A stretch of DNA of 64,000 bases from Ancylobacter tetraedralis (GTDB taxonomy: Bacteria; Pseudomonadota; Alphaproteobacteria; Rhizobiales; Xanthobacteraceae): positions 596,682 through 660,681 of the forward strand of contig NZ_JACICD010000001.1 in assembly GCF_014195655.1 (NCBI RefSeq), written 5' to 3'. The notes beneath the pieces were generated by a model. The model searched no databases. It had not been told where the DNA came from and saw nothing but the letters and a program-made list of their open reading frames with translations. This document shows, one piece after another, positions 1 to 64,000 of the stretch (the first letter of the stretch is position 1; each line of letters starts with the position of its first letter). Made by a program: the position numbers and the translations under genes.

Positions 1-992
1 TCATCATCGACGGCCACACGCATTTCTGGGACGGCAGTCCGGAAAACCAGAAGAACATCCATGGCAAGCAGTTCATCGACTGCTTCTACGGCTACCACAG
101 CTCACTGAGCCCCAAGGACAAGCTGTGGACCCGCGAGCAATTCGCCAAGTACAGCGCCGACAAGATGTATCACGACCTGTTCGTCGACGGTCCCGACGAC
201 ATGGCGATCGTGCAGTCGACCTATCTCAAGGACTTCTACAAGAACGGCTTCAACACGATCGAGCGCAACCATGAGATGGCGCAGGGCCAGCCGGGTCGCT
301 TCATCGTCAACGGCGCCTACGATCCGCGCGACGGCGAGGAAGCGCTGGAGTACATCCACTTCCTGAAGGAAACCTACGACGTCAAGGGCGTGAAGCTGTA
401 CACCGCCGAGTGGAAGGGCGAGTCGCGCGGCTGGAAGCTGACCGATCCCAATTCCTATCGCTGCCTCGAGCTCTGCCAGAAGCTCGGCATCACCAATGTT
501 CACATCCACAAGGGCCCGACCATCATCCCGCTCGACAAGGATGCCTTCGACGTCCACGACGTCGACCATGTCGCGACCGACTTCCAGGGGCTCAACTTCA
601 TCATCGAGCATTGCGGCCTGCCCCGGCTCGACGATTTCTGCTGGATCGCGGTGCAGGAGACCAATGTCTATGGCGGCCTCGCCGTGGCGCTGCCCTTCAT
701 CCATTCCCGCCCGCGCTACTTCGCCGAGGTCATCAGCGAACTGCTGTTCTGGGTCGGCGAGGACAAGCTGCTGTTCGGCTCGGACTACGCCATCTGGACG
801 CCGCGCTGGCTGGTCGAGAAGTTCTGGAACTTCGAGATCCCCGAGGACATCAAGCAGGAGCATGGCGTCGACCTCACCAAGGAGGCCAAGCGCAAGATCC
901 TCGGCCTCAACGCCGCGCGGCTCTACAATATCGATGTCGAAGCGCAGAAGGTGCGCCTGAAGAACTCCCCGCTCGCCGTCGCGGCGGAGTAG
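1..992 (+). CDS. Amidohydrolase-family protein of a diiron monooxygenase cluster (5' partial)
   Basis: The frame is open from base 3 to a TAG at 990-992, so the gene starts left of the window; about 329 residues are visible. A metal-binding HTHFWD motif sits about four residues into the visible part. An IEHCG histidine follows in the middle, then FGSDYAIW, which carries the metal-ligand Asp, and a GLNAARLY ending. This is the layout of an amidohydrolase-2 TIM-barrel hydrolase. Close relatives are encoded next to propane/phenol-type diiron monooxygenases, together with the DUF59 and GroEL-like genes that follow here. The substrate cannot be read from the sequence. An internal ATG at 165 is not the start, because HTHF lies upstream of it. 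Confidence 0.85.
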   Translation, partial: IIDGHTHFWDGSPENQKNIHGKQFIDCFYGYHSSLSPKDKLWTREQFAKYSADKMYHDLFVDGPDDMAIVQSTYLKDFYKNGFNTIERNHEMAQGQPGRFIVNGAYDPRDGEEALEYIHFLKETYDVKGVKLYTAEWKGESRGWKLTDPNSYRCLELCQKLGITNVHIHKGPTIIPLDKDAFDVHDVDHVATDFQGLNFIIEHCGLPRLDDFCWIAVQETNVYGGLAVALPFIHSRPRYFAEVISELLFWVGEDKLLFGSDYAIWTPRWLVEKFWNFEIPEDIKQEHGVDLTKEAKRKILGLNAARLYNIDVEAQKVRLKNSPLAVAAE

Positions 993-997
993 GCGCG

Positions 998-1861
998 ATG
1001 GGCGCGATGGACAACACCCCGATCGGCGGCGACACGCGTGTCGCCGCCCTGTGGGACGGCCTGTCCCGCGTCATGGATCCCGAGCTCGACGAGTCCATCG
1101 TCGACCTCGGCTTCGTGACCGATGTCTCGCTCGACGCGGCCGGCCGCGTCGATGTCGGCTTCCGCCTGCCCACCTACTGGTGCTCGCCGAACTTCGCCTT
1201 CCTCATGGTCGACGACATCGCCCGGGAACTCGCACGCCTGCCCTTCGTGCGCGAGGTGCATCCGAAGCTGCACGACCACATGGCCTCGGACGAGGTCAAT
1301 CGCGGCGCGCATCTCGGCCTCTCCTTCGCCGAGACGTTCAGCGCCTTCGAGGTCTCCGGCACGCTGGAGGACCTGCGCGAGACCTTCCATCGCAAGGCCT
1401 TCCAGCGCCGGCAGGAGGCGGTGATCCTCGGGTTGCGGCGGGCCGGCTGGTCGAATGCCGCCATCGTCTCGGCCGACCTGGCCACGCTGGATCGGGTGGT
1501 GCTGGAGGACGAGGAAGCGGCGCGCCAGAAGCCGCGCTACCGCGAATTGCTGCTGGCGCGCGCGCTGGCCTCGACGCCCAGTGACCGTGCCTTCGTGACG
1601 CTGGAGGGCGCTCCCCTCACCGAGGTGACGCTCCCCGCGCATATGCGGGCGCTGCGCGCGGTGCGCATCAACATGGAAGCCAACGGCGCCCTGTGCCGCG
1701 GTCTTCTCGATGCTCGCTATGGCGAGGCGCCGGCCCCTGAAGTGCCGGCGCACGAGCCCGACCACGCGGCTCATGCCTGTGGCGGCGGCGGCAAGGCCTG
1801 CTGCGGCGGCTGCGCGCGACAGGTCTCCGCATTCCAGCCCACCGCCGCGCCGGATCTCTGA
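998..1861 (+). CDS. DUF59/MIP18-family iron-sulfur assembly-like protein with Cys-rich tail
   Basis: This 287-aa protein starts 5 nt after the amidohydrolase stop; a second in-frame ATG is at 1007. Residues about 15-100 form a DUF59 (PaaD/SufT/MIP18) domain: MDPELDESIVDLGFV, then a conserved CSPNF cysteine. The C-terminal half is a further alpha-helical region, and the tail (about residues 259-275) contains a CxnCCxxC cysteine cluster among glycines. DUF59 proteins assist Fe-S cluster assembly or transfer. Its place between the amidohydrolase and the GroEL-like gene suggests a maturation role for the monooxygenase or its reductase. That role is inferred. Confidence 0.8.
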   Translation: MGAMDNTPIGGDTRVAALWDGLSRVMDPELDESIVDLGFVTDVSLDAAGRVDVGFRLPTYWCSPNFAFLMVDDIARELARLPFVREVHPKLHDHMASDEVNRGAHLGLSFAETFSAFEVSGTLEDLRETFHRKAFQRRQEAVILGLRRAGWSNAAIVSADLATLDRVVLEDEEAARQKPRYRELLLARALASTPSDRAFVTLEGAPLTEVTLPAHMRALRAVRINMEANGALCRGLLDARYGEAPAPEVPAHEPDHAAHACGGGGKACCGGCARQVSAFQPTAAPDL

Positions 1862-2003
1862 CGCGCGGCGTCGACGAACGAGGACGAAACCCGGTCGAGC
1901 CGACGTCACGCCAAGGACCAAAGGTCACCCGACGACGACAGCGACCCACCACGTCGTCACTCAAGACGACATCACAAAACAAGACGCACTCAAGGAGGAC
2001 GCG

Positions 2004-3635
2004 ATGGCTAAGAGGATCCTGCATGACGCCGAAGCCCGGCACGCACTTTCGCGCGGGGTGAGCAAGCTGGCGGCGGCGGTCGAGGCGACGCTCGGTCCCA
2101 AGGGCATGAACGCCATGGTCGACCGGCCGATCGGCACTCCCATCGTCACCCGCGATGGCGTGACCATCGCCTCGGAAATCGAATTGCCGGATCGCTTCGA
2201 GAACATGGGCGCGCAAGTGGTGCGCGAGGTCTCGATGCAGACCAACGCGGTCGCCGGGGACGGCACCACCACGGCCATGGTGATCGCCAACGGCCTTATC
2301 CAGAACGGCGTCGCCGCGCTCGACCGGGGCGCCAAGCCGGTCGACCTGTGCCGGGGCATCGACAAGGCGGTCGAGGTGGTGGTGGAGACGCTGAAGAGCC
2401 GTGCCCGCCCGGTGACGGACCGCAAGATGCTGGAAGCGGTGGCCACCATCGCCGCCACCAATGCCCATCTCGGCAGCCTGGTCGCGGAGGCACTCGACAC
2501 GGTCGGCCTCGACGGCATCATTTCCTCCGAATACGGCCTCACCATCAACACCACGCTCGATGTCGTCGAGGGCATGTCGTTCGATCGCGGCTACATCTCC
2601 CACCACATGGTGACGGATGTGGAGAAGATGGAAGTGGTGCTCGACGAGCCCTACATCCTGCTCACCGACCTCAAGGTCCGCGCGCCGCAGGAAATTGCCG
2701 GCCTGCGCGCGGCGGTGGCGAAGACCGGCCGCACGCTGGTCATCGTCGCCGAGGAGATCGCGCCCGACGTCGTCGTCACCCTGCTCGGCGAGGGCAATCG
2801 CGGCCGGGTGCTGGTGGTCAACCCGCCCGATTACGGCCATTGGCGCAAGGCGATGATGGACGACCTCGCCATCATCACCGGCGGCCGGGTCATCGCCCGC
2901 GATCTCGGCGGGCGGCTGGAAGACGTGACGCTGGAGGATCTCGGCACCGCCCGTCAGGTGCGCGCCAGCGCCCGCGAGACCGTCATCGTGCGTGGCGGCG
3001 GCGATCCGGACGCCATCGCCGCGCGGCGCGCCCAGGTGCAGCGCCAGCACGAGCTGGCCCCGCCCAATATCGAGCAGGACAAGCTGAAGGAGCGGCTCGC
3101 CAAACTGTCGGGCGGCACCGCCATCATCTATGCCGGCGGCGTCACCCCGGTGGAGCAGAAGCGCACCATCCAGCTGATCGACGACGCGCTCAACGCCACC
3201 CGCGCGGCGGCGGAAGAGGGCATCGTCGCCGGCGGCGGCACCGCGCTTCTGCAATGCGCGCCTGTCGTGGCGGCCAAGCTCGGCAATCTCAACGGCGATG
3301 TCGGCGAGGGCATCCGGCTGGTGCGCGAGACGCTGTCACGCCCGGCAGCCTTCATCGCCCGCAATGCCGGCTACGATCCCGATTCCATCGTCGGCCAATT
3401 GGTCAACGCGGCGGAGGGCGTCGGCTTCGATGCGGCGTCGGGCGAGATGACGGACATGATCTCGGCCGGCATCGTCGATCCCGTGCGCGTCACCTATACG
3501 GCGCTGCGCAACGCCGCCTCGGTCGCCACGCTGGTGCTGACCACCACCACGCTGGTGGCGGACATTCCCGATTATGTCGATCCCACCGCCGGTCCCGCCC
3601 TTGGCGGCGGCGCGGAAAAGCTGGGTCGGGCATGA
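2004..3635 (+). CDS. GroEL-like chaperonin dedicated to a diiron monooxygenase (MimG-like)
   Basis: This 543-aa protein is the normal length of a 60-kDa chaperonin. It carries ATLGPKG and the GDGTTTA ATPase motif, and ends in a short GGGAEKLGRA tail rather than the GGM repeats of housekeeping GroEL. The start at 2004 is chosen for a strong AAGGAGG Shine-Dalgarno and the MAKRI beginning; a longer open frame upstream is not coding-like. No groES lies beside it. In mycobacterial mim/prm clusters a chaperonin-like gene in this position is needed to fold the oxygenase large subunit. The same client is inferred here. Confidence 0.92.
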   Translation: MAKRILHDAEARHALSRGVSKLAAAVEATLGPKGMNAMVDRPIGTPIVTRDGVTIASEIELPDRFENMGAQVVREVSMQTNAVAGDGTTTAMVIANGLIQNGVAALDRGAKPVDLCRGIDKAVEVVVETLKSRARPVTDRKMLEAVATIAATNAHLGSLVAEALDTVGLDGIISSEYGLTINTTLDVVEGMSFDRGYISHHMVTDVEKMEVVLDEPYILLTDLKVRAPQEIAGLRAAVAKTGRTLVIVAEEIAPDVVVTLLGEGNRGRVLVVNPPDYGHWRKAMMDDLAIITGGRVIARDLGGRLEDVTLEDLGTARQVRASARETVIVRGGGDPDAIAARRAQVQRQHELAPPNIEQDKLKERLAKLSGGTAIIYAGGVTPVEQKRTIQLIDDALNATRAAAEEGIVAGGGTALLQCAPVVAAKLGNLNGDVGEGIRLVRETLSRPAAFIARNAGYDPDSIVGQLVNAAEGVGFDAASGEMTDMISAGIVDPVRVTYTALRNAASVATLVLTTTTLVADIPDYVDPTAGPALGGGAEKLGRA

Positions 3636-3970
3636 TCATGTCGCCCCGCCGGCGGGCCTTGTCCGGCCGACGGGGCGCTCCGCTCGCCGCGAACGCAGCG
3701 CCGCGCCCCGACACGGACGCCCGCCCGCTTTCGCAGCGGACGGGCGGCCCGGCGCCATCGCCGCCGCACCCTGGCATCGATGTCGGCCGGGTGCTCGAAA
3801 CCGTCACGCGCCTGTGGCGCGCCCTTGCCGAAGCCATTGCGTCGGCGTGTCGCGCCGGAACCTGGCGGGTGTTCCACCACGCGCCGCCTGGCGCCGGCGG
3901 GGTCGATGGCCGGCCCCGGCGACATTCGCGGAACGGGTCGGATCCGCATTTCTCCCGCCTTGACAAGTGA
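3632..3970 (+). CDS. Possible small ORF overlapping the chaperonin stop
   Basis: An ATG at 3632 overlaps the chaperonin TGA in an ATGA arrangement and opens a 112-codon frame. The product is rich in Arg, Pro and Ala, with one plausible amphipathic helix in the middle (VGRVLETVTRLWRALAEA). It has no recognisable domain. High-GC DNA makes such frames by chance, so this may be untranslated spacer. The start-stop overlap is the only positive argument. Confidence 0.2.
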   Translation: MIMSPRRRALSGRRGAPLAANAAPRPDTDARPLSQRTGGPAPSPPHPGIDVGRVLETVTRLWRALAEAIASACRAGTWRVFHHAPPGAGGVDGRPRRHSRNGSDPHFSRLDK

Positions 3971-4071
3971 CGACAGTTTGAAACCGTGCTAAGCAATTAG
4001 TCTAACTCGAGTGGCTCTGATCAACTCGGGAAGCCAGACGCTCTGGAACAATATAATAAAGGGAGAGAGCA

Positions 4072-4581
4072 GTGGTTTACGTCATATCCAAACAGGACGG
4101 TCCTCGAAAAGAGGATGTCGTTGCCAAGAAAGTTATTCGCGACAACTGGAAAACGATCGATCGTCTTGCCAATCAACTGTCCGGCGGGCACTGGAACGAC
4201 ATCAAACGCTCCCGCAATGCGCCGGTGAAGACGCCGGAGGAGCAGCGCAGAAGCCTGCTCGGCTATGCGCCCACCGGGCGGCATGACGAGCCGCGCCCTT
4301 ATGTGCGCATCAGCGCCAATAACCGCGTGGTGATCGTCGACGAGGAGACCAGCCGCCAGATTCTGTTCGTGGGCGAGTTGCGCATGGGGGCCGAGGGCCA
4401 GCAACTGCGGCTGGCGACCCGCGCCAATGGTTTCTTCGATCCGCTGTCCGACGAGGTGCAGGCCGATCTTGCCGACCTGGAAGGCGCCCTCATCGCGGAC
4501 GAGGACGGGGAGGAGCGTCTCAAGCGGCTGCTTGCCGAGCGCCTCGGCTTTGCTTCCTCGCCGCCCACCGCCACCGCCTGA
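4072..4581 (+). CDS. Unknown 169-aa protein in the monooxygenase cluster
   Basis: The gene starts with GTG at 4072, preceded by AAAGGGAGAGAG as ribosome site. The product is soluble and charged, with no signal peptide or membrane segment. The N-terminal part (about 1-60) is Lys/Arg-rich with a WKTIDRLANQL helix. The middle (about 70-115) looks like beta strands (YVRISANNRVVIVDEET). The end (about 125-165) is an acidic helix. I do not recognise the family. It sits between the chaperonin and the sigma-54 activator on the same strand, so a part in the same pathway is likely but unproven. A TTGACA at 3960 could belong to its own promoter. Confidence 0.7.
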   Translation: MVYVISKQDGPRKEDVVAKKVIRDNWKTIDRLANQLSGGHWNDIKRSRNAPVKTPEEQRRSLLGYAPTGRHDEPRPYVRISANNRVVIVDEETSRQILFVGELRMGAEGQQLRLATRANGFFDPLSDEVQADLADLEGALIADEDGEERLKRLLAERLGFASSPPTATA

Positions 4582-4657
4582 ACGCGCCTCGGCGCGCTCG
4601 CCGCTCCACGCGGCCGGCGCCGGATGCGCGCGGCGGGGAAGGGGCGATAGTTCTGGC

Positions 4658-6751
4658 ATGCGCACGGACGTGTCCATGATCAAGCCTGCCTATCCGCGCG
4701 GACCCCTCGTCTCCCTTCGCCCCGCTGAGGCGGCGAAGCGGGAGGCCCCGGTCGATCCCTCGACCGCGCCTCCTTATGACGAGGCGGCCACCGCCAAGGC
4801 CTGGGAACGTTTCGTCACCTCGCGCGAGGCGTCGACAGCGGGCCTGCCGGTGCGCGGCGTCATCCAGCGCTCATGGGAGCGCAGCGTCCGGCTTGGGGTC
4901 GATGCGCACGGGCGGGGCAGCGACGTCATCCTCTCCCCGGAGGAACTCGGGCGGGTCCGCAAGGGCAAGGCCGACCTTCTCTCCATCGCCGGCGTGACCT
5001 TCGCGCGGGTCGCCGAGCTGCTGGCCGATACCTCCACCATGGTGGTCATCACCGATGACGAGGGAACGATCATCGAGGCCGGCGGCGACCCCCGCACCAT
5101 GGATGATGCGCACGACATCCGCCTGGAGATCGGGGCGAAGTGGTGTGAGGGATCGGCGGGAACCAACGGCATCGGTACCGCGCTCAGTTCCGGCGCCCCG
5201 GTCTATGTGCGTGCCGCCGAGCATTTCTGCGAAGGGGTGAAGGCCTGGACCTGCATTGGCACGCCGATCCGCAGCCCGCTCGATGGCAGCATCATCGGCG
5301 TCATCGACTTCTCCGGCCCGCGCGACATCTTCCAGCGCCACAATGTGGCGCTCGGCATGATGGCGGCCAGCCATATCGAACTGGGCCTCGCCGATCGCAT
5401 GCGCATCGAGCGCATGCGGCTCTTGGAATTGTGCCTCAGCCGGATGCGTGGCGGGGGCGAGCGGGGCGACGGCTTCGTGCTGCTGGATCGCTTCGGCCGC
5501 GTGATCCATCACAGCGAGGGCGCGCCCGCCCGCTGGCGGGAGCGCAACCCTGGTGTCGACCTGAAGATCGGCGCGCGGCTGGTCGATTTCGACGATGCCA
5601 GCTGGCTGGACGGCCTTGGCAAGCCCGGCGCCGGCGGGTTCGAGATGGAGGGGTTCGAGCGCCTCGTCTGCGATGGCGCCTTTTCCGGCGCGATGGTCGT
5701 GCTCGGCCCCAATGTGCGGGCGCGGCGCGCGGCTCCCGCGGCACCGTCGATCCGCCCGGCGCCGGGCGAGGCGCTGCTGGCGGCGCGCGCGGCGATCATC
5801 GGCGAGAGCGAGGCGCTGATCGAGGCGATCGAGCGTACCGAGCGCGCCGCCCACGGCAAGTCAGCCATCCTGCTGGAGGGCGAGACGGGTGTCGGCAAGG
5901 AGTTGTTCGCCCGCCTCATCCACGCCGCCAGCCAGGAGAGCGGCAAGGAGCCCTTCGTCGCCTTCAATTGCGGGGCGGTGTCGAAGGAACTGCTCGGCGC
6001 GGAGCTGTTCGGCCATGCCCCGGGCTCGTTCACCGGTGCCACCCGCGAGGGCCGCGCCGGTCGCTTCGAGGTCGCCGATGGCGGCGTGCTCAGCCTCGAC
6101 GAGATCGGCGAGATGCCGCTCGATCTCCAGCCTTATCTGCTGCGCGTGCTGGAGGAAAAGGCGGTCTATCGCATTGGCGAAAGCAAGCCGCGCCCGTTCA
6201 ATGTGCGGCTCGTGGCCTCGACCAACCGCAACCTGCGCCATGAGGCGGCCGAGGGGCGCTTCCGCAAGGACCTGTATTTCCGCATCGGCGCGGTCAAGAT
6301 CATCATCCCGCCGCTGCGCGCGCGACAGGGCGACGTGGCCCGGCTGGTCGAGCATTTCAGCCGCGAGATCGCCAATGGCTACGACATGGAGCCGCTGGTG
6401 TTCGAGCCCGCGGTGCTGGATCTGCTGGAGCGCTATGGCTGGCCCGGCAATGTGCGCGAGCTGCGCAATCTGGTGGAGAGCATGGTGCTGATGGCGCGTT
6501 CGCGCATCGTCGGGCTGGACGATTTCCCCGAGGATTTCGCCGCCGAATTGCACGAGCTGGAGGCCGAGCTGGCGCCGGGCACGAGCGTGGCCGCCAGCGA
6601 GCCGGTGCAGCGCATCGATGCTACCGAGCGCCAGCTCATCGAGAAAGCGATGGCGGCGACCGGCGGCAACACGTCCCTTGCGGCCGACCGCCTCGGCATC
6701 GCCCGCAGCACGCTTTATCGCAAACTGCACCAGTACAGGACGGGTCGCTAG
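4658..6751 (+). CDS. Sigma-54-dependent transcriptional activator, AcoR/MimR type
   Basis: This 697-aa activator has an N-terminal sensor half with a GAF-like domain (about 95-235), an AAA+ domain and a C-terminal Fis-type helix-turn-helix. Visible motifs are Walker A GETGVGKE near residue 408, a sigma-54 contact loop reading GSFTGA near 455 (most relatives have GAFTGA), Walker B LSLDEIGE near 481, and GNTSLAADRLGIARSTLYRKL-like helices at 669-690. ATG 4658 is preferred because a G-rich ribosome site precedes it; ATG 4676 is possible. It probably senses a substrate or product of the monooxygenase and opens a sigma-54 promoter left of the window. Confidence 0.9.
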   Translation: MRTDVSMIKPAYPRGPLVSLRPAEAAKREAPVDPSTAPPYDEAATAKAWERFVTSREASTAGLPVRGVIQRSWERSVRLGVDAHGRGSDVILSPEELGRVRKGKADLLSIAGVTFARVAELLADTSTMVVITDDEGTIIEAGGDPRTMDDAHDIRLEIGAKWCEGSAGTNGIGTALSSGAPVYVRAAEHFCEGVKAWTCIGTPIRSPLDGSIIGVIDFSGPRDIFQRHNVALGMMAASHIELGLADRMRIERMRLLELCLSRMRGGGERGDGFVLLDRFGRVIHHSEGAPARWRERNPGVDLKIGARLVDFDDASWLDGLGKPGAGGFEMEGFERLVCDGAFSGAMVVLGPNVRARRAAPAAPSIRPAPGEALLAARAAIIGESEALIEAIERTERAAHGKSAILLEGETGVGKELFARLIHAASQESGKEPFVAFNCGAVSKELLGAELFGHAPGSFTGATREGRAGRFEVADGGVLSLDEIGEMPLDLQPYLLRVLEEKAVYRIGESKPRPFNVRLVASTNRNLRHEAAEGRFRKDLYFRIGAVKIIIPPLRARQGDVARLVEHFSREIANGYDMEPLVFEPAVLDLLERYGWPGNVRELRNLVESMVLMARSRIVGLDDFPEDFAAELHELEAELAPGTSVAASEPVQRIDATERQLIEKAMAATGGNTSLAADRLGIARSTLYRKLHQYRTGR

Positions 6752-6871
6752 GGCGTTTCCGAGCGACGTGGATGCCGGTTCGCATGACGGAAACGCGTCG
6801 AGGCAAAGGCTTCAGGTCCCGCGGCGCCCACGGTGCCACGGGATCCCCAACGGCGGAAGGCGAGATGTCTC

Positions 6872-7342
6872 ATGACCGAGCCACCCCATTTCGAGCGCGC
6901 CTCCAGCCGCTCGACTGCGCTCGCCTCGGCGGTCCTCGATCGGGCCGATCGCGATGTCGCCTTCATCATCCGCATCACCGGCGAGAGCCTCGACCTGCTC
7001 TCACGCCACTTCCAGTCCTTCATCGAGGAGGAGTTGCAGCGCCACGGCGTGCTCTATGGCGATCACCCGCTGCTGCGCCTGTTCGTGGAGTCGCACAGCC
7101 GGGAACTGACCGATTTCGTGGTCAACGGCATCGCCCTGCAGCACCAACTGGGGCTGCAGACTTTCGAGCGCTCGCGCGGCGACGCGATGCGACTGCTGCG
7201 GGCCGACCTGTGGGACACGCTGCACGGCTATGTCGACACCGCCGAGCAGCATTTCGTCTCCAGTCTCGGCGGATTGCGCGACATCCTTGCCCAGATCGAT
7301 GCCGACCGCAAAATGCTGGGAGGGGGCGATGACGAGACCTGA
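6872..7342 (+). CDS. Unknown 156-aa all-helical protein
   Basis: ATG 6872 follows a GGAAGGCGAG ribosome site, 120 nt after the activator gene. The protein is predicted helical throughout, with no signal peptide and no membrane span: a helix with RITGESLDLLSRHFQSFIEEEL, a central LTDFVVNGIALQHQLGLQTFERSR and a C-terminal helical end. The periodicity recalls phasin-like or four-helix-bundle proteins, but no motif supports a name. It could be a last member of the monooxygenase cluster or the first of the small-gene group that follows. Confidence 0.6.
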   Translation: MTEPPHFERASSRSTALASAVLDRADRDVAFIIRITGESLDLLSRHFQSFIEEELQRHGVLYGDHPLLRLFVESHSRELTDFVVNGIALQHQLGLQTFERSRGDAMRLLRADLWDTLHGYVDTAEQHFVSSLGGLRDILAQIDADRKMLGGGDDET

Positions 7343-7433
7343 TTCAGTGGAGGCGCCCACGTTCGGCCGGATGCATCGCCGCCAGCAGGCTGCCGGGGTT
7401 CTCCCGCAGCCTTTGATGCGCCGCGCCCATCAA

Positions 7434-7613
7434 CTACGTGCGCAGCGGTTCGGCCAGTTGCTTCAGCGCGGCCTCGGCAGCGGCGATGTCGGCCGGGGTG
7501 CCGCTCTCGCCGGCCCGGCGCAGCGCGTTCGTGCAGGCATGGGCGGGCCCGAGCGCATCCAGGGCCACCGCGGCGAGCGCGCCGAACAGCGGTTTGCCGA
7601 TGAGATCGAACAT
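7434..7613 (-). CDS. Small 59-aa hypothetical protein
   Basis: Read on the minus strand from ATG 7613 to TAG 7434. The start has an AAGGA ribosome site 8 nt upstream. The sequence begins MFDLIGKPLFGALAAVALDA and continues with a Thr-Pro-Ala-Asp-Ile turn and a C-terminal Ala-rich helix. Third-position G/C use looks coding, and no better frame exists opposite it. The gene sits alone between plus-strand genes. Function unknown; a small membrane-associated helix pair is possible. Confidence 0.5.
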   Translation of the reverse strand: MFDLIGKPLFGALAAVALDALGPAHACTNALRRAGESGTPADIAAAEAALKQLAEPLRT

Positions 7614-7714
7614 GGGCCCGTCCTTGCCGCCTGCAACGGCGCCAGTATCCGCCGCCGCGCCGGCCCGCGTCCAGCCCGGCCGCGTTGTCTTAACCGCCGT
7701 CGCGAGGTGAGGTC

Positions 7715-8011
7715 ATGAATACGGAGGCGGATCTGGGTGCCCTGCTCATGCAGCGGCTGGCGATCGTGCAGGAGATTGCCGGGCTCAATGCCCGCCAGCT
7801 GAAATGCCAGCAGGAAATCGGCGGCGTGGAGCTGGAAGGCGAGCGCTGCGAGCGGGATGTCGCGGAGGGCGTGCCGGGCGCCCCGGCCCGGCTGGAGGCG
7901 CTGCGCGTCCAGCTCGCGCAGGCGGTGGCCCGCTTCGCCGCGGCCCGGGAGGAACTGACGGCCAGCGAGGATCGCCTCGACGCGGTCGATCGCCAGCTGG
8001 CCGGCCGATGA
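7715..8011 (+). CDS. Small helical (coiled-coil-like) protein
   Basis: This 98-aa protein has heptad-like Leu/Ala/Val spacing throughout (for example LARLEALRVQLAQAVARF-type stretches at about 55-75), so a coiled coil or helical hairpin is likely. It has one Cys pair at about 31 and 45. No signal peptide or membrane segment is visible. It lies 48 nt upstream of the WD40-like gene on the same strand, and the two may form an operon with the 72-aa gene behind it. Function unknown. Confidence 0.5.
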   Translation: MNTEADLGALLMQRLAIVQEIAGLNARQLKCQQEIGGVELEGERCERDVAEGVPGAPARLEALRVQLAQAVARFAAAREELTASEDRLDAVDRQLAGR

Positions 8012-8059
8012 GCGGGCCGGCGGACGATAAAACCATGAAGACGGGCAGGAGAGGGAAAC

Positions 8060-9166
8060 ATGAGTATCGCCGAAGCTGAGACAACCCCGCTCTTCAAGCT
8101 GCTGGCCCGCCGATGGCGGCTCGGCGAGGAGGTGGGCGACTGCCGTTTCGATCGCGCCGGCGGGCGCCTCGCCTTCGCCCTTGGCGACGGCACGCTGGCG
8201 CTGGCCTCGATGGACGACCCCGAATCCGCGCAGGCGCGCTGGCGGGTGGCGCTCGATACCGGCCGCGCCAGCATCGCGCCTCGCCGCCGGCCGGTGCCGC
8301 CGCTGATGCGGCTGGTGGCCGATGTCGCGCCGCTGCGGGTGGCCCCGTTCGGGGCCGAGGGCTTCATCGTTGGCGGTGCCAGCGGCCGGCTGGTGACGGT
8401 GGCGCCGGACGGGACGACGGAAATTCTCGTCGAGATCGATACCGGCGCGGTCGATGCCATCGAGCCGCTGCCCGACCATGGCGCGCTGGTCGCCGCCGGC
8501 GGCGTGGTGGTGCGCTACGATGGCGGGGGCGGCACCGCGCGGGCGCTCGCTCATATGGAGGGGCCGCTGCGGGCGCTGGCCGCCGCGCCGGACGGCGAGC
8601 ATGTGGCGCTGGCGACGCCGGAAGCCGTCGCCGTGATCGGCCTTGCCGAGGCGCGGCGGATCGATCTGGCGCTGGCGGGCACGCAGGTGCTGGCCTGGTC
8701 GCCCGAGGGCCGGCGGCTCGCCATCGGCCTCGCGGAGGGCGGGCTCGCCCTGCTCGACATGGAGGACGGCCGCGTGCTGCGGCTCCCCGACTATCCCGCG
8801 CCTGTCCGCTCGCTCGACTGGAGCGCGGATGGCCGTCAACTGGCTACGGGCGGCGCCTTCCGCACCATCGTGTGGGACATGGCCGAACCGGGCGACAAGC
8901 CGCGCACCATCGAAACCGGACGCGCGGGAATGGTGACGGTGGAAGTGGTGCGCCGGCATCCGCGCAAGCCGCTGGTGGCGGTCGGCTACGCGGATGGCTC
9001 CATCGTCATCGCCAAGATCGGCCACCGCGACGAGCTTCTGCTGCGCGAGCCCTCCGCCGGCCGGGTGGAAAACCTGCGCTGGTCGGGCGATGGCGAGCAC
9101 CTCGCTTTCGCCACCGCGCAGGGCGAGCTGGGCGTGGTCGACCTACCGCCGCATCTGTTCAAATAG
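8060..9166 (+). CDS. WD40-like beta-propeller protein
   Basis: This 368-aa protein starts at ATG 8060 after an AGGAGAGGG ribosome site. It consists of repeated four-strand blades, each with a D/N-G turn and LA(F/I/V)A strands: FDRAGGRLAFALGDGTLALAS, WSPEGRRLAIGLAEGGLALLD, WSADGRQLATGGAFRTIVWD and WSGDGEHLAFATAQGELGVVD. Seven blades fit the length. There is no signal peptide, so it is probably cytosolic. Beta-propellers of this kind are protein-binding scaffolds and no catalytic residues are evident. Its neighbours are small proteins of unknown function and, convergently, the nickel transporter. Confidence 0.75.
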   Translation: MSIAEAETTPLFKLLARRWRLGEEVGDCRFDRAGGRLAFALGDGTLALASMDDPESAQARWRVALDTGRASIAPRRRPVPPLMRLVADVAPLRVAPFGAEGFIVGGASGRLVTVAPDGTTEILVEIDTGAVDAIEPLPDHGALVAAGGVVVRYDGGGGTARALAHMEGPLRALAAAPDGEHVALATPEAVAVIGLAEARRIDLALAGTQVLAWSPEGRRLAIGLAEGGLALLDMEDGRVLRLPDYPAPVRSLDWSADGRQLATGGAFRTIVWDMAEPGDKPRTIETGRAGMVTVEVVRRHPRKPLVAVGYADGSIVIAKIGHRDELLLREPSAGRVENLRWSGDGEHLAFATAQGELGVVDLPPHLFK

Positions 9167-9214
9167 GTCGGGTTCAAACCCGTCCAACATCAATCATCTC
9201 AAGGGAGACACGCC

Positions 9215-9433
9215 ATGACATCGCCCGACCGTCAGACCCCCGACCCGCAGGACGAGAGCAAGGACCTGTTCTTCGAGGAAGTCGCCACCCTCGCCGAACG
9301 GATGATCGCCGCTCATGGGCGCGATTTCGCCATGGGCACGCTGGTCCTTGCCGCCCGCTTCATCGCGGAGAAGAAGGATTTCAGCACGGCGGGGGCGCAG
9401 GCCGGCTCGCCGGCCTCCGGCCTGAGTTCCTGA
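9215..9433 (+). CDS. Small 72-aa hypothetical protein
   Basis: ATG 9215 follows CAAGGGAGA. The N-terminus is acidic and polar (PDPQDESKDLFFEEV). A single helix follows (ATLAERMIAAHGRDFAMGTLVLAARFIAEKKDF), then a Ser/Gly/Ala tail. No known domain. It follows the WD40-like gene by 48 nt in the same direction and is convergent with nikO, 36 nt away. Confidence 0.5.
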   Translation: MTSPDRQTPDPQDESKDLFFEEVATLAERMIAAHGRDFAMGTLVLAARFIAEKKDFSTAGAQAGSPASGLSS

Positions 9434-9469
9434 GCGCTGCCATCTTCCGGCGGCGCCGTCGCGCGCGCC

Positions 9470-10180
9470 TCAGGAGGGATCGACCGGGTGCACGTGCCAG
9501 TGCTCGTGCACATGGCGATGGCCGTGACGCTCTCCCGGCAGCAGCCGGCGGTCGTGGATGACCATCGCCCGTGTCGCCAGTTCGGCGATGAAATGATCGT
9601 CATGCGAAATCAGCAGCATGGCGCCGGGAAAGGCGTGCAGTGCCGCCCGCAGGCGCTGGCCGTTTTCCGCGTCGATGCCGTTGGTCGGCTCGTCCAGCAT
9701 CAGCACGTCCGGCTGCATGGCAAGCAGGCCGGCCAGGCAAACGAGCCGTTTCTCGCCGCCGGACAGGCGATGGCTGATGCGCTCGGCCAGGTGGCCGATG
9801 GCGAGCGCGTCCAGCGCCGCCTGCGCGCGCCGCCGTGCCTCGTCCGCCGTGCAGCCCATGTTCAGCGGGCCGAAGGACACATCCTCGATCACGCTGGGAC
9901 AGAACAGCTGGTCGTCGCTGTCCTGGAAGAGAAAGCCGATGCGCGGGCGGAACCGCCGGAAGGCGCGCTCGTCGGCGCAGGCCGTGCCGAACAGCCGGAC
10001 CACGCCCCGCGCCGGTCGCTCCAGTCCGACAATGGTGCGCAGCAGCGTGGTCTTGCCCGCGCCGTTCGGGCCGACAATGGCCAGCCGCTCGCCGGCTGCC
10101 AGCGAAAGGTCCACGTCTGCGAGCACGGAGGTCGCGCCGCGGGTGATCGAGACGTTCTCCAGTGAAATCAGCGCGCTCAT
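9470..10180 (-). CDS. nikO: Nickel ECF transporter ATP-binding protein NikO
   Basis: This 236-aa cytoplasmic ATPase has Walker A GPNGAGKTT, a Q-loop in FLFQDSDDQLF, the ABC signature LSGGEKRL, Walker B VLMLDEPT and the switch His in ISHDDH. The DSDDQLF stretch is typical of CbiO/NikO energising subunits. The C-terminus is His-rich (HGHRHVHEHWHVH), which could bind nickel. It is the last gene of the minus-strand operon and overlaps nikQ by 4 nt (ATGA). Taken alone it could be cobalt CbiO; the NikR box and nikK/nikL favour nickel. Confidence 0.9.
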   Translation of the reverse strand: MSALISLENVSITRGATSVLADVDLSLAAGERLAIVGPNGAGKTTLLRTIVGLERPARGVVRLFGTACADERAFRRFRPRIGFLFQDSDDQLFCPSVIEDVSFGPLNMGCTADEARRRAQAALDALAIGHLAERISHRLSGGEKRLVCLAGLLAMQPDVLMLDEPTNGIDAENGQRLRAALHAFPGAMLLISHDDHFIAELATRAMVIHDRRLLPGERHGHRHVHEHWHVHPVDPS

Positions 10181-10887
10181 AGCCGGTCGATCACCAGGAC
10201 GGCGACGCCCGCGGCGGAAATCGCGCCGAAGCCGATCCAGTCCCGCAGAGGCGGAAATGGCGGGGCGTGGTAGGGGAAGCTGCCGGTATAGCCGCGGCAG
10301 AGCATGGCTTCCTCCACGCGCTCCGCCCGGTCAAGCGCGCGCACCAGCAGCATGCCGATGAGGTTGCCATAGCTGCGCCAGGTGTGGCGGCTGGAGCGCG
10401 GCCGGAAGCCGCGCGCGCGCATGGCGTCGTGCAGCCGGCGCGCCTCGTCGCGAAGCAGCGCGGTGTAGCGCATCGTCATCACGCAGAGCCGGGTGAGGCG
10501 TTCGGGAACGCGCAGGCCGCGCAGCGCGACGCCGAGGCGCGAGGGCTCGACATTGCCCAGCAGCGCCGTCAGCACGAGCACGCAGGTCGAGACCTTGGCG
10601 GCGATCAGCGCCGCACGCCACAGCCCGTCCTGGCTGGCGGTGAAAGGCCCGAGCGCGAACAGCGTATGCCCCTCCACGGTGAAGGGCAGGGTGGCGAACA
10701 GCAGAAGCAGGAAGCCCTCCAGATGCCAGAGGCGCCGCCACGGAAAGGCGAGGGGGGCGAAGACCCACGCCAGCGGCAGGACAAGCGCGAGCAGAACGCC
10801 CGCTACCGCCAGCGAGTGCAGTTGCGAGAGGCAGCCGATGGCGATGAACGCCGCGAGGAGCCGGAGGCGCAGGTCGGCGGGGGCCAT
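10177..10887 (-). CDS. nikQ: Nickel ECF transporter transmembrane protein NikQ
   Basis: This 236-aa membrane protein of the CbiQ/EcfT family has four to five hydrophobic spans. It carries two Ala-Arg-Gly-type coupling motifs (DAMRARGF and AMLCRGY) that contact the ATPase. ATG 10887 shares one base with the nikL stop (TGATG), so translation is probably coupled. It transmits ATP hydrolysis by NikO to the substrate-binding NikM. Confidence 0.88.
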   Translation of the reverse strand: MAPADLRLRLLAAFIAIGCLSQLHSLAVAGVLLALVLPLAWVFAPLAFPWRRLWHLEGFLLLLFATLPFTVEGHTLFALGPFTASQDGLWRAALIAAKVSTCVLVLTALLGNVEPSRLGVALRGLRVPERLTRLCVMTMRYTALLRDEARRLHDAMRARGFRPRSSRHTWRSYGNLIGMLLVRALDRAERVEEAMLCRGYTGSFPYHAPPFPPLRDWIGFGAISAAGVAVLVIDRL

Positions 10888-11450
10888 CACCGTCGCCGGC
10901 CTTTCGCCCAAAGGGCCATGCCGCCCAGCCCCAGGATGAGGAACACGCCCGAGAGCGCGTCAACTAAGCGCAGGCGGGAATCCATCGCCTCGATCCGCTC
11001 CTCCAGCGGCTCGATCTGCCGCTGCACCGCCGCCTCGATCAACGCGGCGAGCTGCGGGTCGGAGAGGGGGGCGCCCGTCGCCGTGCCCGTCGCCATTGGC
11101 GCGCGTGGCTCGGGGATGGCCCCCGCCGCGCCGCCCAGCCGGGCAGCCGGCAGCGTCACGGAGGCGATATGCGCCTCGCGCGTGTCGACGGTGATGGTGA
11201 GATCCGAGGCGGGAGGGGACGGAAGCGGGAAGGCGAAGCGCCCCTCCGCGTCGGTCAGCCCCGACGCGACCTCCGTTCCCTGCGTGTCCTTCACGGTCCA
11301 CGGCACGCCCTGCGGCCGCCCGCCGCCTATGAAGAAGGCGTAGCCGCCGATCGTCGCCCCCTCGACGGTCGCGAACAGCTTGAGCTTGTGGGCCTCGGCC
11401 GCCCCGACAGGGCCGAGAAGGACGAGCAGGCAAAGGATGACGCGGATCAT
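10887..11450 (-). CDS. nikL: Nickel transporter accessory protein NikL
   Basis: This 187-aa protein has an N-terminal signal or anchor segment (about 1-20, then AHKLKLFATVEG). A beta-sandwich periplasmic part resembles carboxypeptidase-regulatory folds (DAEGRFAFPLP). A linker helix follows (QIEPLEERIEAMDSRL), and a C-terminal membrane span with a basic end (ALSGVFLILGLGGMALWAKGRRR). That is the NikL/CbiL-type layout seen in nikMLQO systems that lack NikN. It overlaps nikM by 4 nt. The family is needed with NikM for nickel uptake; the metal is inferred from context. Confidence 0.82.
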   Translation of the reverse strand: MIRVILCLLVLLGPVGAAEAHKLKLFATVEGATIGGYAFFIGGGRPQGVPWTVKDTQGTEVASGLTDAEGRFAFPLPSPPASDLTITVDTREAHIASVTLPAARLGGAAGAIPEPRAPMATGTATGAPLSDPQLAALIEAAVQRQIEPLEERIEAMDSRLRLVDALSGVFLILGLGGMALWAKGRRR

Positions 11451-12091
11451 GGCGGCGACGACGAGGTCGCGGATGATACCGCGATGACCGGCTGTAGCGC
11501 CTCCGGCTGCACGCGCGCCAGAAAGCCCACGATGGCCGCGGTCACGAAGGCTTCTCCCACCGCCAGCGGCAGATAGGTGGCCATCAGCACGCTGGCGACG
11601 GGGGTATATTGCGAGAAGGAGAGGGCGAGCGACAGCGCCACCAGCCCGCCCGTGCCCATGACGCTGAGCGCCCCCACCGCCCCGGCCAGCGTGGCGCGCA
11701 GGACGCCGCTATGCGTCGCCCGGATCGCCGGACCGAGCAGGAGGGCGAAGACGACGCCCGGCAGCGCGATGTTGACGGCGTTGACGCCGAGCGTCGTCAG
11801 GCCACCGAAGCCGAACAGCAGCGCCTGCAGCAGCAGGATGACCAGCACCACCGCGAAGGTCGCGGTGCCCAGCATGATGCCCATCATGCCCGACAGCAGC
11901 ACATGCACGCTGGAGGGGCCGACCGGCACGGCGATTAGCGATCCCGCGAACACCGCCGCGCCGAGGATCGCCGCGCGCGGGATCATCCGGTCGTCGAGCC
12001 GCCGCAGCGCCAGCGCGACGCCAGCGGCCGTGATCAGCCCGCCGCCGATCAGCACGGGAAGCGACAGGATGCCATCGGGAATATGGGCCAT
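11447..12091 (-). CDS. nikM: Nickel-specific ECF substrate-binding membrane protein NikM
   Basis: This 214-aa CbiM/NikM-family protein has about six to seven membrane spans and the conserved start AHIPDG(I/V)L. In this family the N-terminal amine and His2 coordinate the metal. Here the gene encodes Met-Ala-His, so removal of Met before Ala would put His at position 2. A second conserved His is in SSVHVLLSGMMG. It starts 6 nt after the nikK stop. It captures nickel from the periplasmic side. Confidence 0.9.
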   Translation of the reverse strand: MAHIPDGILSLPVLIGGGLITAAGVALALRRLDDRMIPRAAILGAAVFAGSLIAVPVGPSSVHVLLSGMMGIMLGTATFAVVLVILLLQALLFGFGGLTTLGVNAVNIALPGVVFALLLGPAIRATHSGVLRATLAGAVGALSVMGTGGLVALSLALSFSQYTPVASVLMATYLPLAVGEAFVTAAIVGFLARVQPEALQPVIAVSSATSSSPP

Positions 12092-12097
12092 GGGCGG

Positions 12098-12874
12098 CTA
12101 TTTCTCGCCCATGTCGGTGGCCTTGACCCAGATGAGCGCGCCCAGTTCCACCGGCACATCCTTGCCTTCCGGCGACTTTTGCGGCGCATCGGCCTCCAGC
12201 AGCGCGGCAAAGCCCCACCAGCCGCCGCGCGGCATGGCGTAGCTGAAGGTGCCGTTCGCGTCGGCCTTGAGGACCTGAGTCACGAAGGCATCATTGGGCG
12301 GCGTGACCGACCCATCATTGATGAATTCCACCTCGACCTCGGCGAATGGAACCGGCTTGCCGTTCTTGAGCACGATTCCGGAGAACAGGTTTCCGGTCCA
12401 GAGGCCGGTGGGGCGGGTGAGTGGCTGGATTTCCACCGGCAGCCCGACCAGCGCGTCCCAGCCCTCGCCGGAGGCGAAGCCGTCGACGATGACCTTGGCG
12501 TAGTGGACGATCAGCTTGCCCTCGGCGGGCTCCCAATAGGGTTGCGGCTCCACGTAGAAGACCGCCGCGCCCGGCGTCGTCAGGTCATGGCGCAGCGACC
12601 AGGCGCTGTGGCCCGCCACCGGCTTTTCCGTGATCTGCGCGGTGAGATCGGTCTGCGTGCCATCGGCCAGCATGCCGACGCGCACCGGCTTTCGCATGTC
12701 CATGACCGGCCCGCCCTCGACCGGGTGGGTGAACACCATGTCCAGCGTGACGATGCCGCCCTCCGGCAGCACGTCCGCCGATGGGATGATCTCCTGAAAA
12801 TGCGCCGAGGCGGCGCAGGAGCCGAGCGAGAGGCCCAGAAGGGCGAGGCGAAACGAAGCGGCGATCCTGACCAA
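12098..12874 (-). CDS. nikK: Periplasmic nickel transporter component NikK (DUF4198)
   Basis: About 258 aa. A signal peptide (about 1-24, ending in ASA) would release a mature protein starting His-Phe-Gln. Conserved DUF4198 signatures follow: [40 protein letters not shown] and [16 protein letters not shown]. The likely start is TTG at 12874, since no ATG or GTG fits between the NikR box and the signal sequence; this start is uncertain. NikK-type proteins accompany NikMLQO in many proteobacteria and are thought to present nickel or help the complex. It is the first gene of the operon. Confidence 0.88.
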
Positions 12875-12886
12875 GCGGCACCCGTC

Positions 12887-12914
12887 GTATGAATATTGTG
12901 AAGATTTATCATAC
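12887..12914. promoter_or_regulatory. NikR operator (exact GTATGA-N16-TCATAC)
   Basis: GTATGA at 12887-12892 and TCATAC at 12909-12914 are separated by exactly 16 nt. This is the NikR recognition pattern known from the E. coli nik promoter. It lies 13-40 nt upstream of the nikK start in an AT-rich patch that probably contains the -10 region. Nickel-bound NikR would block nikKMLQO transcription here. No nikR gene is in the window. Confidence 0.9.
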
Positions 12915-13106
12915 AAGCGCCATGGCTCGCTGCAAGCGCGCGGTGTCGCGCGGGGGACAAATGTCTCACCGCGCAGTCGTGCCGGGTCCGCCGATGCCGG
13001 CGGCGCGCCGACGGGCGGCATCGGGAAGGGTGGCGGGAGGGGGCATTTCGACCTTTGACGAATTGTGCTAGGCAGCAGCGTGGAATGTCGAGCAGCAAAG
13101 CGTCGG

Positions 13107-14213
13107 ATGGGCCGAAGGCCCCTTGTGGTCGGGGTACTCGCGCTGGCGGGTTCGCTCGCCCATAGTCCTTTCACGGGCGTGTTGCCGGTATGGGCTGCGG
13201 CCCAGCACCAGCCGGAGCCGGCCGCCAATCCGGCGTCAGCCGCGCCAGCCGCTGCCGCGCCTCCCTTGGCCTGGCCGTCCGGCGACGGGAGTGTACCCGC
13301 CACGCTCCTGGTGCCGGTCGCCCACGTTCCCGCAGACCTTGTGGCTCCCTCCTATGCGGGATGGCTGACCGATCCGCCGCATGGGGCGCTGCCCGGCGAC
13401 AAATTCGTCGCCCGTGGGCCGGGAGCGGTTGGGGCCGAGGTCTTCCAGCGGGTGAGCGCGCTTGCTCCGCCTTCCTCGGCGCCGCCTTCCTCCGCGCCGC
13501 CTTCCTCGGCGTCGATTTCCCCCGCCCTGATCCCTCCGGCCTTGCCTGCCGCCTTGCCCGCATCATCCGCCCCCCTGCCGCCGAAGCGACTGGTGGAGAA
13601 GCGCGGGATTGTTCTGGCATCGCTGGCGCCACTGCCGCCCCGGCGCCTCGCGGAGCCGGTCTCCGTGGCGCCGCCGGAGACGGCCGCGCGCGAGGAGGCC
13701 CCGCCGGCGGGCGCGCCGGCACCCGGCGACAATGCGGTAGACGCCGGCACCGAGGCCGCGCCGGAGGATATCCCCCAGGAGGATGCCGCGCGGTCCATCG
13801 ATGACGCTCCCGAGTCGGCGGCGGCCCGGGCGTCGGCCGATCGCGCGCCCCCGCATATCGAGGTGCTGATCCAGCGTCATGCCGAGCGTTTCGATGTGCC
13901 CGCGCGGCTCGTGCGCCGCGTGGCCTGGCGGGAGAGCAGGTTCAACCAGAGCCTTCGTCACGGCCCCTATTGGGGATTGATGCAGATCCGCGTCGACACC
14001 GCGCGCGCCCTCGGCTTCCGGGGGGCGCCGAACGATCTTCTCGAGGCCGACACCAACATGGCCTACGCCGTCGCTTATCTCGCCAATGCGTATCGGGTCG
14101 CCGGGCGCGATGAGAAGCGGGCGGTGACGCTCTATGCCAAGGGCTATTACTACGAGGCCAAGCGCAAGGGCATGCTCGGCTCCCTCATCCGCACCGCAAC
14201 CGCCGAGCCATAG
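13107..14213 (+). CDS. Periplasmic lytic transglycosylase (SLT domain)
   Basis: ATG 13107 gives [16 protein letters not shown], a signal sequence; TTG 13065 is an alternative. Residues about 35-250 are a low-complexity Pro/Ala/Ser region, including a three-fold 15-bp repeat coding PPSSA at about 13468-13512. The C-terminal 120 residues are a lysozyme-like SLT domain: the catalytic Glu in WRESRFN, then GLMQI and AYLANAYR. It would cleave peptidoglycan without hydrolysis. The product is about 368 aa. It is monocistronic, divergent from nikK. Confidence 0.85.
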
Positions 14214-14622
14214 CCGCCCGGGGCCTCTCGCGTCGGCCGCTCCCCTTCCGGCCTGCGAATAGTCGCGATTCGTGGCCGCTCGAATGGGTTCCCCCGTCTT
14301 TCCGTCGGTAATGCGCAGGATGGCACGCCCGGAAGCCGCGTCGGGCAGCGCTCGATTCTGGCCGGCGACATAGCACTGCCATCGATATCGGGAAGCGATG
14401 GCGCGGCGCCAGGGCTTCGTCGTCCCCATGCCGGGATTGCCGCGATCCCACGCGGCCAGCAGCGGGCGTTGCCGCATCCTCTCGACAAGGCGCGGGCGCA
14501 GCTTGGAGCGAGGAAGCGGCGCCAGCCGCCGCGATCGTCGTTGATCCCAGCCATGTCGGACGGGATTGGGAGCGCATCGCCAAGGAGGATATTTCACCAC
14601 GGCCTCTCGACGGAACGTGATA
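14214..14622. other. Intergenic region without a supported gene
   Basis: About 400 nt between the transglycosylase and the MarR gene. A minus-strand frame around 14220-14430 looks mildly coding (WQCYVAGQNRALPDAASGRA), but it runs on antisense through most of the transglycosylase, so I do not call it. The right end must contain the marR promoter. Confidence 0.4.
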
Positions 14623-14640
14623 TGCAGGTATATACACGCA
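14623..14640. promoter_or_regulatory. Dyad at the marR start, likely autoregulatory operator
   Basis: TGCAGGTATATACACGCA is an 18-bp imperfect palindrome, TGCnnGTAT/ATACnnGCA. It ends just before the ATG at 14643. Size and position fit a MarR dimer site controlling marR itself and perhaps the MFS gene. Confidence 0.45.
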
Positions 14641-14642
14641 TT

Positions 14643-15044
14643 ATGGAGATGCCTTGCTATTGCACACAACTGCGCCAGGCGACGCGCCGACTTAGCGCGG
14701 TTTATGACGATGCGCTGGCGCCGCTCGGCATCAATGTCGCGCAATATGCGCTGCTGCGCCGGATCCACCGCAACGAGCCTGTCAGCCTTACGCGGCTTGG
14801 TAGCCTGTGTGACCTCGACCGCTCGACGGTCGGGCGCAACGTGCGCGTGCTGGAGCGCCTGGAACTGGCGATCAGCACTCGCGGCAGCGAGGACCAGCGC
14901 GAGGCCATGATCCAGCTTTCCGAAGGCGGCCGCGACCTGCTCCAGCAGGCCGTGCCGGTGTGGGAGGCGACGCAGCAGGCGGTCGCGGCACGGCTCGGCC
15001 CGCAACGCGTCGAAGCGCTCGAGGATCTCATCGCCGCCATCTGA
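14643..15044 (+). CDS. MarR-family transcriptional regulator
   Basis: About 133 aa. A short Cys-containing start (MEMPCYCTQLRQATRRLSAVYD) is followed by a winged-helix core (INVAQYALLRRIHRN, LGSLCDLDRSTVGRNVRVLERLEL, then the RGSEDQREAMIQLSEGGRDLL wing). ATG 14622 upstream is possible, with a better ribosome site, but would place the dyad inside the gene. The two close cysteines (CYC) could be redox or ligand sensors. The MFS exporter gene starts 70 nt downstream, so it probably represses that gene until a ligand appears. Confidence 0.85.
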   Translation: MEMPCYCTQLRQATRRLSAVYDDALAPLGINVAQYALLRRIHRNEPVSLTRLGSLCDLDRSTVGRNVRVLERLELAISTRGSEDQREAMIQLSEGGRDLLQQAVPVWEATQQAVAARLGPQRVEALEDLIAAI

Positions 15045-15114
15045 CCCATTCGGCATGGTCCGCCAATCCATCGCCATCGCATAGAAGCGGGCAGCTACCC
15101 GCAAAAGGGAACCC

Positions 15115-16434
15115 ATGGAAAGTCAGCCCCCGGTCACCTCCGCTCCGACGGTGACGCCTCCCGCCTTTTTTGCCCGTCGCGGCATCCATTATGGCTGGGT
15201 GGTCGCCGCCGTCACCTTCCTCACCATGCTGGTCACGGCCGGCGCGGTGGGCGCGCCCGGCGTGCTGATCGGCCCGCTGGAGCGCGAATTCGGCTGGGCC
15301 ACCGCCGACATCTCCTCGGGCTTCGCGATCCGCCTCGTGCTGTTCGGGCTGATGGGCCCCTTTGCCGCCGCCTTCATGAACCGCTTCGGTCTGCGCCCGG
15401 TGGCAACCGTGGCGCTCGGCCTCATCGGCCTTGGCGTGTTCGGGTCGTTCTTCATGACCAGGGTCTGGCACCTCATGCTGCTCTGGGGTGTCGTCGTCGG
15501 CTTCGGCACCGGGCTCACCGCCATGGTGCTCGGCGCCACGGTGGCGACGCGCTGGTTCGCCCAGCGGCGCGGGCTGGTGCTGGGCCTGCTCACCGCCTCG
15601 ACGGCGACGGGGCAGCTGGTGTTCCTGCCGCTGCTGGCCCATCTCACCGAAACGCTCGGCTGGCGCAGCGCACTGTCGCTCATTCTCGCCATGCTGCTGG
15701 TGGCCGCGCTCGCGGTGCTTATCCTGCTGCGCGACCGGCCGTCCGATATCGGGCTGCTGCCCTATGGCGCCAGCGAGCCGCCGACGAATCCCGCCCGTCC
15801 CACCACGTTGAAGGCGATGCTCGCCTCGCCGCTTCTGGCGCTGCGCGATGCCTCGAAGTCGGCGACGTTCTGGGTGCTGTTCGGCACCTTCTTTATCTGC
15901 GGCGCCTCGACCAACGGCCTCGTGCAGACCCATTTCGTCTCGCTCTGCGGCGATTACGGAATGGCCGCGGTGACGGCGGCCGGCATGCTGGCGCTGATCG
16001 GCGTGTTCGACTTCATCGGCACGGTCGGCTCCGGCTGGCTATCGGACCGCGTCGACAGTCGCTGGCTGCTGTTCTGGTATTATGGCCTGCGCGGCCTCTC
16101 GCTGCTCTATCTGCCGTTCAGCGATTTCAGCTTCTACGGCCTGTCCATTTTCGCCGTGTTTTACGGTCTCGACTGGGTCGCCACCGTGCCGCCGACGGTG
16201 AAGCTGGCCGCCGACCGGTTCGGTGATCGCGCCAGTCTGGTCTTCGGCTGGATCTTCGCCGGCCACCAGCTTGGCGCCGCTTCCGCCGCCTATGGCGCCG
16301 GCTTCAGCCGCACCTTCTACCAGACCTACCTGCCCGCCTTCTTCGTCGCCGGCATTCTCTGCCTGATCGCCTCTCTCGCCATCGTTGCGGTGCGCGAGCG
16401 CCGGGATCGCGCACCAGTGACAGCGCGGGGGTGA
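15115..16434 (+). CDS. MFS transporter, oxalate/formate antiporter-like
   Basis: This 439-aa protein has about 12 membrane spans in two halves. It has a cytoplasmic Asp/Arg loop between spans 2 and 3 (MNRFGLRPVATVALG), R-rich ATRWFAQRRGLVLGLLTAS in span 5 (a signature of the OFA-like/monocarboxylate subgroup) and a second-half SDRVDSRWLL loop. The ribosome site AAAGGGA precedes ATG 15115. It probably moves an organic anion or a drug-like compound; its substrate is probably the ligand of the upstream MarR. The stop codon lies in a 14-bp tandem repeat. Confidence 0.85.
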   Translation: MESQPPVTSAPTVTPPAFFARRGIHYGWVVAAVTFLTMLVTAGAVGAPGVLIGPLEREFGWATADISSGFAIRLVLFGLMGPFAAAFMNRFGLRPVATVALGLIGLGVFGSFFMTRVWHLMLLWGVVVGFGTGLTAMVLGATVATRWFAQRRGLVLGLLTASTATGQLVFLPLLAHLTETLGWRSALSLILAMLLVAALAVLILLRDRPSDIGLLPYGASEPPTNPARPTTLKAMLASPLLALRDASKSATFWVLFGTFFICGASTNGLVQTHFVSLCGDYGMAAVTAAGMLALIGVFDFIGTVGSGWLSDRVDSRWLLFWYYGLRGLSLLYLPFSDFSFYGLSIFAVFYGLDWVATVPPTVKLAADRFGDRASLVFGWIFAGHQLGAASAAYGAGFSRTFYQTYLPAFFVAGILCLIASLAIVAVRERRDRAPVTARG

Positions 16435-16459
16435 CAGCGCGGGGGTGACAGCGCGGGTG
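16418..16459 (+). repeat. 14-bp tandem repeat (three copies) over the MFS stop codon
   Basis: The unit TGACAGCGCGGGGG occurs at 16418-16431 and 16432-16445, with a third copy at 16446-16459 differing by one base. The second copy supplies the TGA stop of the MFS gene. Probably slippage-derived. Confidence 0.8.
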
Positions 16460-16495
16460 TGACGGCCCGTCTCATTCCATTGAAGGAAGCACATC

Positions 16496-16660
16496 GTGAA
16501 GTACACGCTGCTTGGACGGACCGGGCTCAGCGTCTGCGACCTGTCTCTGGGGACCGCGAATTTCCGCCGGCATTGGGGGCATGGTGCCGATGAGGCGGAG
16601 AGCGCCGGCGCTTTCTCCGGGATGGGTACTCGCCGACGAAGCGGCGGAGCGGGTCAATCG
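16496..16660 (+). pseudogene. Aldo/keto reductase remnant
   Basis: GTG 16496, after a GAAGGAAG ribosome site, opens MKYTLLGRTGLSVCDLSLGT followed by WGHGADEAES. This is the classic N-terminus of an aldo/keto reductase of about 330 aa. The similarity stops after about 40 codons. In another frame, PGWVLADEAAERV around 16615-16660 resembles an AKR C-terminus. An internal deletion of most of the gene is the simplest reading. It abuts the convergent oxidoreductase gene. Confidence 0.6.
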
Positions 16661-17676
16661 GCGGTCACGATCAGCTTCTTGCCACTATGGCTGCCGTCAA
16701 ACAGCGTCAGGAGCGTCGCTGGAAGTTTCTCGAAACCATCGATGAGTTCTTCGCCGAACGTGATCTTGCCACTCGTGACCAGGGGCGTCATCTCGGCCAG
16801 GAACTCGGGGAAGGTGTGCATGACATAGGGCGTCGCGAAGGACTTGATATCGACGAACCGGTAGTGGATCAGCGTGATCAGCCGCGGCAAATAATTCGTC
16901 CCGGTCGGCAATTCGGTGTCGCTGTAGTCAGCGATCGTGCCACAGATGACCATCTTCGCGTTGGTGTTGAAATATTCCATCAGAACCGGAAAAATTGGGC
17001 CGCCGACATTCTCGAAGAAGGCGTCCATCCCGTCGGGGAGCGCGCGCTTGACGTGTTCGGCGAAGTCGTCGGCCTTGTAATCGATCGCATCGTCCAGGCC
17101 GAGTTGATCCTTGAGGTAAGCCGTCTTCGCGGCACCACCCGCGATACCGACAACGCGCAGCCCGCGCAGCTTTCCGAGCTGCGCGGCTGCCGAGCCGACC
17201 GAGCCCGCCGCTCCGGTGACCACCAGCGTGCCGCCGGGCTTGAAGTCATGGACCTTCGTCATGCCGTACCACGCGGTGAAGCCGGTGAGACCGAGCGGTC
17301 CGAGCGCGGTCGTCGGTGGCGCGACGCCGACATCCAGCTTGCGAAGATCGGCACCGTCCGAGACCGCATAGTCCTGCCAACCCGACCACGTCTGAACGCG
17401 ATCGCCGACGACGAAATCCGGGTTTCGGCTTTCCTCGACCACGGCGACCGTCGGGCCGCCCATGGGCTCACCGATCTCGATCGCGGGCCATTCGGACGAA
17501 CCGTTACCCATCAGGTTGCGCTGATAGGGATCGACCGAGAACAGCGTGTTGCGGACGAGCACCTGCCCCTCAGCCAGCGGCGGCACCGGCGCTTCCACAA
17601 GCTTGAAGTCGCTCAGTTTGGCCGCCCCCTTGGGGCGCGCGGCGAGCGTAAATTGGCGGTTCAGCGTTTTGGTCAT
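16654..17676 (-). CDS. NADPH-dependent oxidoreductase, CurA/PTGR-like MDR family
   Basis: This 340-aa medium-chain reductase lacks zinc ligands. The N-terminal part (FSVDPYQRNLM) and the nucleotide-binding motif GAAGSVGSAAAQLGK (about residues 150-165) match the prostaglandin reductase/curcumin reductase type, which reduces enone double bonds with NADPH. FFENVGGPIF and YLPRLITLIHYR follow. It is divergent from the TetR gene across a region with three copies of an operator, so it is very likely the TetR target, perhaps in defence against reactive aldehydes or enones. Confidence 0.88.
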   Translation of the reverse strand: MTKTLNRQFTLAARPKGAAKLSDFKLVEAPVPPLAEGQVLVRNTLFSVDPYQRNLMGNGSSEWPAIEIGEPMGGPTVAVVEESRNPDFVVGDRVQTWSGWQDYAVSDGADLRKLDVGVAPPTTALGPLGLTGFTAWYGMTKVHDFKPGGTLVVTGAAGSVGSAAAQLGKLRGLRVVGIAGGAAKTAYLKDQLGLDDAIDYKADDFAEHVKRALPDGMDAFFENVGGPIFPVLMEYFNTNAKMVICGTIADYSDTELPTGTNYLPRLITLIHYRFVDIKSFATPYVMHTFPEFLAEMTPLVTSGKITFGEELIDGFEKLPATLLTLFDGSHSGKKLIVTAD

Positions 17677-17702
17677 CTCGGGTCCTTCACCTTCATGGCA
17701 GG

Positions 17703-17787
17703 CATTACATAATGCTCATTACGTAATGAGCGTTACGTATCTGGACTTCGATTGTCAAGTCGATTAAATAACGTTCATTATGAAATG
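17703..17787. promoter_or_regulatory. Three-copy TetR operator array in the divergent promoter
   Basis: CATTACATAATG at 17703-17714, CATTACGTAATG at 17717-17728 and CATTATGAAATG at 17776-17787 share the form CATTA(C/T)(A/G)(T/A)AATG. The middle copy lies inside a perfect 18-bp palindrome, GCTCATTACGTAATGAGC (17714-17731). The first two sit 26-51 nt upstream of the oxidoreductase start, the third 15 nt upstream of tetR. The TetR protein probably represses both genes. Confidence 0.75.
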
Positions 17788-17801
17788 GAGCGGACGCGGA
17801 C

Positions 17802-18386
17802 ATGGGACGCCCAAGGACATTCGAGGTGGAGGAAGCGCTCGACGCGGCGCTCGGCGTTTTTTGGCGCCAGGGCTTCGAGGGAACCTCCTATGCCGACCTC
17901 GTTGCCGCGACCGGGGTTGAGCGGCCGGCGCTCTATTCGGCTTTTGGCAACAAGGAGGCGCTGTTCCTCAAAGCGCTCGACCGGTACGGCAGCCACTACG
18001 GCAACTATGTCTGGGAGGCTGTGAATCTGGAAACCGCCCGGGCGGTGGCAACGAGGGTGCTCAAGGGGGCGGTCGAGCTCAACACGCGGTTTGCGGATCG
18101 TACAGGATGTTTCGGCATTAACGGTGCCTTGGCCGGATCGGACGACTCGGAGGCCAGTCGTCAGGCGCTGATCAAATGGCGGGCAGATGGTGAGGCGGTC
18201 CTGCGAGACCGATTTGAACGGGCAAAAAACGAGGGAGACCTGCCGGCGGATGCCGATGCCTCGGTGCTTGCCGCGTACATATTGGCGGTCGCGCATGGCA
18301 TGGCCGTTCAGGCGAAGGCCGGCTTTTCCAGAGAGCGACTGACGGCAATTGCCCGGCAGGCTTTGTGTGCCTGGCCTCAAGCCTGA
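17802..18386 (+). CDS. TetR/AcrR-family transcriptional regulator
   Basis: This 194-aa protein has an N-terminal helix-turn-helix (ALDAALGVFWRQGFEGTSYADLVAATGVERPALYSAFGNKEALF, residues about 10-53) and a helical ligand domain containing the GCFGINGALAG motif of the YcdC/TetR_C subgroup. ATG 17802 lies 14 nt after the third operator copy. It is divergent from the CurA-like gene. No further plus-strand gene follows before the autotransporter. Confidence 0.9.
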   Translation: MGRPRTFEVEEALDAALGVFWRQGFEGTSYADLVAATGVERPALYSAFGNKEALFLKALDRYGSHYGNYVWEAVNLETARAVATRVLKGAVELNTRFADRTGCFGINGALAGSDDSEASRQALIKWRADGEAVLRDRFERAKNEGDLPADADASVLAAYILAVAHGMAVQAKAGFSRERLTAIARQALCAWPQA

Positions 18387-19124
18387 CGACACCGGGTGTC
18401 TCCGGTCGCACTACGGGCTGCGCAGTCCTTGGGACGGCGCGCGCCGTTCGGTCGGCTCGGGCCGGCGGATGGGTCCGTTGCCTAACGCACGACGCCTTGC
18501 AGGTGAGCCGCCGTGACCAAGAGGCGGCCCAATAATGAAGTGTGGGCGCGTTGCCGATCATACGCTGAAGTGGTCACAAACGGCCGTTTATCCCGAGATC
18601 GGCCGTTCAAGACCGCAAGCTTGTATGACCGGCTTCGTTCGATAGCCGTCGCGCTGGCGTTTCAGGCGCGAAAGTGTCGGACAACAGCGTGGAAGCGGCG
18701 GTTCGCGATACCGCAAGGTGATGGGCGGTGATCGGCGGCAATATCGGGTGATAGAGGGGAAAAGGTGGGATTGGCGGGCCGCGAGCGACGCAGATGAGCA
18801 CGATGTCGACGCCATAGCCCTATGACGTGCGTTGACCCGACGTGGACTCATGGAAGGTCCCGTCGCGGCCGATCTGTCGCGGCCGATCTCTTGAGCCTCC
18901 GCTCGAAACAACAACCGCATCTCGAATTATTCATTTAATCGAGTTTTTTCAAATATTTATCGGAAATTCGCCTCGCCGGGACGGCGTTCTCCCCTCAGGC
19001 CGAATTGGCATGATTGGTCCCAATCCGCTCCGCCGCCTCGCGGCGTGGCGCGAGATGTTGGGGCAGATCGCATCCGAGATAACGGCGCCCGGATCGGCTT
19101 CCGCTCCCTTCGCCTTATCCCGCC
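18387..19124. other. Gene-poor region between tetR and the autotransporter
   Basis: About 740 nt with no frame I can support; the 72-codon frame at 18513 has no coding-like composition. It contains an adjacent duplication of GTCGCGGCCGATCT (18862-18875 and 18876-18889) and an AT-rich hairpin with a T-run at 18921. GC content dips in places, so it may be decayed DNA. Confidence 0.5.
18921..18947 (+). terminator. Possible rho-independent terminator
   Basis: CTCGAATTA pairs with TAATCGAG (one bulged base) around a short AT loop and is followed directly by six T. It would stop plus-strand transcripts coming from tetR. The stem is AT-rich, hence weak. Confidence 0.35.
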
Positions 19125-22100
19125 TCAGAACTTCACAGTGAGCGAGGCGTTGAAGCTGTTCTGCGTCACGCCGTCACCGAACTGGCCGGTATAGGCGATG
19201 CCGAGCGTTGAGCTGGCGCTCAGGCGCAGATCCAGACCGGCTTCCAGCACGGCGGCGTCTTCCGCGATCGGCACCCCGGTGACGGTGAAGGCATCCGAGC
19301 CGAGGAAGGCCTGCGTGACCGACGGCGCGATGTCGCCAAAGGCATGGCGCCAACCGAGGGTCCCCCGCAGGGTCGCCTCATAGGCACCCAGCGTCAGCTC
19401 TCTGGACGCCCGCAGGCCGAGCGTCGCGAAAGTGGTGTCGAAGTCCGAGCCGTCGGAATACAGAGCCGCGGCGCCGCCCTGCTCGGTATAGCCGTCGGTG
19501 TTCAGATGGACATAGGCGAGGTTGGCGAAGGGTTCGAGCGACGCAAAGGGCGCCTCGATCCGGTAGCCCAGCTCGCCGAAGGCCTGGAAGGTCCCGGCAT
19601 TGTAATCCGCGGAGAGGCTGTCGGCAAAGCCGGGGAAGGCAACCGTCCGGCCGGTCGAGACGTCATGCCATGTGTAGGCGAGCCCGGAGCGCAGGGCGAG
19701 CGCGTCCCACGTCTTGCCGGCGTAGAGGCCGACATGCCCGTTATCGCTGCTGCCGGAGGCGTTGCGCCCGCTCACCGAGAAATCGGTGTAGATGTAGCCG
19801 CCGGCGACGCCGACCCGCCAGCCGTCGAGGATCACCGTGTCGGCGCCGATCAGGAAGCCGCCGGTGGAATTGGTGACGCCGGCGGCGTTGCCGGTGCCGT
19901 TGAACGAGCCCCAATTGCCGAAGCCCGTGGTCCACAGCGCGAATCTTTCCGCCGGTGCCACCAGGGGAGCCGCCTTCATTGGCATGCTCATATCGGCAGC
20001 GACCTGCACCTTGGAGGGCGCGGCATAGGCGAGCGCGCCGTCCGGCGTCTCGACCACGCGGACGACCGTGCCGGCGGCGGCGCCAACGCTGCCCTGCGCG
20101 CCGCGCAGCCGGTCGTTCAGCGCGCCGCGAATGAGGCTGCTCTGCTCCATGAACACGCTCTGGGCCGAGGCATGCACCTCGCCGGAGAGCTGGTCGAAGG
20201 CGCCTGGCGCCTGGCTGGCGGTGAGCTGCAGCACGCTATTATAGACGGGGTTGCCGAGGCCGAGCGACTGCGCCGCATTGGCCACGGCGCCTTGATTGGC
20301 GGTCATCGCCGTCGCGGCGAAGTCGACATCGTTGCGCGCCAGCGTGAGATACACATTGCTGCCGTCATAGCTCAGCGACGGACTGATGAAGGCGTAGTTC
20401 GACACGACGTCCGCGAACTGTCCGGCGACGCCGGCCTGCGCGGCGAGGATGGTGTAGGTGGCGAGCGGGTTCCCATAGCCGGCCTGTGCCAGCAGGGAGA
20501 CCGTTCCGCCCGACAAGGTCGCCGTACCGGTGGCGGTGATGAGATCATGCCTGCCGTCGGCCCACGCCTCGGCCGCATAGGTCGAGCCGGCCGCGAAGGA
20601 GACATTGCCGTTGACGGTGAGGGTGCCCGGCGACGTGCCCGGCGCGACGGTGCCGCCGCTGCCGACGACAAGCCCGCCAATCGTGCCGCCGCCGCCCAGC
20701 GTGCCGCCGCCGAGCACCGAAACCGGCCCGCCAAGGCTGCCATTCACCTGGAGAAGCCCGGCTTCGATCGTCGTCACGCCGGTGAAGGCCGAACCGTTGC
20801 CGGTGTAGTTCAGCCCGCCGGCACCCAGCTTGGCAAGGTCGCCACTGCCGGCGAGCGTGCCGGAAAGCGCGAGCGTCGTGCCGGCGGCCACGTCGAACCC
20901 GCCGGACGCGGCCACATTCACGGCACGCGCGGAAGCGAAGCTGGCCGTCGTCGACAGCGTGCCGCCGGCAAGGGTGAGCCCGCCCGCGGCATCGCCGAGA
21001 TTGGCGTCCGCCGCCACCTGCACTATGCCATCGCTCAGTTCCGTGCCGCCGGTGTAGGTGTTGGCGCCGGTCAGCACCAGCGTGCCGGCCCCGGCCATGA
21101 CCACCTTGCCGCTGCCCGCGATCGGCGCGGCCAGCGTCGCGAGATCGGTGAAATTGCCGATGATCGCGCCGTCATTCGCGATGACCCCGGCATCGACGGC
21201 GCCGGCCGCTCCGCCGCTGCCGATGACGAGGCGGCTGCCGGCATTGACGTGCAGCGTGTCGCGCACGCGGACCGTGCCCCCATCGGCGACCGTCAGCGTG
21301 CCGGCATAGTCGAGGGGAAGGAAGCCGATCTCCATGAGACCGTGAACCTCAAGCACCGATCCGGTGCCGGTGACCAGCATCGAGGTCGGCGCGCCAAGAT
21401 CGGAGAAGGTCGCCGTCTGGTCCACCTCGAAACGTCCGCCGTCGCTGACGAGGAAGCCCCGCGTCTGCTCGACGCCGATCCGGGCGGCGCCCTCGACGGT
21501 CACACGCGAATTGGCGCCGCTCACCTCGACCACGCCGCCGTCGACCTCGAACAGGGCGTTCGAACCGCTCACCGTGAGCGAGCCGCCGCCGGCCACGGCC
21601 AGACGGCTGTCACCCACCGATACCGTGGAGGGATGACCCGTCGTCCCGTTCACCGCCAAACTGCCGCCGTCGATTGTGATGCCGCCACCCGCCCCGCAGT
21701 CGCAGAGCGACAGTGCGCCCAGCTGACTACCGGTACCGGTGAGGGTGAGCGTGCCGCTGCCGATCTTCTCCAGCAGGCCAACGCCGGCGAAGCTGCCGGT
21801 GAACCGCGTGTCGCGATTGTCGCCGCCGACCGACAGAGCGCTGTCCGGCCCGTCGAGAAGGACCGTGCCGCCGCCGAGCGCTCCATCTTCCAGCGCGGCG
21901 ATCTCCGCCCAGACGCCGTCGGCGATCTCGAGCCGCGCGCCCTGGTTGACGCGATGCGCCGACAGCGAGGACAGCCCGGAAGAGGTCTCCGCCCGCAGCG
22001 TGCCGGCCACAATGTCGGTCGCGCCCGCATAGGTGGTGTCGCCCGCCAGCGCCAGCACGCCGGCGCCCTGCTTCACCAGCCCGCCCGTGCCCTCGACCTC

Positions 22101-25100
22101 GCCGGCCAGCGTGACGATCGTGCCGTCCGCCACGTCGACGGTGCCGGTGGCGGACAGCGTGACCTGGCGGTTCGAGGTGAAACTTCCCGTCGTCGCCAGC
22201 GTGCCGCCGAGGAAGGTCAGCCCGCCATCGGCATCGCCGAGATTGCGGTCGTCGCTGATCTGCAGGACGCCCATCGCCAGCGTCGTGCCGCCCTCGTAGC
22301 TGTTCACGCCGGAGAGTTCCAGCGTGCCGGCGCCGGTCTTCAGCAGGCCCCCGCTGCCGATGAGCTGCGTGGCGATCTCGGCCGAGACATCGGCGCCAAC
22401 GCGAAACTCCGTGTCGGCGCCGGACAGCCGGAGGGCGCCCGCGCCTTCCAGCCGATAGCCGGTGGTGCCGAACTGCAGGCCCGCCACCGCCACTTCCTCG
22501 GTGACGTCGATAGTGCCCGCCGCGCCCACGAACACGGCGGTGAGACCCCCCCAGGGGTTGGCGCTCAGCCCGCTCGCGTCGGTCCAGTTGACGTTGCCAT
22601 TGTTCCAGACGCCGTCACCGCCGCGCACCGTGCCGGTCGGCGGGTCCTGCGAGCCGTTCCAGTATTGCAGCCCGTTCTGGCTGACGATGAGGTCCACCTG
22701 TCCGTCGTCGACGGCGAGAGCGAAGTCGTAGCCGACCGCGCCGGTCAGGATGAGGCCGTTATCGGCGGTCAGCGAGCCATAGGTGAACAAGGTGTAGGTA
22801 TAGGTGCCGAGCCCCGGCGGGGTGAGGTCCAGCGTGGCGACGCCGTCCAGCGTCAGCCCGCCCGTCACGGCGACGAGGTCGTTGTTGGGCCCGCCCACGA
22901 CGCCGGGCTGGCCGAGCTCGAACTCCAGGCTCGAGGCATTGTTCAGTACCAGCGAGCCCACGTTGAGCGTGCCGGGAGAATTGCCCGGCGTCAGGCTGCC
23001 GCCGTTGGCGACGGTCACTTCTCCACGGACCGTTCCCGATCCGCCGAGCGCCGCGCCCGCGCTCACCTCCACCGCGCCGCCGAGCGTGCCGTTCACCGCC
23101 AGTTCCCCGGCGGTGACGCGGGTCGTGCCGGCGAAAGCCGCGCTGTCGCCGGTATAGGCGAGCACACCCGCGCCGGATGTGGCGAAGGTGCCGGTGCCCG
23201 AGAGTGTGCCGGCATAGGTAGACGCCGTCGCGGCAACCAGTTCGAAGGTCGCGTCGCCGTCGATGCCGACATCGCCGGTGAAGCCGCCGGCGGCGGCCGC
23301 GAGCGTGCCGGCGTCGACCTGCCAGCTCTGCGCGCTCGTGCCCGAAAGGGTCAGCGTGCCCGTGCCGGCCTTGGTGAGCCCGCCGGTGCCGTCAAAGCTG
23401 CCGGCGAAGGTGGTCTCGCCGCTGCCGCCGATCGTCAGCCCGTTGGTGCCGAGCACGATGGAGGAACCGGCGATGCCGGACAGGCTGCCGATGCTGCGTG
23501 CGCCGTCGGCGGCCGAGATGTCAAACACGCCCGTTTCGCCATCGAGCGTCATCGCGCCAGCGGCGGCGAGGGCACCGCTTCCCGAGAGCGCCAGCGTGCC
23601 GGCGGAGATCGTGGTTCCCGCCGCGAAGGTGCTGGCGCTGGTCAGGATCACCGTGCCGGCGCCGGATTTAGCGAGGGCGCCGTCCGCGCCGCCGAGTACA
23701 CCGTTGAGGGTGAAGCTGTCGGTGGCGCCCAGCGCCGCGATGTCGAGCGTACCCTCCAGCGTGATGCCTCCGGTGGCGGTAAGGCTCAGCGAGGTGGCGC
23801 CGCCGGCCTCCATGAAGGTGGGATCGGCGCCGCCCATGGCGGTGGCGGCATTGCCGCCGCGCAGCGTGGCGCCGTCCTCGAAGGCGATGGTGCCGTCGGT
23901 GGAGACGCTGTTCGCGCCGCCGGCAACCAAGGTTGCGTCGGCGCCGACCGTGAAGGTGGAGGTCGCGCCGTCGAGTTGCAGCGTGCCCACGCCGACCACG
24001 GCGTCCTCGTCCTGCGTCGTCGGGTTCGCCACCTCGCCTGCGGCGAAGAGATAGAGCCGGCCTTCCGAGACGGCGAAATCGGTGCTGCCGGTGCCGGACA
24101 CCGCGAAGACGTTCGCGCCGCCCAGCGCCCAGGTCCCGGCCCCGGCCTTGGCCACGGTGTTGGTGACGTGGTCGGCGTCGCCGCTCATCGGGTCGCGCAT
24201 GTCGAGCAGCGCCCCTGTCTCCGCGCCCACCTTAAGCGCGGACGCCGTGTAGACGAAAAACGTCGGAGAAACGTTCATGCGGACGCCAGTCCCAACATGG
24301 ATCGCCGACGCCTCGCCATCGGCCATATTGCCGGAGAACAGGCTGCTGAAGCCATCGCTGACCGTCAGGTTGAGCGTGCCGCCTTCCAGCGCGATCGCAC
24401 CGCCTACCGACCCCGCGCTGTTGCCGGTGAAATCGCTGTCGACGATGCTCAAAACGAAGGGTCTGTATGGCCCTTCAGCCGAGATCGCACCGCCCTTTTC
24501 CCCCGCGCTGTTGCCAGAGAAGCTACTTTCTATGACCGTGGTCGGGGACGCGCCCGAGGTGTAGATCGCTCCGCCCACCGACAGGGCGTCATTGCCCGTG
24601 AAACGGCTGCGTTCGACGAGAAGGGTGCCAAATTGGCCGATGGCCCCGCCATAGCCACTGGAGTTCTCCGAGAAGGTACTGTCTGTTAGCGTCATGACGC
24701 CCGTATTCAGGATGGCGCCACTGGAAGAAGCCGCCGCATTGTCGATGAAGGTCGCGCGGGCGATGCTCACCGTTCCAGATGCGTTGTAGAGCGCGCCCCC
24801 CGTGCCAGCGTGATTCCCGGCGAAGATATAGCCCTGCATCTGGCCTTCCCCGACGCCGAGATCGAGCACGCTGCCGCTTCCAACGACGATGCCACTGTCG
24901 GTCCCGCTGATGGGGAAGCCGAACATGGTTAGCGCGGCATCGGCGCCTTCCAGGCGAATCGCACCGGCCTGCCCATCCGCTATCGTGATCGGTCTGTCGG
25001 TCGCCGGGTCGAGGGACACCAACCCGGTGATCTGCAGCGTCGGCAACTCGCCGCTGGCCTGTCCCTCGCCGATCGTCTGCCGGTAGCCGGCCTGCGCCGC

Positions 25101-26549
25101 CGCCAGCGCCGCCGCGTTCTCCACGGTCGGCGCGCTGGCATAGGTGGAAATGGCGGATGACAGGGTGGATCCAGCACTGGGAAGCCCGGTCACGCCGCTT
25201 ACCGGAGCATTGAAGCTGAGGTTGACGCCGTCGCCCAGCGCCGCCTTGTTCGCCACGCTCAGCGTGCCGGAGGTGAGGGTCGTGCCACCTTTGTATTTGT
25301 TGACGCCCGACAGCGTCAGAACCTGCGGCCCGACATCGACGACGACACGGCCCTGGCCGTTGACGTCGTTCGACACATCGGCGTCAATGCCGTCCAGCTT
25401 GAAGGTGAGCGAGCTGCCGGGGTCGTTCACGACCAGATTGCCGTTGAAGCTCCAGCCCTCCTGCAGCGTCAGGCTGTTGGTGCCGCTGAGGAATATAATG
25501 GCGTTCGCGCGCATCTCGCCGTCGCCGAACAATCCGCCGGAGATGGCGCCGCTGGTGGTGATGTCCATGTTGGAGCCGAACACGCCCCACCCGCCGGCGC
25601 CGATGACACCATCACCAAACTCGCCCGCGCCGCCTTTTGCCCCGTTCCCGCCGGTGATGGTGCCGCTGTTGTAGAGCGTCAGGCCGTTCAGAGCGAACAC
25701 GCCCGTACCGCCATCCCCGCCATTGGAGCCGTAGACGCCATCGGCGCCCTTACCGCCGTTCCCTCCGATGATCGTGACCCGATTGTCGAGGACCGACGCC
25801 GAATCGAAATAGACGCCGACGCCACCGTTGCCGCCGTCGCCGCCCCTGCCAAACTCGCCATTCAAGCCGGCTTGCCCGCCCGCGCCGCCATTGCCGCCGG
25901 AAACGACACCGCTTCCGGACAAAATGAGGCTTATGTTGCCTTGTCCGGAGATGCCGTATCCGCCTGCGCCGCCGCCACCGCCCGAGGCGCCAACGCGGTT
26001 GCCGGAGCTGAAGCCGCTGAAGCCGGAAGCGCCGTTGCCGCCATTCGTGCCGTAAATCCCCGCGACACCCGGATCGAGCGTCGCGTCGGTGCTCTGGACC
26101 GAACCCGAATGACCTCCGTCGCCACCATCGCCGCCGCCGCGTTGAAAACCGCCGTCATCCGGCGCATCGGCGCCTTTTCCGCCGGCCCCTCCCACCAGGG
26201 CGCCCGCGCCGCCACCGCCGCCACCGCCATAATAGGGGGTGCCCTCGTCCGAAGATTCGGTACCGTCCTCGCCATCCATTCCGTAACCGCCGCCCGCGGC
26301 TGACGGGGCATTTACCGCGCCGCCGTAGCCGCCGAATGTCTGCGCGCCAGCGGGAGATGCGATGAGGGTGCCGGCCAGCATGCACAGGACGAGAGGCGAC
26401 ACGCTTCCCAGCGCCGCGGCGCGGGTGCGGACGGGTGATGGACGCGCAGGTGGGAATGGCCTTGTCGCCCTGCCGCCTGCTGCCGCGATGTGGTTCACGC
26501 AATAGGTCTCGTGACGCTCACGCGCCCGCACTCGCCCGCCAAACCGCAT
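19125..26549 (-). CDS. Giant type V autotransporter (about 2474 aa)
   Basis: A long basic N-terminal extension and signal peptide (about 1-70, ending ASPAGAQ) precede a Gly-rich region (about 71-330, many GGxGG runs). Next is a first autotransporter-associated beta-strand repeat (TLSGVNKYKGGTTLTSGTL). A block at about 565-715 has chlamydial-Pmp-like motifs (FxxN with GGAI, as in GGAIYTSG and GGAISAEG). Many more PF12951-type repeats follow (GTLTLSGT, SGVNSYEGGTTL, LTGANTYTGGTEL). The last about 275 residues are a 12-strand beta-barrel ending LTVKF. It should be surface-exposed, probably an adhesin. ATG 26549 is one of several possible starts; a TTG at 26624 and a GTG at about 26498 are alternatives. 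Confidence 0.9.
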   Translation of the reverse strand: MRFGGRVRARERHETYCVNHIAAAGGRATRPFPPARPSPVRTRAAALGSVSPLVLCMLAGTLIASPAGAQTFGGYGGAVNAPSAAGGGYGMDGEDGTESSDEGTPYYGGGGGGGAGALVGGAGGKGADAPDDGGFQRGGGDGGDGGHSGSVQSTDATLDPGVAGIYGTNGGNGASGFSGFSSGNRVGASGGGGGAGGYGISGQGNISLILSGSGVVSGGNGGAGGQAGLNGEFGRGGDGGNGGVGVYFDSASVLDNRVTIIGGNGGKGADGVYGSNGGDGGTGVFALNGLTLYNSGTITGGNGAKGGAGEFGDGVIGAGGWGVFGSNMDITTSGAISGGLFGDGEMRANAIIFLSGTNSLTLQEGWSFNGNLVVNDPGSSLTFKLDGIDADVSNDVNGQGRVVVDVGPQVLTLSGVNKYKGGTTLTSGTLSVANKAALGDGVNLSFNAPVSGVTGLPSAGSTLSSAISTYASAPTVENAAALAAAQAGYRQTIGEGQASGELPTLQITGLVSLDPATDRPITIADGQAGAIRLEGADAALTMFGFPISGTDSGIVVGSGSVLDLGVGEGQMQGYIFAGNHAGTGGALYNASGTVSIARATFIDNAAASSSGAILNTGVMTLTDSTFSENSSGYGGAIGQFGTLLVERSRFTGNDALSVGGAIYTSGASPTTVIESSFSGNSAGEKGGAISAEGPYRPFVLSIVDSDFTGNSAGSVGGAIALEGGTLNLTVSDGFSSLFSGNMADGEASAIHVGTGVRMNVSPTFFVYTASALKVGAETGALLDMRDPMSGDADHVTNTVAKAGAGTWALGGANVFAVSGTGSTDFAVSEGRLYLFAAGEVANPTTQDEDAVVGVGTLQLDGATSTFTVGADATLVAGGANSVSTDGTIAFEDGATLRGGNAATAMGGADPTFMEAGGATSLSLTATGGITLEGTLDIAALGATDSFTLNGVLGGADGALAKSGAGTVILTSASTFAAGTTISAGTLALSGSGALAAAGAMTLDGETGVFDISAADGARSIGSLSGIAGSSIVLGTNGLTIGGSGETTFAGSFDGTGGLTKAGTGTLTLSGTSAQSWQVDAGTLAAAAGGFTGDVGIDGDATFELVAATASTYAGTLSGTGTFATSGAGVLAYTGDSAAFAGTTRVTAGELAVNGTLGGAVEVSAGAALGGSGTVRGEVTVANGGSLTPGNSPGTLNVGSLVLNNASSLEFELGQPGVVGGPNNDLVAVTGGLTLDGVATLDLTPPGLGTYTYTLFTYGSLTADNGLILTGAVGYDFALAVDDGQVDLIVSQNGLQYWNGSQDPPTGTVRGGDGVWNNGNVNWTDASGLSANPWGGLTAVFVGAAGTIDVTEEVAVAGLQFGTTGYRLEGAGALRLSGADTEFRVGADVSAEIATQLIGSGGLLKTGAGTLELSGVNSYEGGTTLAMGVLQISDDRNLGDADGGLTFLGGTLATTGSFTSNRQVTLSATGTVDVADGTIVTLAGEVEGTGGLVKQGAGVLALAGDTTYAGATDIVAGTLRAETSSGLSSLSAHRVNQGARLEIADGVWAEIAALEDGALGGGTVLLDGPDSALSVGGDNRDTRFTGSFAGVGLLEKIGSGTLTLTGTGSQLGALSLCDCGAGGGITIDGGSLAVNGTTGHPSTVSVGDSRLAVAGGGSLTVSGSNALFEVDGGVVEVSGANSRVTVEGAARIGVEQTRGFLVSDGGRFEVDQTATFSDLGAPTSMLVTGTGSVLEVHGLMEIGFLPLDYAGTLTVADGGTVRVRDTLHVNAGSRLVIGSGGAAGAVDAGVIANDGAIIGNFTDLATLAAPIAGSGKVVMAGAGTLVLTGANTYTGGTELSDGIVQVAADANLGDAAGGLTLAGGTLSTTASFASARAVNVAASGGFDVAAGTTLALSGTLAGSGDLAKLGAGGLNYTGNGSAFTGVTTIEAGLLQVNGSLGGPVSVLGGGTLGGGGTIGGLVVGSGGTVAPGTSPGTLTVNGNVSFAAGSTYAAEAWADGRHDLITATGTATLSGGTVSLLAQAGYGNPLATYTILAAQAGVAGQFADVVSNYAFISPSLSYDGSNVYLTLARNDVDFAATAMTANQGAVANAAQSLGLGNPVYNSVLQLTASQAPGAFDQLSGEVHASAQSVFMEQSSLIRGALNDRLRGAQGSVGAAAGTVVRVVETPDGALAYAAPSKVQVAADMSMPMKAAPLVAPAERFALWTTGFGNWGSFNGTGNAAGVTNSTGGFLIGADTVILDGWRVGVAGGYIYTDFSVSGRNASGSSDNGHVGLYAGKTWDALALRSGLAYTWHDVSTGRTVAFPGFADSLSADYNAGTFQAFGELGYRIEAPFASLEPFANLAYVHLNTDGYTEQGGAAALYSDGSDFDTTFATLGLRASRELTLGAYEATLRGTLGWRHAFGDIAPSVTQAFLGSDAFTVTGVPIAEDAAVLEAGLDLRLSASSTLGIAYTGQFGDGVTQNSFNASLTVKF

Positions 26550-26844
26550 CACCCGCCCCGTTCCCCCTCTGGCTCGCCCAACCAGAATCATCTCGCCAAT
26601 CGGTGTCCCGATGCCGTTACGCAAACTAGGACAGGAGGAGGCAGGGGGTCATGTCCTCTAAATAGAGGATGCGTCGCGGGTTCTCTCGTTTAGCCGGGTA
26701 CGAATCCCCTCGACCGAGGCCGGGACGGCGCTCGAGCATGTTCCGCAGAAGTTGAATGACGCGTGCGATCAGAACCGGTTCCTGCCCATTGAATCTGGAA
26801 CATTTTCGTGTCGATCCGATGCTTCCGTCCGATCGGAAAAGGCG

Positions 26845-27612
26845 CTAGCCGGCACGATTGAGCCAGAGGCCCATGAGCGCGGCCCGGCTGCGCACCCCGA
26901 ACTTGCGGAAGATGCGCATGACATGCTGGTGGACGGTGGAGGACGCCACATCCATCTGCCGGGCGATCTGCTTTTCGGCCGCTCCGGTCAGGAGCAATTG
27001 CAGGATGCGGCGCTCCGTCGGCGTCAGCGGGGAAGAGGCGATCAGGAGCCCGTTCGCCAGCAAGAGGCTGCGGTGGAACCACTTTATCCCGCGCAAGGTG
27101 TAGGTGAGCCGGGCGATCTCCTCGTCGGCGAACGTTTGGTGCGAATAGAAGCCGAAATGGGACTCGCAGTTCTCGTTCAGCGGAAACGCGACGAACACCG
27201 CGTCACGCGTGCCGATCGAGCCGTAGTGACGCTCGTAGAACGCGCTGCCGAACCATTCCGGCGGCAGCTCCCGGCGGAACGAATAGGTGCGGAACGTGCC
27301 GACCGCGCGCATCGGCAAGAGGAAGGAGGGATCAATCTCGCGCCGGTCCCAGACGCGCAGTATTTCCTTGAAATGGCCTTCGTCCGGGTGCGGGGCGACC
27401 GGATGGAGCGCCTGCACCGCACCGACCCGCCAGCCCTCGAGCGGGTCCCCGCCGGTGTCTCCGTCGATCCGTATCGCACCCGCCCAGGTGGCGTTCCAGG
27501 CCCCGACCATGTCGCACAGCCGCCCCATGAAATGGGCAGCCGCCTGATCGGGCTGGCTGGCCTGGAAGTCGGAAAGCTCATCCCACAGGCGATGAATGAT
27601 CTCTGTCTGCAT
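26845..27612 (-). CDS. LuxR-type helix-turn-helix regulator
   Basis: This 255-aa protein has a C-terminal LuxR/GerE HTH (LTPTERRILQLLLTGAAEKQIARQMDVASSTVHQHVMRIFRKFGV, about 190-235). The N-terminal 180 residues have no recognisable autoinducer or receiver domain, but contain conserved-looking aromatic stretches (FGFYSHQTFADEEIARLTYTLRGIKWFHRSLLLA) that could bind a ligand. ATG 27612 follows AAGAAGAAC. It sits 295 nt downstream of the proposed autotransporter start, on the same strand, and could control it. That link is inferred. Confidence 0.85.
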   Translation of the reverse strand: MQTEIIHRLWDELSDFQASQPDQAAAHFMGRLCDMVGAWNATWAGAIRIDGDTGGDPLEGWRVGAVQALHPVAPHPDEGHFKEILRVWDRREIDPSFLLPMRAVGTFRTYSFRRELPPEWFGSAFYERHYGSIGTRDAVFVAFPLNENCESHFGFYSHQTFADEEIARLTYTLRGIKWFHRSLLLANGLLIASSPLTPTERRILQLLLTGAAEKQIARQMDVASSTVHQHVMRIFRKFGVRSRAALMGLWLNRAG

Positions 27613-27748
27613 AGGTTCTTCTTGAGGGGTGCCGCAACCAATCGCGGGCACGGTTCAAATCATCTCTGTAGCCTCGCGAAATACCAACCTTCCACCCGAC
27701 AAGTTAAGATGCAAGACGCAGGTTTTGAGGCTTCCACCATTCGTCCTC

Positions 27749-27976
27749 GCGGATCGCACAGGGCGCAAACGCATCGTGCCGCGCGCCTGTGACGAGCGCT
27801 GCGCCATCCGCGGCTTGAAGCGGATTAAGGGTGGCCGGCGGGCCGAGGTCGCGGCGGCCCACATTCAGCCCCTTCAGGGGAACGGCCCTTATATCGTCAT
27901 CAATGGATTGGCTCTGTCAGGTACGGCGCACTGGATGTTCGACCGCGGGCGGATCGGGTTGTCCGATGCGATGCGC
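27749..27976 (+). pseudogene. HNH endonuclease C-terminal remnant
   Basis: The plus-strand frame reads DERCAIRGLKRIKGG, RAEVAAAHIQP, then NGLALSGTAHWMFDRGRIGL. That is the HNH nuclease metal-binding core: a His in AHI, Asn in NGLAL, His in HWMFD. The upstream part of such proteins (normally a further 100-250 residues) is missing, and one CxxC-type position is changed to CAIRG. The frame then runs without pause into the relaxase remnant, so this is a truncated gene joined to another. Confidence 0.6.
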
Positions 27977-27980
27977 CCGA

Positions 27981-28275
27981 CCTCATCAACCGGCTCCAGC
28001 GCCGCGAGACGGAGCGCGTCGCCGCCCACCTCGCCAAGTCGACCAGCCTGACCTACCGGCCTTCCGGTCGCGGCGAATATGTCTCGGGCACCGGCATCCG
28101 CCAGCTTCAGCTCGTCTTCGGCCGCTTCGCCATGCTGGAGGATGGGTCTCGGCTTCCAGCTCACGCCCTTGCAGCCGGTCTTCGACAAGCAGATCGGCCG
28201 CCATGTGAGGGCCTCACACGAAGCGATGGCGGGATCGAGTGCGATCGCGGTCGGCAGAGGGGCTGGGGTTGTGAG
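27981..28275 (+). pseudogene. VirD2/DUF3363-type relaxase, C-terminal remnant with two frameshifts
   Basis: From 27981 the plus strand codes DLINRLQRRETERVAAHLAK, GLTYRPS-like TSLTYRPSGRGEYVSGTG and GRFAMLEDG. The expected continuation LGFQLTPLQPVFDKQIGRHV is found in the next frame after an extra base near 28145. RSDGGIECDRGRQRGWG returns in the first frame after about 28205. This is the C-terminal end of the long relaxases of integrative conjugative elements in Hyphomicrobiales. Two compensating indels show it is dead. The N-terminal 80 percent is absent here. Confidence 0.7.
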
Positions 28276-28360
28276 GGCGCATCACACGGCGTGATACTTG
28301 CCCGTCGCCTGCGTGACATGGCCTCACAGCGTGGATGTTCCAGCGGGGAAGCCGCTCACA

Positions 28361-29746
28361 TCAAGGTAAGCAACCCAGCTGCCGCTCGAGCTGATGAAGG
28401 CTGGTCTCGCAACGTTCGGCGATCTCATCCACGTCGCTCTCGGTCACGATGAGCGGCGGGGAGAAGCCCAGCACGTCGCCCATGCAGCGCGCCACCAGGC
28501 CGTTGCCATAGGCGATGCGGTCGAAGGCCATGCCCACCTGCAGATGCGGATCGAAGGGCGTGCGGCTCGCCTTGTCCGCAACCAGCTCGATGCCCAGCAT
28601 CAGGCCGGCGCCGCGCACCTGCCCCACGATGGGCGACGCGCGGCCGATGCGCTCGAAATGGCCGCGAAGGCGTGCGCCCATCGCCCGAACGTGCTCGACG
28701 ATGTTCATTTCCTCATAGATGGCGATGGCTTCGAGCGCGACCGCCACGCCCACCGGGTGACCCGAATTTGTGAAGCCATGGCCGAAATTGCCGCCGGCTT
28801 TGTTGAATTCCTTCACGGCTTCATAGATCGCGGGCGCCAACACGACAGCCGAGATCGGGAAATAGGCGGAGGAGAGCCCCTTGGCGAGCGCCATCATGTC
28901 CGGGCTTGCGCCGACCGTGTCCTTGCCGAACCATTCCCCCGTGCGCCCGAAGCCGCAGACGATCTCATCATCGAGAAAGAGAATGTCGTACTTCTTCAGG
29001 ATCTGCTGGATCCGAGGAAAATAGCCGGCGGGCGGCAGGATGATGCCACCACCGGCATGGATCGGCTCGGCGATGAAGGCGGCGATGGAATCCGCGCCCT
29101 CGCGCAGGATGAGGGATTCCAGCTCGCGCGCGAGCCGCTCGACGAAGGCGGCCTCGTCCTCGCCCTCCAGCATGCCGCGATAGGCGTCGGGACACAGCGT
29201 GTGCAGGAAGCCCGGCAGCGGCAGGCCGAATTCGCGGTGCATGAAGCCGAGGCCGCACATGGAGGCCGCCGCGATGGTGGAGCCGTGGAAGGCGCGGTCG
29301 CGCGCGATCACCTTGCGCTTGGTCGGCTTGCCCCGCACCGTATGGTAGACCCAGGCGAGCTTCACCATGGTCTCGTTCGCCTCCGAGCCGGAGGTGGCGA
29401 AATAGGCCTTGCCGCCGGTCATGCCGGTGAGGTCGACCAGCTTCTCGGCCAGCTCTGTCGCCCCCGGCAGGGTGCGCTGGAAGAAGGTGTGGTAGAAGCC
29501 GAGCTCGGCATATTGCCGGCTTGCCGCAGCGGCGAGGCGCTCATTGGCAAAGCCCAGCGAGGCGCACCACAGCCCCGCCATGGCGTCGATATAGGGCTTT
29601 CCGGCGGCATCGTAGACGCGGATGCCTTCGCCGCGGGTGATCACGATCGGCCCGTTTTCCTCCATTTGCCGCGGATTGGTCTGCGAATGCAGATGGACGG
29701 CGACGTCGCGCCCCTCGAGCGAGTTCGGCAGCACGGGCTGGTTCAT
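28361..29746 (-). CDS. Class III (omega-amino acid:pyruvate type) aminotransferase
   Basis: This 461-aa PLP enzyme has GLWCASLGF near the N-terminus, FATSGSEANETMVKLA (phosphate-binding), FHGSTIAAASMCG, LFLDDEIVCGFGRTG (the Asp that binds the PLP nitrogen) and MALAKGLSSAYFPISA with the Schiff-base Lys. It transfers an omega-amino group, usually to pyruvate. The start has AGGTGATCC as ribosome site. It is transcribed in the same direction as the sugar ABC operon 290 nt upstream, with a 38-bp repeat in the gap, and may use an amino sugar or amine product of that system. Confidence 0.9.
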   Translation of the reverse strand: MNQPVLPNSLEGRDVAVHLHSQTNPRQMEENGPIVITRGEGIRVYDAAGKPYIDAMAGLWCASLGFANERLAAAASRQYAELGFYHTFFQRTLPGATELAEKLVDLTGMTGGKAYFATSGSEANETMVKLAWVYHTVRGKPTKRKVIARDRAFHGSTIAAASMCGLGFMHREFGLPLPGFLHTLCPDAYRGMLEGEDEAAFVERLARELESLILREGADSIAAFIAEPIHAGGGIILPPAGYFPRIQQILKKYDILFLDDEIVCGFGRTGEWFGKDTVGASPDMMALAKGLSSAYFPISAVVLAPAIYEAVKEFNKAGGNFGHGFTNSGHPVGVAVALEAIAIYEEMNIVEHVRAMGARLRGHFERIGRASPIVGQVRGAGLMLGIELVADKASRTPFDPHLQVGMAFDRIAYGNGLVARCMGDVLGFSPPLIVTESDVDEIAERCETSLHQLERQLGCLP

Positions 29747-30003
29747 GGATCACCTGTCGTGTGTTGATGGCGTGCGGGCGCCCGGCCTGCGCGCGCAATG
29801 CCGCAGCGGCCGATGCCATGCATGTCTGAAGAGAAGTTCGATCGCATTCGGCCGCCGAGGGGAGGCGACCTCACCGCGGGAACGAGCGAATGATGGTTTC
29901 GTGTCTTAGTGGGCGGCTTGGATGATCAACCGCCCGGCCGGGACGACGGCCATGAATGCCTTACTTCATTGCTGACATCGCCAGATTGCCGAGAGCCTGC
30001 CAT

Positions 30004-30035
30004 GCTGTCAATAATTATTCCGTCAAACGGACTTA

Positions 30036-30041
<6 letters not shown>
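30004..30041. repeat. 38-bp direct repeat, copy 1
   Basis: This copy is identical to 34248-34285 at 37 of 38 positions (C-G-G against C-T-G in the centre). It covers the last codons of the ABC ATPase gene and lies about 260 nt upstream of the aminotransferase. It contains the centre GTCAAACGGAC with AT-rich arms. Either a second operator of the ROK regulator or a recombination scar. Confidence 0.85.
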
Positions 30042-31145
<1,104 letters not shown>

Positions 31146-31152
31146 ACCGTGG

Positions 31153-32001
31153 TCATCCTTTCATCATCCCGTCGGCGAAGCCGCGCACGATCCAGTCGCG
31201 GAACAGCACCGCCAGCAGGATCACCGGCACGACGCTGATCAGCGCCGCCGCCATCATCTGGCCGAACACGGTCTGGTACTGGCCGGCAAAGGCGGCGATC
31301 ACCAGCGGGACGGTCTGCGCCGACTGGCGCGTGAGGATCAGCGCGAAGAAGAACTCGTTCCACGCCTCGACAAAGGCGAAAACGGCCGCGGCGCCGAGCG
31401 GGGGAAGCGAGATGGGCAGCACGATGTGCCAGAAGGTCCCGATCACCCCGGCCCCGTCGATCGCCGCCGCCTTTTCCAGACCGTCGGGAATGCCGAGGAA
31501 GAAATTGCGCAGGATCCAGATGACGATGGGAAGGTTGAACGAGAGGTAGACGACACCCAGCGAGAACAGATTGTCGATCAGCCCGAGCCGGCTGATGACG
31601 AGGAAAAGCGGAATGGCGATGGCGATGCTCGGCAGCATCTGTGTCGCCAGCACGAGGAAGGCGATGGCACTCGCGCGCGGCACCGAGAGCCGGGCCAGCG
31701 CATAGGCCGCCGGTGCGCCCAGCGCCAGCGAGGCGAGGGTGGCAAACAGCGCGACGATGAGCGAGTTCAGCATGCCACGTCCGAGCGCCGCCGCCGAACC
31801 GATCACCGTGATGAAATTGGAGAGTGTCAGGTTCTGCGGGGAGAGGTCGGGCGGCCGGGCGATGAGCGCCCGCTGTTCCAGCACGCTCGACAGCGCGAGC
31901 CAAAGGATCGGCGCCGCTGACCAGATGACGAAGAGGACGAGGCCGGCGCCGGTGAGCAGCCGCAGGCTGAAGCCGCCGCGACGATGATGTGCATAGCTCA
32001 T
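31153..32001 (-). CDS. Sugar ABC transporter permease (MalG/UgpE type)
   Basis: This 282-aa protein has six membrane spans and the EAA loop EKAAAIDGAGVIGTFWHIVLP, which contacts the ATPase. The start at 32001 overlaps the stop of the preceding permease by 4 nt (ATGA). It pairs with that permease to form the channel. Confidence 0.92.
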   Translation of the reverse strand: MSYAHHRRGGFSLRLLTGAGLVLFVIWSAAPILWLALSSVLEQRALIARPPDLSPQNLTLSNFITVIGSAAALGRGMLNSLIVALFATLASLALGAPAAYALARLSVPRASAIAFLVLATQMLPSIAIAIPLFLVISRLGLIDNLFSLGVVYLSFNLPIVIWILRNFFLGIPDGLEKAAAIDGAGVIGTFWHIVLPISLPPLGAAAVFAFVEAWNEFFFALILTRQSAQTVPLVIAAFAGQYQTVFGQMMAAALISVVPVILLAVLFRDWIVRGFADGMMKG

Positions 32002-32903
32002 CGCGCGGCCTCCCCCGCCGGGCGCACCAGCCGAATGTAGAGAATGGCCAGCAGGATGGTCATGACGAAGATGACGTTGGCGATGGCCGCGCCATAACCG
32101 ATGTCGAGGAAGTTGAAGGTCACGCGATAGGCGAGGAAGTTCAGCAGCACCGTCGCATCGGCCGGCCCGCCGCGTGTGAGCACGAAGACCAGGTCGAAGA
32201 TGCGCAGCGACCAGATGGTCTGCAGCACAACAGCGACGGCAATGGCGGCCCGCATGGAGGGCAGCGTGACATGCATCAGCGTCTGCAGGCGGCTCGCGCC
32301 GTCCATATAGGCCGCCTTGTAGAGGACGGAGGGCACGCGCTGGAGGCCGGCGAGCAACAGCAGCGCGACGAAGGGCACCGACTTCCACACATCGACCAGC
32401 AGGAGGAAATTGAGCGCCGAGACCGGAGTGCCGAGCCACACCTGATAGACGTCGATGATCCCGAGCGACTGGAGAAGGCCATTCAGCACGCCGTAATTGG
32501 CGTTGAGGATCCACTTCCACAGCACGGCATTGGCCACCGGCGCGATCGCCCACGGCACCACCAGCAGGATGCGGAACAGCCCGGCGCGTCCGAAGGGATG
32601 GTTGAGGAGCAGGGCGATCGCGAAGGCGATCAGCACGACCAGCACCACTTCGGCCGCGGCGAAATAGAGGGTATTCAAGAGCGCCCGGCGAAACGTCTCG
32701 TCGGCGACGAGGCGCTGGAAATTGGCCAGTCCCACGAACTGCCGGTCGATGCCGCCAGCCGCGAGCTGCACTTTCTGGAACGCGAGGAGCAGCGATTCCA
32801 CAATGGGGTAGCCGAGGATCGCCAGCAGCACGACGATCGACGGCGCGAGGAGGAACAGGCCGGCGGTTTGCCGGCGCTGTTCATACGTGGCGGGGGAGGG
32901 CAT
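31998..32903 (-). CDS. Sugar ABC transporter permease (MalF/UgpA type)
   Basis: This 301-aa protein has six membrane spans and the EAA-type loop YKAAYMDGASRLQTLMHVTLP. The start at 32903 is 9 nt after the substrate-binding protein gene stop. Longer upstream open frame is antisense-like shadow and was not used. Confidence 0.92.
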   Translation of the reverse strand: MPSPATYEQRRQTAGLFLLAPSIVVLLAILGYPIVESLLLAFQKVQLAAGGIDRQFVGLANFQRLVADETFRRALLNTLYFAAAEVVLVVLIAFAIALLLNHPFGRAGLFRILLVVPWAIAPVANAVLWKWILNANYGVLNGLLQSLGIIDVYQVWLGTPVSALNFLLLVDVWKSVPFVALLLLAGLQRVPSVLYKAAYMDGASRLQTLMHVTLPSMRAAIAVAVVLQTIWSLRIFDLVFVLTRGGPADATVLLNFLAYRVTFNFLDIGYGAAIANVIFVMTILLAILYIRLVRPAGEAAR

Positions 32904-32911
32904 CGGGGCGA

Positions 32912-34186
32912 TCAGCCGCGGCGCTTCACAATGGCGGTAACGAGATCGGAGGCATCCGCGATGGCCTGCGCCGCCGTTTTCTGGCCCTGCAGGGCCTTCT
33001 GGACTTCCGTGCCCAGCGCCTGAGTCACCTGATTGAAGTCGGGGGTGACGAAGCTGTTGTAAGGGTGCTTCGCCTGCTCCAGAACCACGGCGGCGTTCGG
33101 CAGCTTCTGCTGCACCTCGGGGTCGGCGAGTACCGAGAGCCGGATCGGTAGCCAGCCCGTATCGAGCGCCTGCCGCTTCTGTACGTCGGCATCGAGATAG
33201 AACTCGACGAGCTGGCGGGCGAGAGCCGGATCGGCGCTGGTCTTGCTGACGGTCCAGGCATCGGTCCCATCGATCGACGCGCTGCCGGCGGGGCCGGCCG
33301 GCAGGATCGCGCTGCCAAGCTTGCCGACGATCTGCGATTGCGCCGGGTCCTGCGCCGCGTTCCACATGAAGGGCCAGTTCATCATCATCGAGGCGCGACC
33401 CGCCATCAGCACGTTGGTCGCGTCGTTGATGCCGGCATAGGAGATGGAGCCGGGGTCGGAACCCGGCATCAGGTCCATCATCATCTGCAGCGCCGCCACG
33501 CCGGCATCGCCCTTGAAGACGGGCAGGCCGTCCTCGCCATACATCTTCCCGCCCGCCTGCTGGAGGAACGCCATCCAGTAGCTGGCGGTGCCGCCGATGC
33601 CGGCTGGATCACCGTAATTGGCGACGAAGCCGTAGCGGCCGGCCCGCGTCAGTTCCTTTGCCGCGCGCTTGAACTCGTCCCAATTTTTCGGCGCAGCGCT
33701 GAAGCCGATCTCGGCGAGGTGCTCCTTGTTGTAGAACAAGGTGAGCAACGACAGGGTGAATACCGCGCCGTAGCGCTTGCCCTGCCACGTCACGGTCTCG
33801 AAGCTGGAGGCCGGGAGGTCGTCGACGAGCGCCTTCGGCAGGTCGTCGGCGAACGGGGCCAGGAAGGCGGCGAATTCCGGCACCCAGCCGCACATATACA
33901 GCACGTTCCAGGGCGCCGAGCCGGACGCGAAAGCGGTGGCCATGCGGTCATGCAGCTGCGGCCAGGCGAGCAGATCATAGCTTACCTGCGCATTGTGCGC
34001 CTTCTTCCAGGCCTCGAACGCCGCTTCGGCGAACTTTGCCGCTCCCGGCGGCGCGGGATCGGGCGGCAGGGGGCCGAAGACGCTCAGCGCCTCCGACGCG
34101 CGGGCCGTGTCAAAGGGAAGGCTGGCGGCAGCACCGGCCGCACAGGCGGCCAGCAGCATGTCGCGACGCGACAGCAGGACAGACAT
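32912..34186 (-). CDS. Sugar ABC transporter substrate-binding protein (Tat-exported)
   Basis: This 424-aa extracellular-solute-binding family 1 protein has a twin-arginine signal (SRRDMLLAACAAGAAASLP, cleavage after TARA near residue 30). Typical SBP features follow: LLTLFYNKEHLAEIGF, WMAFLQQAGGKMY and GASAWTVSKTS-like IDGTDAWTVSKTS. It is the first gene of the minus-strand operon. The 38-bp repeat copy 2 lies about 62-99 nt upstream, between it and the divergent ROK gene. The substrate is not readable; a carbohydrate is likely. Confidence 0.9.
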   Translation of the reverse strand: MSVLLSRRDMLLAACAAGAAASLPFDTARASEALSVFGPLPPDPAPPGAAKFAEAAFEAWKKAHNAQVSYDLLAWPQLHDRMATAFASGSAPWNVLYMCGWVPEFAAFLAPFADDLPKALVDDLPASSFETVTWQGKRYGAVFTLSLLTLFYNKEHLAEIGFSAAPKNWDEFKRAAKELTRAGRYGFVANYGDPAGIGGTASYWMAFLQQAGGKMYGEDGLPVFKGDAGVAALQMMMDLMPGSDPGSISYAGINDATNVLMAGRASMMMNWPFMWNAAQDPAQSQIVGKLGSAILPAGPAGSASIDGTDAWTVSKTSADPALARQLVEFYLDADVQKRQALDTGWLPIRLSVLADPEVQQKLPNAAVVLEQAKHPYNSFVTPDFNQVTQALGTEVQKALQGQKTAAQAIADASDLVTAIVKRRG

Positions 34187-34247
34187 GGATGGACCCCTTC
34201 TGGCTTTTGACTTACGCCTTGCCACCAGAGTGCGAGGGGTGCCTTGC

Positions 34248-34285
34248 GCTGTCAATAATTATTCCGTCAAACTGACTTATTAATT
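34248..34285. promoter_or_regulatory. 38-bp repeat copy 2, likely ROK operator in the divergent promoter
   Basis: This element sits between the divergent SBP and ROK genes, ending 14 nt before the ROK start. The centre GTCAAACTGAC is a GTCA-N3-TGAC palindrome flanked by AT-rich arms (AATAATTATT and TTATTAATT). A near-perfect copy lies at 30004-30041, at the far end of the same operon. Confidence 0.6.
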
Positions 34286-34299
34286 TAAGTGGTGCTGAT

Positions 34300-35490
34300 A
34301 TGCTGTCCGCGACGAATGCGGTGAAGTCCAAATCGCTCAATCTCTGGGTGGTGCTCGAGACCGTCCGCATTCGCGGCCCCATTCCCCGTATCGCCATTTC
34401 GGAGATCACCGGCCTGTCGAAGCAGGCAACTTCCGATCTCGTCGAGGAACTGCTCTCCCTCGGCTTCGTGCAGGAGGAAAAGTCAGGCGAGCGGCGGGTC
34501 GGCAAGCCGCCGAAGCCGATCGCCGTCCGTGCGGATGGCGCTTTTACTCTCGGCTTTCACGTCGATTTCGGCGTGGCGAACGCGGTCGTGATGAATCTTG
34601 GCGGCGCGGTTCTTCACCAGGAGGTGCATCCACTCGGCAGCGCCGACGTGACGGTGGTGGCGCAGACGCTCGCCGCGATGGTTCCCCGGCTCCTGACCCG
34701 TGGCGGAGCAGGGCGGTTTCTCGGTATCGGCCTCGCGACGCCGGGTCCGTTTAACGTTCCCCGCATGAGCCCGCCCCGCCTGCCGGGATGGGATGGTCTC
34801 GCCCTGCAGCGTGCGCTGGCGGAGGCGACGAACCATCCCGTGGCACTCGCCAATGACGGCCAATGCGCGATATCCGCCGAAGCGCGTTTCGGTGTCGCCG
34901 CGCGCCAGCTGCACGATTTCGTCTACCTCTACATCGGCGACGGACTTGGCACCGGCATCATGATCAATGGCGTAGTCCTGGCTGGCGCCCGGGGAAATGC
35001 CGGCGAACTCGGGCACACGATCGCGGTTCCCGGCGGGAACGCCTGCGTCTGCGGCAAGAAGGGGTGCCTGGAAACCTATGTCAGTGTCGAGGCGCTGCGG
35101 CGATTCCTGGCGTCGCGGGGGGCGGGTCCGGTGCCGGATCTGAGCGATCCCGTCGCGGCCGACCATCCGCTCGTGGCGCAGTGGATCGAGCAAGCCATCG
35201 TGCCGCTGCGCGATGGCATCAATACGCTGGAAAATCTCTTCGATCCCGAGACGATCATGATCGGCGGCAATGCGCCGGCCTGGCTGATCGACGCCCTTAT
35301 CCGGACGGTGGAGCCGCTTCACGAATCGATCGCCTTGCACGGTAATCGTGATCTGCCGCGCCTCATGCGGCCCGATCTCGGCGCGGACGCCGTGGCGCGC
35401 GGCGCTGCCACCCTGCCGATCCTCACGCTGCTCAATCCGCATTACCGCAGCGCGGACGGCGCAAGGAACGGGGCGGAGAGCGAGGGCTGA
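34300..35490 (+). CDS. ROK-family (NagC/XylR) transcriptional regulator
   Basis: This 396-aa protein has an N-terminal winged helix (RIAISEITGLSKQATSDLVEELLSLGFV, about 28-60) and a sugar-kinase-like ROK domain. The zinc site is visible as the His of GELGHTIAVPGG plus the CVCGKKGCLETY cysteine cluster. GDGLGTGIMING is the phosphate-loop-like stretch. Such proteins bind a sugar and release DNA. It is divergent from the first ABC operon, which it probably represses through the repeat at 34248. Confidence 0.92.
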   Translation: MLSATNAVKSKSLNLWVVLETVRIRGPIPRIAISEITGLSKQATSDLVEELLSLGFVQEEKSGERRVGKPPKPIAVRADGAFTLGFHVDFGVANAVVMNLGGAVLHQEVHPLGSADVTVVAQTLAAMVPRLLTRGGAGRFLGIGLATPGPFNVPRMSPPRLPGWDGLALQRALAEATNHPVALANDGQCAISAEARFGVAARQLHDFVYLYIGDGLGTGIMINGVVLAGARGNAGELGHTIAVPGGNACVCGKKGCLETYVSVEALRRFLASRGAGPVPDLSDPVAADHPLVAQWIEQAIVPLRDGINTLENLFDPETIMIGGNAPAWLIDALIRTVEPLHESIALHGNRDLPRLMRPDLGADAVARGAATLPILTLLNPHYRSADGARNGAESEG

Positions 35491-35525
35491 CCCGACGGAA
35501 AATGGAGGGTGGCAGAGGCCGCGTC

Positions 35526-35542
35526 ATGGAGTAAAACACCAG
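35526..35542. promoter_or_regulatory. Degenerate RpiR-type operator at the rpiR start
   Basis: ATGGAG-TAAAA-CACCAG matches the inverted repeat found three times downstream of the gene (ATGGAG-N5-CTCCAT) in the left arm fully and the right arm partly. It ends 1 nt before ATG 35544, a position suited to autorepression. Confidence 0.45.
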
Positions 35543-35543
35543 C

Positions 35544-36386
35544 ATGCCGCGCGACAGCCACTCCCCGACGACCAGCAATTCCCAGGCGGGCACCGGATAT
35601 TCCGGCCCTCTCGCTTATCTCGAAGCCAGCATGCCGAGCCTGCCGAATGTTCTGGCGCGCACGGCGCTGTACATCGTCGAGAACCCGGAGAAGGTCGTTC
35701 GCTTTTCGCTCAAGGAACTCAGCCGGCTGTGCCGCGCTGGCGAGGCCAGCATCATTCGCCTGTGTCAGATGTCGGGGTTCAATGGCTTCTCCGATTTCAA
35801 GCTGGCGCTGGCTGGCGAACTGGCCGTACGCGACACGGTCGGGACGGAGGCGGTGCCGAAGGACGAGCACCAGCTGCTGACGCTGGCTGGCGAACTTTCC
35901 CGCTCGGTGACGCGCACGGCGGAAGGGCTCGATCTCGCACTCGTGCAGAAGGTCGCCGATCGGCTGCGCCCGCTCCATCGCATCGACATTTATGGCTCGG
36001 GCGTCTCCGGCATCATTGCCGAACTGTTCTCCTACCGGCTTTTGCGCTCCCGCCTGAACGCGCACGCCTTTCGCGATGTCACCCTCGCTCACGAGGTGGC
36101 GAACGGCCTCGGGCCGCATTCGGCCGCGATCGCCATTTCCGAATCCGGCGTGACCCTCAACACCGTCGATTTCCTGCGAACGGCACGCGCGGCGGGGGCC
36201 TACTGCGTCGCGGTGACGTGCCACCCGAAAAGCGCGCTGGCGCGCCACGCCGATGTGGTGCTGCCCATGGCGAAGCTGAACATCCCGGCCTATGGCGGCT
36301 ACATCAACGCGGTGCCGCGGGCTGTCTACATCGCGGAGGCGCTTGCCGCGCTCGCGGCGCCTCGCGGACCCGACATTGACGCCTGA
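35544..36386 (+). CDS. MurR/RpiR-family regulator with SIS domain
   Basis: About 280 aa. An N-terminal HTH_6 domain (about 30-105: VVRFSLKELSRLCRAGEASIIRLCQMSGFNGFSDFK) is followed by a SIS sugar-phosphate-binding domain (about 125-265: RIDIYGSGVSGIIAELFSYRL, IAISESGVTLNTVDFLRTARAAGAYCVAVT). It would sense a phosphosugar and control the second ABC operon 175 nt downstream. Its stop codon overlaps the first operator copy. Confidence 0.92.
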   Translation: MPRDSHSPTTSNSQAGTGYSGPLAYLEASMPSLPNVLARTALYIVENPEKVVRFSLKELSRLCRAGEASIIRLCQMSGFNGFSDFKLALAGELAVRDTVGTEAVPKDEHQLLTLAGELSRSVTRTAEGLDLALVQKVADRLRPLHRIDIYGSGVSGIIAELFSYRLLRSRLNAHAFRDVTLAHEVANGLGPHSAAIAISESGVTLNTVDFLRTARAAGAYCVAVTCHPKSALARHADVVLPMAKLNIPAYGGYINAVPRAVYIAEALAALAAPRGPDIDA

Positions 36387-36506
36387 TGGAGTTTTTCTCC
36401 ATTGATGGCGTCATAAAAATGAAGTAATGCTCCATTAACGTCCCGCTCATGAGGACGTCGCGCCCATTCGGGCTGGATCCTGCGCAGGCGTGGAGTTTTG
36501 CTCCGT
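36386..36506. promoter_or_regulatory. Three-copy RpiR operator array before the second sugar operon
   Basis: ATGGAG-TTTTT-CTCCAT (36386-36402) is a perfect inverted repeat. ATGAAG-TAATG-CTCCAT (36419-36435) has one mismatch. GTGGAG-TTTTG-CTCCGT (36490-36506) differs only in its outermost bases. All have 6-bp arms around 5 nt. The array fills the gap between rpiR and the ABC ATPase gene, so the RpiR protein very likely controls that operon. Confidence 0.75.
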
Positions 36507-36560
36507 GGCGCAACGGCGCAGGCAACTAAACGGCACCATAAACAGAGGGCGACCGTGCCA

Positions 36561-37766
36561 ATGGGGACATCATCGCGTGGCCTGAAAATCAGGGGCCTCG
36601 GCAAGCATTTCGGCGATACCACCGTTCTTCGAGGCCTCGACCTCGATGTGATACCGGGAGAATTTCTCTGCCTGCTCGGCCCTTCGGGCTGCGGCAAGTC
36701 CACGCTTCTGCGAATTCTCGCGGGTTTCGAGGAGCCGACGGAAGGCACCATCGAGACCGAGGATGGCGCCAGTCTCATCGGCGTCATGCCGAGCCGTCGC
36801 GACATCGCGATGGTGTTCCAGAGCTTCGCGCTCTATCCGCATATGAGCGTCCACGACAACATTGCCGCGCCTCTGGTGATGCGGCAGATGTCATGGGCGC
36901 AGCGGCAGCCGTTGCTGGGTGCCCTCCTGCCGCGCGGCCGCGCCATTCGCGGCGAGATTTCGAGCGCGGTGGAGCGCGTCGCGGCGCAGCTGCGCATCTC
37001 GCACCTGCTGGCACGCAAGCCGGGCCAGCTTTCCGGCGGTCAGAAGCAGCGCGTCGCCATCGGCCGCGCGCTGATCCGCGAACCGCGGCTGTTCCTGATG
37101 GACGAGCCGCTCTCCAGCCTCGACGCCGCGCTGCGGACCGAGATGCGCGGTGAGATCGTCGACCTCCAGCGCCGTCTTGGCATCACCACCATCTATGTCA
37201 CGCATGACCAGACCGAGGCCATGACCATGGCCGACCGCATCGTGCTGATGATGGATGGAAGGGCGCTGCAGATCGGCACGCCGACGACGATTTTTCATGA
37301 TCCGCGCCACATCGCCGTGGCCAAGTTCCTCGGCACGCCGGCGATCAACATCCTGCCGGGCGACGTGTCGGGGCGTCGCGTCCGGTGCCTCGGGCGCGAT
37401 CTTCCCGTCACCATGACGGAGCCCACGGACCGCCCGGTGCAGATCGCGGTGCGGCCGGAAGACATGACGATCCGCGTCGGCGGGAAGGGGAGCGCCATTG
37501 CCCCGTCATGGATGGCGACGGTCGAGCGCCTGGAGCCGATCGGGCATGAGACGCTGGTCCACGCGCGTGTGGATGAGGGGCCACGGGTCATCGTCCGCCT
37601 GTCCGGCCCGCAACTCGCGGGTTTCGCAATGCCCGGCGATGCCCGCGTGGCGATCGGGTTCGATCCCGTCGCCCTCAAGCTGTTCGACGAGAGCGGCGCG
37701 CGCCTCACCCACATCGCGGGCGACCGCGACGTCGCGCCGGCGCCGCATCATGCGGAGGCGTCGTGA
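36561..37766 (+). CDS. ABC transporter ATP-binding protein (UgpC/MalK type), operon 2
   Basis: This 401-aa ATPase has Walker A GPSGCGKST, Q-loop MVFQSFALYPHM, signature [14 protein letters not shown], Walker B LFLMDEPLSSLDA, VTHDQTEAM and a C-terminal TOBE domain. Between Q-loop and signature it carries an insertion of about 35 residues (RQMSWAQRQPLLGALLPRGRAIRGE), unusual for UgpC. ATG 36561 follows AGAGGG. It is first in the operon, after the RpiR operator array. Confidence 0.92.
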   Translation: MGTSSRGLKIRGLGKHFGDTTVLRGLDLDVIPGEFLCLLGPSGCGKSTLLRILAGFEEPTEGTIETEDGASLIGVMPSRRDIAMVFQSFALYPHMSVHDNIAAPLVMRQMSWAQRQPLLGALLPRGRAIRGEISSAVERVAAQLRISHLLARKPGQLSGGQKQRVAIGRALIREPRLFLMDEPLSSLDAALRTEMRGEIVDLQRRLGITTIYVTHDQTEAMTMADRIVLMMDGRALQIGTPTTIFHDPRHIAVAKFLGTPAINILPGDVSGRRVRCLGRDLPVTMTEPTDRPVQIAVRPEDMTIRVGGKGSAIAPSWMATVERLEPIGHETLVHARVDEGPRVIVRLSGPQLAGFAMPGDARVAIGFDPVALKLFDESGARLTHIAGDRDVAPAPHHAEAS

Positions 37767-38683
37767 TGAGCGGCACCTCTGTCCTTCCGCGTGCCCGGCG
37801 ACGGCCGGCCGCGAACCGGGCCGCGGTCCATGGCCTCTTGCTGGCCGGGCCGGCCATCCTCTTTCTTTCCCTGCTGATGGTCGCGCCGATCTTCGTGGTG
37901 TTCGGGCTGAGTTTCACCGACTACAGCCTCGGCGCGATACAGTTCTCCTTCATCGGCCTGGGCAACTATCTGCAGATCGCCAGCGATGCCCGCGCGTTGG
38001 GCGCGATCGGCCACACGCTCGTCTATGTTGCCATCGTGGTGCCGATTGCCGTTCTGCTCGGCCTGTTTCTCGCGCTCATGATCCAGCAGCGTCGGCGGCT
38101 GCGGCACACTTACGAAGTGCTGTTCTTCCTCCCGGCCACCAGCACCTTCGTCGCCATGGCGCTGGTCTGGCAATTCCTGCTGCATGGGCGGATCGGCCCA
38201 ATCAATGACTGGCTGGTGTGGATCGGCCTGGGACGGATCGACTTTCTCACCAACCCGGCAACGGCCCTGCCGACCCTGGCGGTCATCGGCGCCTGGCAGC
38301 TGGTGGGCCAGACCACGATCCTGTTCCTCGCCGGTCTTTCCTCCGTGTCGTCCGACATCTACGACGCGGCCGCCCTCGATGGCATGGAGGCGGGCTGGGA
38401 TCGCTTCATCCGCATCACCTTCCCGATGCTGGGGCCGACGACCCTCTTCGTAGTCGTCACCACGACGATCACCGCCTTCCAGGCGTTCGATGGGGTCGCG
38501 GCCCTGACGCAGGGCGGGCCCGCCGGTTCGACGGAAACGCTGCTCTACAAGATCTATCTGGAGGCCTACCAGTACACCAACATGGGCTACGCCTCGGCGC
38601 TGTCCATCCTGTTCCTGGCGTTCATCGCGGCGCTGTCGATGTTCCAGATCTTCGTCGCCGAGAAGAAGGTGCACTACTCATGA
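37766..38683 (+). CDS. ABC transporter permease (UgpA/MalF type), operon 2
   Basis: This 305-aa protein has six membrane spans and the EAA loop DAAALDGMEAGWDRFIRITFP. ATG 37766 shares a base with the stop of the ATPase gene (TGATG); GTG 37763 is an alternative. It forms the channel with the next gene. Confidence 0.92.
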   Translation: MSGTSVLPRARRRPAANRAAVHGLLLAGPAILFLSLLMVAPIFVVFGLSFTDYSLGAIQFSFIGLGNYLQIASDARALGAIGHTLVYVAIVVPIAVLLGLFLALMIQQRRRLRHTYEVLFFLPATSTFVAMALVWQFLLHGRIGPINDWLVWIGLGRIDFLTNPATALPTLAVIGAWQLVGQTTILFLAGLSSVSSDIYDAAALDGMEAGWDRFIRITFPMLGPTTLFVVVTTTITAFQAFDGVAALTQGGPAGSTETLLYKIYLEAYQYTNMGYASALSILFLAFIAALSMFQIFVAEKKVHYS

Positions 38684-39522
38684 GCGCGCCAAACGCTTCA
38701 AGGGATATGCTGCGCATGGCAGGCGCCAATGCGGTTCTCATGGTCGTTGCCGCGATCATACTTCTGCCCTTCGCCTGGATGTTGCTAACGGTCATGCGCT
38801 CACCGGCGGAGATCTTCAGCGATCCATTCGGCCTGCCGCAGGGATTCGGCATCGTGGTGGAGAATTTCCACCGCGCGTTCACCACGGTGCCGATGGCGCG
38901 CTTCCTGTTCAACGGCGCTGTCGTGGTGACGGTGCTGCTGTTCCTGCAGCTGGCCGTGTCGATACCCGCCGCCTATGCACTGGCGAAGTTCCCGTTCTCG
39001 GGCCGTAACCTGCTGTTCGGGCTGGTCGTCGCGGCGCTGTGCGTGCCCATTCAGGTGCCGATGCTGCCGATCTACATCGCCCTTGCCTATGCTGGAGCGC
39101 TGGACAGCTATTTCGCGCTGATCTTTCCCTTCCTCTTCTCGCCCTTCGCGATCTTCATGCTTCGGCAACAGTTCAAGGCGTTCCCGAACGAGATCATCCA
39201 GGCGGCGCGGCTCGATGGCTTCAGCGAGATCCAGATCCTGCTCAAGCTCATCGTGCCGAGCGCGCGCCCCGTCATTGCCGCCTTCGCGGTTTTCTCGATA
39301 ACGGCGCACTGGAACGATCTCTATTGGCCGCTGATCGTCGTCTCGTCGCAAGACATGGCAACGCCGCCGCTCGGTATGCTGTACTTCCGCGATGGTGACC
39401 TCGGCACCGACTACGGTGCCCTGATGGCGGGAGCGATCGTCACCGTGACCCCGGTGATGGTGATCTTCCTCATCGCCCAGCGTCAGTTCATCAAGGGGCT
39501 GACCATGACGGGCCTCAAATGA
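38680..39522 (+). CDS. ABC transporter permease (UgpE/MalG type), operon 2
   Basis: This 280-aa protein has six membrane spans and the EAA loop IQAARLDGFSEIQILLKLIVP. It starts at ATG 38680, overlapping the previous stop (ATGA). Upstream open frame inside the previous gene is a shadow. Confidence 0.92.
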   Translation: MSAPNASRDMLRMAGANAVLMVVAAIILLPFAWMLLTVMRSPAEIFSDPFGLPQGFGIVVENFHRAFTTVPMARFLFNGAVVVTVLLFLQLAVSIPAAYALAKFPFSGRNLLFGLVVAALCVPIQVPMLPIYIALAYAGALDSYFALIFPFLFSPFAIFMLRQQFKAFPNEIIQAARLDGFSEIQILLKLIVPSARPVIAAFAVFSITAHWNDLYWPLIVVSSQDMATPPLGMLYFRDGDLGTDYGALMAGAIVTVTPVMVIFLIAQRQFIKGLTMTGLK

Positions 39523-39610
39523 CCTAGACATCCGCCTCCCGCCGAGGCGGCTGCCCCTGGCCCACCTTTCCCGCATTCTTCTTCATCTTCTGCTCAGGAG
39601 ACGATCCCCC

Positions 39611-40891
39611 ATGTCCAAATGGATGCAGTTCCTCGCGGCGGGCTGCCTCGCTGCCGCGGTGGCTGGCCCGGCGCTTGCCGAGCCGATCACGCTCAACGTG
39701 CAATATTCGTGGCCCTCGCATAAGCGCTTTCACGATCCGCTGGCGGAAGCCTTCATGAAGACGCATCCGGATATCCGGATCAATTATCTGGCGCCGGCCG
39801 CCAGCTACACCGATGGCCAGCAGCGCATGCTGCGTGGCGCGGTCACCGGAAACCTGCCGGATGTCTGGTACTCCGGCTACAGCTATCTGAACGAGCTGAT
39901 CCGCACGCTGGAGCCGCGCGGCGAGAGCGTCCCAATTGGCGATTTCCTGGGCAAGGAAAGCACCGATTGGGTGAAGGCGAACTATTCCGAGCAGACGCTG
40001 CGGCTCGGCCAGGTTCAGGGCAAGCAATGGGCGCTGCCCTTCACCGCCTCCACCCCCATCGTCTATTACAACAAGGATCTGCTCGACTCTGTCGGCGCCT
40101 CCGCCGATGCGCTGAGCAGCTGGGACGGCATCGTCTCGACCGCAAAGAAAATCTCCGCCGCCGGCAAGGCGGACGGCATGTCCTATGCCGCGAATGAATG
40201 GGGCGACGACTGGCTGTGGCAGGCGCTCATCCTGAACGCCGGCGGCCACATCATGAATGCCGACAGCACCAAGGTGACGTTCGGCGACGACAGCGGCAAG
40301 AGCGCCGTGACGCTGCTGCGCCGCTTGGTGGTCGAGACCGGCATGCCCTTCCTCGACGAGGATCAGGCGATCCAGCAATTCGCCTCCGGCAAGCTGGGCA
40401 TCTTCATCGGCTCCACCGCCGAAGTCCGCGTCATGGGCCAGACCATCGGCGGCAAGTTCCAGTTCGGCACCTCGCCTTATCCCAAGGCCATCAAGGGTGA
40501 GGGCGGATTGCCGACGGGCGGCAGCGCGGCGGTCGTTCTCACCAAGGACGCCGCCAAGCAGCGCGCCGCCTGGGAGTTCATCAAGTTCGCCACCGGCCCG
40601 GAGGGTCAGAAGATCGTGGTGCTGGGCTCGGGCTACATGCCCACCAACCTGCGCACGACCGAGTCAGAGTATCTGGGCACCTTCTACAAGGAGAATCCGG
40701 ACTGGACGACCAGCCTCAAGCAGTGGCCGATCGCCAAGCCCTGGTTCGGCTATCCCGGCGGCTCCGGCCCGCGCATCTGGGACGAGCAGAAGGTCGTGCT
40801 TTCCAAGATCATGCGCGGCCAGGTTACGCCGGATGAAGGCCTTGCCTCGCTCGTGGAGCTGACCAGCCGACTGGCGCTTTCCAAGAACTGA
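39611..40891 (+). CDS. ABC transporter substrate-binding protein (UgpB-like), operon 2
   Basis: This 426-aa family 1 solute-binding protein has a Sec signal (MSKWMQFLAAGCLAAAVAGPALAE). The mature part shows TPIVYYNKDLLDSVG and a late GGSAAVVLTKDAAKQRAAWEFIKF, as in UgpB relatives. It lies between the permease pair and a metallophosphoesterase gene. Glycerol-phosphate-type substrates are plausible from context, but the binding-site residues do not settle this. Confidence 0.9.
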   Translation: MSKWMQFLAAGCLAAAVAGPALAEPITLNVQYSWPSHKRFHDPLAEAFMKTHPDIRINYLAPAASYTDGQQRMLRGAVTGNLPDVWYSGYSYLNELIRTLEPRGESVPIGDFLGKESTDWVKANYSEQTLRLGQVQGKQWALPFTASTPIVYYNKDLLDSVGASADALSSWDGIVSTAKKISAAGKADGMSYAANEWGDDWLWQALILNAGGHIMNADSTKVTFGDDSGKSAVTLLRRLVVETGMPFLDEDQAIQQFASGKLGIFIGSTAEVRVMGQTIGGKFQFGTSPYPKAIKGEGGLPTGGSAAVVLTKDAAKQRAAWEFIKFATGPEGQKIVVLGSGYMPTNLRTTESEYLGTFYKENPDWTTSLKQWPIAKPWFGYPGGSGPRIWDEQKVVLSKIMRGQVTPDEGLASLVELTSRLALSKN

Positions 40892-40962
40892 CGTCTCCGG
40901 ACGGCAACGGCGCGCGAGCTTCACGGCTCGCGCGCCCCTTCGGATGCAGGAGCAATCATCCC

Positions 40963-41802
40963 ATGAGCAAGATCATCCAGCTGTCGGATCTCCATCTCTG
41001 CCCGGAAGGCGAGCGCGTCGTGGGTTTCGATCCCGAAGCGCGGCTCCGGTCGGTTCTCGACACGGTGCGGCGCGAGCATGCCGATGCCGACCTGTGCCTC
41101 GTCAGCGGCGATCTCACCGATCGCGGGGACGAGGCCTCCTATCTGCGGCTGCGCGGGATTCTGGGGGATTTCCCGGTGCGGCTCTGCCTGATGTTGGGAA
41201 ATCATGACAGCCGCACCCCTTTCCGCCGCGTCTTTCCGCAGGCGCAGGACGACGGGGCGGGCTTCGTGCAGGGCGTCATCGACCTCGGCGATCAGCGGCT
41301 GGTCTTTCTCGACACGCTGGACGAGGAATTTCCAAGCGCGGGACGCCTGTGCGCGCGCCGCCTCGCCTGGCTTGAGGCGACGCTTGCCGTCGCGCCGACC
41401 ACGCCGACCCTGCTGGCGCTGCATCATCCGCCCTTCGATCTCGGCATGGAGTATTTCCGCTACATGCTCCTCGCCGACGGGGCTGAGCTGGAAGCGCTGC
41501 TGGACCGGCACCCGCAGGTCATCCACCTCGCCTTCGGCCACGTCCATGTCCCGGTGTTCGGGCGTCGGCGCGGACGCTCCTTCTCCGCGGCGCGCGGCAC
41601 CTGCCATCCCATGCTGCCCCCTTTCACCGGCATGGCGACCGACTATGTCGACCGTCCGCCCTCCTACGAGCTGATCCTGTTCCAGGGCGAGACGGTCATT
41701 CTCCATCACATGCAGGTCCAGCCGGACGAGACCCCGGTTGCGCGCGAGGTTGCCGATTTCGATGGCGGCCCCGGCTCTCTCGAAATCTTCAGAAACGTCT
41801 AA
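40963..41802 (+). CDS. Calcineurin-like phosphodiesterase (GpdQ/CpdA family)
   Basis: This 279-aa cytosolic enzyme carries all dimetal motifs in order: SDLHL, SGDLTDRG, LGNHD, LHHPP and FGHVHVP. This is the class III phosphodiesterase pattern of GpdQ and CpdA. No signal peptide. As it follows a UgpB-like transporter and precedes a HAD phosphatase, it may split imported glycerophosphodiesters. A cAMP phosphodiesterase is the alternative. Confidence 0.88.
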   Translation: MSKIIQLSDLHLCPEGERVVGFDPEARLRSVLDTVRREHADADLCLVSGDLTDRGDEASYLRLRGILGDFPVRLCLMLGNHDSRTPFRRVFPQAQDDGAGFVQGVIDLGDQRLVFLDTLDEEFPSAGRLCARRLAWLEATLAVAPTTPTLLALHHPPFDLGMEYFRYMLLADGAELEALLDRHPQVIHLAFGHVHVPVFGRRRGRSFSAARGTCHPMLPPFTGMATDYVDRPPSYELILFQGETVILHHMQVQPDETPVAREVADFDGGPGSLEIFRNV

Positions 41803-41805
41803 GTC

Positions 41806-42486
41806 ATGAGTGCATCGATGCCTTTTTCCCTTTTCATCTGCGATTGCGACGGCGTGCTGGTTGACAGCGAACTGCTGGCTTGCCGCATCGACGCCGAGGA
41901 ACTTGCCCGGCGCGGCTTTGCCGACTACCCGCTGGAAACCGTGCTCAGGCGGTTCGCCGGCGTCTCGCAAACCGACTTCATGGCGACGGTGGAGCGGGAA
42001 ACCGGCCGAGCGCTAGGCGAGGACTTCGCCGAGGCCGTGGCCTCCCGCGTCAAGGAACTATTGCGGACGGAACTGCAGCCCCTGCCGGACGCCGGCGCCG
42101 TTCTGGCGTCGCTGCCGCTGTCGAAATGCGTGGCGTCCAGCAGCACGCCGGCCAAGCTCGATCTGGCGCTCACCGTCACCGGGCTCAAGGATCAGTTTGC
42201 GCCGCACATTTTCAGTTCGGTTCTCGTCGAGCACGGCAAGCCGGCTCCTGATCTGTTCCTCTACGCCGCCAAGGCGTTTGGGACGCCTGCGGAGCGCTGC
42301 TGCGTCATCGAAGACAGCGTTGCCGGTGTGAAGGCGGCCCGGGCGGCGGGAATGGAGGTCATCGGCTTCACCGGCGGGGCGCATTGCGGACCGAGCCATG
42401 CGGAGCGGCTGCTCGAGCATGGCGCGTCGACAACGGTCCAGCGCTGGACCGATGTGCCCGGCGCGCTGGAGAGGCTGGCCAACTGA
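41806..42486 (+). CDS. HAD-family phosphatase (beta-phosphoglucomutase-like subclass)
   Basis: This 226-aa protein has the nucleophile motif ICDCDGVLVDSE, a helical cap (ETVLRRFAGVSQTDFMATVE), motif II Ser in VASSSTP, the Lys in HGKPAPDLFLYAA and the acidic motif IEDSVAGVKAARAAGM. It starts 3 nt after the phosphodiesterase stop, so the two are co-translated. It probably dephosphorylates the sugar or polyol phosphate released by the previous step. Confidence 0.88.
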   Translation: MSASMPFSLFICDCDGVLVDSELLACRIDAEELARRGFADYPLETVLRRFAGVSQTDFMATVERETGRALGEDFAEAVASRVKELLRTELQPLPDAGAVLASLPLSKCVASSSTPAKLDLALTVTGLKDQFAPHIFSSVLVEHGKPAPDLFLYAAKAFGTPAERCCVIEDSVAGVKAARAAGMEVIGFTGGAHCGPSHAERLLEHGASTTVQRWTDVPGALERLAN

Positions 42487-42539
42487 TCCGACCGGATAGT
42501 CGGCCCCATGCCGCCATGTTGTGAAAGAGGAGGTCACCC

Positions 42540-44171
42540 ATGCTCGACCTGATGGGCGCGGTCGCCCTGCTCCTGTGGGGGCTGCGCATGGTGAAGACCG
42601 GCGTCGAACGCGCGTTCGGGACGCGCCTGCGACGCTGGATCGGCGCTGGAACGCGCAACCGCTTTCTCGCCTGCGGAGTGGGGCTGGTCGCCACGCTCGC
42701 CCTGCAGAGCAGCACGGCGTCCGCCCTGATGACCGCCGCTTTTGCCGGCAGCGGCTATATGTCCGGCGCGATGGCGCAGGCGGTCATGCTCGGGGCCAAT
42801 CTCGGTACCAGCCTCGTCGCCCGCCTGCTCTCATCCGGCCTGGAGGTGTTGTCGCCGGTGCTGATCGCCGCCGGCTTCGCCACCTTCACGCTGGCGAGCG
42901 CCCGCGTGTGGCGGTCGAGCGCCCGCGCCGTGCTCGGCGCCGGGCTGATGCTGCTGGCACTGCATCTGCTCGGCCAGGCGACGGAGCCGATGCGCCATGC
43001 GCCGGTGCTCGCCGCACTGATGGCGGCACTCGGCGCGGTGCCGGTGCTGGCCGTTCTCGTCGCGGCGATGCTGGCCTGCGCCGCGTCCTCCAGCCTCGCC
43101 GTGGTGCTGCTGGTGATGGCGCTTGCGGAAGGGGGCACGCTCGCGCCGCCGCTGTCCCTCGCCCTGATGCTCGGCGCCAATCTCGGCGGCGCCGTGCCGC
43201 CGGTGCTCGCCAGCCTCAAGGGCACGCCGGCCGGACGGCGCGTCACCCTCGGCAATCTCGCGATCCGTCTTGCCGGCTGCGCTCTCGTGCTCCCCATGGC
43301 CGGCCCGCTGGCGCTGTGGCTCGCCCCCCATATCGGCGATGCCGGCCTGTTCGTGGTCGACGCGCATATCCTGTTCAACCTCGCCCTCGCCCTCATCGGG
43401 CTGCCGCTGCTGGATCCGATGGCGGCGGCGATGCGGCGGCTGGTCCCCGATGCGCCGGCCGCGCCCGACGGTCCTCGCCATCTCGATCCAGCCGGCATCG
43501 ACACCCCGGTGATCGCCCTCGCCAACGCCGCCCGCGAGACGCTGCGCATCGGCGACCGGGTGGCTACCATGCTGGAGGGAAATCTCGAGGCGCTTCGTCG
43601 CGACGACACAAGGCTCTGCGCCGCCGCCGCCACACTCGACGACGAGGTGGACCGGCTCAACGAGGCGGTGAAGCTCTATCTCGCGCGCTTGTCGCGCGCC
43701 AATCTCAGCGAGGCCGACGCTGCCCGCGCGAGCGAGATCGCCGATTATGCGGTCAATCTCGAGCATATCGGCGACATAATCGATCGCAACCTGCGGCAGA
43801 TCGTGTCGAAAAAGATCCGCCATCATCTCAGCTTCTCCACTGAGGGGCGCGCCGAGATCGATGCGTTCTACGAGCGCACCCTCGCGAACCTGCGCCTCGC
43901 CCAGAGCCTGTTCCTGGCCCGCGACCCCGAGCTCGCCCGCCAGCTGGTCAAACTGAAAGTCGACGTTCGGCGCTTCGAACAGAATTCCGCCCAGAGCCAC
44001 TATGAGCGGCTTCGCGACGGGAGGATGGAGAGCGTCTCCACCAGCGCGCTGCATCTCGACATTCTCCGCGATCTCAAGCGGATCAACGCTCACATCGCCT
44101 CGGTCGCCTATCCAATACTGGAGCAACAGGGCGCCCTGCGCGATAGCCGGATGGTGAAACCTCTTGCATAG
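42540..44171 (+). CDS. Na/Pi cotransporter with PhoU domain (NptA/YjbB type)
   Basis: This 543-aa protein has two inverted membrane repeats, each with a Ser-rich signature (LALQSSTASALM and ACAASSSLAVVLL), and matching GANLGTSLVARL/GANLGGAVPPVL stretches. A C-terminal PhoU-like helical domain spans about 330-540. Strong ribosome site AAAGAGGAGGT. YjbB relatives export or balance phosphate. In a cluster with two phosphatases, export of surplus phosphate released from imported organophosphates would make sense (inference). Confidence 0.88.
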   Translation: MLDLMGAVALLLWGLRMVKTGVERAFGTRLRRWIGAGTRNRFLACGVGLVATLALQSSTASALMTAAFAGSGYMSGAMAQAVMLGANLGTSLVARLLSSGLEVLSPVLIAAGFATFTLASARVWRSSARAVLGAGLMLLALHLLGQATEPMRHAPVLAALMAALGAVPVLAVLVAAMLACAASSSLAVVLLVMALAEGGTLAPPLSLALMLGANLGGAVPPVLASLKGTPAGRRVTLGNLAIRLAGCALVLPMAGPLALWLAPHIGDAGLFVVDAHILFNLALALIGLPLLDPMAAAMRRLVPDAPAAPDGPRHLDPAGIDTPVIALANAARETLRIGDRVATMLEGNLEALRRDDTRLCAAAATLDDEVDRLNEAVKLYLARLSRANLSEADAARASEIADYAVNLEHIGDIIDRNLRQIVSKKIRHHLSFSTEGRAEIDAFYERTLANLRLAQSLFLARDPELARQLVKLKVDVRRFEQNSAQSHYERLRDGRMESVSTSALHLDILRDLKRINAHIASVAYPILEQQGALRDSRMVKPLA

Positions 44172-44237
44172 AAGGCAGCACACGAAGATCGCATCCTCAA
44201 TCTCAGCGGCCGAACGTCCGCGCTTGAGGACAGGGGC

Positions 44238-45221
44238 ATGACCGAGCCTTCCAAGAACGGGCCGGCGATCCTCTGCGCCGGCGAAGCGCTGATCGACATG
44301 GTGCCTCGGGAGACGCCGGAGGGCCGGGCCTTCCTGCCGCTGCCGGGCGGCGCGGTGTTCAACACCGCCATCGCGGCGGGCCGGCTCGGTGCGCCGACCG
44401 CCTTCTGGTATGGCCTGTCCACCGACCTGTTCGGTGACCACCTGCGCGCGGAACTGGCACGCGCGGGTGTCGACACCTCGCTATGCCGACCATTCGACCG
44501 CCCGACGACGCTGGCCTTCGTCACGCTGGTCGAGGGGCAGGCGCACTACCTTTTTCTCGACGAGAACACCGCCGGTCGCATGCTCACTCCGGCCGATCTG
44601 CCGGAGATTCCGTCTTCCGTCAGGGCGCTGTTCGTCGGGGGCATCAGCCTTGTCGGCGAGCCGGTCGGATCGACCCTGGAAGCGCTCGCGGCGCGCATCG
44701 CTGGCGACGGCCGGGGCAGGCTGATCATGCTCGACCCCAATATTCGCCCCGGCTTCATCCGCGACGAAGCCGCCTATCGCGCGCGCATCGGCCGGCTGAT
44801 CGGCCTTGCCCATGTGGTGAAGCTCTCCGACGAGGATCTCGTCTGGCTGATGGGGAAGGGGGACATGGACGAGATGGCGCGGGCGGTGCACGCGATGGGT
44901 CCGCATCTCGTTCTGGTGACGCAGGGATCGCGCGGCGCGCGTGCCTTAGGGGCTGGCCTCGATGTCGCCGCGCCGGCGCCCACGGTGACGGTTGCCGACA
45001 CGGTGGGTGCCGGTGACACTTTCAACGCGGCCTTCCTCGCGGCGCTGGAGCGGCGCGACGCGTTGTCGCCTACCGGGCTCGCGGCGCTGGACGCTGATGC
45101 TATCGAGGCCGCGCTCATCTTCGCGGTACGCGCCGCGGCGATATCGGTCACCCGCGTGGGGGCCAACCCGCCCTGGCGGCACGAGATGGATGAGGCGCTG
45201 GTGCATCAGTCGCAAGCGTGA
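44238..45221 (+). CDS. PfkB-family carbohydrate kinase (fructokinase-like)
   Basis: This 327-aa ribokinase-fold kinase has GEALIDMV at the start, the substrate site GGAVFNTAIAAGRLGAPTAF, LVTQGSRGARAL and the ATP/anion-hole motif DTVGAGDTFNAAFL with the catalytic Asp. It phosphorylates a sugar at a terminal hydroxyl. It closes the uptake island; right after it begins the relaxase remnant on the other strand. Confidence 0.9.
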   Translation: MTEPSKNGPAILCAGEALIDMVPRETPEGRAFLPLPGGAVFNTAIAAGRLGAPTAFWYGLSTDLFGDHLRAELARAGVDTSLCRPFDRPTTLAFVTLVEGQAHYLFLDENTAGRMLTPADLPEIPSSVRALFVGGISLVGEPVGSTLEALAARIAGDGRGRLIMLDPNIRPGFIRDEAAYRARIGRLIGLAHVVKLSDEDLVWLMGKGDMDEMARAVHAMGPHLVLVTQGSRGARALGAGLDVAAPAPTVTVADTVGAGDTFNAAFLAALERRDALSPTGLAALDADAIEAALIFAVRAAAISVTRVGANPPWRHEMDEALVHQSQA

Positions 45222-45260
45222 TCCGGCCCGCCGGGCTGGACCGTGGCCATTCCGAAAGCG

Positions 45261-45473
45261 ATGCGGATCGATGGCGCGGCTGGTCCGAAGGCTAGCGACC
45301 TGTCCGCTACCGAAGCGTGAGCGATTGCCGGAGACGTTCTTGCCGGGGCGAGAAACCCCGCCGCCGGCCTTTCGAGCCGAGGCGAGAGCCTGGGCGATGA
45401 AGGGACGCGCCTGCTCGGCGCGGGCCGAGCGGATGTGGCCGCGACGGACGCGGAACTCGCGTTCATCGCTCAT
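45261..45473 (-). pseudogene. VirD2/DUF3363-type relaxase, N-terminal remnant
   Basis: On the minus strand, ATG 45473 (with a GAGG ribosome site) opens MSDEREFRVRRGHIRSARAE, then ARPFIAQALASARKAGG, VSRPGKNVSGNRSRFGSGQ and ASLRTSRAI. This is the standard N-terminus of the long relaxases of Hyphomicrobiales conjugative elements. Similarity ends near 45261; the open frame then runs antisense into the kinase. The catalytic Tyr/His region is missing. The matching kind of C-terminus lies 17 kb to the left on the opposite strand. Confidence 0.7.
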
Positions 45474-45709
45474 GGTGAAGCCTCGGAATGTGTAGAAGTT
45501 TGTCGATTTGCGGCCATCTAAGGGACGCGTGCAACTTTTGGTTCGGCTCCGCAAGGTGCCTAGGCCGCAGAAAACCCATGGAGAAACATCGTCCCGACCA
45601 CCGCGCAATGTGCGTCCTTTTATCCTGCCCTCGTGCGGTCGTGGTCGCTGTGCTGCACCTCCTTGCCCTCCATGTAGCGCCAGAGCCCGACAGCGTGCGA
45701 AAGCCGGTC

Positions 45710-46293
45710 TTAATGGTCGTACCGCCTTGACGATGGCAAAAGTGCAATGAAAAGCACGCCCGATGGCGGCGCGAGGAGCGCGGCATTGGCTGAATTGCTA
45801 CGCTCGGGCTGCGCGATTAACAGCGGCGCCTTGCGCCATTTTTGCACGATTGAGCGCACCGTTCCGGTGATAGCCGCGTCAGAATCATTGTCGATGATCG
45901 GCGCCAGAGCCGCGATGTAGTTGCGTATCCTCGGCGGCAAAGGCTCGCCGACAAGCGACGCCTCATAGCGCGCTGGCCGATATTATAGGCCACCAGCAGT
46001 GCGCATATGCTGCCATAGCGGTCATAAAGTTGCCGCAGGTAAGCCGCGCCGACGCGGATGTTATCGCGCGGGTTGACCGCATCGGCGCGAGGCCGTGATG
46101 GATGCGAACCTATAGCACCGACGGGCGAGGCGGCCCGCGGATTGCCGCCCCTCTCACCTCGAAGGACCGCACGGATCCAGCCGCCAGGAAGCTCGAAGCG
46201 CTGCGCAGCTTCGTTGATGTAAGCGGCGTCGAACGCGACGGAATACGCCACAGTGGGCGTCATAGTTGGCGCGGTGGCAGAGCCGGACGACAC
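45710..46293 (-). pseudogene. Conjugation-type lytic transglycosylase, frameshifted
   Basis: The minus strand codes AAYINEAAQRFELPGGWIRAV and NPRAASPVGAIG. A deletion follows where the MGLMQIMP core should be. Then come NPRDNIRVGAAYLRQLYDRYGS and AYNIGQR. After an indel near 45975 the sequence continues in another frame as RYEASLVGEPLPPRIRNYIAALAPI. The catalytic Glu region reads RGERGGNPR. In conjugative elements of this group a transglycosylase gene lies directly upstream of the relaxase, and that order is kept here. Confidence 0.65.
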
Positions 46294-46578
46294 TCCGCTG
46301 ATCGATAGTCCCAGCTGCGAGGAAGAGCCCAGAGCGATCCATGTCAGCGCACCGCGGCGCGCCGGGCGAGGTCGCCGTCATGGGCCTCGTCCGTGTTCAA
46401 AGGACCATGGTTCGGATCGACGGGCGCGTCTGATCCTGGGGCAAAAATGCGGCTTCGGAGCCATCACGCCGGCAAGGGAAACGCCTCGGAAATGCAAGTC
46501 CCCGTCGACTTCAGAGACGGCGGTGATGCCCTGGCCTCGGCTTCGAACTCATCACCCGGCGAACGGCCGATGACGTAT

Positions 46579-46623
46579 TTGACACCCTGCCCACAAATAC
46601 CTATATATTCTATATATTATTAG
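46579..46623 (+). promoter_or_regulatory. Promoter and AT-rich box before the sulfone monooxygenase operon
   Basis: TTGACA at 46579-46584 and TATATA at 46602-46607 are 17 nt apart, a good sigma-70 pair. The 9-mer CTATATATT occurs twice in tandem (46601-46618) over the -10/start region. ATTAG (CTAAT on the other strand) follows at 46619-46623, 15 nt before ATG 46638. Related AT-rich boxes occur before other sulfur operons in the window. Confidence 0.55.
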
Positions 46624-46637
46624 CTGAGGGGCGGGCG

Positions 46638-47720
46638 ATGGCGTTGCAGGGTATCCGTTTTGGCGTATGGGCGCCGGTGCACGGTCCGCGCGCGGCGTTG
46701 AACGATCCTGAAGAGGCGTTCGATGCGTCGTGGGAGCACAACAAGGCGGTCATCCTGGAAGCCGAGCAGCTTGGCTTCCATTCGACGCTGATCGCCCAGC
46801 ACACCGTCAATCCCCATCTGCCGGACCATGACCAACTGGAAACCTGGACGGCGGCGGCGGCGCTGGCGGCGCTGACCAGCCGGATCGAGATCATCGCAGC
46901 CATCAAGCCGTTCATCTTCCACCCGGTCTTCCTCGCCAAGATGGCGCTGCAGATCGAGAACATCAGCGGTGGCCGGTTCGGCATCAACCTCATCAATGCC
47001 TGGAACAGCGCCGAGTTCGAGAAGGCCGGCATTGCCTTCGGCGAGCATGATGCCCGCTACGACTATGGCCGGGAGTGGATTTCGATCGTCTCCCGGCTGC
47101 TGTCAGGCGAGGCCGTCACCCATAAGGGACAGCATTTCTCGATCACGGACTACAAACTGACGCCGCGCGACCTGCATCGGGCACGGCCCTCCATCTATAT
47201 CGGCGGCGAATCCGAGCCCGCCCGGGCGCTGGCGGCTGACCATAGCGATGTCTGGTTCATCAACGGCCAGCCGCTCGCCGATGTCGCCAGCCTGATCGCC
47301 GATCTGCGTCGCCGCCCGCGCGAGGGCGCGCCGCTGCGCTTCGGCCTCTCTGCTTTCGTGATCGCCCGCGCGACGGAGGCCGAGGCGCGCGAGGCCTATG
47401 AGCGCCTTGTCGACCTAGCCAAACAGGATGCGGACGTCCACGCGCTCCAGCGCAAGCACGCCGACCCCAAGACCGTGATGTTCCAGACCATGGCGAAGTC
47501 GGTGCGTGTCGGCACCAATGGCGGAACCGCCGCTGGACTCGTCGGGTCCTACGACCAGGTGAGCGAGCGCATCCTCGCCTTCCACCGCGCCGGGATCGAG
47601 CTGTTCATGCTGCAATTCCAGCCGCTGCGCGCCGAGCTGCGCCGTTTCGCGGGGGAGGTCATCCCCCGCGTGCGGGCCGCCGGCAACGTCGCGCCGGCTC
47701 TCGCGCTTTCCGACGCCTGA
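46638..47720 (+). CDS. FMNH2-dependent LLM-class monooxygenase, SfnG/SsuD-like
   Basis: About 360 aa, bacterial-luciferase fold. Visible family segments are IEIIAAIKPFIFHPVFLAKMALQIENISGGRFGINLINAWN (flavin-binding barrel strands), FGEHDARYDYGREWISIVSRLL and SIYIGGESEPARALAADHSDVWFING. These match the sulfone/alkanesulfonate monooxygenase group; the layout is closest to SfnG (dimethylsulfone monooxygenase). It would use reduced FMN from an SsuE-type reductase. It is first of a five-gene operon with ssuCBA-type transport genes and an SfnB/DszC-like gene. Confidence 0.87.
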   Translation: MALQGIRFGVWAPVHGPRAALNDPEEAFDASWEHNKAVILEAEQLGFHSTLIAQHTVNPHLPDHDQLETWTAAAALAALTSRIEIIAAIKPFIFHPVFLAKMALQIENISGGRFGINLINAWNSAEFEKAGIAFGEHDARYDYGREWISIVSRLLSGEAVTHKGQHFSITDYKLTPRDLHRARPSIYIGGESEPARALAADHSDVWFINGQPLADVASLIADLRRRPREGAPLRFGLSAFVIARATEAEAREAYERLVDLAKQDADVHALQRKHADPKTVMFQTMAKSVRVGTNGGTAAGLVGSYDQVSERILAFHRAGIELFMLQFQPLRAELRRFAGEVIPRVRAAGNVAPALALSDA

Positions 47721-47751
47721 AACCTTGGCCGCTTGACGAGAGAGAGCCGGA

Positions 47752-48594
47752 ATGAGTGTGACCACCGAGTTTGCCGCCACTGAGGGCCGGACCTATTCGT
47801 CCGCGCCGTTGCCGGGCATTCGGCTCGGGCAGAACGGCCTCGTCGCCCTGTCCTGGCTGGTGCCGGTGCTGCTGCTTATCGTCTGGGAGGGGCTGGCGCG
47901 CTTTGGCTGGATCGAGCCGCACCTCCTGCCGGCGCCCAGCAAAGTGGCCCTGACCGCCTACAAGCTCACGGTTTCCGGCACTCTCTTGCACGACCTCGCC
48001 GTCAGCCTGCTGCGCGCGGCGGTCGGCTTTGCGATTGGCGGTGGGATCGGTTTCGCGCTCGGCACGCTGGTCGGCTTTTCCCGCATCGCCGAGGCTTTCA
48101 TCGACCGCAGCGTGCAGATGGTGCGGGCGATCCCGTTCCTGGCCGTGCTGCCGCTCGTCATCGTCTGGCTGGGCGTGGGGGAGGGGCAGAAGATCTTCCT
48201 TGTCGCGCTTGGTGTCGCCTTTCCGATCTACGTCAACACCACGCTCGGCATAAGGCAGGTCGACCCGAAGCTGGTGGAGCTTGGCCGCGTGCAGGGGCTG
48301 AGCAATTGGGAACTGATCGCGCGGATCGTCCTGCCGGGCGCGCTGCCCTCCATCCTCACGGGCGTTCGCTTCTCTTTGGCGACCGCATGGCTCGCCCTTG
48401 TCGTCGCCGAGACCATCGGTGCGCAGGCGGGGCTCGGCTTTCTTGCGCTCGACGCCCGCGAGTTCCTGCGCACCGACGTCATCGTGCTGACCGTCATCAT
48501 CTACGCGATGATCGGCGTGGCGGCCGACAGCCTCGCGCGGCTGCTCGAACGCCGCCTGCTCAAATGGCACCCGAACTATGGAGCCGGGCGATGA
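47752..48594 (+). CDS. Sulfonate-type ABC transporter permease (SsuC family)
   Basis: This 280-aa protein has six membrane spans and the EAA-like loop LVELGRVQGLSNWELIARIVLPGALPSILTG of the nitrate/sulfonate/taurine family. The N-terminus is extended by about 25 polar residues. It overlaps the ATPase gene by 4 nt. Confidence 0.9.
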   Translation: MSVTTEFAATEGRTYSSAPLPGIRLGQNGLVALSWLVPVLLLIVWEGLARFGWIEPHLLPAPSKVALTAYKLTVSGTLLHDLAVSLLRAAVGFAIGGGIGFALGTLVGFSRIAEAFIDRSVQMVRAIPFLAVLPLVIVWLGVGEGQKIFLVALGVAFPIYVNTTLGIRQVDPKLVELGRVQGLSNWELIARIVLPGALPSILTGVRFSLATAWLALVVAETIGAQAGLGFLALDAREFLRTDVIVLTVIIYAMIGVAADSLARLLERRLLKWHPNYGAGR

Positions 48595-49307
48595 CCGTGC
48601 AGCCGCGGGCCGAGGCGTTCCAGAAGAACGCCGTGGTGGTCTCGAATCTGCGCCGTGCCTATGGCGAGCGGAGTGTCATCGACCACCTCAATCTGGTGAT
48701 CGGGCAGGGCGAGTTCGTCGTGCTTCTGGGTGAGAGTGGCTGCGGCAAGACCACGCTGCTGCGCGCCCTGGCGGGGCTCGACCCGGTTCAGGGCGGCACG
48801 ATCGAGGTGCCGGGCCGCCCGGCGGTGGTGTTTCAGGAGCACAGGCTGCTGCCCTGGGAGACGCTGTGGCGCAACGTGACGCTCGGCTTGCGTGCCGGCG
48901 ATGCCCGCGCGCGCGCCGCTGCGGCGCTGGGGGAGGTGGGGCTCGGCGACCGGCTCGACGACTGGCCGCGCAACCTGTCCGGCGGGCAGGCGCAGCGCGT
49001 GGCGCTGGCCCGCGCGCTGGTGCAGGAGCCGAAGCTGCTGCTGCTGGACGAGCCCTTCGCCGCGCTCGATGCGCTGACCCGCCTTCGCATGCACGGCCTC
49101 GTCAAGGACCTTGTCGCCCGTCACCAGCCGGGCGTTCTGCTGGTCACCCACGATGTCGACGAGGCGATCCGGCTCGGTGATCGCATCCTCGTCATGCGCG
49201 ACGGCGTCATCGCCGCCGAACATCGCCTTACCCCCGACCAGGACGTGGCCGCCGCACGCGCCGAACTGCTGAGCGAGCTTGGCGTCTCCGTCGGCAATGA
49301 AAAATAA
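48591..49307 (+). CDS. Sulfonate-type ABC transporter ATP-binding protein (SsuB family)
   Basis: This 238-aa ATPase has Walker A GESGCGKTT, Q-loop VFQEHRLLPW, signature [14 protein letters not shown], Walker B LLLLDEPFAALDA and VTHDVDEAI. ATG 48591 overlaps the permease stop (ATGA); upstream open frame is a shadow of the permease gene. Confidence 0.92.
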   Translation: MTVQPRAEAFQKNAVVVSNLRRAYGERSVIDHLNLVIGQGEFVVLLGESGCGKTTLLRALAGLDPVQGGTIEVPGRPAVVFQEHRLLPWETLWRNVTLGLRAGDARARAAAALGEVGLGDRLDDWPRNLSGGQAQRVALARALVQEPKLLLLDEPFAALDALTRLRMHGLVKDLVARHQPGVLLVTHDVDEAIRLGDRILVMRDGVIAAEHRLTPDQDVAAARAELLSELGVSVGNEK

Positions 49308-49337
49308 CCATCTCATTGATTTAACAGGAATATCACC

Positions 49338-50336
49338 ATGCCGAACTCGATCCTCATCCCGTCGCGCCGCAGGTTTCTGGCGACATCGCTCGCCGGCGTG
49401 GCGGCGGCGGGTCTCGCCAGCGCAAGCCCGTCATTCTCCGCGACCGGGCGTAACACCGACACGCTGCGCCTGACTTGGGGTTATTTCGGCTTGAGCTACC
49501 TCGCCAAGGAGCATGGGGCGCTGGAGAAGCGGCTCGCCGACCAGGGCATCAAGGTCGAATGGATCGGCCCATTCCCCAATCATGCGCCGACCATGCAGGC
49601 GGTGACCGGCGGCACGGCCGACTATGCCTTCGGCGGCAGCACGACGCCGGCGCTGGCGGCGATCCTCGCCGGCTCGCCGCTCGTCTTTACCCAGTTCTTC
49701 ATCTATGAGCCCCGCACCACCGCGATCATCGCCAAGAAAAGCTCCGGCATCTCCAAGGTCGAAGATCTCATCGGCAAGTCGGTGGCGGTGAACCGCTCCG
49801 GCCTCGGCGAATTTCTCGTCGTCGCGGCGCTGGAGAAGCACAATATCGACCGCTCCAAGGTCAATTTCGTCTATCTCAACCCGCCCGACGCCGCCCCGGC
49901 GCTGGCCGCCGGCAAGGTCGATGCCTGGTCGATGTGGAGCCCCGGTGTGGACATCGCCCGCGTCGAGTACGACGCACAGGATGTGTTCATCGAGGAGCGC
50001 GACCTGCCGTTCCAGATCGACTTCAACACCTATCTGACGCGCCGCAAATTTGCCGAGGAGAACCCCGACCTGGTGCGCGCCTTCAACGCCGCGATCGTCG
50101 CGGAGGCCGAGTGGGCGAACGCCAACAATGTCGAGGCGGAGACCATCGCCTTCAAGGGGCTCAAATACCCGGAAGCCGTGCGCGACCACTTCATCTCGCT
50201 GAAGCGCAAATACACCCCCTATTCCGTCACCGACGAAGGCTTCCTCACCAAGTTCCAGACCGCTGCGGACTGGCTGAGCGAGCGCAAGGTGTTGCCGGAG
50301 AAGGTGAAGGTCACCGATTACGTGGCCGTGGTGTGA
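49338..50336 (+). CDS. Sulfonate-type ABC transporter substrate-binding protein (SsuA family)
   Basis: This 332-aa protein has a twin-arginine signal (PSRRRFLATSLAGVAAAGLAS). An NMT1/SsuA-like periplasmic domain follows (WGYFGLSYLAKEHGALEKRL; YAFGGSTTPALAAILAGSPLVFT; KSVAVNRSGLGEFLVVAALE; AWSMWSPGVDIA). The ligand is probably the sulfone or sulfonate used by the monooxygenase at 46638. Confidence 0.88.
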   Translation: MPNSILIPSRRRFLATSLAGVAAAGLASASPSFSATGRNTDTLRLTWGYFGLSYLAKEHGALEKRLADQGIKVEWIGPFPNHAPTMQAVTGGTADYAFGGSTTPALAAILAGSPLVFTQFFIYEPRTTAIIAKKSSGISKVEDLIGKSVAVNRSGLGEFLVVAALEKHNIDRSKVNFVYLNPPDAAPALAAGKVDAWSMWSPGVDIARVEYDAQDVFIEERDLPFQIDFNTYLTRRKFAEENPDLVRAFNAAIVAEAEWANANNVEAETIAFKGLKYPEAVRDHFISLKRKYTPYSVTDEGFLTKFQTAADWLSERKVLPEKVKVTDYVAVV

Positions 50337-50343
50337 GGGTGTC

Positions 50344-51567
50344 ATGAACAAGCCCGTCGATGCTTCCTTCCTTCGGCCTCCCGCCGATGGGGAGGCCGAA
50401 CTTGCACGCCTTCAGCCGCTGTTCGACCGGATCGAGGCCGGGGCCAGCGAGCGCGAACGCGAGCGGATCCTCCCCTTCGCCGAGGTCGCCCTGCTGCGCG
50501 AGGCGGGCTATGGCGCGCTTCGCCTGCCGGGCCCGGACCATGCCGGGCTCACCTTCCGGCAATTGCTGAAGATCGTTATCCGGCTCGGCGCGGCCGACTC
50601 CAACGTCGCGCACATCTTCCGCAACCATTTCACCGTGAACGAGCTCTATGTGCGCTGGGCCCGGGAGGGCCAGGGCCGCGTCTGGCAGGAAGCCATCGCG
50701 CGGGGCGCCATCTTCGGCCTCGGCAACATTGAACTGGGCGCCAAGTCGGCCGGCGGCGTGCTGCCTGCGACGACCATCACCCCGGAGGGAGACGGCTTCC
50801 GGTTGGAGGGCACCAAATACTACACCACCGGCACGCTCTACGCCGACTATGTGCTGGTGCGCGCGGCGACGCCGGACGAGCGGCTCGCGTCTGTGATCAT
50901 CCCGGTACGGCGCGAGGGGATCGAGATCGTCGATGACTGGGACGGGGTCGGCCAGCGCCTTACCGCCTCCGGCACCGGCCATTTCCGCCATGTGCGGGTC
51001 GAGGGCGCCGAGGTCGTCTTCGATGCCGACGGGGTGGGCTATGGCCACGCCTATTCCAACACGCTGGCGCAGCTCTACGTGACCGCCATCGTCGCCGGCA
51101 TCGCGCGAGCCGTGGTGAACGATGCAAGGCGGCTGCTGCTGGGGCGTACCCGCACGTTCTACTACGCCAACGCCGAGCGGCCGGCGGACGATCCGCTGTT
51201 GCAGCAGGTGCTCGGCGAGCTGTCGACCGACGCCTTCGCGGCCGAAGCTGCCGTGCTCGCGGCCGCCGAGGTGCTCGATGCCGTCGGCGCCGCGCGCGAC
51301 AGCGGACACGACGACGCGGCCCTCGCCCACGACGCCGCTCTTGCCGCGGCAAGGGCCAAGCTCATCGTGGACGAACTCGCCATTCGCAGCGCTGGCCGCA
51401 TCTTCGATCTCGCGGGCGCCAGCGCCGCCAGCCGCGCCAGGAACCTCGATCGCCACTGGCGCAACGCCCGGACCCTCGCGACGCACAATCCCGGTGTGAC
51501 CAAGGCGGCAGCCATCGGCGCCTTCGAGGCGAACGGGACGCGGCTGCCGGCCAAGGGGTTCTTCTGA
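50344..51567 (+). CDS. SfnB/DszC-like acyl-CoA dehydrogenase-fold flavoprotein
   Basis: This 407-aa protein has an acyl-CoA dehydrogenase fold. It has LGAADSNVAHIFRNHF, FRLEGTKYYTTGTLYADYVLV, GTGHFRHVRVEGAEV and the C-terminal HWRNARTLATHNPG, which is typical of the DszC/SfnB desulfurisation subgroup rather than of true acyl-CoA dehydrogenases. The catalytic Glu of the latter is not evident. It probably oxidises a sulfur compound such as a sulfide or sulfone with reduced flavin. It closes the operon and is convergent with tauC. Confidence 0.87.
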   Translation: MNKPVDASFLRPPADGEAELARLQPLFDRIEAGASERERERILPFAEVALLREAGYGALRLPGPDHAGLTFRQLLKIVIRLGAADSNVAHIFRNHFTVNELYVRWAREGQGRVWQEAIARGAIFGLGNIELGAKSAGGVLPATTITPEGDGFRLEGTKYYTTGTLYADYVLVRAATPDERLASVIIPVRREGIEIVDDWDGVGQRLTASGTGHFRHVRVEGAEVVFDADGVGYGHAYSNTLAQLYVTAIVAGIARAVVNDARRLLLGRTRTFYYANAERPADDPLLQQVLGELSTDAFAAEAAVLAAAEVLDAVGAARDSGHDDAALAHDAALAAARAKLIVDELAIRSAGRIFDLAGASAASRARNLDRHWRNARTLATHNPGVTKAAAIGAFEANGTRLPAKGFF

Positions 51568-51570
51568 TCT

Positions 51571-51637
51571 GGCTGCCGGCCACGCAGGAAGGCCGCGCGG
51601 CACCGGACACGGAGACGTCGAGCAATGGCCGGCAGCC
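51571..51637. terminator. Inverted repeat between convergent genes
   Basis: GGCTGCCGGCCA (51571-51582) and TGGCCGGCAGCC (51626-51637) are perfect 12-bp complements separated by 43 nt, in the gap between the convergent sfnB-like and tauC-like genes. It could act as a bidirectional terminator. Without a T-run this stays tentative. CGGCTGCCGGCCA also occurs once more at 51541 inside the gene end. Confidence 0.4.
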
Positions 51638-52542
51638 TAGCCTCTGCCGGCCCATCCGACGAATGTGCGCTCGATGAGGCGCACGGCGCATTCGAAGGCG
51701 AACGCCACAGCGGCGATGACGATGATGCCCGCGAGCACCACGTCCGTGGCGAGGAAGTTCGCCGCCGACTGGATCATGAAGCCGACGCCTCGCGTGGCGG
51801 CGACAAGTTCGGCGGCGACCAGCGTCGACCAGCCCGCGCCCAGCGAGATGCGGGTGCCGGTGAGGAGGGCGGGCAGTGTCGAGGGGAGCACCACGAAACG
51901 CAGCACCTGCGCCGGTGTCGCGCCGAGCGCCCGCGCGACATTCACCCGGTTGCGGTCGACCGCGCGCACGCCCGAGGCGGTGGCGATGATGATTGGCGGC
52001 AACATGGCCAGGGCGATCACCAGTACCTTGGCGGTTTCGCCGATACCGGCCCAGATGATGACCAGCGGCAGATAGGCGAGCGGCGGGATCGGGCGGAGGA
52101 ACTCGACCACCGGATCGAGGATGCCGCGCCCCACCGCGCTGAGCCCGATGGCGAACCCCGCCGGCACGCCGAGCACCAGCGCCGCCAGCAGCGCCGCGAA
52201 GACGCGCATAAGGCTTGCGCCCAGATGCTGGGCAAGGGTGGCATCGACAAAGCCTTCGTTCGCAAGGCGGAGAAGCCTTTCCGCGACGGCGCCAGGCGCG
52301 GGCAGGAACAGCGCCGGGACGAGCTGGAGCGCTGTGACGAGCCACCACAGTGCGAGGAAGCCAGCGATCGTGCCCAGCGATATCGCAACCCGCGCCGGGA
52401 TCGCGGGGAGGGAGATTGTGGTCCGCTGACGGTCAACGGTCTGGTCCGCGTCACGTGGCACGCCTTCGGCCGGGACGATGAACGGCAGGGAGAGCTCCGT
52501 TACCGGGACGGGACGGACGAAGGGAGCGGGATGAAGGCTCAT
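51637..52542 (-). CDS. Taurine-type ABC transporter permease (TauC family)
   Basis: This 301-aa protein has a 45-residue polar N-terminus and then six membrane spans. The EAA loop is VNVARALGATPAQVLRFVVLPSTLPALLTG. PLAYLPLVIIWAGIGETAKVL is characteristic of TauC. It is last of the minus-strand tauABC set and overlaps tauB by 4 nt. Confidence 0.9.
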   Translation of the reverse strand: MSLHPAPFVRPVPVTELSLPFIVPAEGVPRDADQTVDRQRTTISLPAIPARVAISLGTIAGFLALWWLVTALQLVPALFLPAPGAVAERLLRLANEGFVDATLAQHLGASLMRVFAALLAALVLGVPAGFAIGLSAVGRGILDPVVEFLRPIPPLAYLPLVIIWAGIGETAKVLVIALAMLPPIIIATASGVRAVDRNRVNVARALGATPAQVLRFVVLPSTLPALLTGTRISLGAGWSTLVAAELVAATRGVGFMIQSAANFLATDVVLAGIIVIAAVAFAFECAVRLIERTFVGWAGRG

Positions 52543-53330
52543 GGCTGGGCTCCAGCAAAGATCACCCCGCGCAACCTTTCGCGGGCGGCGGCGAAGTCGG
52601 GCGCGGACTTGATTTTCGCGCCGCCGCCCTCGCGGAGGGCGCGGCGGGCGAAGGGGAGGGGCTCGTCGAGGACGATCTGCCCTGGCGGCCCGGCCAGCAC
52701 GACAAGGCGCGTGCCCAGATACAGCGCCTCGTCGAGGCTGTGGGTGACAAAGACGATGGTCTTGCCGGTGCGCTGCCAGACCTCCAGCACGAGATCCTGC
52801 ATCTGCTCGCGGGTCAGCGCGTCGAGTGCGCCGAGGGGTTCGTCCATCAGCAGGATGTCAGGATCGGCGACGAGCGCGCGGGCAAGGCTCACGCGCTGGC
52901 GCTGTCCGCCGGAGAGCTGCCATGTCGCATGGTCACCCTTGCCGGCCAGGCCGACCAAAGCGAGCGCTTCCTCGGCGCGGACGGTACGCTCGGTTTGTGC
53001 AATGGAGCGCAGACGCAGTCCGAAGGCGACATTGTCGCGCGCGTTCAGCCAGGGATAGAGCGCGTCGGTCTGAAGGACGACGCCGCGATCGGCGCCGGGG
53101 CCGGTGACGCGCCGCTTATCCACCCACACCTCGCCTTCCGTCGGCGTGGTGAAGCCGGCTATGGCGTTGAGCAGGGTGGACTTGCCACAGCCGGAGGCGC
53201 CCAGCAGCAGCACCAGTTCACCGGCGGGGACGTCGAGGTTCACGTCACGCAGCACCTCGACCTCACCGCCGTGCGGGAGCGGAAAGCGCATGCCGAGGCG
53301 GAAGATCGTCAGTTTCATCGAGACGGTCAT
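52539..53330 (-). CDS. Taurine-type ABC transporter ATP-binding protein (TauB family)
   Basis: About 263 aa. Walker A GASGCGKST, Q-loop VVLQTDALYPW, signature LSGGQRQRVSLARA, Walker [14 protein letters not shown] and VTHSLDEAL are present. Starts at 53348, 53330 or 53318 are possible; 53330 is chosen for a TGAGG upstream. It lies about 150 nt from the tauA stop, more than in the other operons here. Confidence 0.9.
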   Translation of the reverse strand: MTVSMKLTIFRLGMRFPLPHGGEVEVLRDVNLDVPAGELVLLLGASGCGKSTLLNAIAGFTTPTEGEVWVDKRRVTGPGADRGVVLQTDALYPWLNARDNVAFGLRLRSIAQTERTVRAEEALALVGLAGKGDHATWQLSGGQRQRVSLARALVADPDILLMDEPLGALDALTREQMQDLVLEVWQRTGKTIVFVTHSLDEALYLGTRLVVLAGPPGQIVLDEPLPFARRALREGGGAKIKSAPDFAAARERLRGVIFAGAQP

Positions 53331-53481
53331 GAGCGTCGTGAGCCTCATGAGGAGCGGTGAGAAAAGGGGCCCGACACCGGGACCGTCGAAACGGGCCGAA
53401 TGCCGGGCCTTAAGTTCGTCGCGGGTCTCACCATCCGCGACGCTCGGGAACGAAAGAAGGAACGTCAGTCAGCAAGGAACC

Positions 53482-54486
53482 TCAGTTCAGCTTGGCGGCC
53501 TGCTCGGCCGGCGCGCGGCTGACATAGGGGCCGTAATCCCTGAGCACGGCGTCGATCCGCCCCTGCTCCTTGAGGAAGGCGGCCGTCTGGGTGACCGCCT
53601 CGACCGTGCCGCCACCGAGAAGGCCTTCGGAGAGCTGGTCGGCCAGGAGGGGAAACTTGTTGCCCTTCAAGAGCTCGGGAATTTCCTCCGGCTTGGCGCC
53701 GGTGAGCTTGGCGATGGCGGCGACTTGCGGCGAGGCCGCCGTCCAGGTCGCGCCGTTCTTGGCAAAATCGGCGTAGGAATCGGCAGTCACCTTGACGAAC
53801 TGGGCGACGATCTCGGGGTTCGCCTTGGCGAAGTCCTTGCGCACGATCCAGGCGTCGAAGGTCGGGGCGCCCCATTTGGCGACTTCGGCGGAGGAGGTGA
53901 AGACCTTGCCGGTTTCCTTGATCTTGCCGAGCGCGGGGTCCCAGACATAGGCGGCGTCGATGTCGCCGCGGGTGAAGGCAGCGGCAATCTCCGGCGGGCG
54001 CAGATTGAGGATCTCGACGCTCTTGGGATCGACTCCCCAATGCTTGAACGCCGCCAGCAGCGAATAATGGGTGGTGGAGACGAAGGGGACGGCGACCTTC
54101 TTGCCTTTGAAGTCCGCCGGCTTCTCGATGCCGGAGCCGTTGCGCACGACGAGCGCCTCGGCATCACCGAGCAGAGCGGCGACATAGATCGTCTCGATCG
54201 GCAGTTCACGGCTGGCGCCGGCGGCGAGCGGCGAGGAGCCGACATAGCCGATCTGCACGCTGCCGGAGGCGATGGCGGCGATCACGTCGGCGCCGGAATC
54301 AAACTTGCGCCAGTTGATCGTCGACTTGGTGGCGGCCTCATAGGTGCCGGCGGCCTGGGCAACCTTGGCCGGGTCGGCGCCGGTCTGATAGGCGATGGTG
54401 AACTCGGCGGCGACGGCGGGGTGAGCGATCAAGAGACCAAGCGCGGCGGTGGCGGCGAGAACGCCGCGGCGGGAGATGCTGGACAT
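53482..54486 (-). CDS. tauA: Taurine ABC transporter substrate-binding protein (TauA family)
   Basis: This 334-aa protein has a signal peptide (MSSISRRGVLAATAALGLLIAHPAVAA, with an RR pair). It has the TauA core: FTIAYQTGADPAKVAQA, WRKFDSGADVIAAIASGSVQIGYVGSSPLAAGAS, AFTRGDIDAAYVWDPALG and FDAWIVRKDFA. The FDSG and GSSPL segments are hallmarks of the taurine binder. ATG 54498 is an alternative start. The window shows no tauD, so the C-S cleavage enzyme for taurine must be elsewhere or be the SsuD here. Confidence 0.87.
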   Translation of the reverse strand: MSSISRRGVLAATAALGLLIAHPAVAAEFTIAYQTGADPAKVAQAAGTYEAATKSTINWRKFDSGADVIAAIASGSVQIGYVGSSPLAAGASRELPIETIYVAALLGDAEALVVRNGSGIEKPADFKGKKVAVPFVSTTHYSLLAAFKHWGVDPKSVEILNLRPPEIAAAFTRGDIDAAYVWDPALGKIKETGKVFTSSAEVAKWGAPTFDAWIVRKDFAKANPEIVAQFVKVTADSYADFAKNGATWTAASPQVAAIAKLTGAKPEEIPELLKGNKFPLLADQLSEGLLGGGTVEAVTQTAAFLKEQGRIDAVLRDYGPYVSRAPAEQAAKLN

Positions 54487-54714
54487 TGGAATTTCCATGG
54501 GTGCGCCGTCGCGGCGCTCATGTGGCGCCGGCGTGTCGGCCGACTGCGATGTGGCGATGGCTAGAGCCGGCTGCCCCGGCGGGCGGTCAGCGGCGTCGAC
54601 AGGTCCAAGTCATGATGCGCCCCTCTGCGCGACGCCGGCCGGGCGGCCAATGCGGAGGCAGTGCTCCAGCGTCGGTAAGGTATCTGAGCAGAGGCGCCGC
54701 GAGCGGTCAAGAAT

Positions 54715-54737
54715 AAATCTACTAATACAGTAGATTT
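54715..54737. promoter_or_regulatory. Perfect AT-rich inverted repeat upstream of tauA
   Basis: The 9-bp arms AAATCTACT and AGTAGATTT flank AATAC. It lies between the FAD-protein stop (54751) and tauA on the minus strand, in an AT-rich patch unlike its surroundings. It is either an operator of the tau operon or part of a terminator of the ssu operon. It contains the CTAAT core shared with the other sulfur boxes. Confidence 0.5.
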
Positions 54738-54750
54738 CTTTTGGACGGCG

Positions 54751-56169
54751 TTAAGCCGCCCGCTCCGACTCTCGGCGTTGCGAAGCCCGATCGACAGTCC
54801 CGGCGATGCGGATGGCGTGATGGGTCACGTCGGGCAATCCCATCAGCTCGCCGATCGTGCCCCGCGCGAGCGGGCCGGCGACCAGCAGCGTGGGCTGCGC
54901 GATGCCGTTGGCATCGATCGCCTCGCCTTCGGGGGTCACGTCGATGCCAAGCCGCAGCGGATCGGGGCGGGCCAGCCCGTGCGCCTCCAGCGCGGCAAGC
55001 GCCGGGTTGGCGGCGAAGACCGAGCCGTGGGCAGGCCCGGTGGCAATGATGACCGCGTCGAAGCGCTCCTGCACCAGCGCGCCGTCGCGCCGCGTGCGGA
55101 GCCCGACATGGATGACGTCCCCCTCTCGCGTGACCGACTTCAGCGAGGCCGCACGGACGGCGAGCGTACCGGCAGCGATCCGGCGGTCCAGCACGTCCTC
55201 GATCTGCGGGGCGATGCGGAAGCGGTGGACGTCCCAGAACGGGCGCAGGTGGCGCAGCAATCGGGCCCGCTCGGCCAGTGGCAGGCCCTGCCAGATCGCA
55301 CTGCCCTGGAGGCGCACCTGGTCGAGCACGCAGTGCCAGCTCTTGCCCTGCTGCGCCGCTTCGGCCACCGCGACACGGACACGGCGCACCAGATCTCCGG
55401 TGGTGCGGATGGGCGGCGTGAGAAAATCGCCGGCGGGATCGTGCTGCGCGGCGGGGTGGCCTCGCGAGCGCAGGCCGCGCCGGGAAATGGCGAGGATCTC
55501 GCCTGTATGGCCGCGTGCCTCGAGGCTCGCCACGATGTCCGCCATGGTGAGGCCGGTGCCGATGATCAGCACGCGGTCGGTTGGCCGGATGGCATCAAAG
55601 GCGCCGGACTGCCAGGGATCGCTGACATAGCGGGGATGGCCGTCCAGCGCCGCTTCGACGGCGCGCGGGGCAGAAGGCGCGGCATGGGCCACCGCCAGCA
55701 CCACGATATCCGCCCGGATCAGCGTGCCATCGGACGCCGCGATGTGATAGCGCCCGTCAACCGAGGCGATGTCCTCTGCCCGCGCCCGGATATGGTGGAG
55801 GCGCGGGGCAAAGGCCGCCAGCGCCTGTGACACATACAGCCCGAACACCGCGCGGGAGGGAAAGCTGCGCCCCTCATGCCGGGCGGCGGGGTCGCCGTCG
55901 AGCGCCCCGGAGGTCTCCAGCCAGTCGTTGAAGTGATCCGGTGTGTCCGGGATCAGCGACATGCGCGTTGCTGGCACGTTGATGCGGTGCTGCGGGTCGG
56001 CGGCGCTGTAGGCGAGGCCGCGGCCGAGTTCCGCCCGCGGCTCGAGGATGACGAGGTCGAGTTCCCGCTGCTGGCGCAGCAGGTGCCATGCGACGGCAGC
56101 CCCGGAGAAGCCGCCGCCGATAATGGCCACTCGGGTGTCGATCACCCTGTCCTCCAGAGGCACGTTCAC
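54751..56169 (-). CDS. FAD/NAD(P)-binding oxidoreductase at the end of the ssu operon
   Basis: This 472-aa flavoprotein has an N-terminal FAD motif [18 protein letters not shown] (about 13-30), then [20 protein letters not shown] and [16 protein letters not shown] second dinucleotide motif is [22 protein letters not shown] (about 205-226). This is the NAD_binding_9-type family. It overlaps ssuD by 4 nt, which argues for a joint role. It could supply reduced flavin or oxidise a sulfonate-derived compound. The exact reaction is unknown. Confidence 0.82.
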
Positions 56170-57344
56170 GACTGTGCCGCGCGCACCGGGGGACGGTAGT
56201 CATTGGCGATGGTCTCGCCGAAGGGGCCGGTGTTCACCTTGCCGCTTGCCTGCGCGATCGAGTGATTGAGCTTGAGGCGCGGCAGCACCAGCTCGGCCAC
56301 GCGGTAGGCTTCCTCCAGATGCGGGTAGCCGGAGAAGATGAAGCTGTCGATCCCGAGATCGGCATATTCGCGGATGCGATGGGCGACCGTCTCGCCGGAA
56401 CCGACGAGGGCCGTGCCGGCACCGCCGCGCACCAGTCCAACGCCAGCCCACAGATTGGGACTGACCTCAAGCTGGTCCCGACGACCGCCGTGCAGGGCGC
56501 TCATCCGCGCCTGGCCAACCGAATCGAGACGGGAGAACACTTTCTGTGCTGCGGCGATGGTGTCATCGTCGAGGTGGCGAATGAGGTCTTCCGCTGCGTC
56601 CCACGCCTTGGCGTCGGTCTCGCGAGCGATAACGTGCAGACGAATGCCGAAGCTCACCTTGCGGCCCTCGGCTTCGGCGAGCGCCCGCACCTGCTTGATC
56701 TTCGCCTCGACGGCCGCCGGAGGTTCGCCCCAGGTCAGGTACTTGTCGACATGCTCGGCCGCGACCTTGTTCGCCGCTTCCGAGGAGCCGCCGAAATAAA
56801 GCGCCGGGCCGTTCGCCTGTTGCGGCGGGAACAGCAGATGGGCGTCCTCGACCTTGATGTGCTTGCCGAAATAGGTGACGTGCTCGCCGGCCAGCAGGCG
56901 GCGGTAGACCTGCAGAAACTCGTCGGTGACCGCGTAGCGCTCGTCATGATTGAGGAAGATGCCGTCGCCGGCATTCTCCACCGGGTCGCCGCCAGTGACG
57001 ATGTTGATGAGCAGGCGTCCGTCCGAGATGCGGTCGAGCGTCGCGGTCATGCGGGCATAAAGTGTCGGCGAGGCAAGGCCCGGGCGCACCGCCACGAGAT
57101 AGCGCAGGCGCTTCGTGGCCGGGGCGAGGGCCGAGGCGACAAGCCAGCTATCCTCGCAGCTCTTACCCGTCGGGATCAGCACGCCGTAATAGCCCAGCCG
57201 GTCGGCCGCCTGCGCGACCTGGCGCAGATAATCGATATCGACCTCGCGCGCACCAATCCCGGTGCCGAGATAGCGCCCGTCACCATGAGTGGGCAGGAAC
57301 CACAGGACATTCAGTCCGTCGTTTGAGGAGCCAGGGTGAGACAT
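56166..57344 (-). CDS. ssuD: FMNH2-dependent alkanesulfonate monooxygenase SsuD
   Basis: This 392-aa TIM-barrel enzyme starts [16 protein letters not shown] and contains [15 protein letters not shown] with the Cys conserved in Ssu[54 protein letters not shown] and [17 protein letters not shown]. It splits alkanesulfonates to aldehyde and sulfite using O2 and FMNH2. It follows ssuB by 8 nt in the operon ssuA-C-B-D. Confidence 0.95.
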
Positions 57345-57352
57345 GGGTTTTC

Positions 57353-58111
57353 CTATTCTGCGGCGGCTGGCACCGCCGCTTGGCGGCGGATGGGACCGAG
57401 GACGTTCAGTATCTGGCGTTTGAGGGTTTCGACATCAGGCGCGCCGGGCGCGCGCGGACGCTCCCGCGTGACATCGAGGAGCGCGCCGATGCGACCGGGG
57501 TGAGGCTGCATGACGACGATGCGATCCGCGAGCAACAGGGCCTCGTCGATGTCGTGGGTCACGAGCACCAGCGTCGGGCGGGTGTCTTCCCACAAGGAGA
57601 GCAGGTGGTCCTGAAGATCGGCGCGGGTGAAAGCATCGAGCGCGGAGAACGGCTCGTCCAGCAGCAGCACGCGCGGCCGGGCGACCAGCGCGCGGGCCAG
57701 CGCCACGCGCTGGGCCTGGCCGCCGGAGAGTTCGCGCGGCCAGCGGTCGCCGTGCCCGGCAAGGCCGATGCGCTGGAGTGCCGCCTCGATGCGCGCGGCG
57801 CGCTCGGCGCGCGGCACATGGGCGATGCCGAAGCCGATATTCTCCGCGACGCTAAGCCAGGCGAGAAGGCGCGGCTCCTGGAACACGATGCCGATCGCCG
57901 GGTGCGGCGCGGTAACGGTCTCGCCATCGAGGTCGATGCGGCCGGTGCTCGGCCGGTCGAGGCCGGCGATCAGGCGCAGCAGCGTGCTCTTGCCGCAGCC
58001 CGAGCCGCCGACCACGGCGAGGATTTCGGCCGGCCGCACGTTCAGCGTCAGATTGGCCAGCGCCTGGGCGCCGGAGGGGTAGGTCTTGCCGATATTCTCG
58101 ATACGCAGCAT
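57353..58111 (-). CDS. ssuB: Aliphatic sulfonate ABC transporter ATP-binding protein SsuB
   Basis: This 252-aa ATPase has Walker [11 protein letters not shown]-loop [10 protein letters not shown], signature [14 protein letters not shown], Walker [14 protein letters not shown] and VTHDIDEAL. It starts 3 nt after the permease stop and is followed directly by ssuD. Confidence 0.93.
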
Positions 58112-58114
58112 CGC

Positions 58115-58978
58115 TCAGCCCTCCGCCGCCGCGGCACGCTGCGCGGTGTCTTCCCAGCGCAGCAGCGGCGCGCTCGCGACCACCAGCAACGCGTCGGTCA
58201 GCTTGCCGAGCACGGCGAAGACCACGATGGCCCCGACGATCTGCGCCGGCTTGCCGAGCTGCTGGCCATCGACCAGCAGATAGCCGAGGCCTTCCGAGGC
58301 GCCCATGAACTCGGCGGCGACGACAAACATCCAGCCGAGGCCGAGCCCGGAGCGCAGGGCCACGATGTAGTGCGGCAGCACCGCCGGCAGCAGGATGCGG
58401 CGGGCCAGCTGCGGCCGGGTCAGGCGGAAGCTGCGGCCGACCTCGATGATCTTGCGATCGACCGAGAGGATGGCGCCCAGAGTGCCGAGATAGACCGGGA
58501 AGACAACGCCGACCGCGATCAGGCTGATCTTGGAGGCCTCGAAGATACCGAGCCAGAGGATGAAAAGCGGCACCCAGGCGATGGAGGGAATGGCGCGCAA
58601 TCCCTGCAATGTCGGGTCGATCAGCGCGCGGGCAAGGCTGGAAGCCCCCGCCAGCACGCCGAGTAGCGTGCCGGCGGCGATGCCGAGCGCGAAACCCGCG
58701 GCGACGCGGGCGAGGGTCGCGCGGATATGAAGGGCGAGATCGCCGTTGCGGGCGAGATCATTGAGCGTTGCCAGAATCGTCGTCGGCGCCGGCAGCAGCC
58801 GTCCCTGGCTAAGGCCCGTGCGAATGGCGATTTCCCAGGCGAGCGCCGCGCCAACCGGCAGGGCGAGGCCGAGCAGTACCCGGTGCCAGCCCTGGAGCTG
58901 TACCCCGGGGCGTCTCACGCGCCAGCGGCGCCTCGGCGGCGCGCTGGGTGTTTCGACGATGCCCTCGGCGGCGCTCAT
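58115..58978 (-). CDS. ssuC: Aliphatic sulfonate ABC transporter permease SsuC
   Basis: This 287-aa protein has a basic N-terminus and six membrane spans: LRAIPSIAWVPLFILWLGIFEASKI, EAA loop IEVGRSFRLTRPQLARRILLPAVLP, and GSGLGLGWMFVVAAEFMGASEGLG-like end. It follows ssuA by one base. Confidence 0.92.
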   Translation of the reverse strand: MSAAEGIVETPSAPPRRRWRVRRPGVQLQGWHRVLLGLALPVGAALAWEIAIRTGLSQGRLLPAPTTILATLNDLARNGDLALHIRATLARVAAGFALGIAAGTLLGVLAGASSLARALIDPTLQGLRAIPSIAWVPLFILWLGIFEASKISLIAVGVVFPVYLGTLGAILSVDRKIIEVGRSFRLTRPQLARRILLPAVLPHYIVALRSGLGLGWMFVVAAEFMGASEGLGYLLVDGQQLGKPAQIVGAIVVFAVLGKLTDALLVVASAPLLRWEDTAQRAAAAEG

Positions 58979-58979
58979 C

Positions 58980-59960
58980 TCAGGGCCCCGGCGGCAGGTA
59001 GCGGGAATCGATCAGCGCGTCGACGGTGCCGGGAACGTCAACGCTGGCGGCGATGACGCCGGCTTCCTGCAGCGCCTTGCCGGAAGCGATGATGGTCTGC
59101 TTCTGCTCGTTGCCGATCGGGCCGAATGTCAGATCGGTGCGCTCAAGCTGGCGAGCGATGACCGGTGCGGGCAGCTTGGTGGCGCCTTGCAGCAGGGCGG
59201 CGAGGTCCGCAGGATTCTCGACCGCCCATTTGCGCGCCTTCTCATAGGCGGCGAGAACGCGCTTGACGATCTCGGGGTTTTCCTTCGCGAACTCCTCGCG
59301 CACATTGAGCACGCCCCAGCTATTGGCGGCAGGGTCGCGGAAAAACAGCACGGCGCCATCATCCAGTTCGGCTGAGGCCATGAGCGGATCGAGCCCCGCC
59401 CAGGCGTCGACATCGCCGCGCGTCAGCGCTAGACGGCCATCGGCGTGCTGCAGCAGGACGAAACGCACGTCCTTGTCGGTCAGGCCGTTGGCGGCCAGCG
59501 CGCGGATCAGGAAGATGTGCGGATCGGTGCCGCGCGTGACGGCAACGCTCTTGCCCTTGAGATCACTGACCTTGGAGATGCCGCTGTCTTTGCGGGTCAC
59601 CAGCGCTGTCCACTCGGGGCGCGAATAGACATAAATCGACTTGATTGGGTTGCCGTTGACCCGGCCGATCAATGCCGCCGCTCCGGCCGTCGAGCCGAAA
59701 TCGAGCGAGCCGGCATTGAGGAACTCCAGCGCCTTGTTCGAGCCCGCCGACTGCACCCAGCGGATGGTGGTGCCATCCTTGGCGAATTCCTCCTCGAGGA
59801 ATTTCTTGTCCTTCAGCACGATCGAGACCGGGCTGTAGGTCGCCCAATCAACCCGGATCTCTGCCGGCGATGCAGCGACGGCGGGAAGGCCCGCAAGGCT
59901 CGTCGCGGCGGCCATGGCGGCAAGGGCCGTAAAAGCGCGCCGGGTAAGGGAGACGTTCAT
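58980..59960 (-). CDS. ssuA: Aliphatic sulfonate ABC transporter substrate-binding protein SsuA
   Basis: This 326-aa protein has an N-terminal signal (MNVSLTRRAFTALAAMAAATSLAGLPAVAA, with an RR pair). The SsuA core is IRVDWATYSPVSIVLKD, VQSAGSNKALEFLNAGSLDFGSTAGAAALIG, KSVAVTRGTDPHIFLIRAL and RGDVDAWAGLDPLMA. It is first of the minus-strand operon ssuACBD plus FAD protein; its promoter is shared with divergent ssuE in an AT-rich gap. Confidence 0.9.
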   Translation of the reverse strand: MNVSLTRRAFTALAAMAAATSLAGLPAVAASPAEIRVDWATYSPVSIVLKDKKFLEEEFAKDGTTIRWVQSAGSNKALEFLNAGSLDFGSTAGAAALIGRVNGNPIKSIYVYSRPEWTALVTRKDSGISKVSDLKGKSVAVTRGTDPHIFLIRALAANGLTDKDVRFVLLQHADGRLALTRGDVDAWAGLDPLMASAELDDGAVLFFRDPAANSWGVLNVREEFAKENPEIVKRVLAAYEKARKWAVENPADLAALLQGATKLPAPVIARQLERTDLTFGPIGNEQKQTIIASGKALQEAGVIAASVDVPGTVDALIDSRYLPPGP

Positions 59961-59978
59961 AAGCGAGGTCCCGATTGC

Positions 59979-60006
59979 AATATATATAAAATCGATAGAT
60001 TATTAG
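59979..60006. promoter_or_regulatory. AT-rich box in the divergent ssuA/ssuE promoter
   Basis: A 28-nt all-AT-like run (AATATATATAAAATCGATAG, then ATTATTAG) lies 19 nt upstream of ssuA. On the minus strand it reads CTAATAATCTAT, nearly the same as CTAATAATATAT in the box at 46602-46623. Probably a regulator site plus -10 elements. Confidence 0.5.
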
Positions 60007-60094
60007 TTTTGACTGTGCAAGACCTATGTGGCGGGGATCGGCTTTTTGCTCACGAGGCATTTGTCCGCCCTGTCGAACCGATGAGAGATGCGAC

Positions 60095-60706
60095 ATGACC
60101 CTGTTGAAAGCCGGTAGTTTGAGCGTCGAGCCGCTGAAGATCGTGGGACTGAGCGGCGGCCTGTCTTTCCCCTCGCGCACGCTGTCGCTGGTCGATCTGG
60201 CACTCGGGCGCATCAGTGCGCAGGCAAGCGTGGCCGGTCTCGCAACCACCACGCAACTCGTCGACATCGCCGGGCTGGACGGGATTGGCGCGCTGCGGAC
60301 GCGCCCGGCCAGCGAGCCGATCGAGGCAGCGTTGCGGGCGGTGGAGGAAGCCGATTTCCTGGTCGTCGGCTCGCCGGTCTACAAGGGCTCCTATTCCGGC
60401 CTGTTCAAGCATTTCGTTGATTTCCTGGATTATCGTGGCCTTGTCGGGCTGCCGGTCGCGCTACTCGCCACCGGCGGCAGCGAGCGCCATGCGCTGGTGA
60501 TCGAGCATCAGCTCCGGCCCCTCTTCGCCTTCTTCCAGGCACAGCCGCTCGGCACCGGCGCATTCTTCACCGAGAATGATTTCGCCAATGGAATCGTCAG
60601 CCCCGGCGCGGCGCAGGAGCGCTTCGCGCGCGTCGTCGAGGAGGCGGTTCACGCCCTGACGGCGCGGCGCATGAAGCCTCACGCGACGATCGAAGAGGCG
60701 GCCTGA
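60095..60706 (+). CDS. ssuE: NAD(P)H-dependent FMN reductase (SsuE/MsuE family)
   Basis: This 203-aa flavodoxin-fold reductase has KIVGLSGGLSFPSRT (phosphate loop), ADFLVVGSPVYKGSYSGLFKHFVDFLD (the SsuE family signature, SPVYKxSYSGLLK) and ALLATGGSERHALVIEHQLRPLFAFF. It makes the reduced FMN needed by the SsuD and SfnG-like monooxygenases encoded nearby. ATG 60095 is preferred over the upstream frame because the latter overlaps the promoter. Confidence 0.92.
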   Translation: MTLLKAGSLSVEPLKIVGLSGGLSFPSRTLSLVDLALGRISAQASVAGLATTTQLVDIAGLDGIGALRTRPASEPIEAALRAVEEADFLVVGSPVYKGSYSGLFKHFVDFLDYRGLVGLPVALLATGGSERHALVIEHQLRPLFAFFQAQPLGTGAFFTENDFANGIVSPGAAQERFARVVEEAVHALTARRMKPHATIEEAA

Positions 60707-60707
60707 C

Positions 60708-61556
60708 ATGTCGCTTGTGGAACGCAGCGCCCGCTTCGGCACGGCAAGGGCCAGCCGCAAGGGGACGCCAGGCGCCGCTGTGCTTGGCCGTTTCGAGGCG
60801 CGGATCGCCGGCTGGTTCCTGCCCGCGCTGCTGCTGGTGGTGTGGGAAGTCCTGTCGCGCGTCGGCTATCTCGCGCCCAACGTGCTACCCGCGCCATCCG
60901 CCGTGGCCAGTGCCGGCTGGCAGGTTCTGAAATCGGGCGAACTCATCCATCATATGGCGGTGAGCACGGCGCGCGCTCTGGCGGGCCTCGCGGTGGGTGG
61001 CAGCATCGGCTTCGTCCTCGGCATTGCCAACGGACTCTCCGATCTCACGCGCCGCTATAGCGACACCACGCTGCAGATGATCCGAAATATTCCTCATCTG
61101 GCGCTGATCCCGCTGGTGATCCTGTGGTTCGGGATTGAAGAAGAGGCCAAGCTATTCCTCGTCGCGCTCGGCGTGTTCTTCCCGATCTACATCAACACGC
61201 TGCACGGCGTGCGCAGCGTCGACCCGCAACTGATCGAGATGGGGCGTGCCTACGGCATGACGCGGTGGACGCTGTTTCGCGATGTCGTATTGCCGGGCGC
61301 ACTGCCCTCGATCTTCGTCGGGCTGCGCTTTGCGCTCGGCATCATGTGGCTGACGCTGATCGTTGCCGAAACTATTGCCGCCGAATCCGGGCTCGCCCAC
61401 ATGGCAATGCAGGCGCGTGAATTTCTGCTCGTCGACATCGTTGTGCTGGCGATCGTGATTTACGCGCTGCTTGGCAAGTTGGCCGACGTCGTGACGACGG
61501 TACTGGAACGGGCGAGCCTGAAGTGGCACCCCTCATTTCAGAAAACCGAGGGTTGA
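60708..61556 (+). CDS. ssuC: Sulfonate ABC transporter permease, third ssu set
   Basis: This 282-aa protein has six membrane spans, MIRNIPHLALIPLVILWFGIEEEAKLFLVALGVFFPIYINTLHGV and the EAA loop LIEMGRAYGMTRWTLFRDVVLPGALPSIF. It begins 1 nt after the ssuE stop, so it is translated with it. Confidence 0.92.
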   Translation: MSLVERSARFGTARASRKGTPGAAVLGRFEARIAGWFLPALLLVVWEVLSRVGYLAPNVLPAPSAVASAGWQVLKSGELIHHMAVSTARALAGLAVGGSIGFVLGIANGLSDLTRRYSDTTLQMIRNIPHLALIPLVILWFGIEEEAKLFLVALGVFFPIYINTLHGVRSVDPQLIEMGRAYGMTRWTLFRDVVLPGALPSIFVGLRFALGIMWLTLIVAETIAAESGLAHMAMQAREFLLVDIVVLAIVIYALLGKLADVVTTVLERASLKWHPSFQKTEG

Positions 61557-61559
61557 GCG

Positions 61560-62339
61560 ATGAACGCCCCGCTTCGCCCTCTGAATGTTCCACAGCGCGC
61601 TGCCGAGCCACCGGTTGCCGGAGGCATTGCTGCGAGCTTCAACGCGGTCCGCCGCGATTTCGGCGCGAAGCGCGTGCTCGACGGGATCGATCTGCAGATT
61701 GAGGCGGGGCAGTTCATCGCCATTGTCGGCAAGAGCGGCTGCGGCAAGAGCACGCTTCTGCGGCTGCTCGCCGGGCTCGACCAGCCATCCGGCGGGTCGA
61801 TCACCTCGGACGGTAAGCCACTAGAGGGCCTGACCCGCATCATGTTCCAGGAGCCGCGCCTGCTGCCGTGGCAGCGTGTGCTGGCCAATGTCGAGGTCGG
61901 CCTGCCGCCTGAGGTGAGGGGCGAGCAACGTCATGAGCGCGCGCTTGCAGCGCTGGCGCAGGTCGGGCTTGCCGATCGGGCCGGCGAGTGGCCGTCCGTT
62001 CTTTCCGGCGGCCAGAAGCAGCGCGTCGCGCTGGCGCGGGCGTTGATCAGCGGCCCGCAGATTTTGGCGCTGGACGAACCCTTGGGCGCGCTTGATGCGC
62101 TCACCCGCATCGAGATGCAGCGCCTCGTCGAGCGTATCTGGCGCGAGCAGGGCTTTACCACCGTTCTGGTGACCCATGATGTGTCCGAAGCCGTGGCGCT
62201 CGCCGACCGCATCATCCTGATCGATGACGGCCGCATCGCGCTGGACCTCGACGTGCCGCTGCCACGTCCGCGTCGACGCGGCAACGCCGACAGCGCGCGG
62301 CTCGAAGGCCTCATTCTGGAGCGACTGCTGGGCTCATAG
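61560..62339 (+). CDS. ssuB: Sulfonate ABC transporter ATP-binding protein, third ssu set
   Basis: This 259-aa ATPase has Walker [11 protein letters not shown]-loop [10 protein letters not shown], signature [14 protein letters not shown], Walker [14 protein letters not shown] and [10 protein letters not shown] 25-residue N-terminal extension precedes the fold, as in E. coli SsuB relatives. Confidence 0.93.
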
Positions 62340-62394
62340 GGCGGCGGGCTCCTTATCCTTCCAATTTTAACGTTGCAAAGAAGGACGACTTACC

Positions 62395-63345
62395 ATGACG
62401 TCGATCACGCGCCGCACCGCGCTTGCCGGGGCCGCAGGTCTCGCCCTCGCCCTCGGCTCGCGCGCGGGCTTCGCCGCCGAGACGCAAGTGCGCGTCGGCT
62501 ACCAGAAATACGGCACGCTGGTGCTGCTCAAGGGCCGCGGCATTCTGGAGAAGAAGCTGGAGCCGCTGGGCGTGACAGTGAAGTGGGCGGAGTTTGCCGC
62601 CGGGCCGCAAATGCTGGAAGCGCTGAACGCCGGCGCCATCGATATCGGCCAGACCGGCGAAGCGCCGCCGATCTTCGCGCAGGCCGCGAGCGACAATCTG
62701 CTCTACCTCGCCAACGAGCCGCCGGCGCCCAAGGGCGAGGCGATCCTTGTGCCCAAGGACAGCGCGATCAAGTCGGTGGCGGAGCTCAAGGGCAAGACGG
62801 TCGGCCTCAACAAGGGCTCCAACGTCCACTTCCTGCTGGTCAAGGCGCTGGAAAAGGCGGGTCTCGCCTATACCGACATCACGACCAAATTCCTGCCGCC
62901 AGCCGATGCCCGCGCCGCTTTCGAGAAGGGCGCGCTCGATGCTTGGGCGATCTGGGACCCGTTCCAGGCTTCGGCCGAGCTGGCGATCGGCGCGCGCGTA
63001 CTGACGACGGCTGAGGGCATCGTGCCGAACTACCAGTTCTATCTCGGCTCGCGGAAGTTTGCCGACGCCAACCCGGCAGTGATTGACGCGTTGATCGCAT
63101 CGATCCGCGAGACGGACGAGTGGATCCAGAAAGACCCGGCGGCGGCGGTCGCCGAACTGGCGCCGATCACCGGCATCCCGGCGCCCATTCTGAGCGTCGC
63201 TGTCGGACGGCAAAGCTTCGGCGTTGCAGCGCTCACCCCGAAGGTTATCGCGGACCAGCAGTTAGTCGCCGATACCTTCTTCGGGCTCGGGCTTCTGCCG
63301 AAGAAGATCGTGGTGGCCGATGCCGTGAGGAAGGGCGCGTCCTGA
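62395..63345 (+). CDS. ssuA: Sulfonate ABC transporter substrate-binding protein, third ssu set
   Basis: This 316-aa protein has a signal peptide (about 1-28, SRAGFAAE). The SsuA core is VRVGYQKYGTLVLLKGRGILEKKL, VKWAEFAAGPQMLEALNAGAIDIGQTGEAPPIFAQAA, KTVGLNKGSNVHFLLVKALEKAG and KGALDAWAIWDPFQASAEL. GYQKYGTLVLLK and GQTGEAPP are the segments conserved in true SsuA. The fit to E. coli-type SsuA is better here than in the other two sets. Confidence 0.92.
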   Translation: MTSITRRTALAGAAGLALALGSRAGFAAETQVRVGYQKYGTLVLLKGRGILEKKLEPLGVTVKWAEFAAGPQMLEALNAGAIDIGQTGEAPPIFAQAASDNLLYLANEPPAPKGEAILVPKDSAIKSVAELKGKTVGLNKGSNVHFLLVKALEKAGLAYTDITTKFLPPADARAAFEKGALDAWAIWDPFQASAELAIGARVLTTAEGIVPNYQFYLGSRKFADANPAVIDALIASIRETDEWIQKDPAAAVAELAPITGIPAPILSVAVGRQSFGVAALTPKVIADQQLVADTFFGLGLLPKKIVVADAVRKGAS

Positions 63346-63356
63346 CGTGAAGCCTC

Positions 63357-63382
63357 GGGCCGGCCTCACAGTGGGCCGGCCC
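63357..63382 (+). terminator. Hairpin after ssuA
   Basis: GGGCCGGCC and GGCCGGCCC form a perfect 9-bp stem around TCACAGTG, 12 nt after the ssuA stop. There is no T-run, so it may be a transcript-stabilising hairpin or a rho-dependent end. Confidence 0.5.
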
Positions 63383-63401
63383 TGCCTCGCTGAACGCAAA
63401 C

Positions 63402-63432
63402 GATAATATACTAATTTTATATAAATATATTG
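63402..63432. promoter_or_regulatory. AT-rich box upstream of the sulfurtransferase gene
   Basis: GATAATATACTAATTTTATA with a further ATAAATATATTG forms an AT island 80-110 nt before ATG 63512. It contains ACTAAT as in the other sulfur boxes of this window and probably holds promoter elements. Confidence 0.4.
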
Positions 63433-63511
63433 ACCGTCATATTACGTTGCGTAATTATCAGCCTCAGAGCTTTGAGATCCCAACAGAGTCAAGCAATCTG
63501 AGGAGTATACC

Positions 63512-64000
63512 ATGTCGAACCTCCGTCTGGCGGGTGGATTGCTCGTTGGCGTCCTGCTGACTGCAATAGTGTCCCCTGTCAGCGCTCAGCAGGGACCGCT
63601 GGTTGATGCCGAATGGCTCTCCAAAAACTTGGAAAACCCGAAAGTCCGGGTATTCGAGGTGAGCGTCGATCCCGGAGTCTATGAGCACGGCCATGTGCCG
63701 GGCGCGGTCAACATCAGCTGGCACACCGATCTGGTCGATCCCGTGAAACGCGACATCGTCAGCCCGGCCAAGTTCGAGGAGCTGCTTGAAAAGGCCGGCG
63801 TGACCAAGGACACCACGATCGTCCTCTATGGCGACAACAACAACTGGTTCGCCGCCTGGGGTGCGTGGGTGTTCAACCAGTACGGTCTCGGCGACCAGGT
63901 GAAGCTGCTCGATGGCGGGCGCAAGCTGTGGGAGAAGCAGGCGTTGCCGCTCGATACCAAGGCACCGTCCTATGCCAAGTCCGACCTGACATTGCTGCCA
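63512..64000 (+). CDS. Exported rhodanese-type sulfurtransferase (3' partial)
   Basis: The start of a gene that leaves the window; 163 residues are visible. A signal peptide (MSNLRLAGGLLVGVLLTAIVSPVSAQ) precedes a first rhodanese domain with two-domain (SseA/TST) features: LVDAEWLSKNLENPKVRVFEV, YEHGHVPGAVNISWHTDLVD, TIVLYGDNNNWFAAWGAWVFNQYG and KLLDGGRKLWEKQ. The catalytic Cys would be in the second domain, beyond the window. It probably transfers sulfane sulfur in the periplasm, fitting the sulfur island. Ribosome site TGAGGAG. Confidence 0.85.
   Translation, partial: MSNLRLAGGLLVGVLLTAIVSPVSAQQGPLVDAEWLSKNLENPKVRVFEVSVDPGVYEHGHVPGAVNISWHTDLVDPVKRDIVSPAKFEELLEKAGVTKDTTIVLYGDNNNWFAAWGAWVFNQYGLGDQVKLLDGGRKLWEKQALPLDTKAPSYAKSDLTLLP

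Follow-up and report, generated by a model that had tools for sequence, protein, structure and literature searches.

The 64-kb window (the whole stretch of 64,000 nucleotides that was analyzed from the soil bacterium Ancylobacter tetraedralis) carries an exact NikR-type operator in front of a nikKMLQO operon, and the only NikR of this genome has lost all four nickel ligands. This protein belongs to a clade of variants that have the NikR fold and lack the canonical nickel site; it is probable that this natural clade controls nickel import via the unchanged operator by a new signal route, which would be a nonmetal ligand, a different metal, or a metal site relocated to the tail. The more specific reading that is favored here, and that is held tentatively, is that the operator of nikKMLQO is functional and that the ligandless NikR represses the operon, most likely reporting nickel sufficiency via a relocated site. 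The operator, the operon, the ligand loss, the residue conservation, the linkage, and the grouping of the variants into a single clade are computed observations.

The operator and the nikKMLQO operon

The sequence of positions 12887 to 12914 is GTATGAATATTGTGAAGATTTATCATAC, which matches GTATGA-N16-TCATAC with zero mismatches. The exact, mismatch-free site had been claimed in an earlier note on this DNA and is recovered by the pattern scan, and its identification with the published half-site pattern of E. coli NikR is in agreement with the available part of a review, which names GTATGA-N16-TCATAC as the operator of E. coli NikR (PMC7055735). The earlier note had also proposed a search for further sites; the exact pattern is present as a single copy genome-wide. 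Within the window, the site is the sole match when up to two mismatches are tolerated, compared with 0.38 matches in shuffled window sequences. The chance expectation for the exact operator, using a dinucleotide model, is 2.0e-4 per window and 0.016 per 5.03 Mb genome, and these counts, together with the genome-wide uniqueness, rule out a chance origin. When allowing up to two mismatches genome-wide, the operator is found at 11 places and the reversed control pattern at 13, which puts the weaker copies at chance level. The GC content is 25% for the operator 28-mer and 67% for the window. The features of this region are as follows.

12887..12914, strand not assigned: NikR-type operator GTATGA-N16-TCATAC, exact, by pattern scan; present before nikK in 15 of the 15 nikK-holding genomes of the genus
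12908..12913, minus strand: likely -10 hexamer TATGAT of the nikK promoter, inside an operator half-site plus one base beyond
12930..12935, minus strand: likely -35 hexamer TTGCAG, spacer 16, from the genus comparison
12098..12874, minus strand: nikK (DUF4198) with a putative TTG start; PF10670, E 6.9e-57, on the longer ORF 12098-13303
11447..12091, minus strand: nikM (CbiM family); PF01891, E 7.4e-51; NF004903 (cobalt transporter CbiM) above cut-off
10887..11450, minus strand: nikL; NF058648 (NikL family nickel/cobalt ECF subunit), 167.5 bits versus a cut-off of 100
10177..10911, minus strand: nikQ (CbiQ family); PF02361, E 1.7e-35; TIGR02454 (cobalt ECF transporter T component) above cut-off
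9470..10180, minus strand: nikO (ATPase); PF00005, E 3.1e-32; best NCBIfam model cbiO, below its cut-off

The profile matches and the gene order place nikK, nikM, nikL, nikQ, and nikO in one minus-strand operon, as expected for NikKMLQO, and the profile matches thereby support the five-gene operon that had been proposed to lie behind the operator; the nikL ORF has no Pfam match. The nikK reading frame is open from 12098 to 13303. The TTG at 12874 is taken as the probable start, because a signal-peptide-like stretch comes next and because the homologue of genome G084 aligns over its whole length from there (in the other 13 relatives the alignment begins at residue 5-14). With this putative start, the proposed distance of 13 nt between site and nikK holds.

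The operator overlaps a plausible -10 box of the nikKMLQO promoter. In the genus, this hexamer is TATGAT in 14 of 15 genomes and TATGCT in the remaining one, and a TTGC or TTGT hexamer is present 16-19 nt upstream of it in 15 of 15 genomes, when using a loose test that allowed TTGC or TTGT at 14-20 nt upstream and had no shuffled control. The nikK promoter is absent from the list given by a generic consensus promoter scan. NikR-type regulation calls for an operator at the promoter of the operon, and such an operator is found here at the predicted nikKMLQO promoter. A gene with an SLT transglycosylase domain (13065-14213) is divergent from nikK, and the shared intergenic region might expose this gene to the operator as well. 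Two further features of the window were noticed by eye, namely a 2499-aa ORF on the minus strand (19125-26624) with repeat-like passages and an autotransporter-like appearance, and a short ORF (16496-16828) that opens like an aldo/keto reductase N-terminus and then stops, possibly being a gene remnant.

The ligandless NikR and its clade

One NikR_C match is present in the genome, which is 99.88% complete; it is located on a contig (C13) other than that of the window, and a genome-wide profile search gives no second NikR_C match. The earlier note had predicted a nikR gene elsewhere in the genome and had made its reading depend on the existence of a homologue. The homologue does exist, but it is not an ordinary NikR. 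Its 157-aa ORF (L005:1342-1815), which is neighbored by a helicase-like ORF (read by eye) and a DJ-1/PfpI gene, aligns gap-free to residues 1-131 of E. coli NikR and has both expected domains (PF08753, 53.9 bits, cut-off 22; PF01402, 30.2 bits, cut-off 20.5). It passes the NCBIfam NikR equivalog NF002815 (111.9 versus 83 bits) and misses the NikR model TIGR02793 (111.4 versus a cut-off of 175.45); three further NikR models are also below cut-off. The nickel ligands of E. coli NikR are His76, His87, His89, and Cys95, according to the available text of the review (PMC7055735), and in the protein of this genome all of them are replaced (H76L, H87S, H89P, and C95S), such that the high-affinity ligand set of H87, H89, C95, and H76 of the neighboring subunit is lacking. 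R3, T5, E30, and D34 are kept, and T7 is an alanine, which is also found at this position in some canonical NikRs. From these sequence features, the regulator is filed as a putative member of a ligandless NikR-fold subfamily and not as a nickel-responsive NikR.

When considering the genus, 30 genomes were searched for nikK and NikR_C, and all 24 NikRs were read. nikK is present in 15 of the 30 genomes and NikR_C in 23, and seven have neither kind of NikR. Fifteen of the 24 NikRs are ligandless and nine are canonical, and the ligandless ones are confined to exactly the 15 nikK-holding genomes, which are kin, such that the 15 co-occurrences are not 15 independent events; G539 (L139, L124) is the sole genus genome with both kinds. 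The variant residues are L76, S87, P89, and S95 in 14 of 15 proteins, including that of the window's genome, with T87 in the remaining one. The operator precedes nikK in all 15 nikK-holding genomes (13 exact, two with one mismatch), and the pairwise identity across these operators is 97.8% for the half-sites and 54.0% for the spacer. The nikR gene is divergent and adjacent to nikK in 13 of the 15 genomes; it is located on another contig in the window's genome and in G084, where the nikR loci have no operator at up to one mismatch. The dN/dS values of the variants, calculated from 14 of the 15 genus sequences (the 159-aa one being omitted), are about 0.16 in the sensor domain, compared with 0.22 in the DNA-binding domain and 0.28 in the tail. 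At the sequence level, the ligand loss does not look like decay.

In the family survey, a NikR_C match is found in 61 of 149 genomes. The NikRs of 37 of those 61 genomes were read; 33 keep all four ligands, and the four that keep none belong without exception to the genus of the window. In a scan of named genomes, which shares some organisms with the genus set, at least 18 loci are found, and 16 of the loci listed lack H87, H89, and C95, the other two being canonical. These 16 variant loci are from Ancylobacter (5), Kaistia (2), Sinirhodobacter (2), Salipiger (2), an uncultured Rhodobacteraceae, Pseudooceanicola, Maritimibacter, Wenxinia, and Methylorubrum, and variants are known from at least nine named genera. 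Eleven of the 16 variant loci listed have lost H76 as well; the Salipiger group (five loci, from Pseudooceanicola, Salipiger, Maritimibacter, and Wenxinia) keeps it, and its variants may represent a step on the way to full loss. The operator upstream of nikR has no mismatch in 11 of these 16 listed loci, one mismatch in two, and two mismatches in one, and it is not found in two; nikKMLQO is adjacent and divergent to nikR in nine of the 16. The variant loci of Kaistia hirudinis and Methylorubrum podarium have neither an operator (up to two mismatches) nor nikKMLQO within 8 kb on each side. In the Salipiger group, the genes divergent from nikR resemble a nickel/peptide-type ABC transporter (Pfam check for Wenxinia only).

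A plasmid of Roseomonas marmotae encodes a variant NikR, at 77.7% identity, divergent to a nikKMLQO operon, and this pair is only a few genes away from urea transporter and urease accessory genes; the sole operator-like site found there has two mismatches. This gene is one example of such variants being publicly annotated as 'nickel-responsive transcriptional regulator NikR'. It is the only urease linkage seen, because tblastn searches with UreG and UreD of L155 find no urease genes in the window or in loci L060-L094. The variant clade looks rare: among 385 Alphaproteobacteria genomes drawn, the variant is found in the window's own only (one partial match, L111, lies outside the residue reading), and among 398 genomes drawn from the phylum, it is found in the window's own, one congener, and G916, the residues being read for matches with a locus.

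In a tree of 109 NikR rows, which includes 27 variants after removal of identical ones, the variants form one clade, as judged from their position on one side of a branch with a support of 100/100 and 200/200 bootstrap trees and a stem of 1.47 changes per column; the tree is built from few columns, and long branches meet in it, including one within the variants. The ligandless NikR of genome G189 is placed apart from this clade, among canonical relatives. In that genome (L109, the same gene as L157), the replacements are H76R, H87Q, H89P, and C95Y, and nikR is divergent to hupE (PF04955) with an exact operator in between. As an independent second case it was set aside, the three other genomes with a match, out of 25 searched, keeping H76, H87, H89, and C95; it may be a case of decay or of independent loss. 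A further NikR, L110, keeps H87 and H89 only. In Paracoccus yeei, nikR disruption abolishes urease activity, as described in the available part of the report (PMC11578231), and this experiment was not used as evidence on the variant, the P. yeei NikR (read from the plasmid of another strain) being canonical. Among the papers listed by the literature search, subscription journals aside, there is none whose title or abstract opening treats a ligandless NikR.

Residue conservation was counted over 32 variants from partly overlapping organisms. H79, D80, D91, H92, H123, H138, H140, H148, and H150 are invariant (32/32), and H146 is present in 30 of 32. E30 and D34 of the interdomain low-affinity/K+ site are kept in all 32. 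P89 is likewise found in 32/32, and position 87 is a serine in 31 and a threonine in one. In the named-genome scan, C58 is new in 10 of 17 variant rows (among the loci listed). The AlphaFold2 model of the Ancylobacter vacuolatus variant, a monomer, has a mean pLDDT of 77.1, with the tail modeled as a strand (block pLDDT 61-74). Its core superimposes on the regulatory domain of nickel-bound E. coli NikR (1q5y) at 0.9 A over 80 columns, and the whole-chain structure matches have rmsd values of 8-11 A, which can be put down to the domain orientation in the model. The HxH..HxH tail is found in 32/32 variants and also in 37 of 85 canonical NikRs, which rules out the C-terminal tail as a variant-specific feature. 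Since such tails occur in canonical NikRs too, the HxH tail is a candidate sensor site and not proof of one.

Regulation and the transported metal

In the proposed mechanism, a NikR-family ribbon-helix-helix protein would bind both operator half-sites before nikK. Since one half-site overlaps the -10 box, it is proposed that the bound variant blocks RNA polymerase by covering the -10 region along with the probable start point. The clade has lost the square-planar nickel site (H87, H89, and C95, and H76 too, except in the Salipiger group) but retains the NikR fold, the E30/D34 pair between the domains, and R3 and T5, the residues predicted to read the operator. The sensor may have moved, the best candidate being the C-terminal tail motif HxH-x5-HxHxH (138, 140, 146, 148, 150), and H79, H92, and H123 are possibly part of the relocated site. 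We infer the binding and repression, as well as the place and identity of the signal, from these sequence patterns. The low-confidence model of the tail, and its dN/dS of 0.28, which is higher than the 0.16 of the core, are points against a relocated site. The favored reading as a whole is also weakened by the unlinked nikR loci of the window's genome and G084 with their lack of an operator, by the loci of Kaistia hirudinis and Methylorubrum podarium, by the two-mismatch site of Roseomonas, and by the cobalt names of the M and Q subunit models.

It is conceivable, although unlikely, that the variant is a metal-independent repressor locked in the DNA-bound state, with nik expression being set by the amount of NikR, via a shared divergent operator, or by another factor. 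The absence of all four ligands in the window's genome, the near-uniform P89 and S87 of the variants, and the location of the operator between nikR and nikK in 13 of the 15 genus genomes, which would permit autoregulation, are consistent with this. A mere DNA binder, however, needs no conserved H79, H92, H123, and tail histidines, and autoregulation is not general, as the nikR loci of the window's genome and G084 lack an operator at that stringency. A variant that senses another metal or a small molecule in a remodeled pocket (cobalt, zinc, or a urease-linked nitrogen signal) is rather improbable. The pocket residues are not drifting but are replaced by conserved nonligand residues, C58 has newly appeared in many of the variant rows listed, uranyl is bound by an E. 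coli NikR engineered to have other ligands, according to the available text (PMC4101488), and the subunit models above cut-off carry cobalt names; against this, the targets remain nickel-type transporters by context, and separate cobalamin-riboswitch genes would serve cobalt in this genome.

There is little likelihood that the protein is a normal nickel-responsive NikR, for which low-affinity sites suffice and the ligand differences are immaterial. Although NF002815 is passed and the interdomain E30 and D34 are kept in every variant, the TIGR02793 cut-off is missed, and outside the clade the four ligands are kept in 33/33, 9/9, 13/15, and 30/31 NikRs of overlapping sets, the exceptions being L109 and L110 in the set of 15 and L157 in the set of 31. 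It is very improbable that the ligandless NikR is a remnant in decay, with the operator being used by another, unrecognized protein. The ligandless NikR beside hupE in G189, found in a single genome and on a long branch, suggests that ligand loss can be decay; in contrast, purifying selection acts on the genus variants, each of the 15 genomes with nikK has one, and the window's genome has no other NikR_C match.

When considering the metal, the earlier note had held that the operator fixes it as nickel rather than cobalt. This claim is not upheld: because the only NikR-family match lacks the high-affinity nickel ligands, the operator alone does not settle the metal. From the genomic context, nickel is nevertheless the likelier cargo of NikKMLQO, because there is no cobalamin riboswitch in the 64-kb window, and hence none before nikK, because separate riboswitch-linked cobalt genes are present, because the genome has two urease alpha genes, and because of the urease linkage in Roseomonas. 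The cobalamin riboswitches elsewhere in the genome precede cbtA/cobU and another CbiM-type gene; the latter (L115:1737-2453), apart from the nik operon, is a candidate cobalt transporter. As for nickel consumers, a NiFe hydrogenase has no match in the genome. Contrary to nickel, the curated models that the M and Q subunits match above cut-off bear the names of cobalt transporter components, and in the available part of a comparative study, cobalt uptake is predicted for five proteobacteria whose NikKMLQO operon neighbors B12 genes or follows a B12 riboswitch (PMC2667541). Cobalt is a possible cargo of NikKMLQO.

Comparison with known systems

According to the available part of the review, NikR is the sole metal-controlled ribbon-helix-helix regulator and has one well-defined high-affinity nickel site (PMC7055735). 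A conserved clade with the operator and the fold intact but three or four ligands missing would be a natural experiment on the coupling of metal sensing and DNA binding, and it suggests that metal assignments made from a NikR operator or the NikR name can mislead.

The system of E. coli NikR and nikABCDE shares with the present one the operator, the RHH and NikR_C architecture, an ungapped alignment over 131 residues, and R3, T5, E30, and D34. The variant differs in having the four ligands replaced, in the T7A change, and in the His-rich tail after residue 131, and its putative target is an ECF operon, whereas that of E. coli NikR is nikABCDE. Canonical alphaproteobacterial NikRs by nikKMLQO (G074, G044, G037, and G046) have the same transporter neighbor in 4/4 loci (L066-L069) but keep H76, H87, H89, and C95; in L066 and L067 nikR is also divergent with a one-mismatch operator, whereas in L068 and L069 it is on the strand of nikK, with no operator listed at up to two mismatches. 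When compared with the NikKMLQO of comparative genomics, in the available text of that study, the components K, M, L, Q, and O are likewise all in one operon, whereas the cobalt-predicted operons are B12-linked and the window has no riboswitch (PMC2667541). The engineered uranyl-binding NikR (V72S, H76D, and C95D), as described in the available text (PMC4101488), also combines the NikR fold with altered metal-site residues; that protein is man-made, whereas the variant described here belongs to a natural, conserved clade that has also lost H87 and H89.
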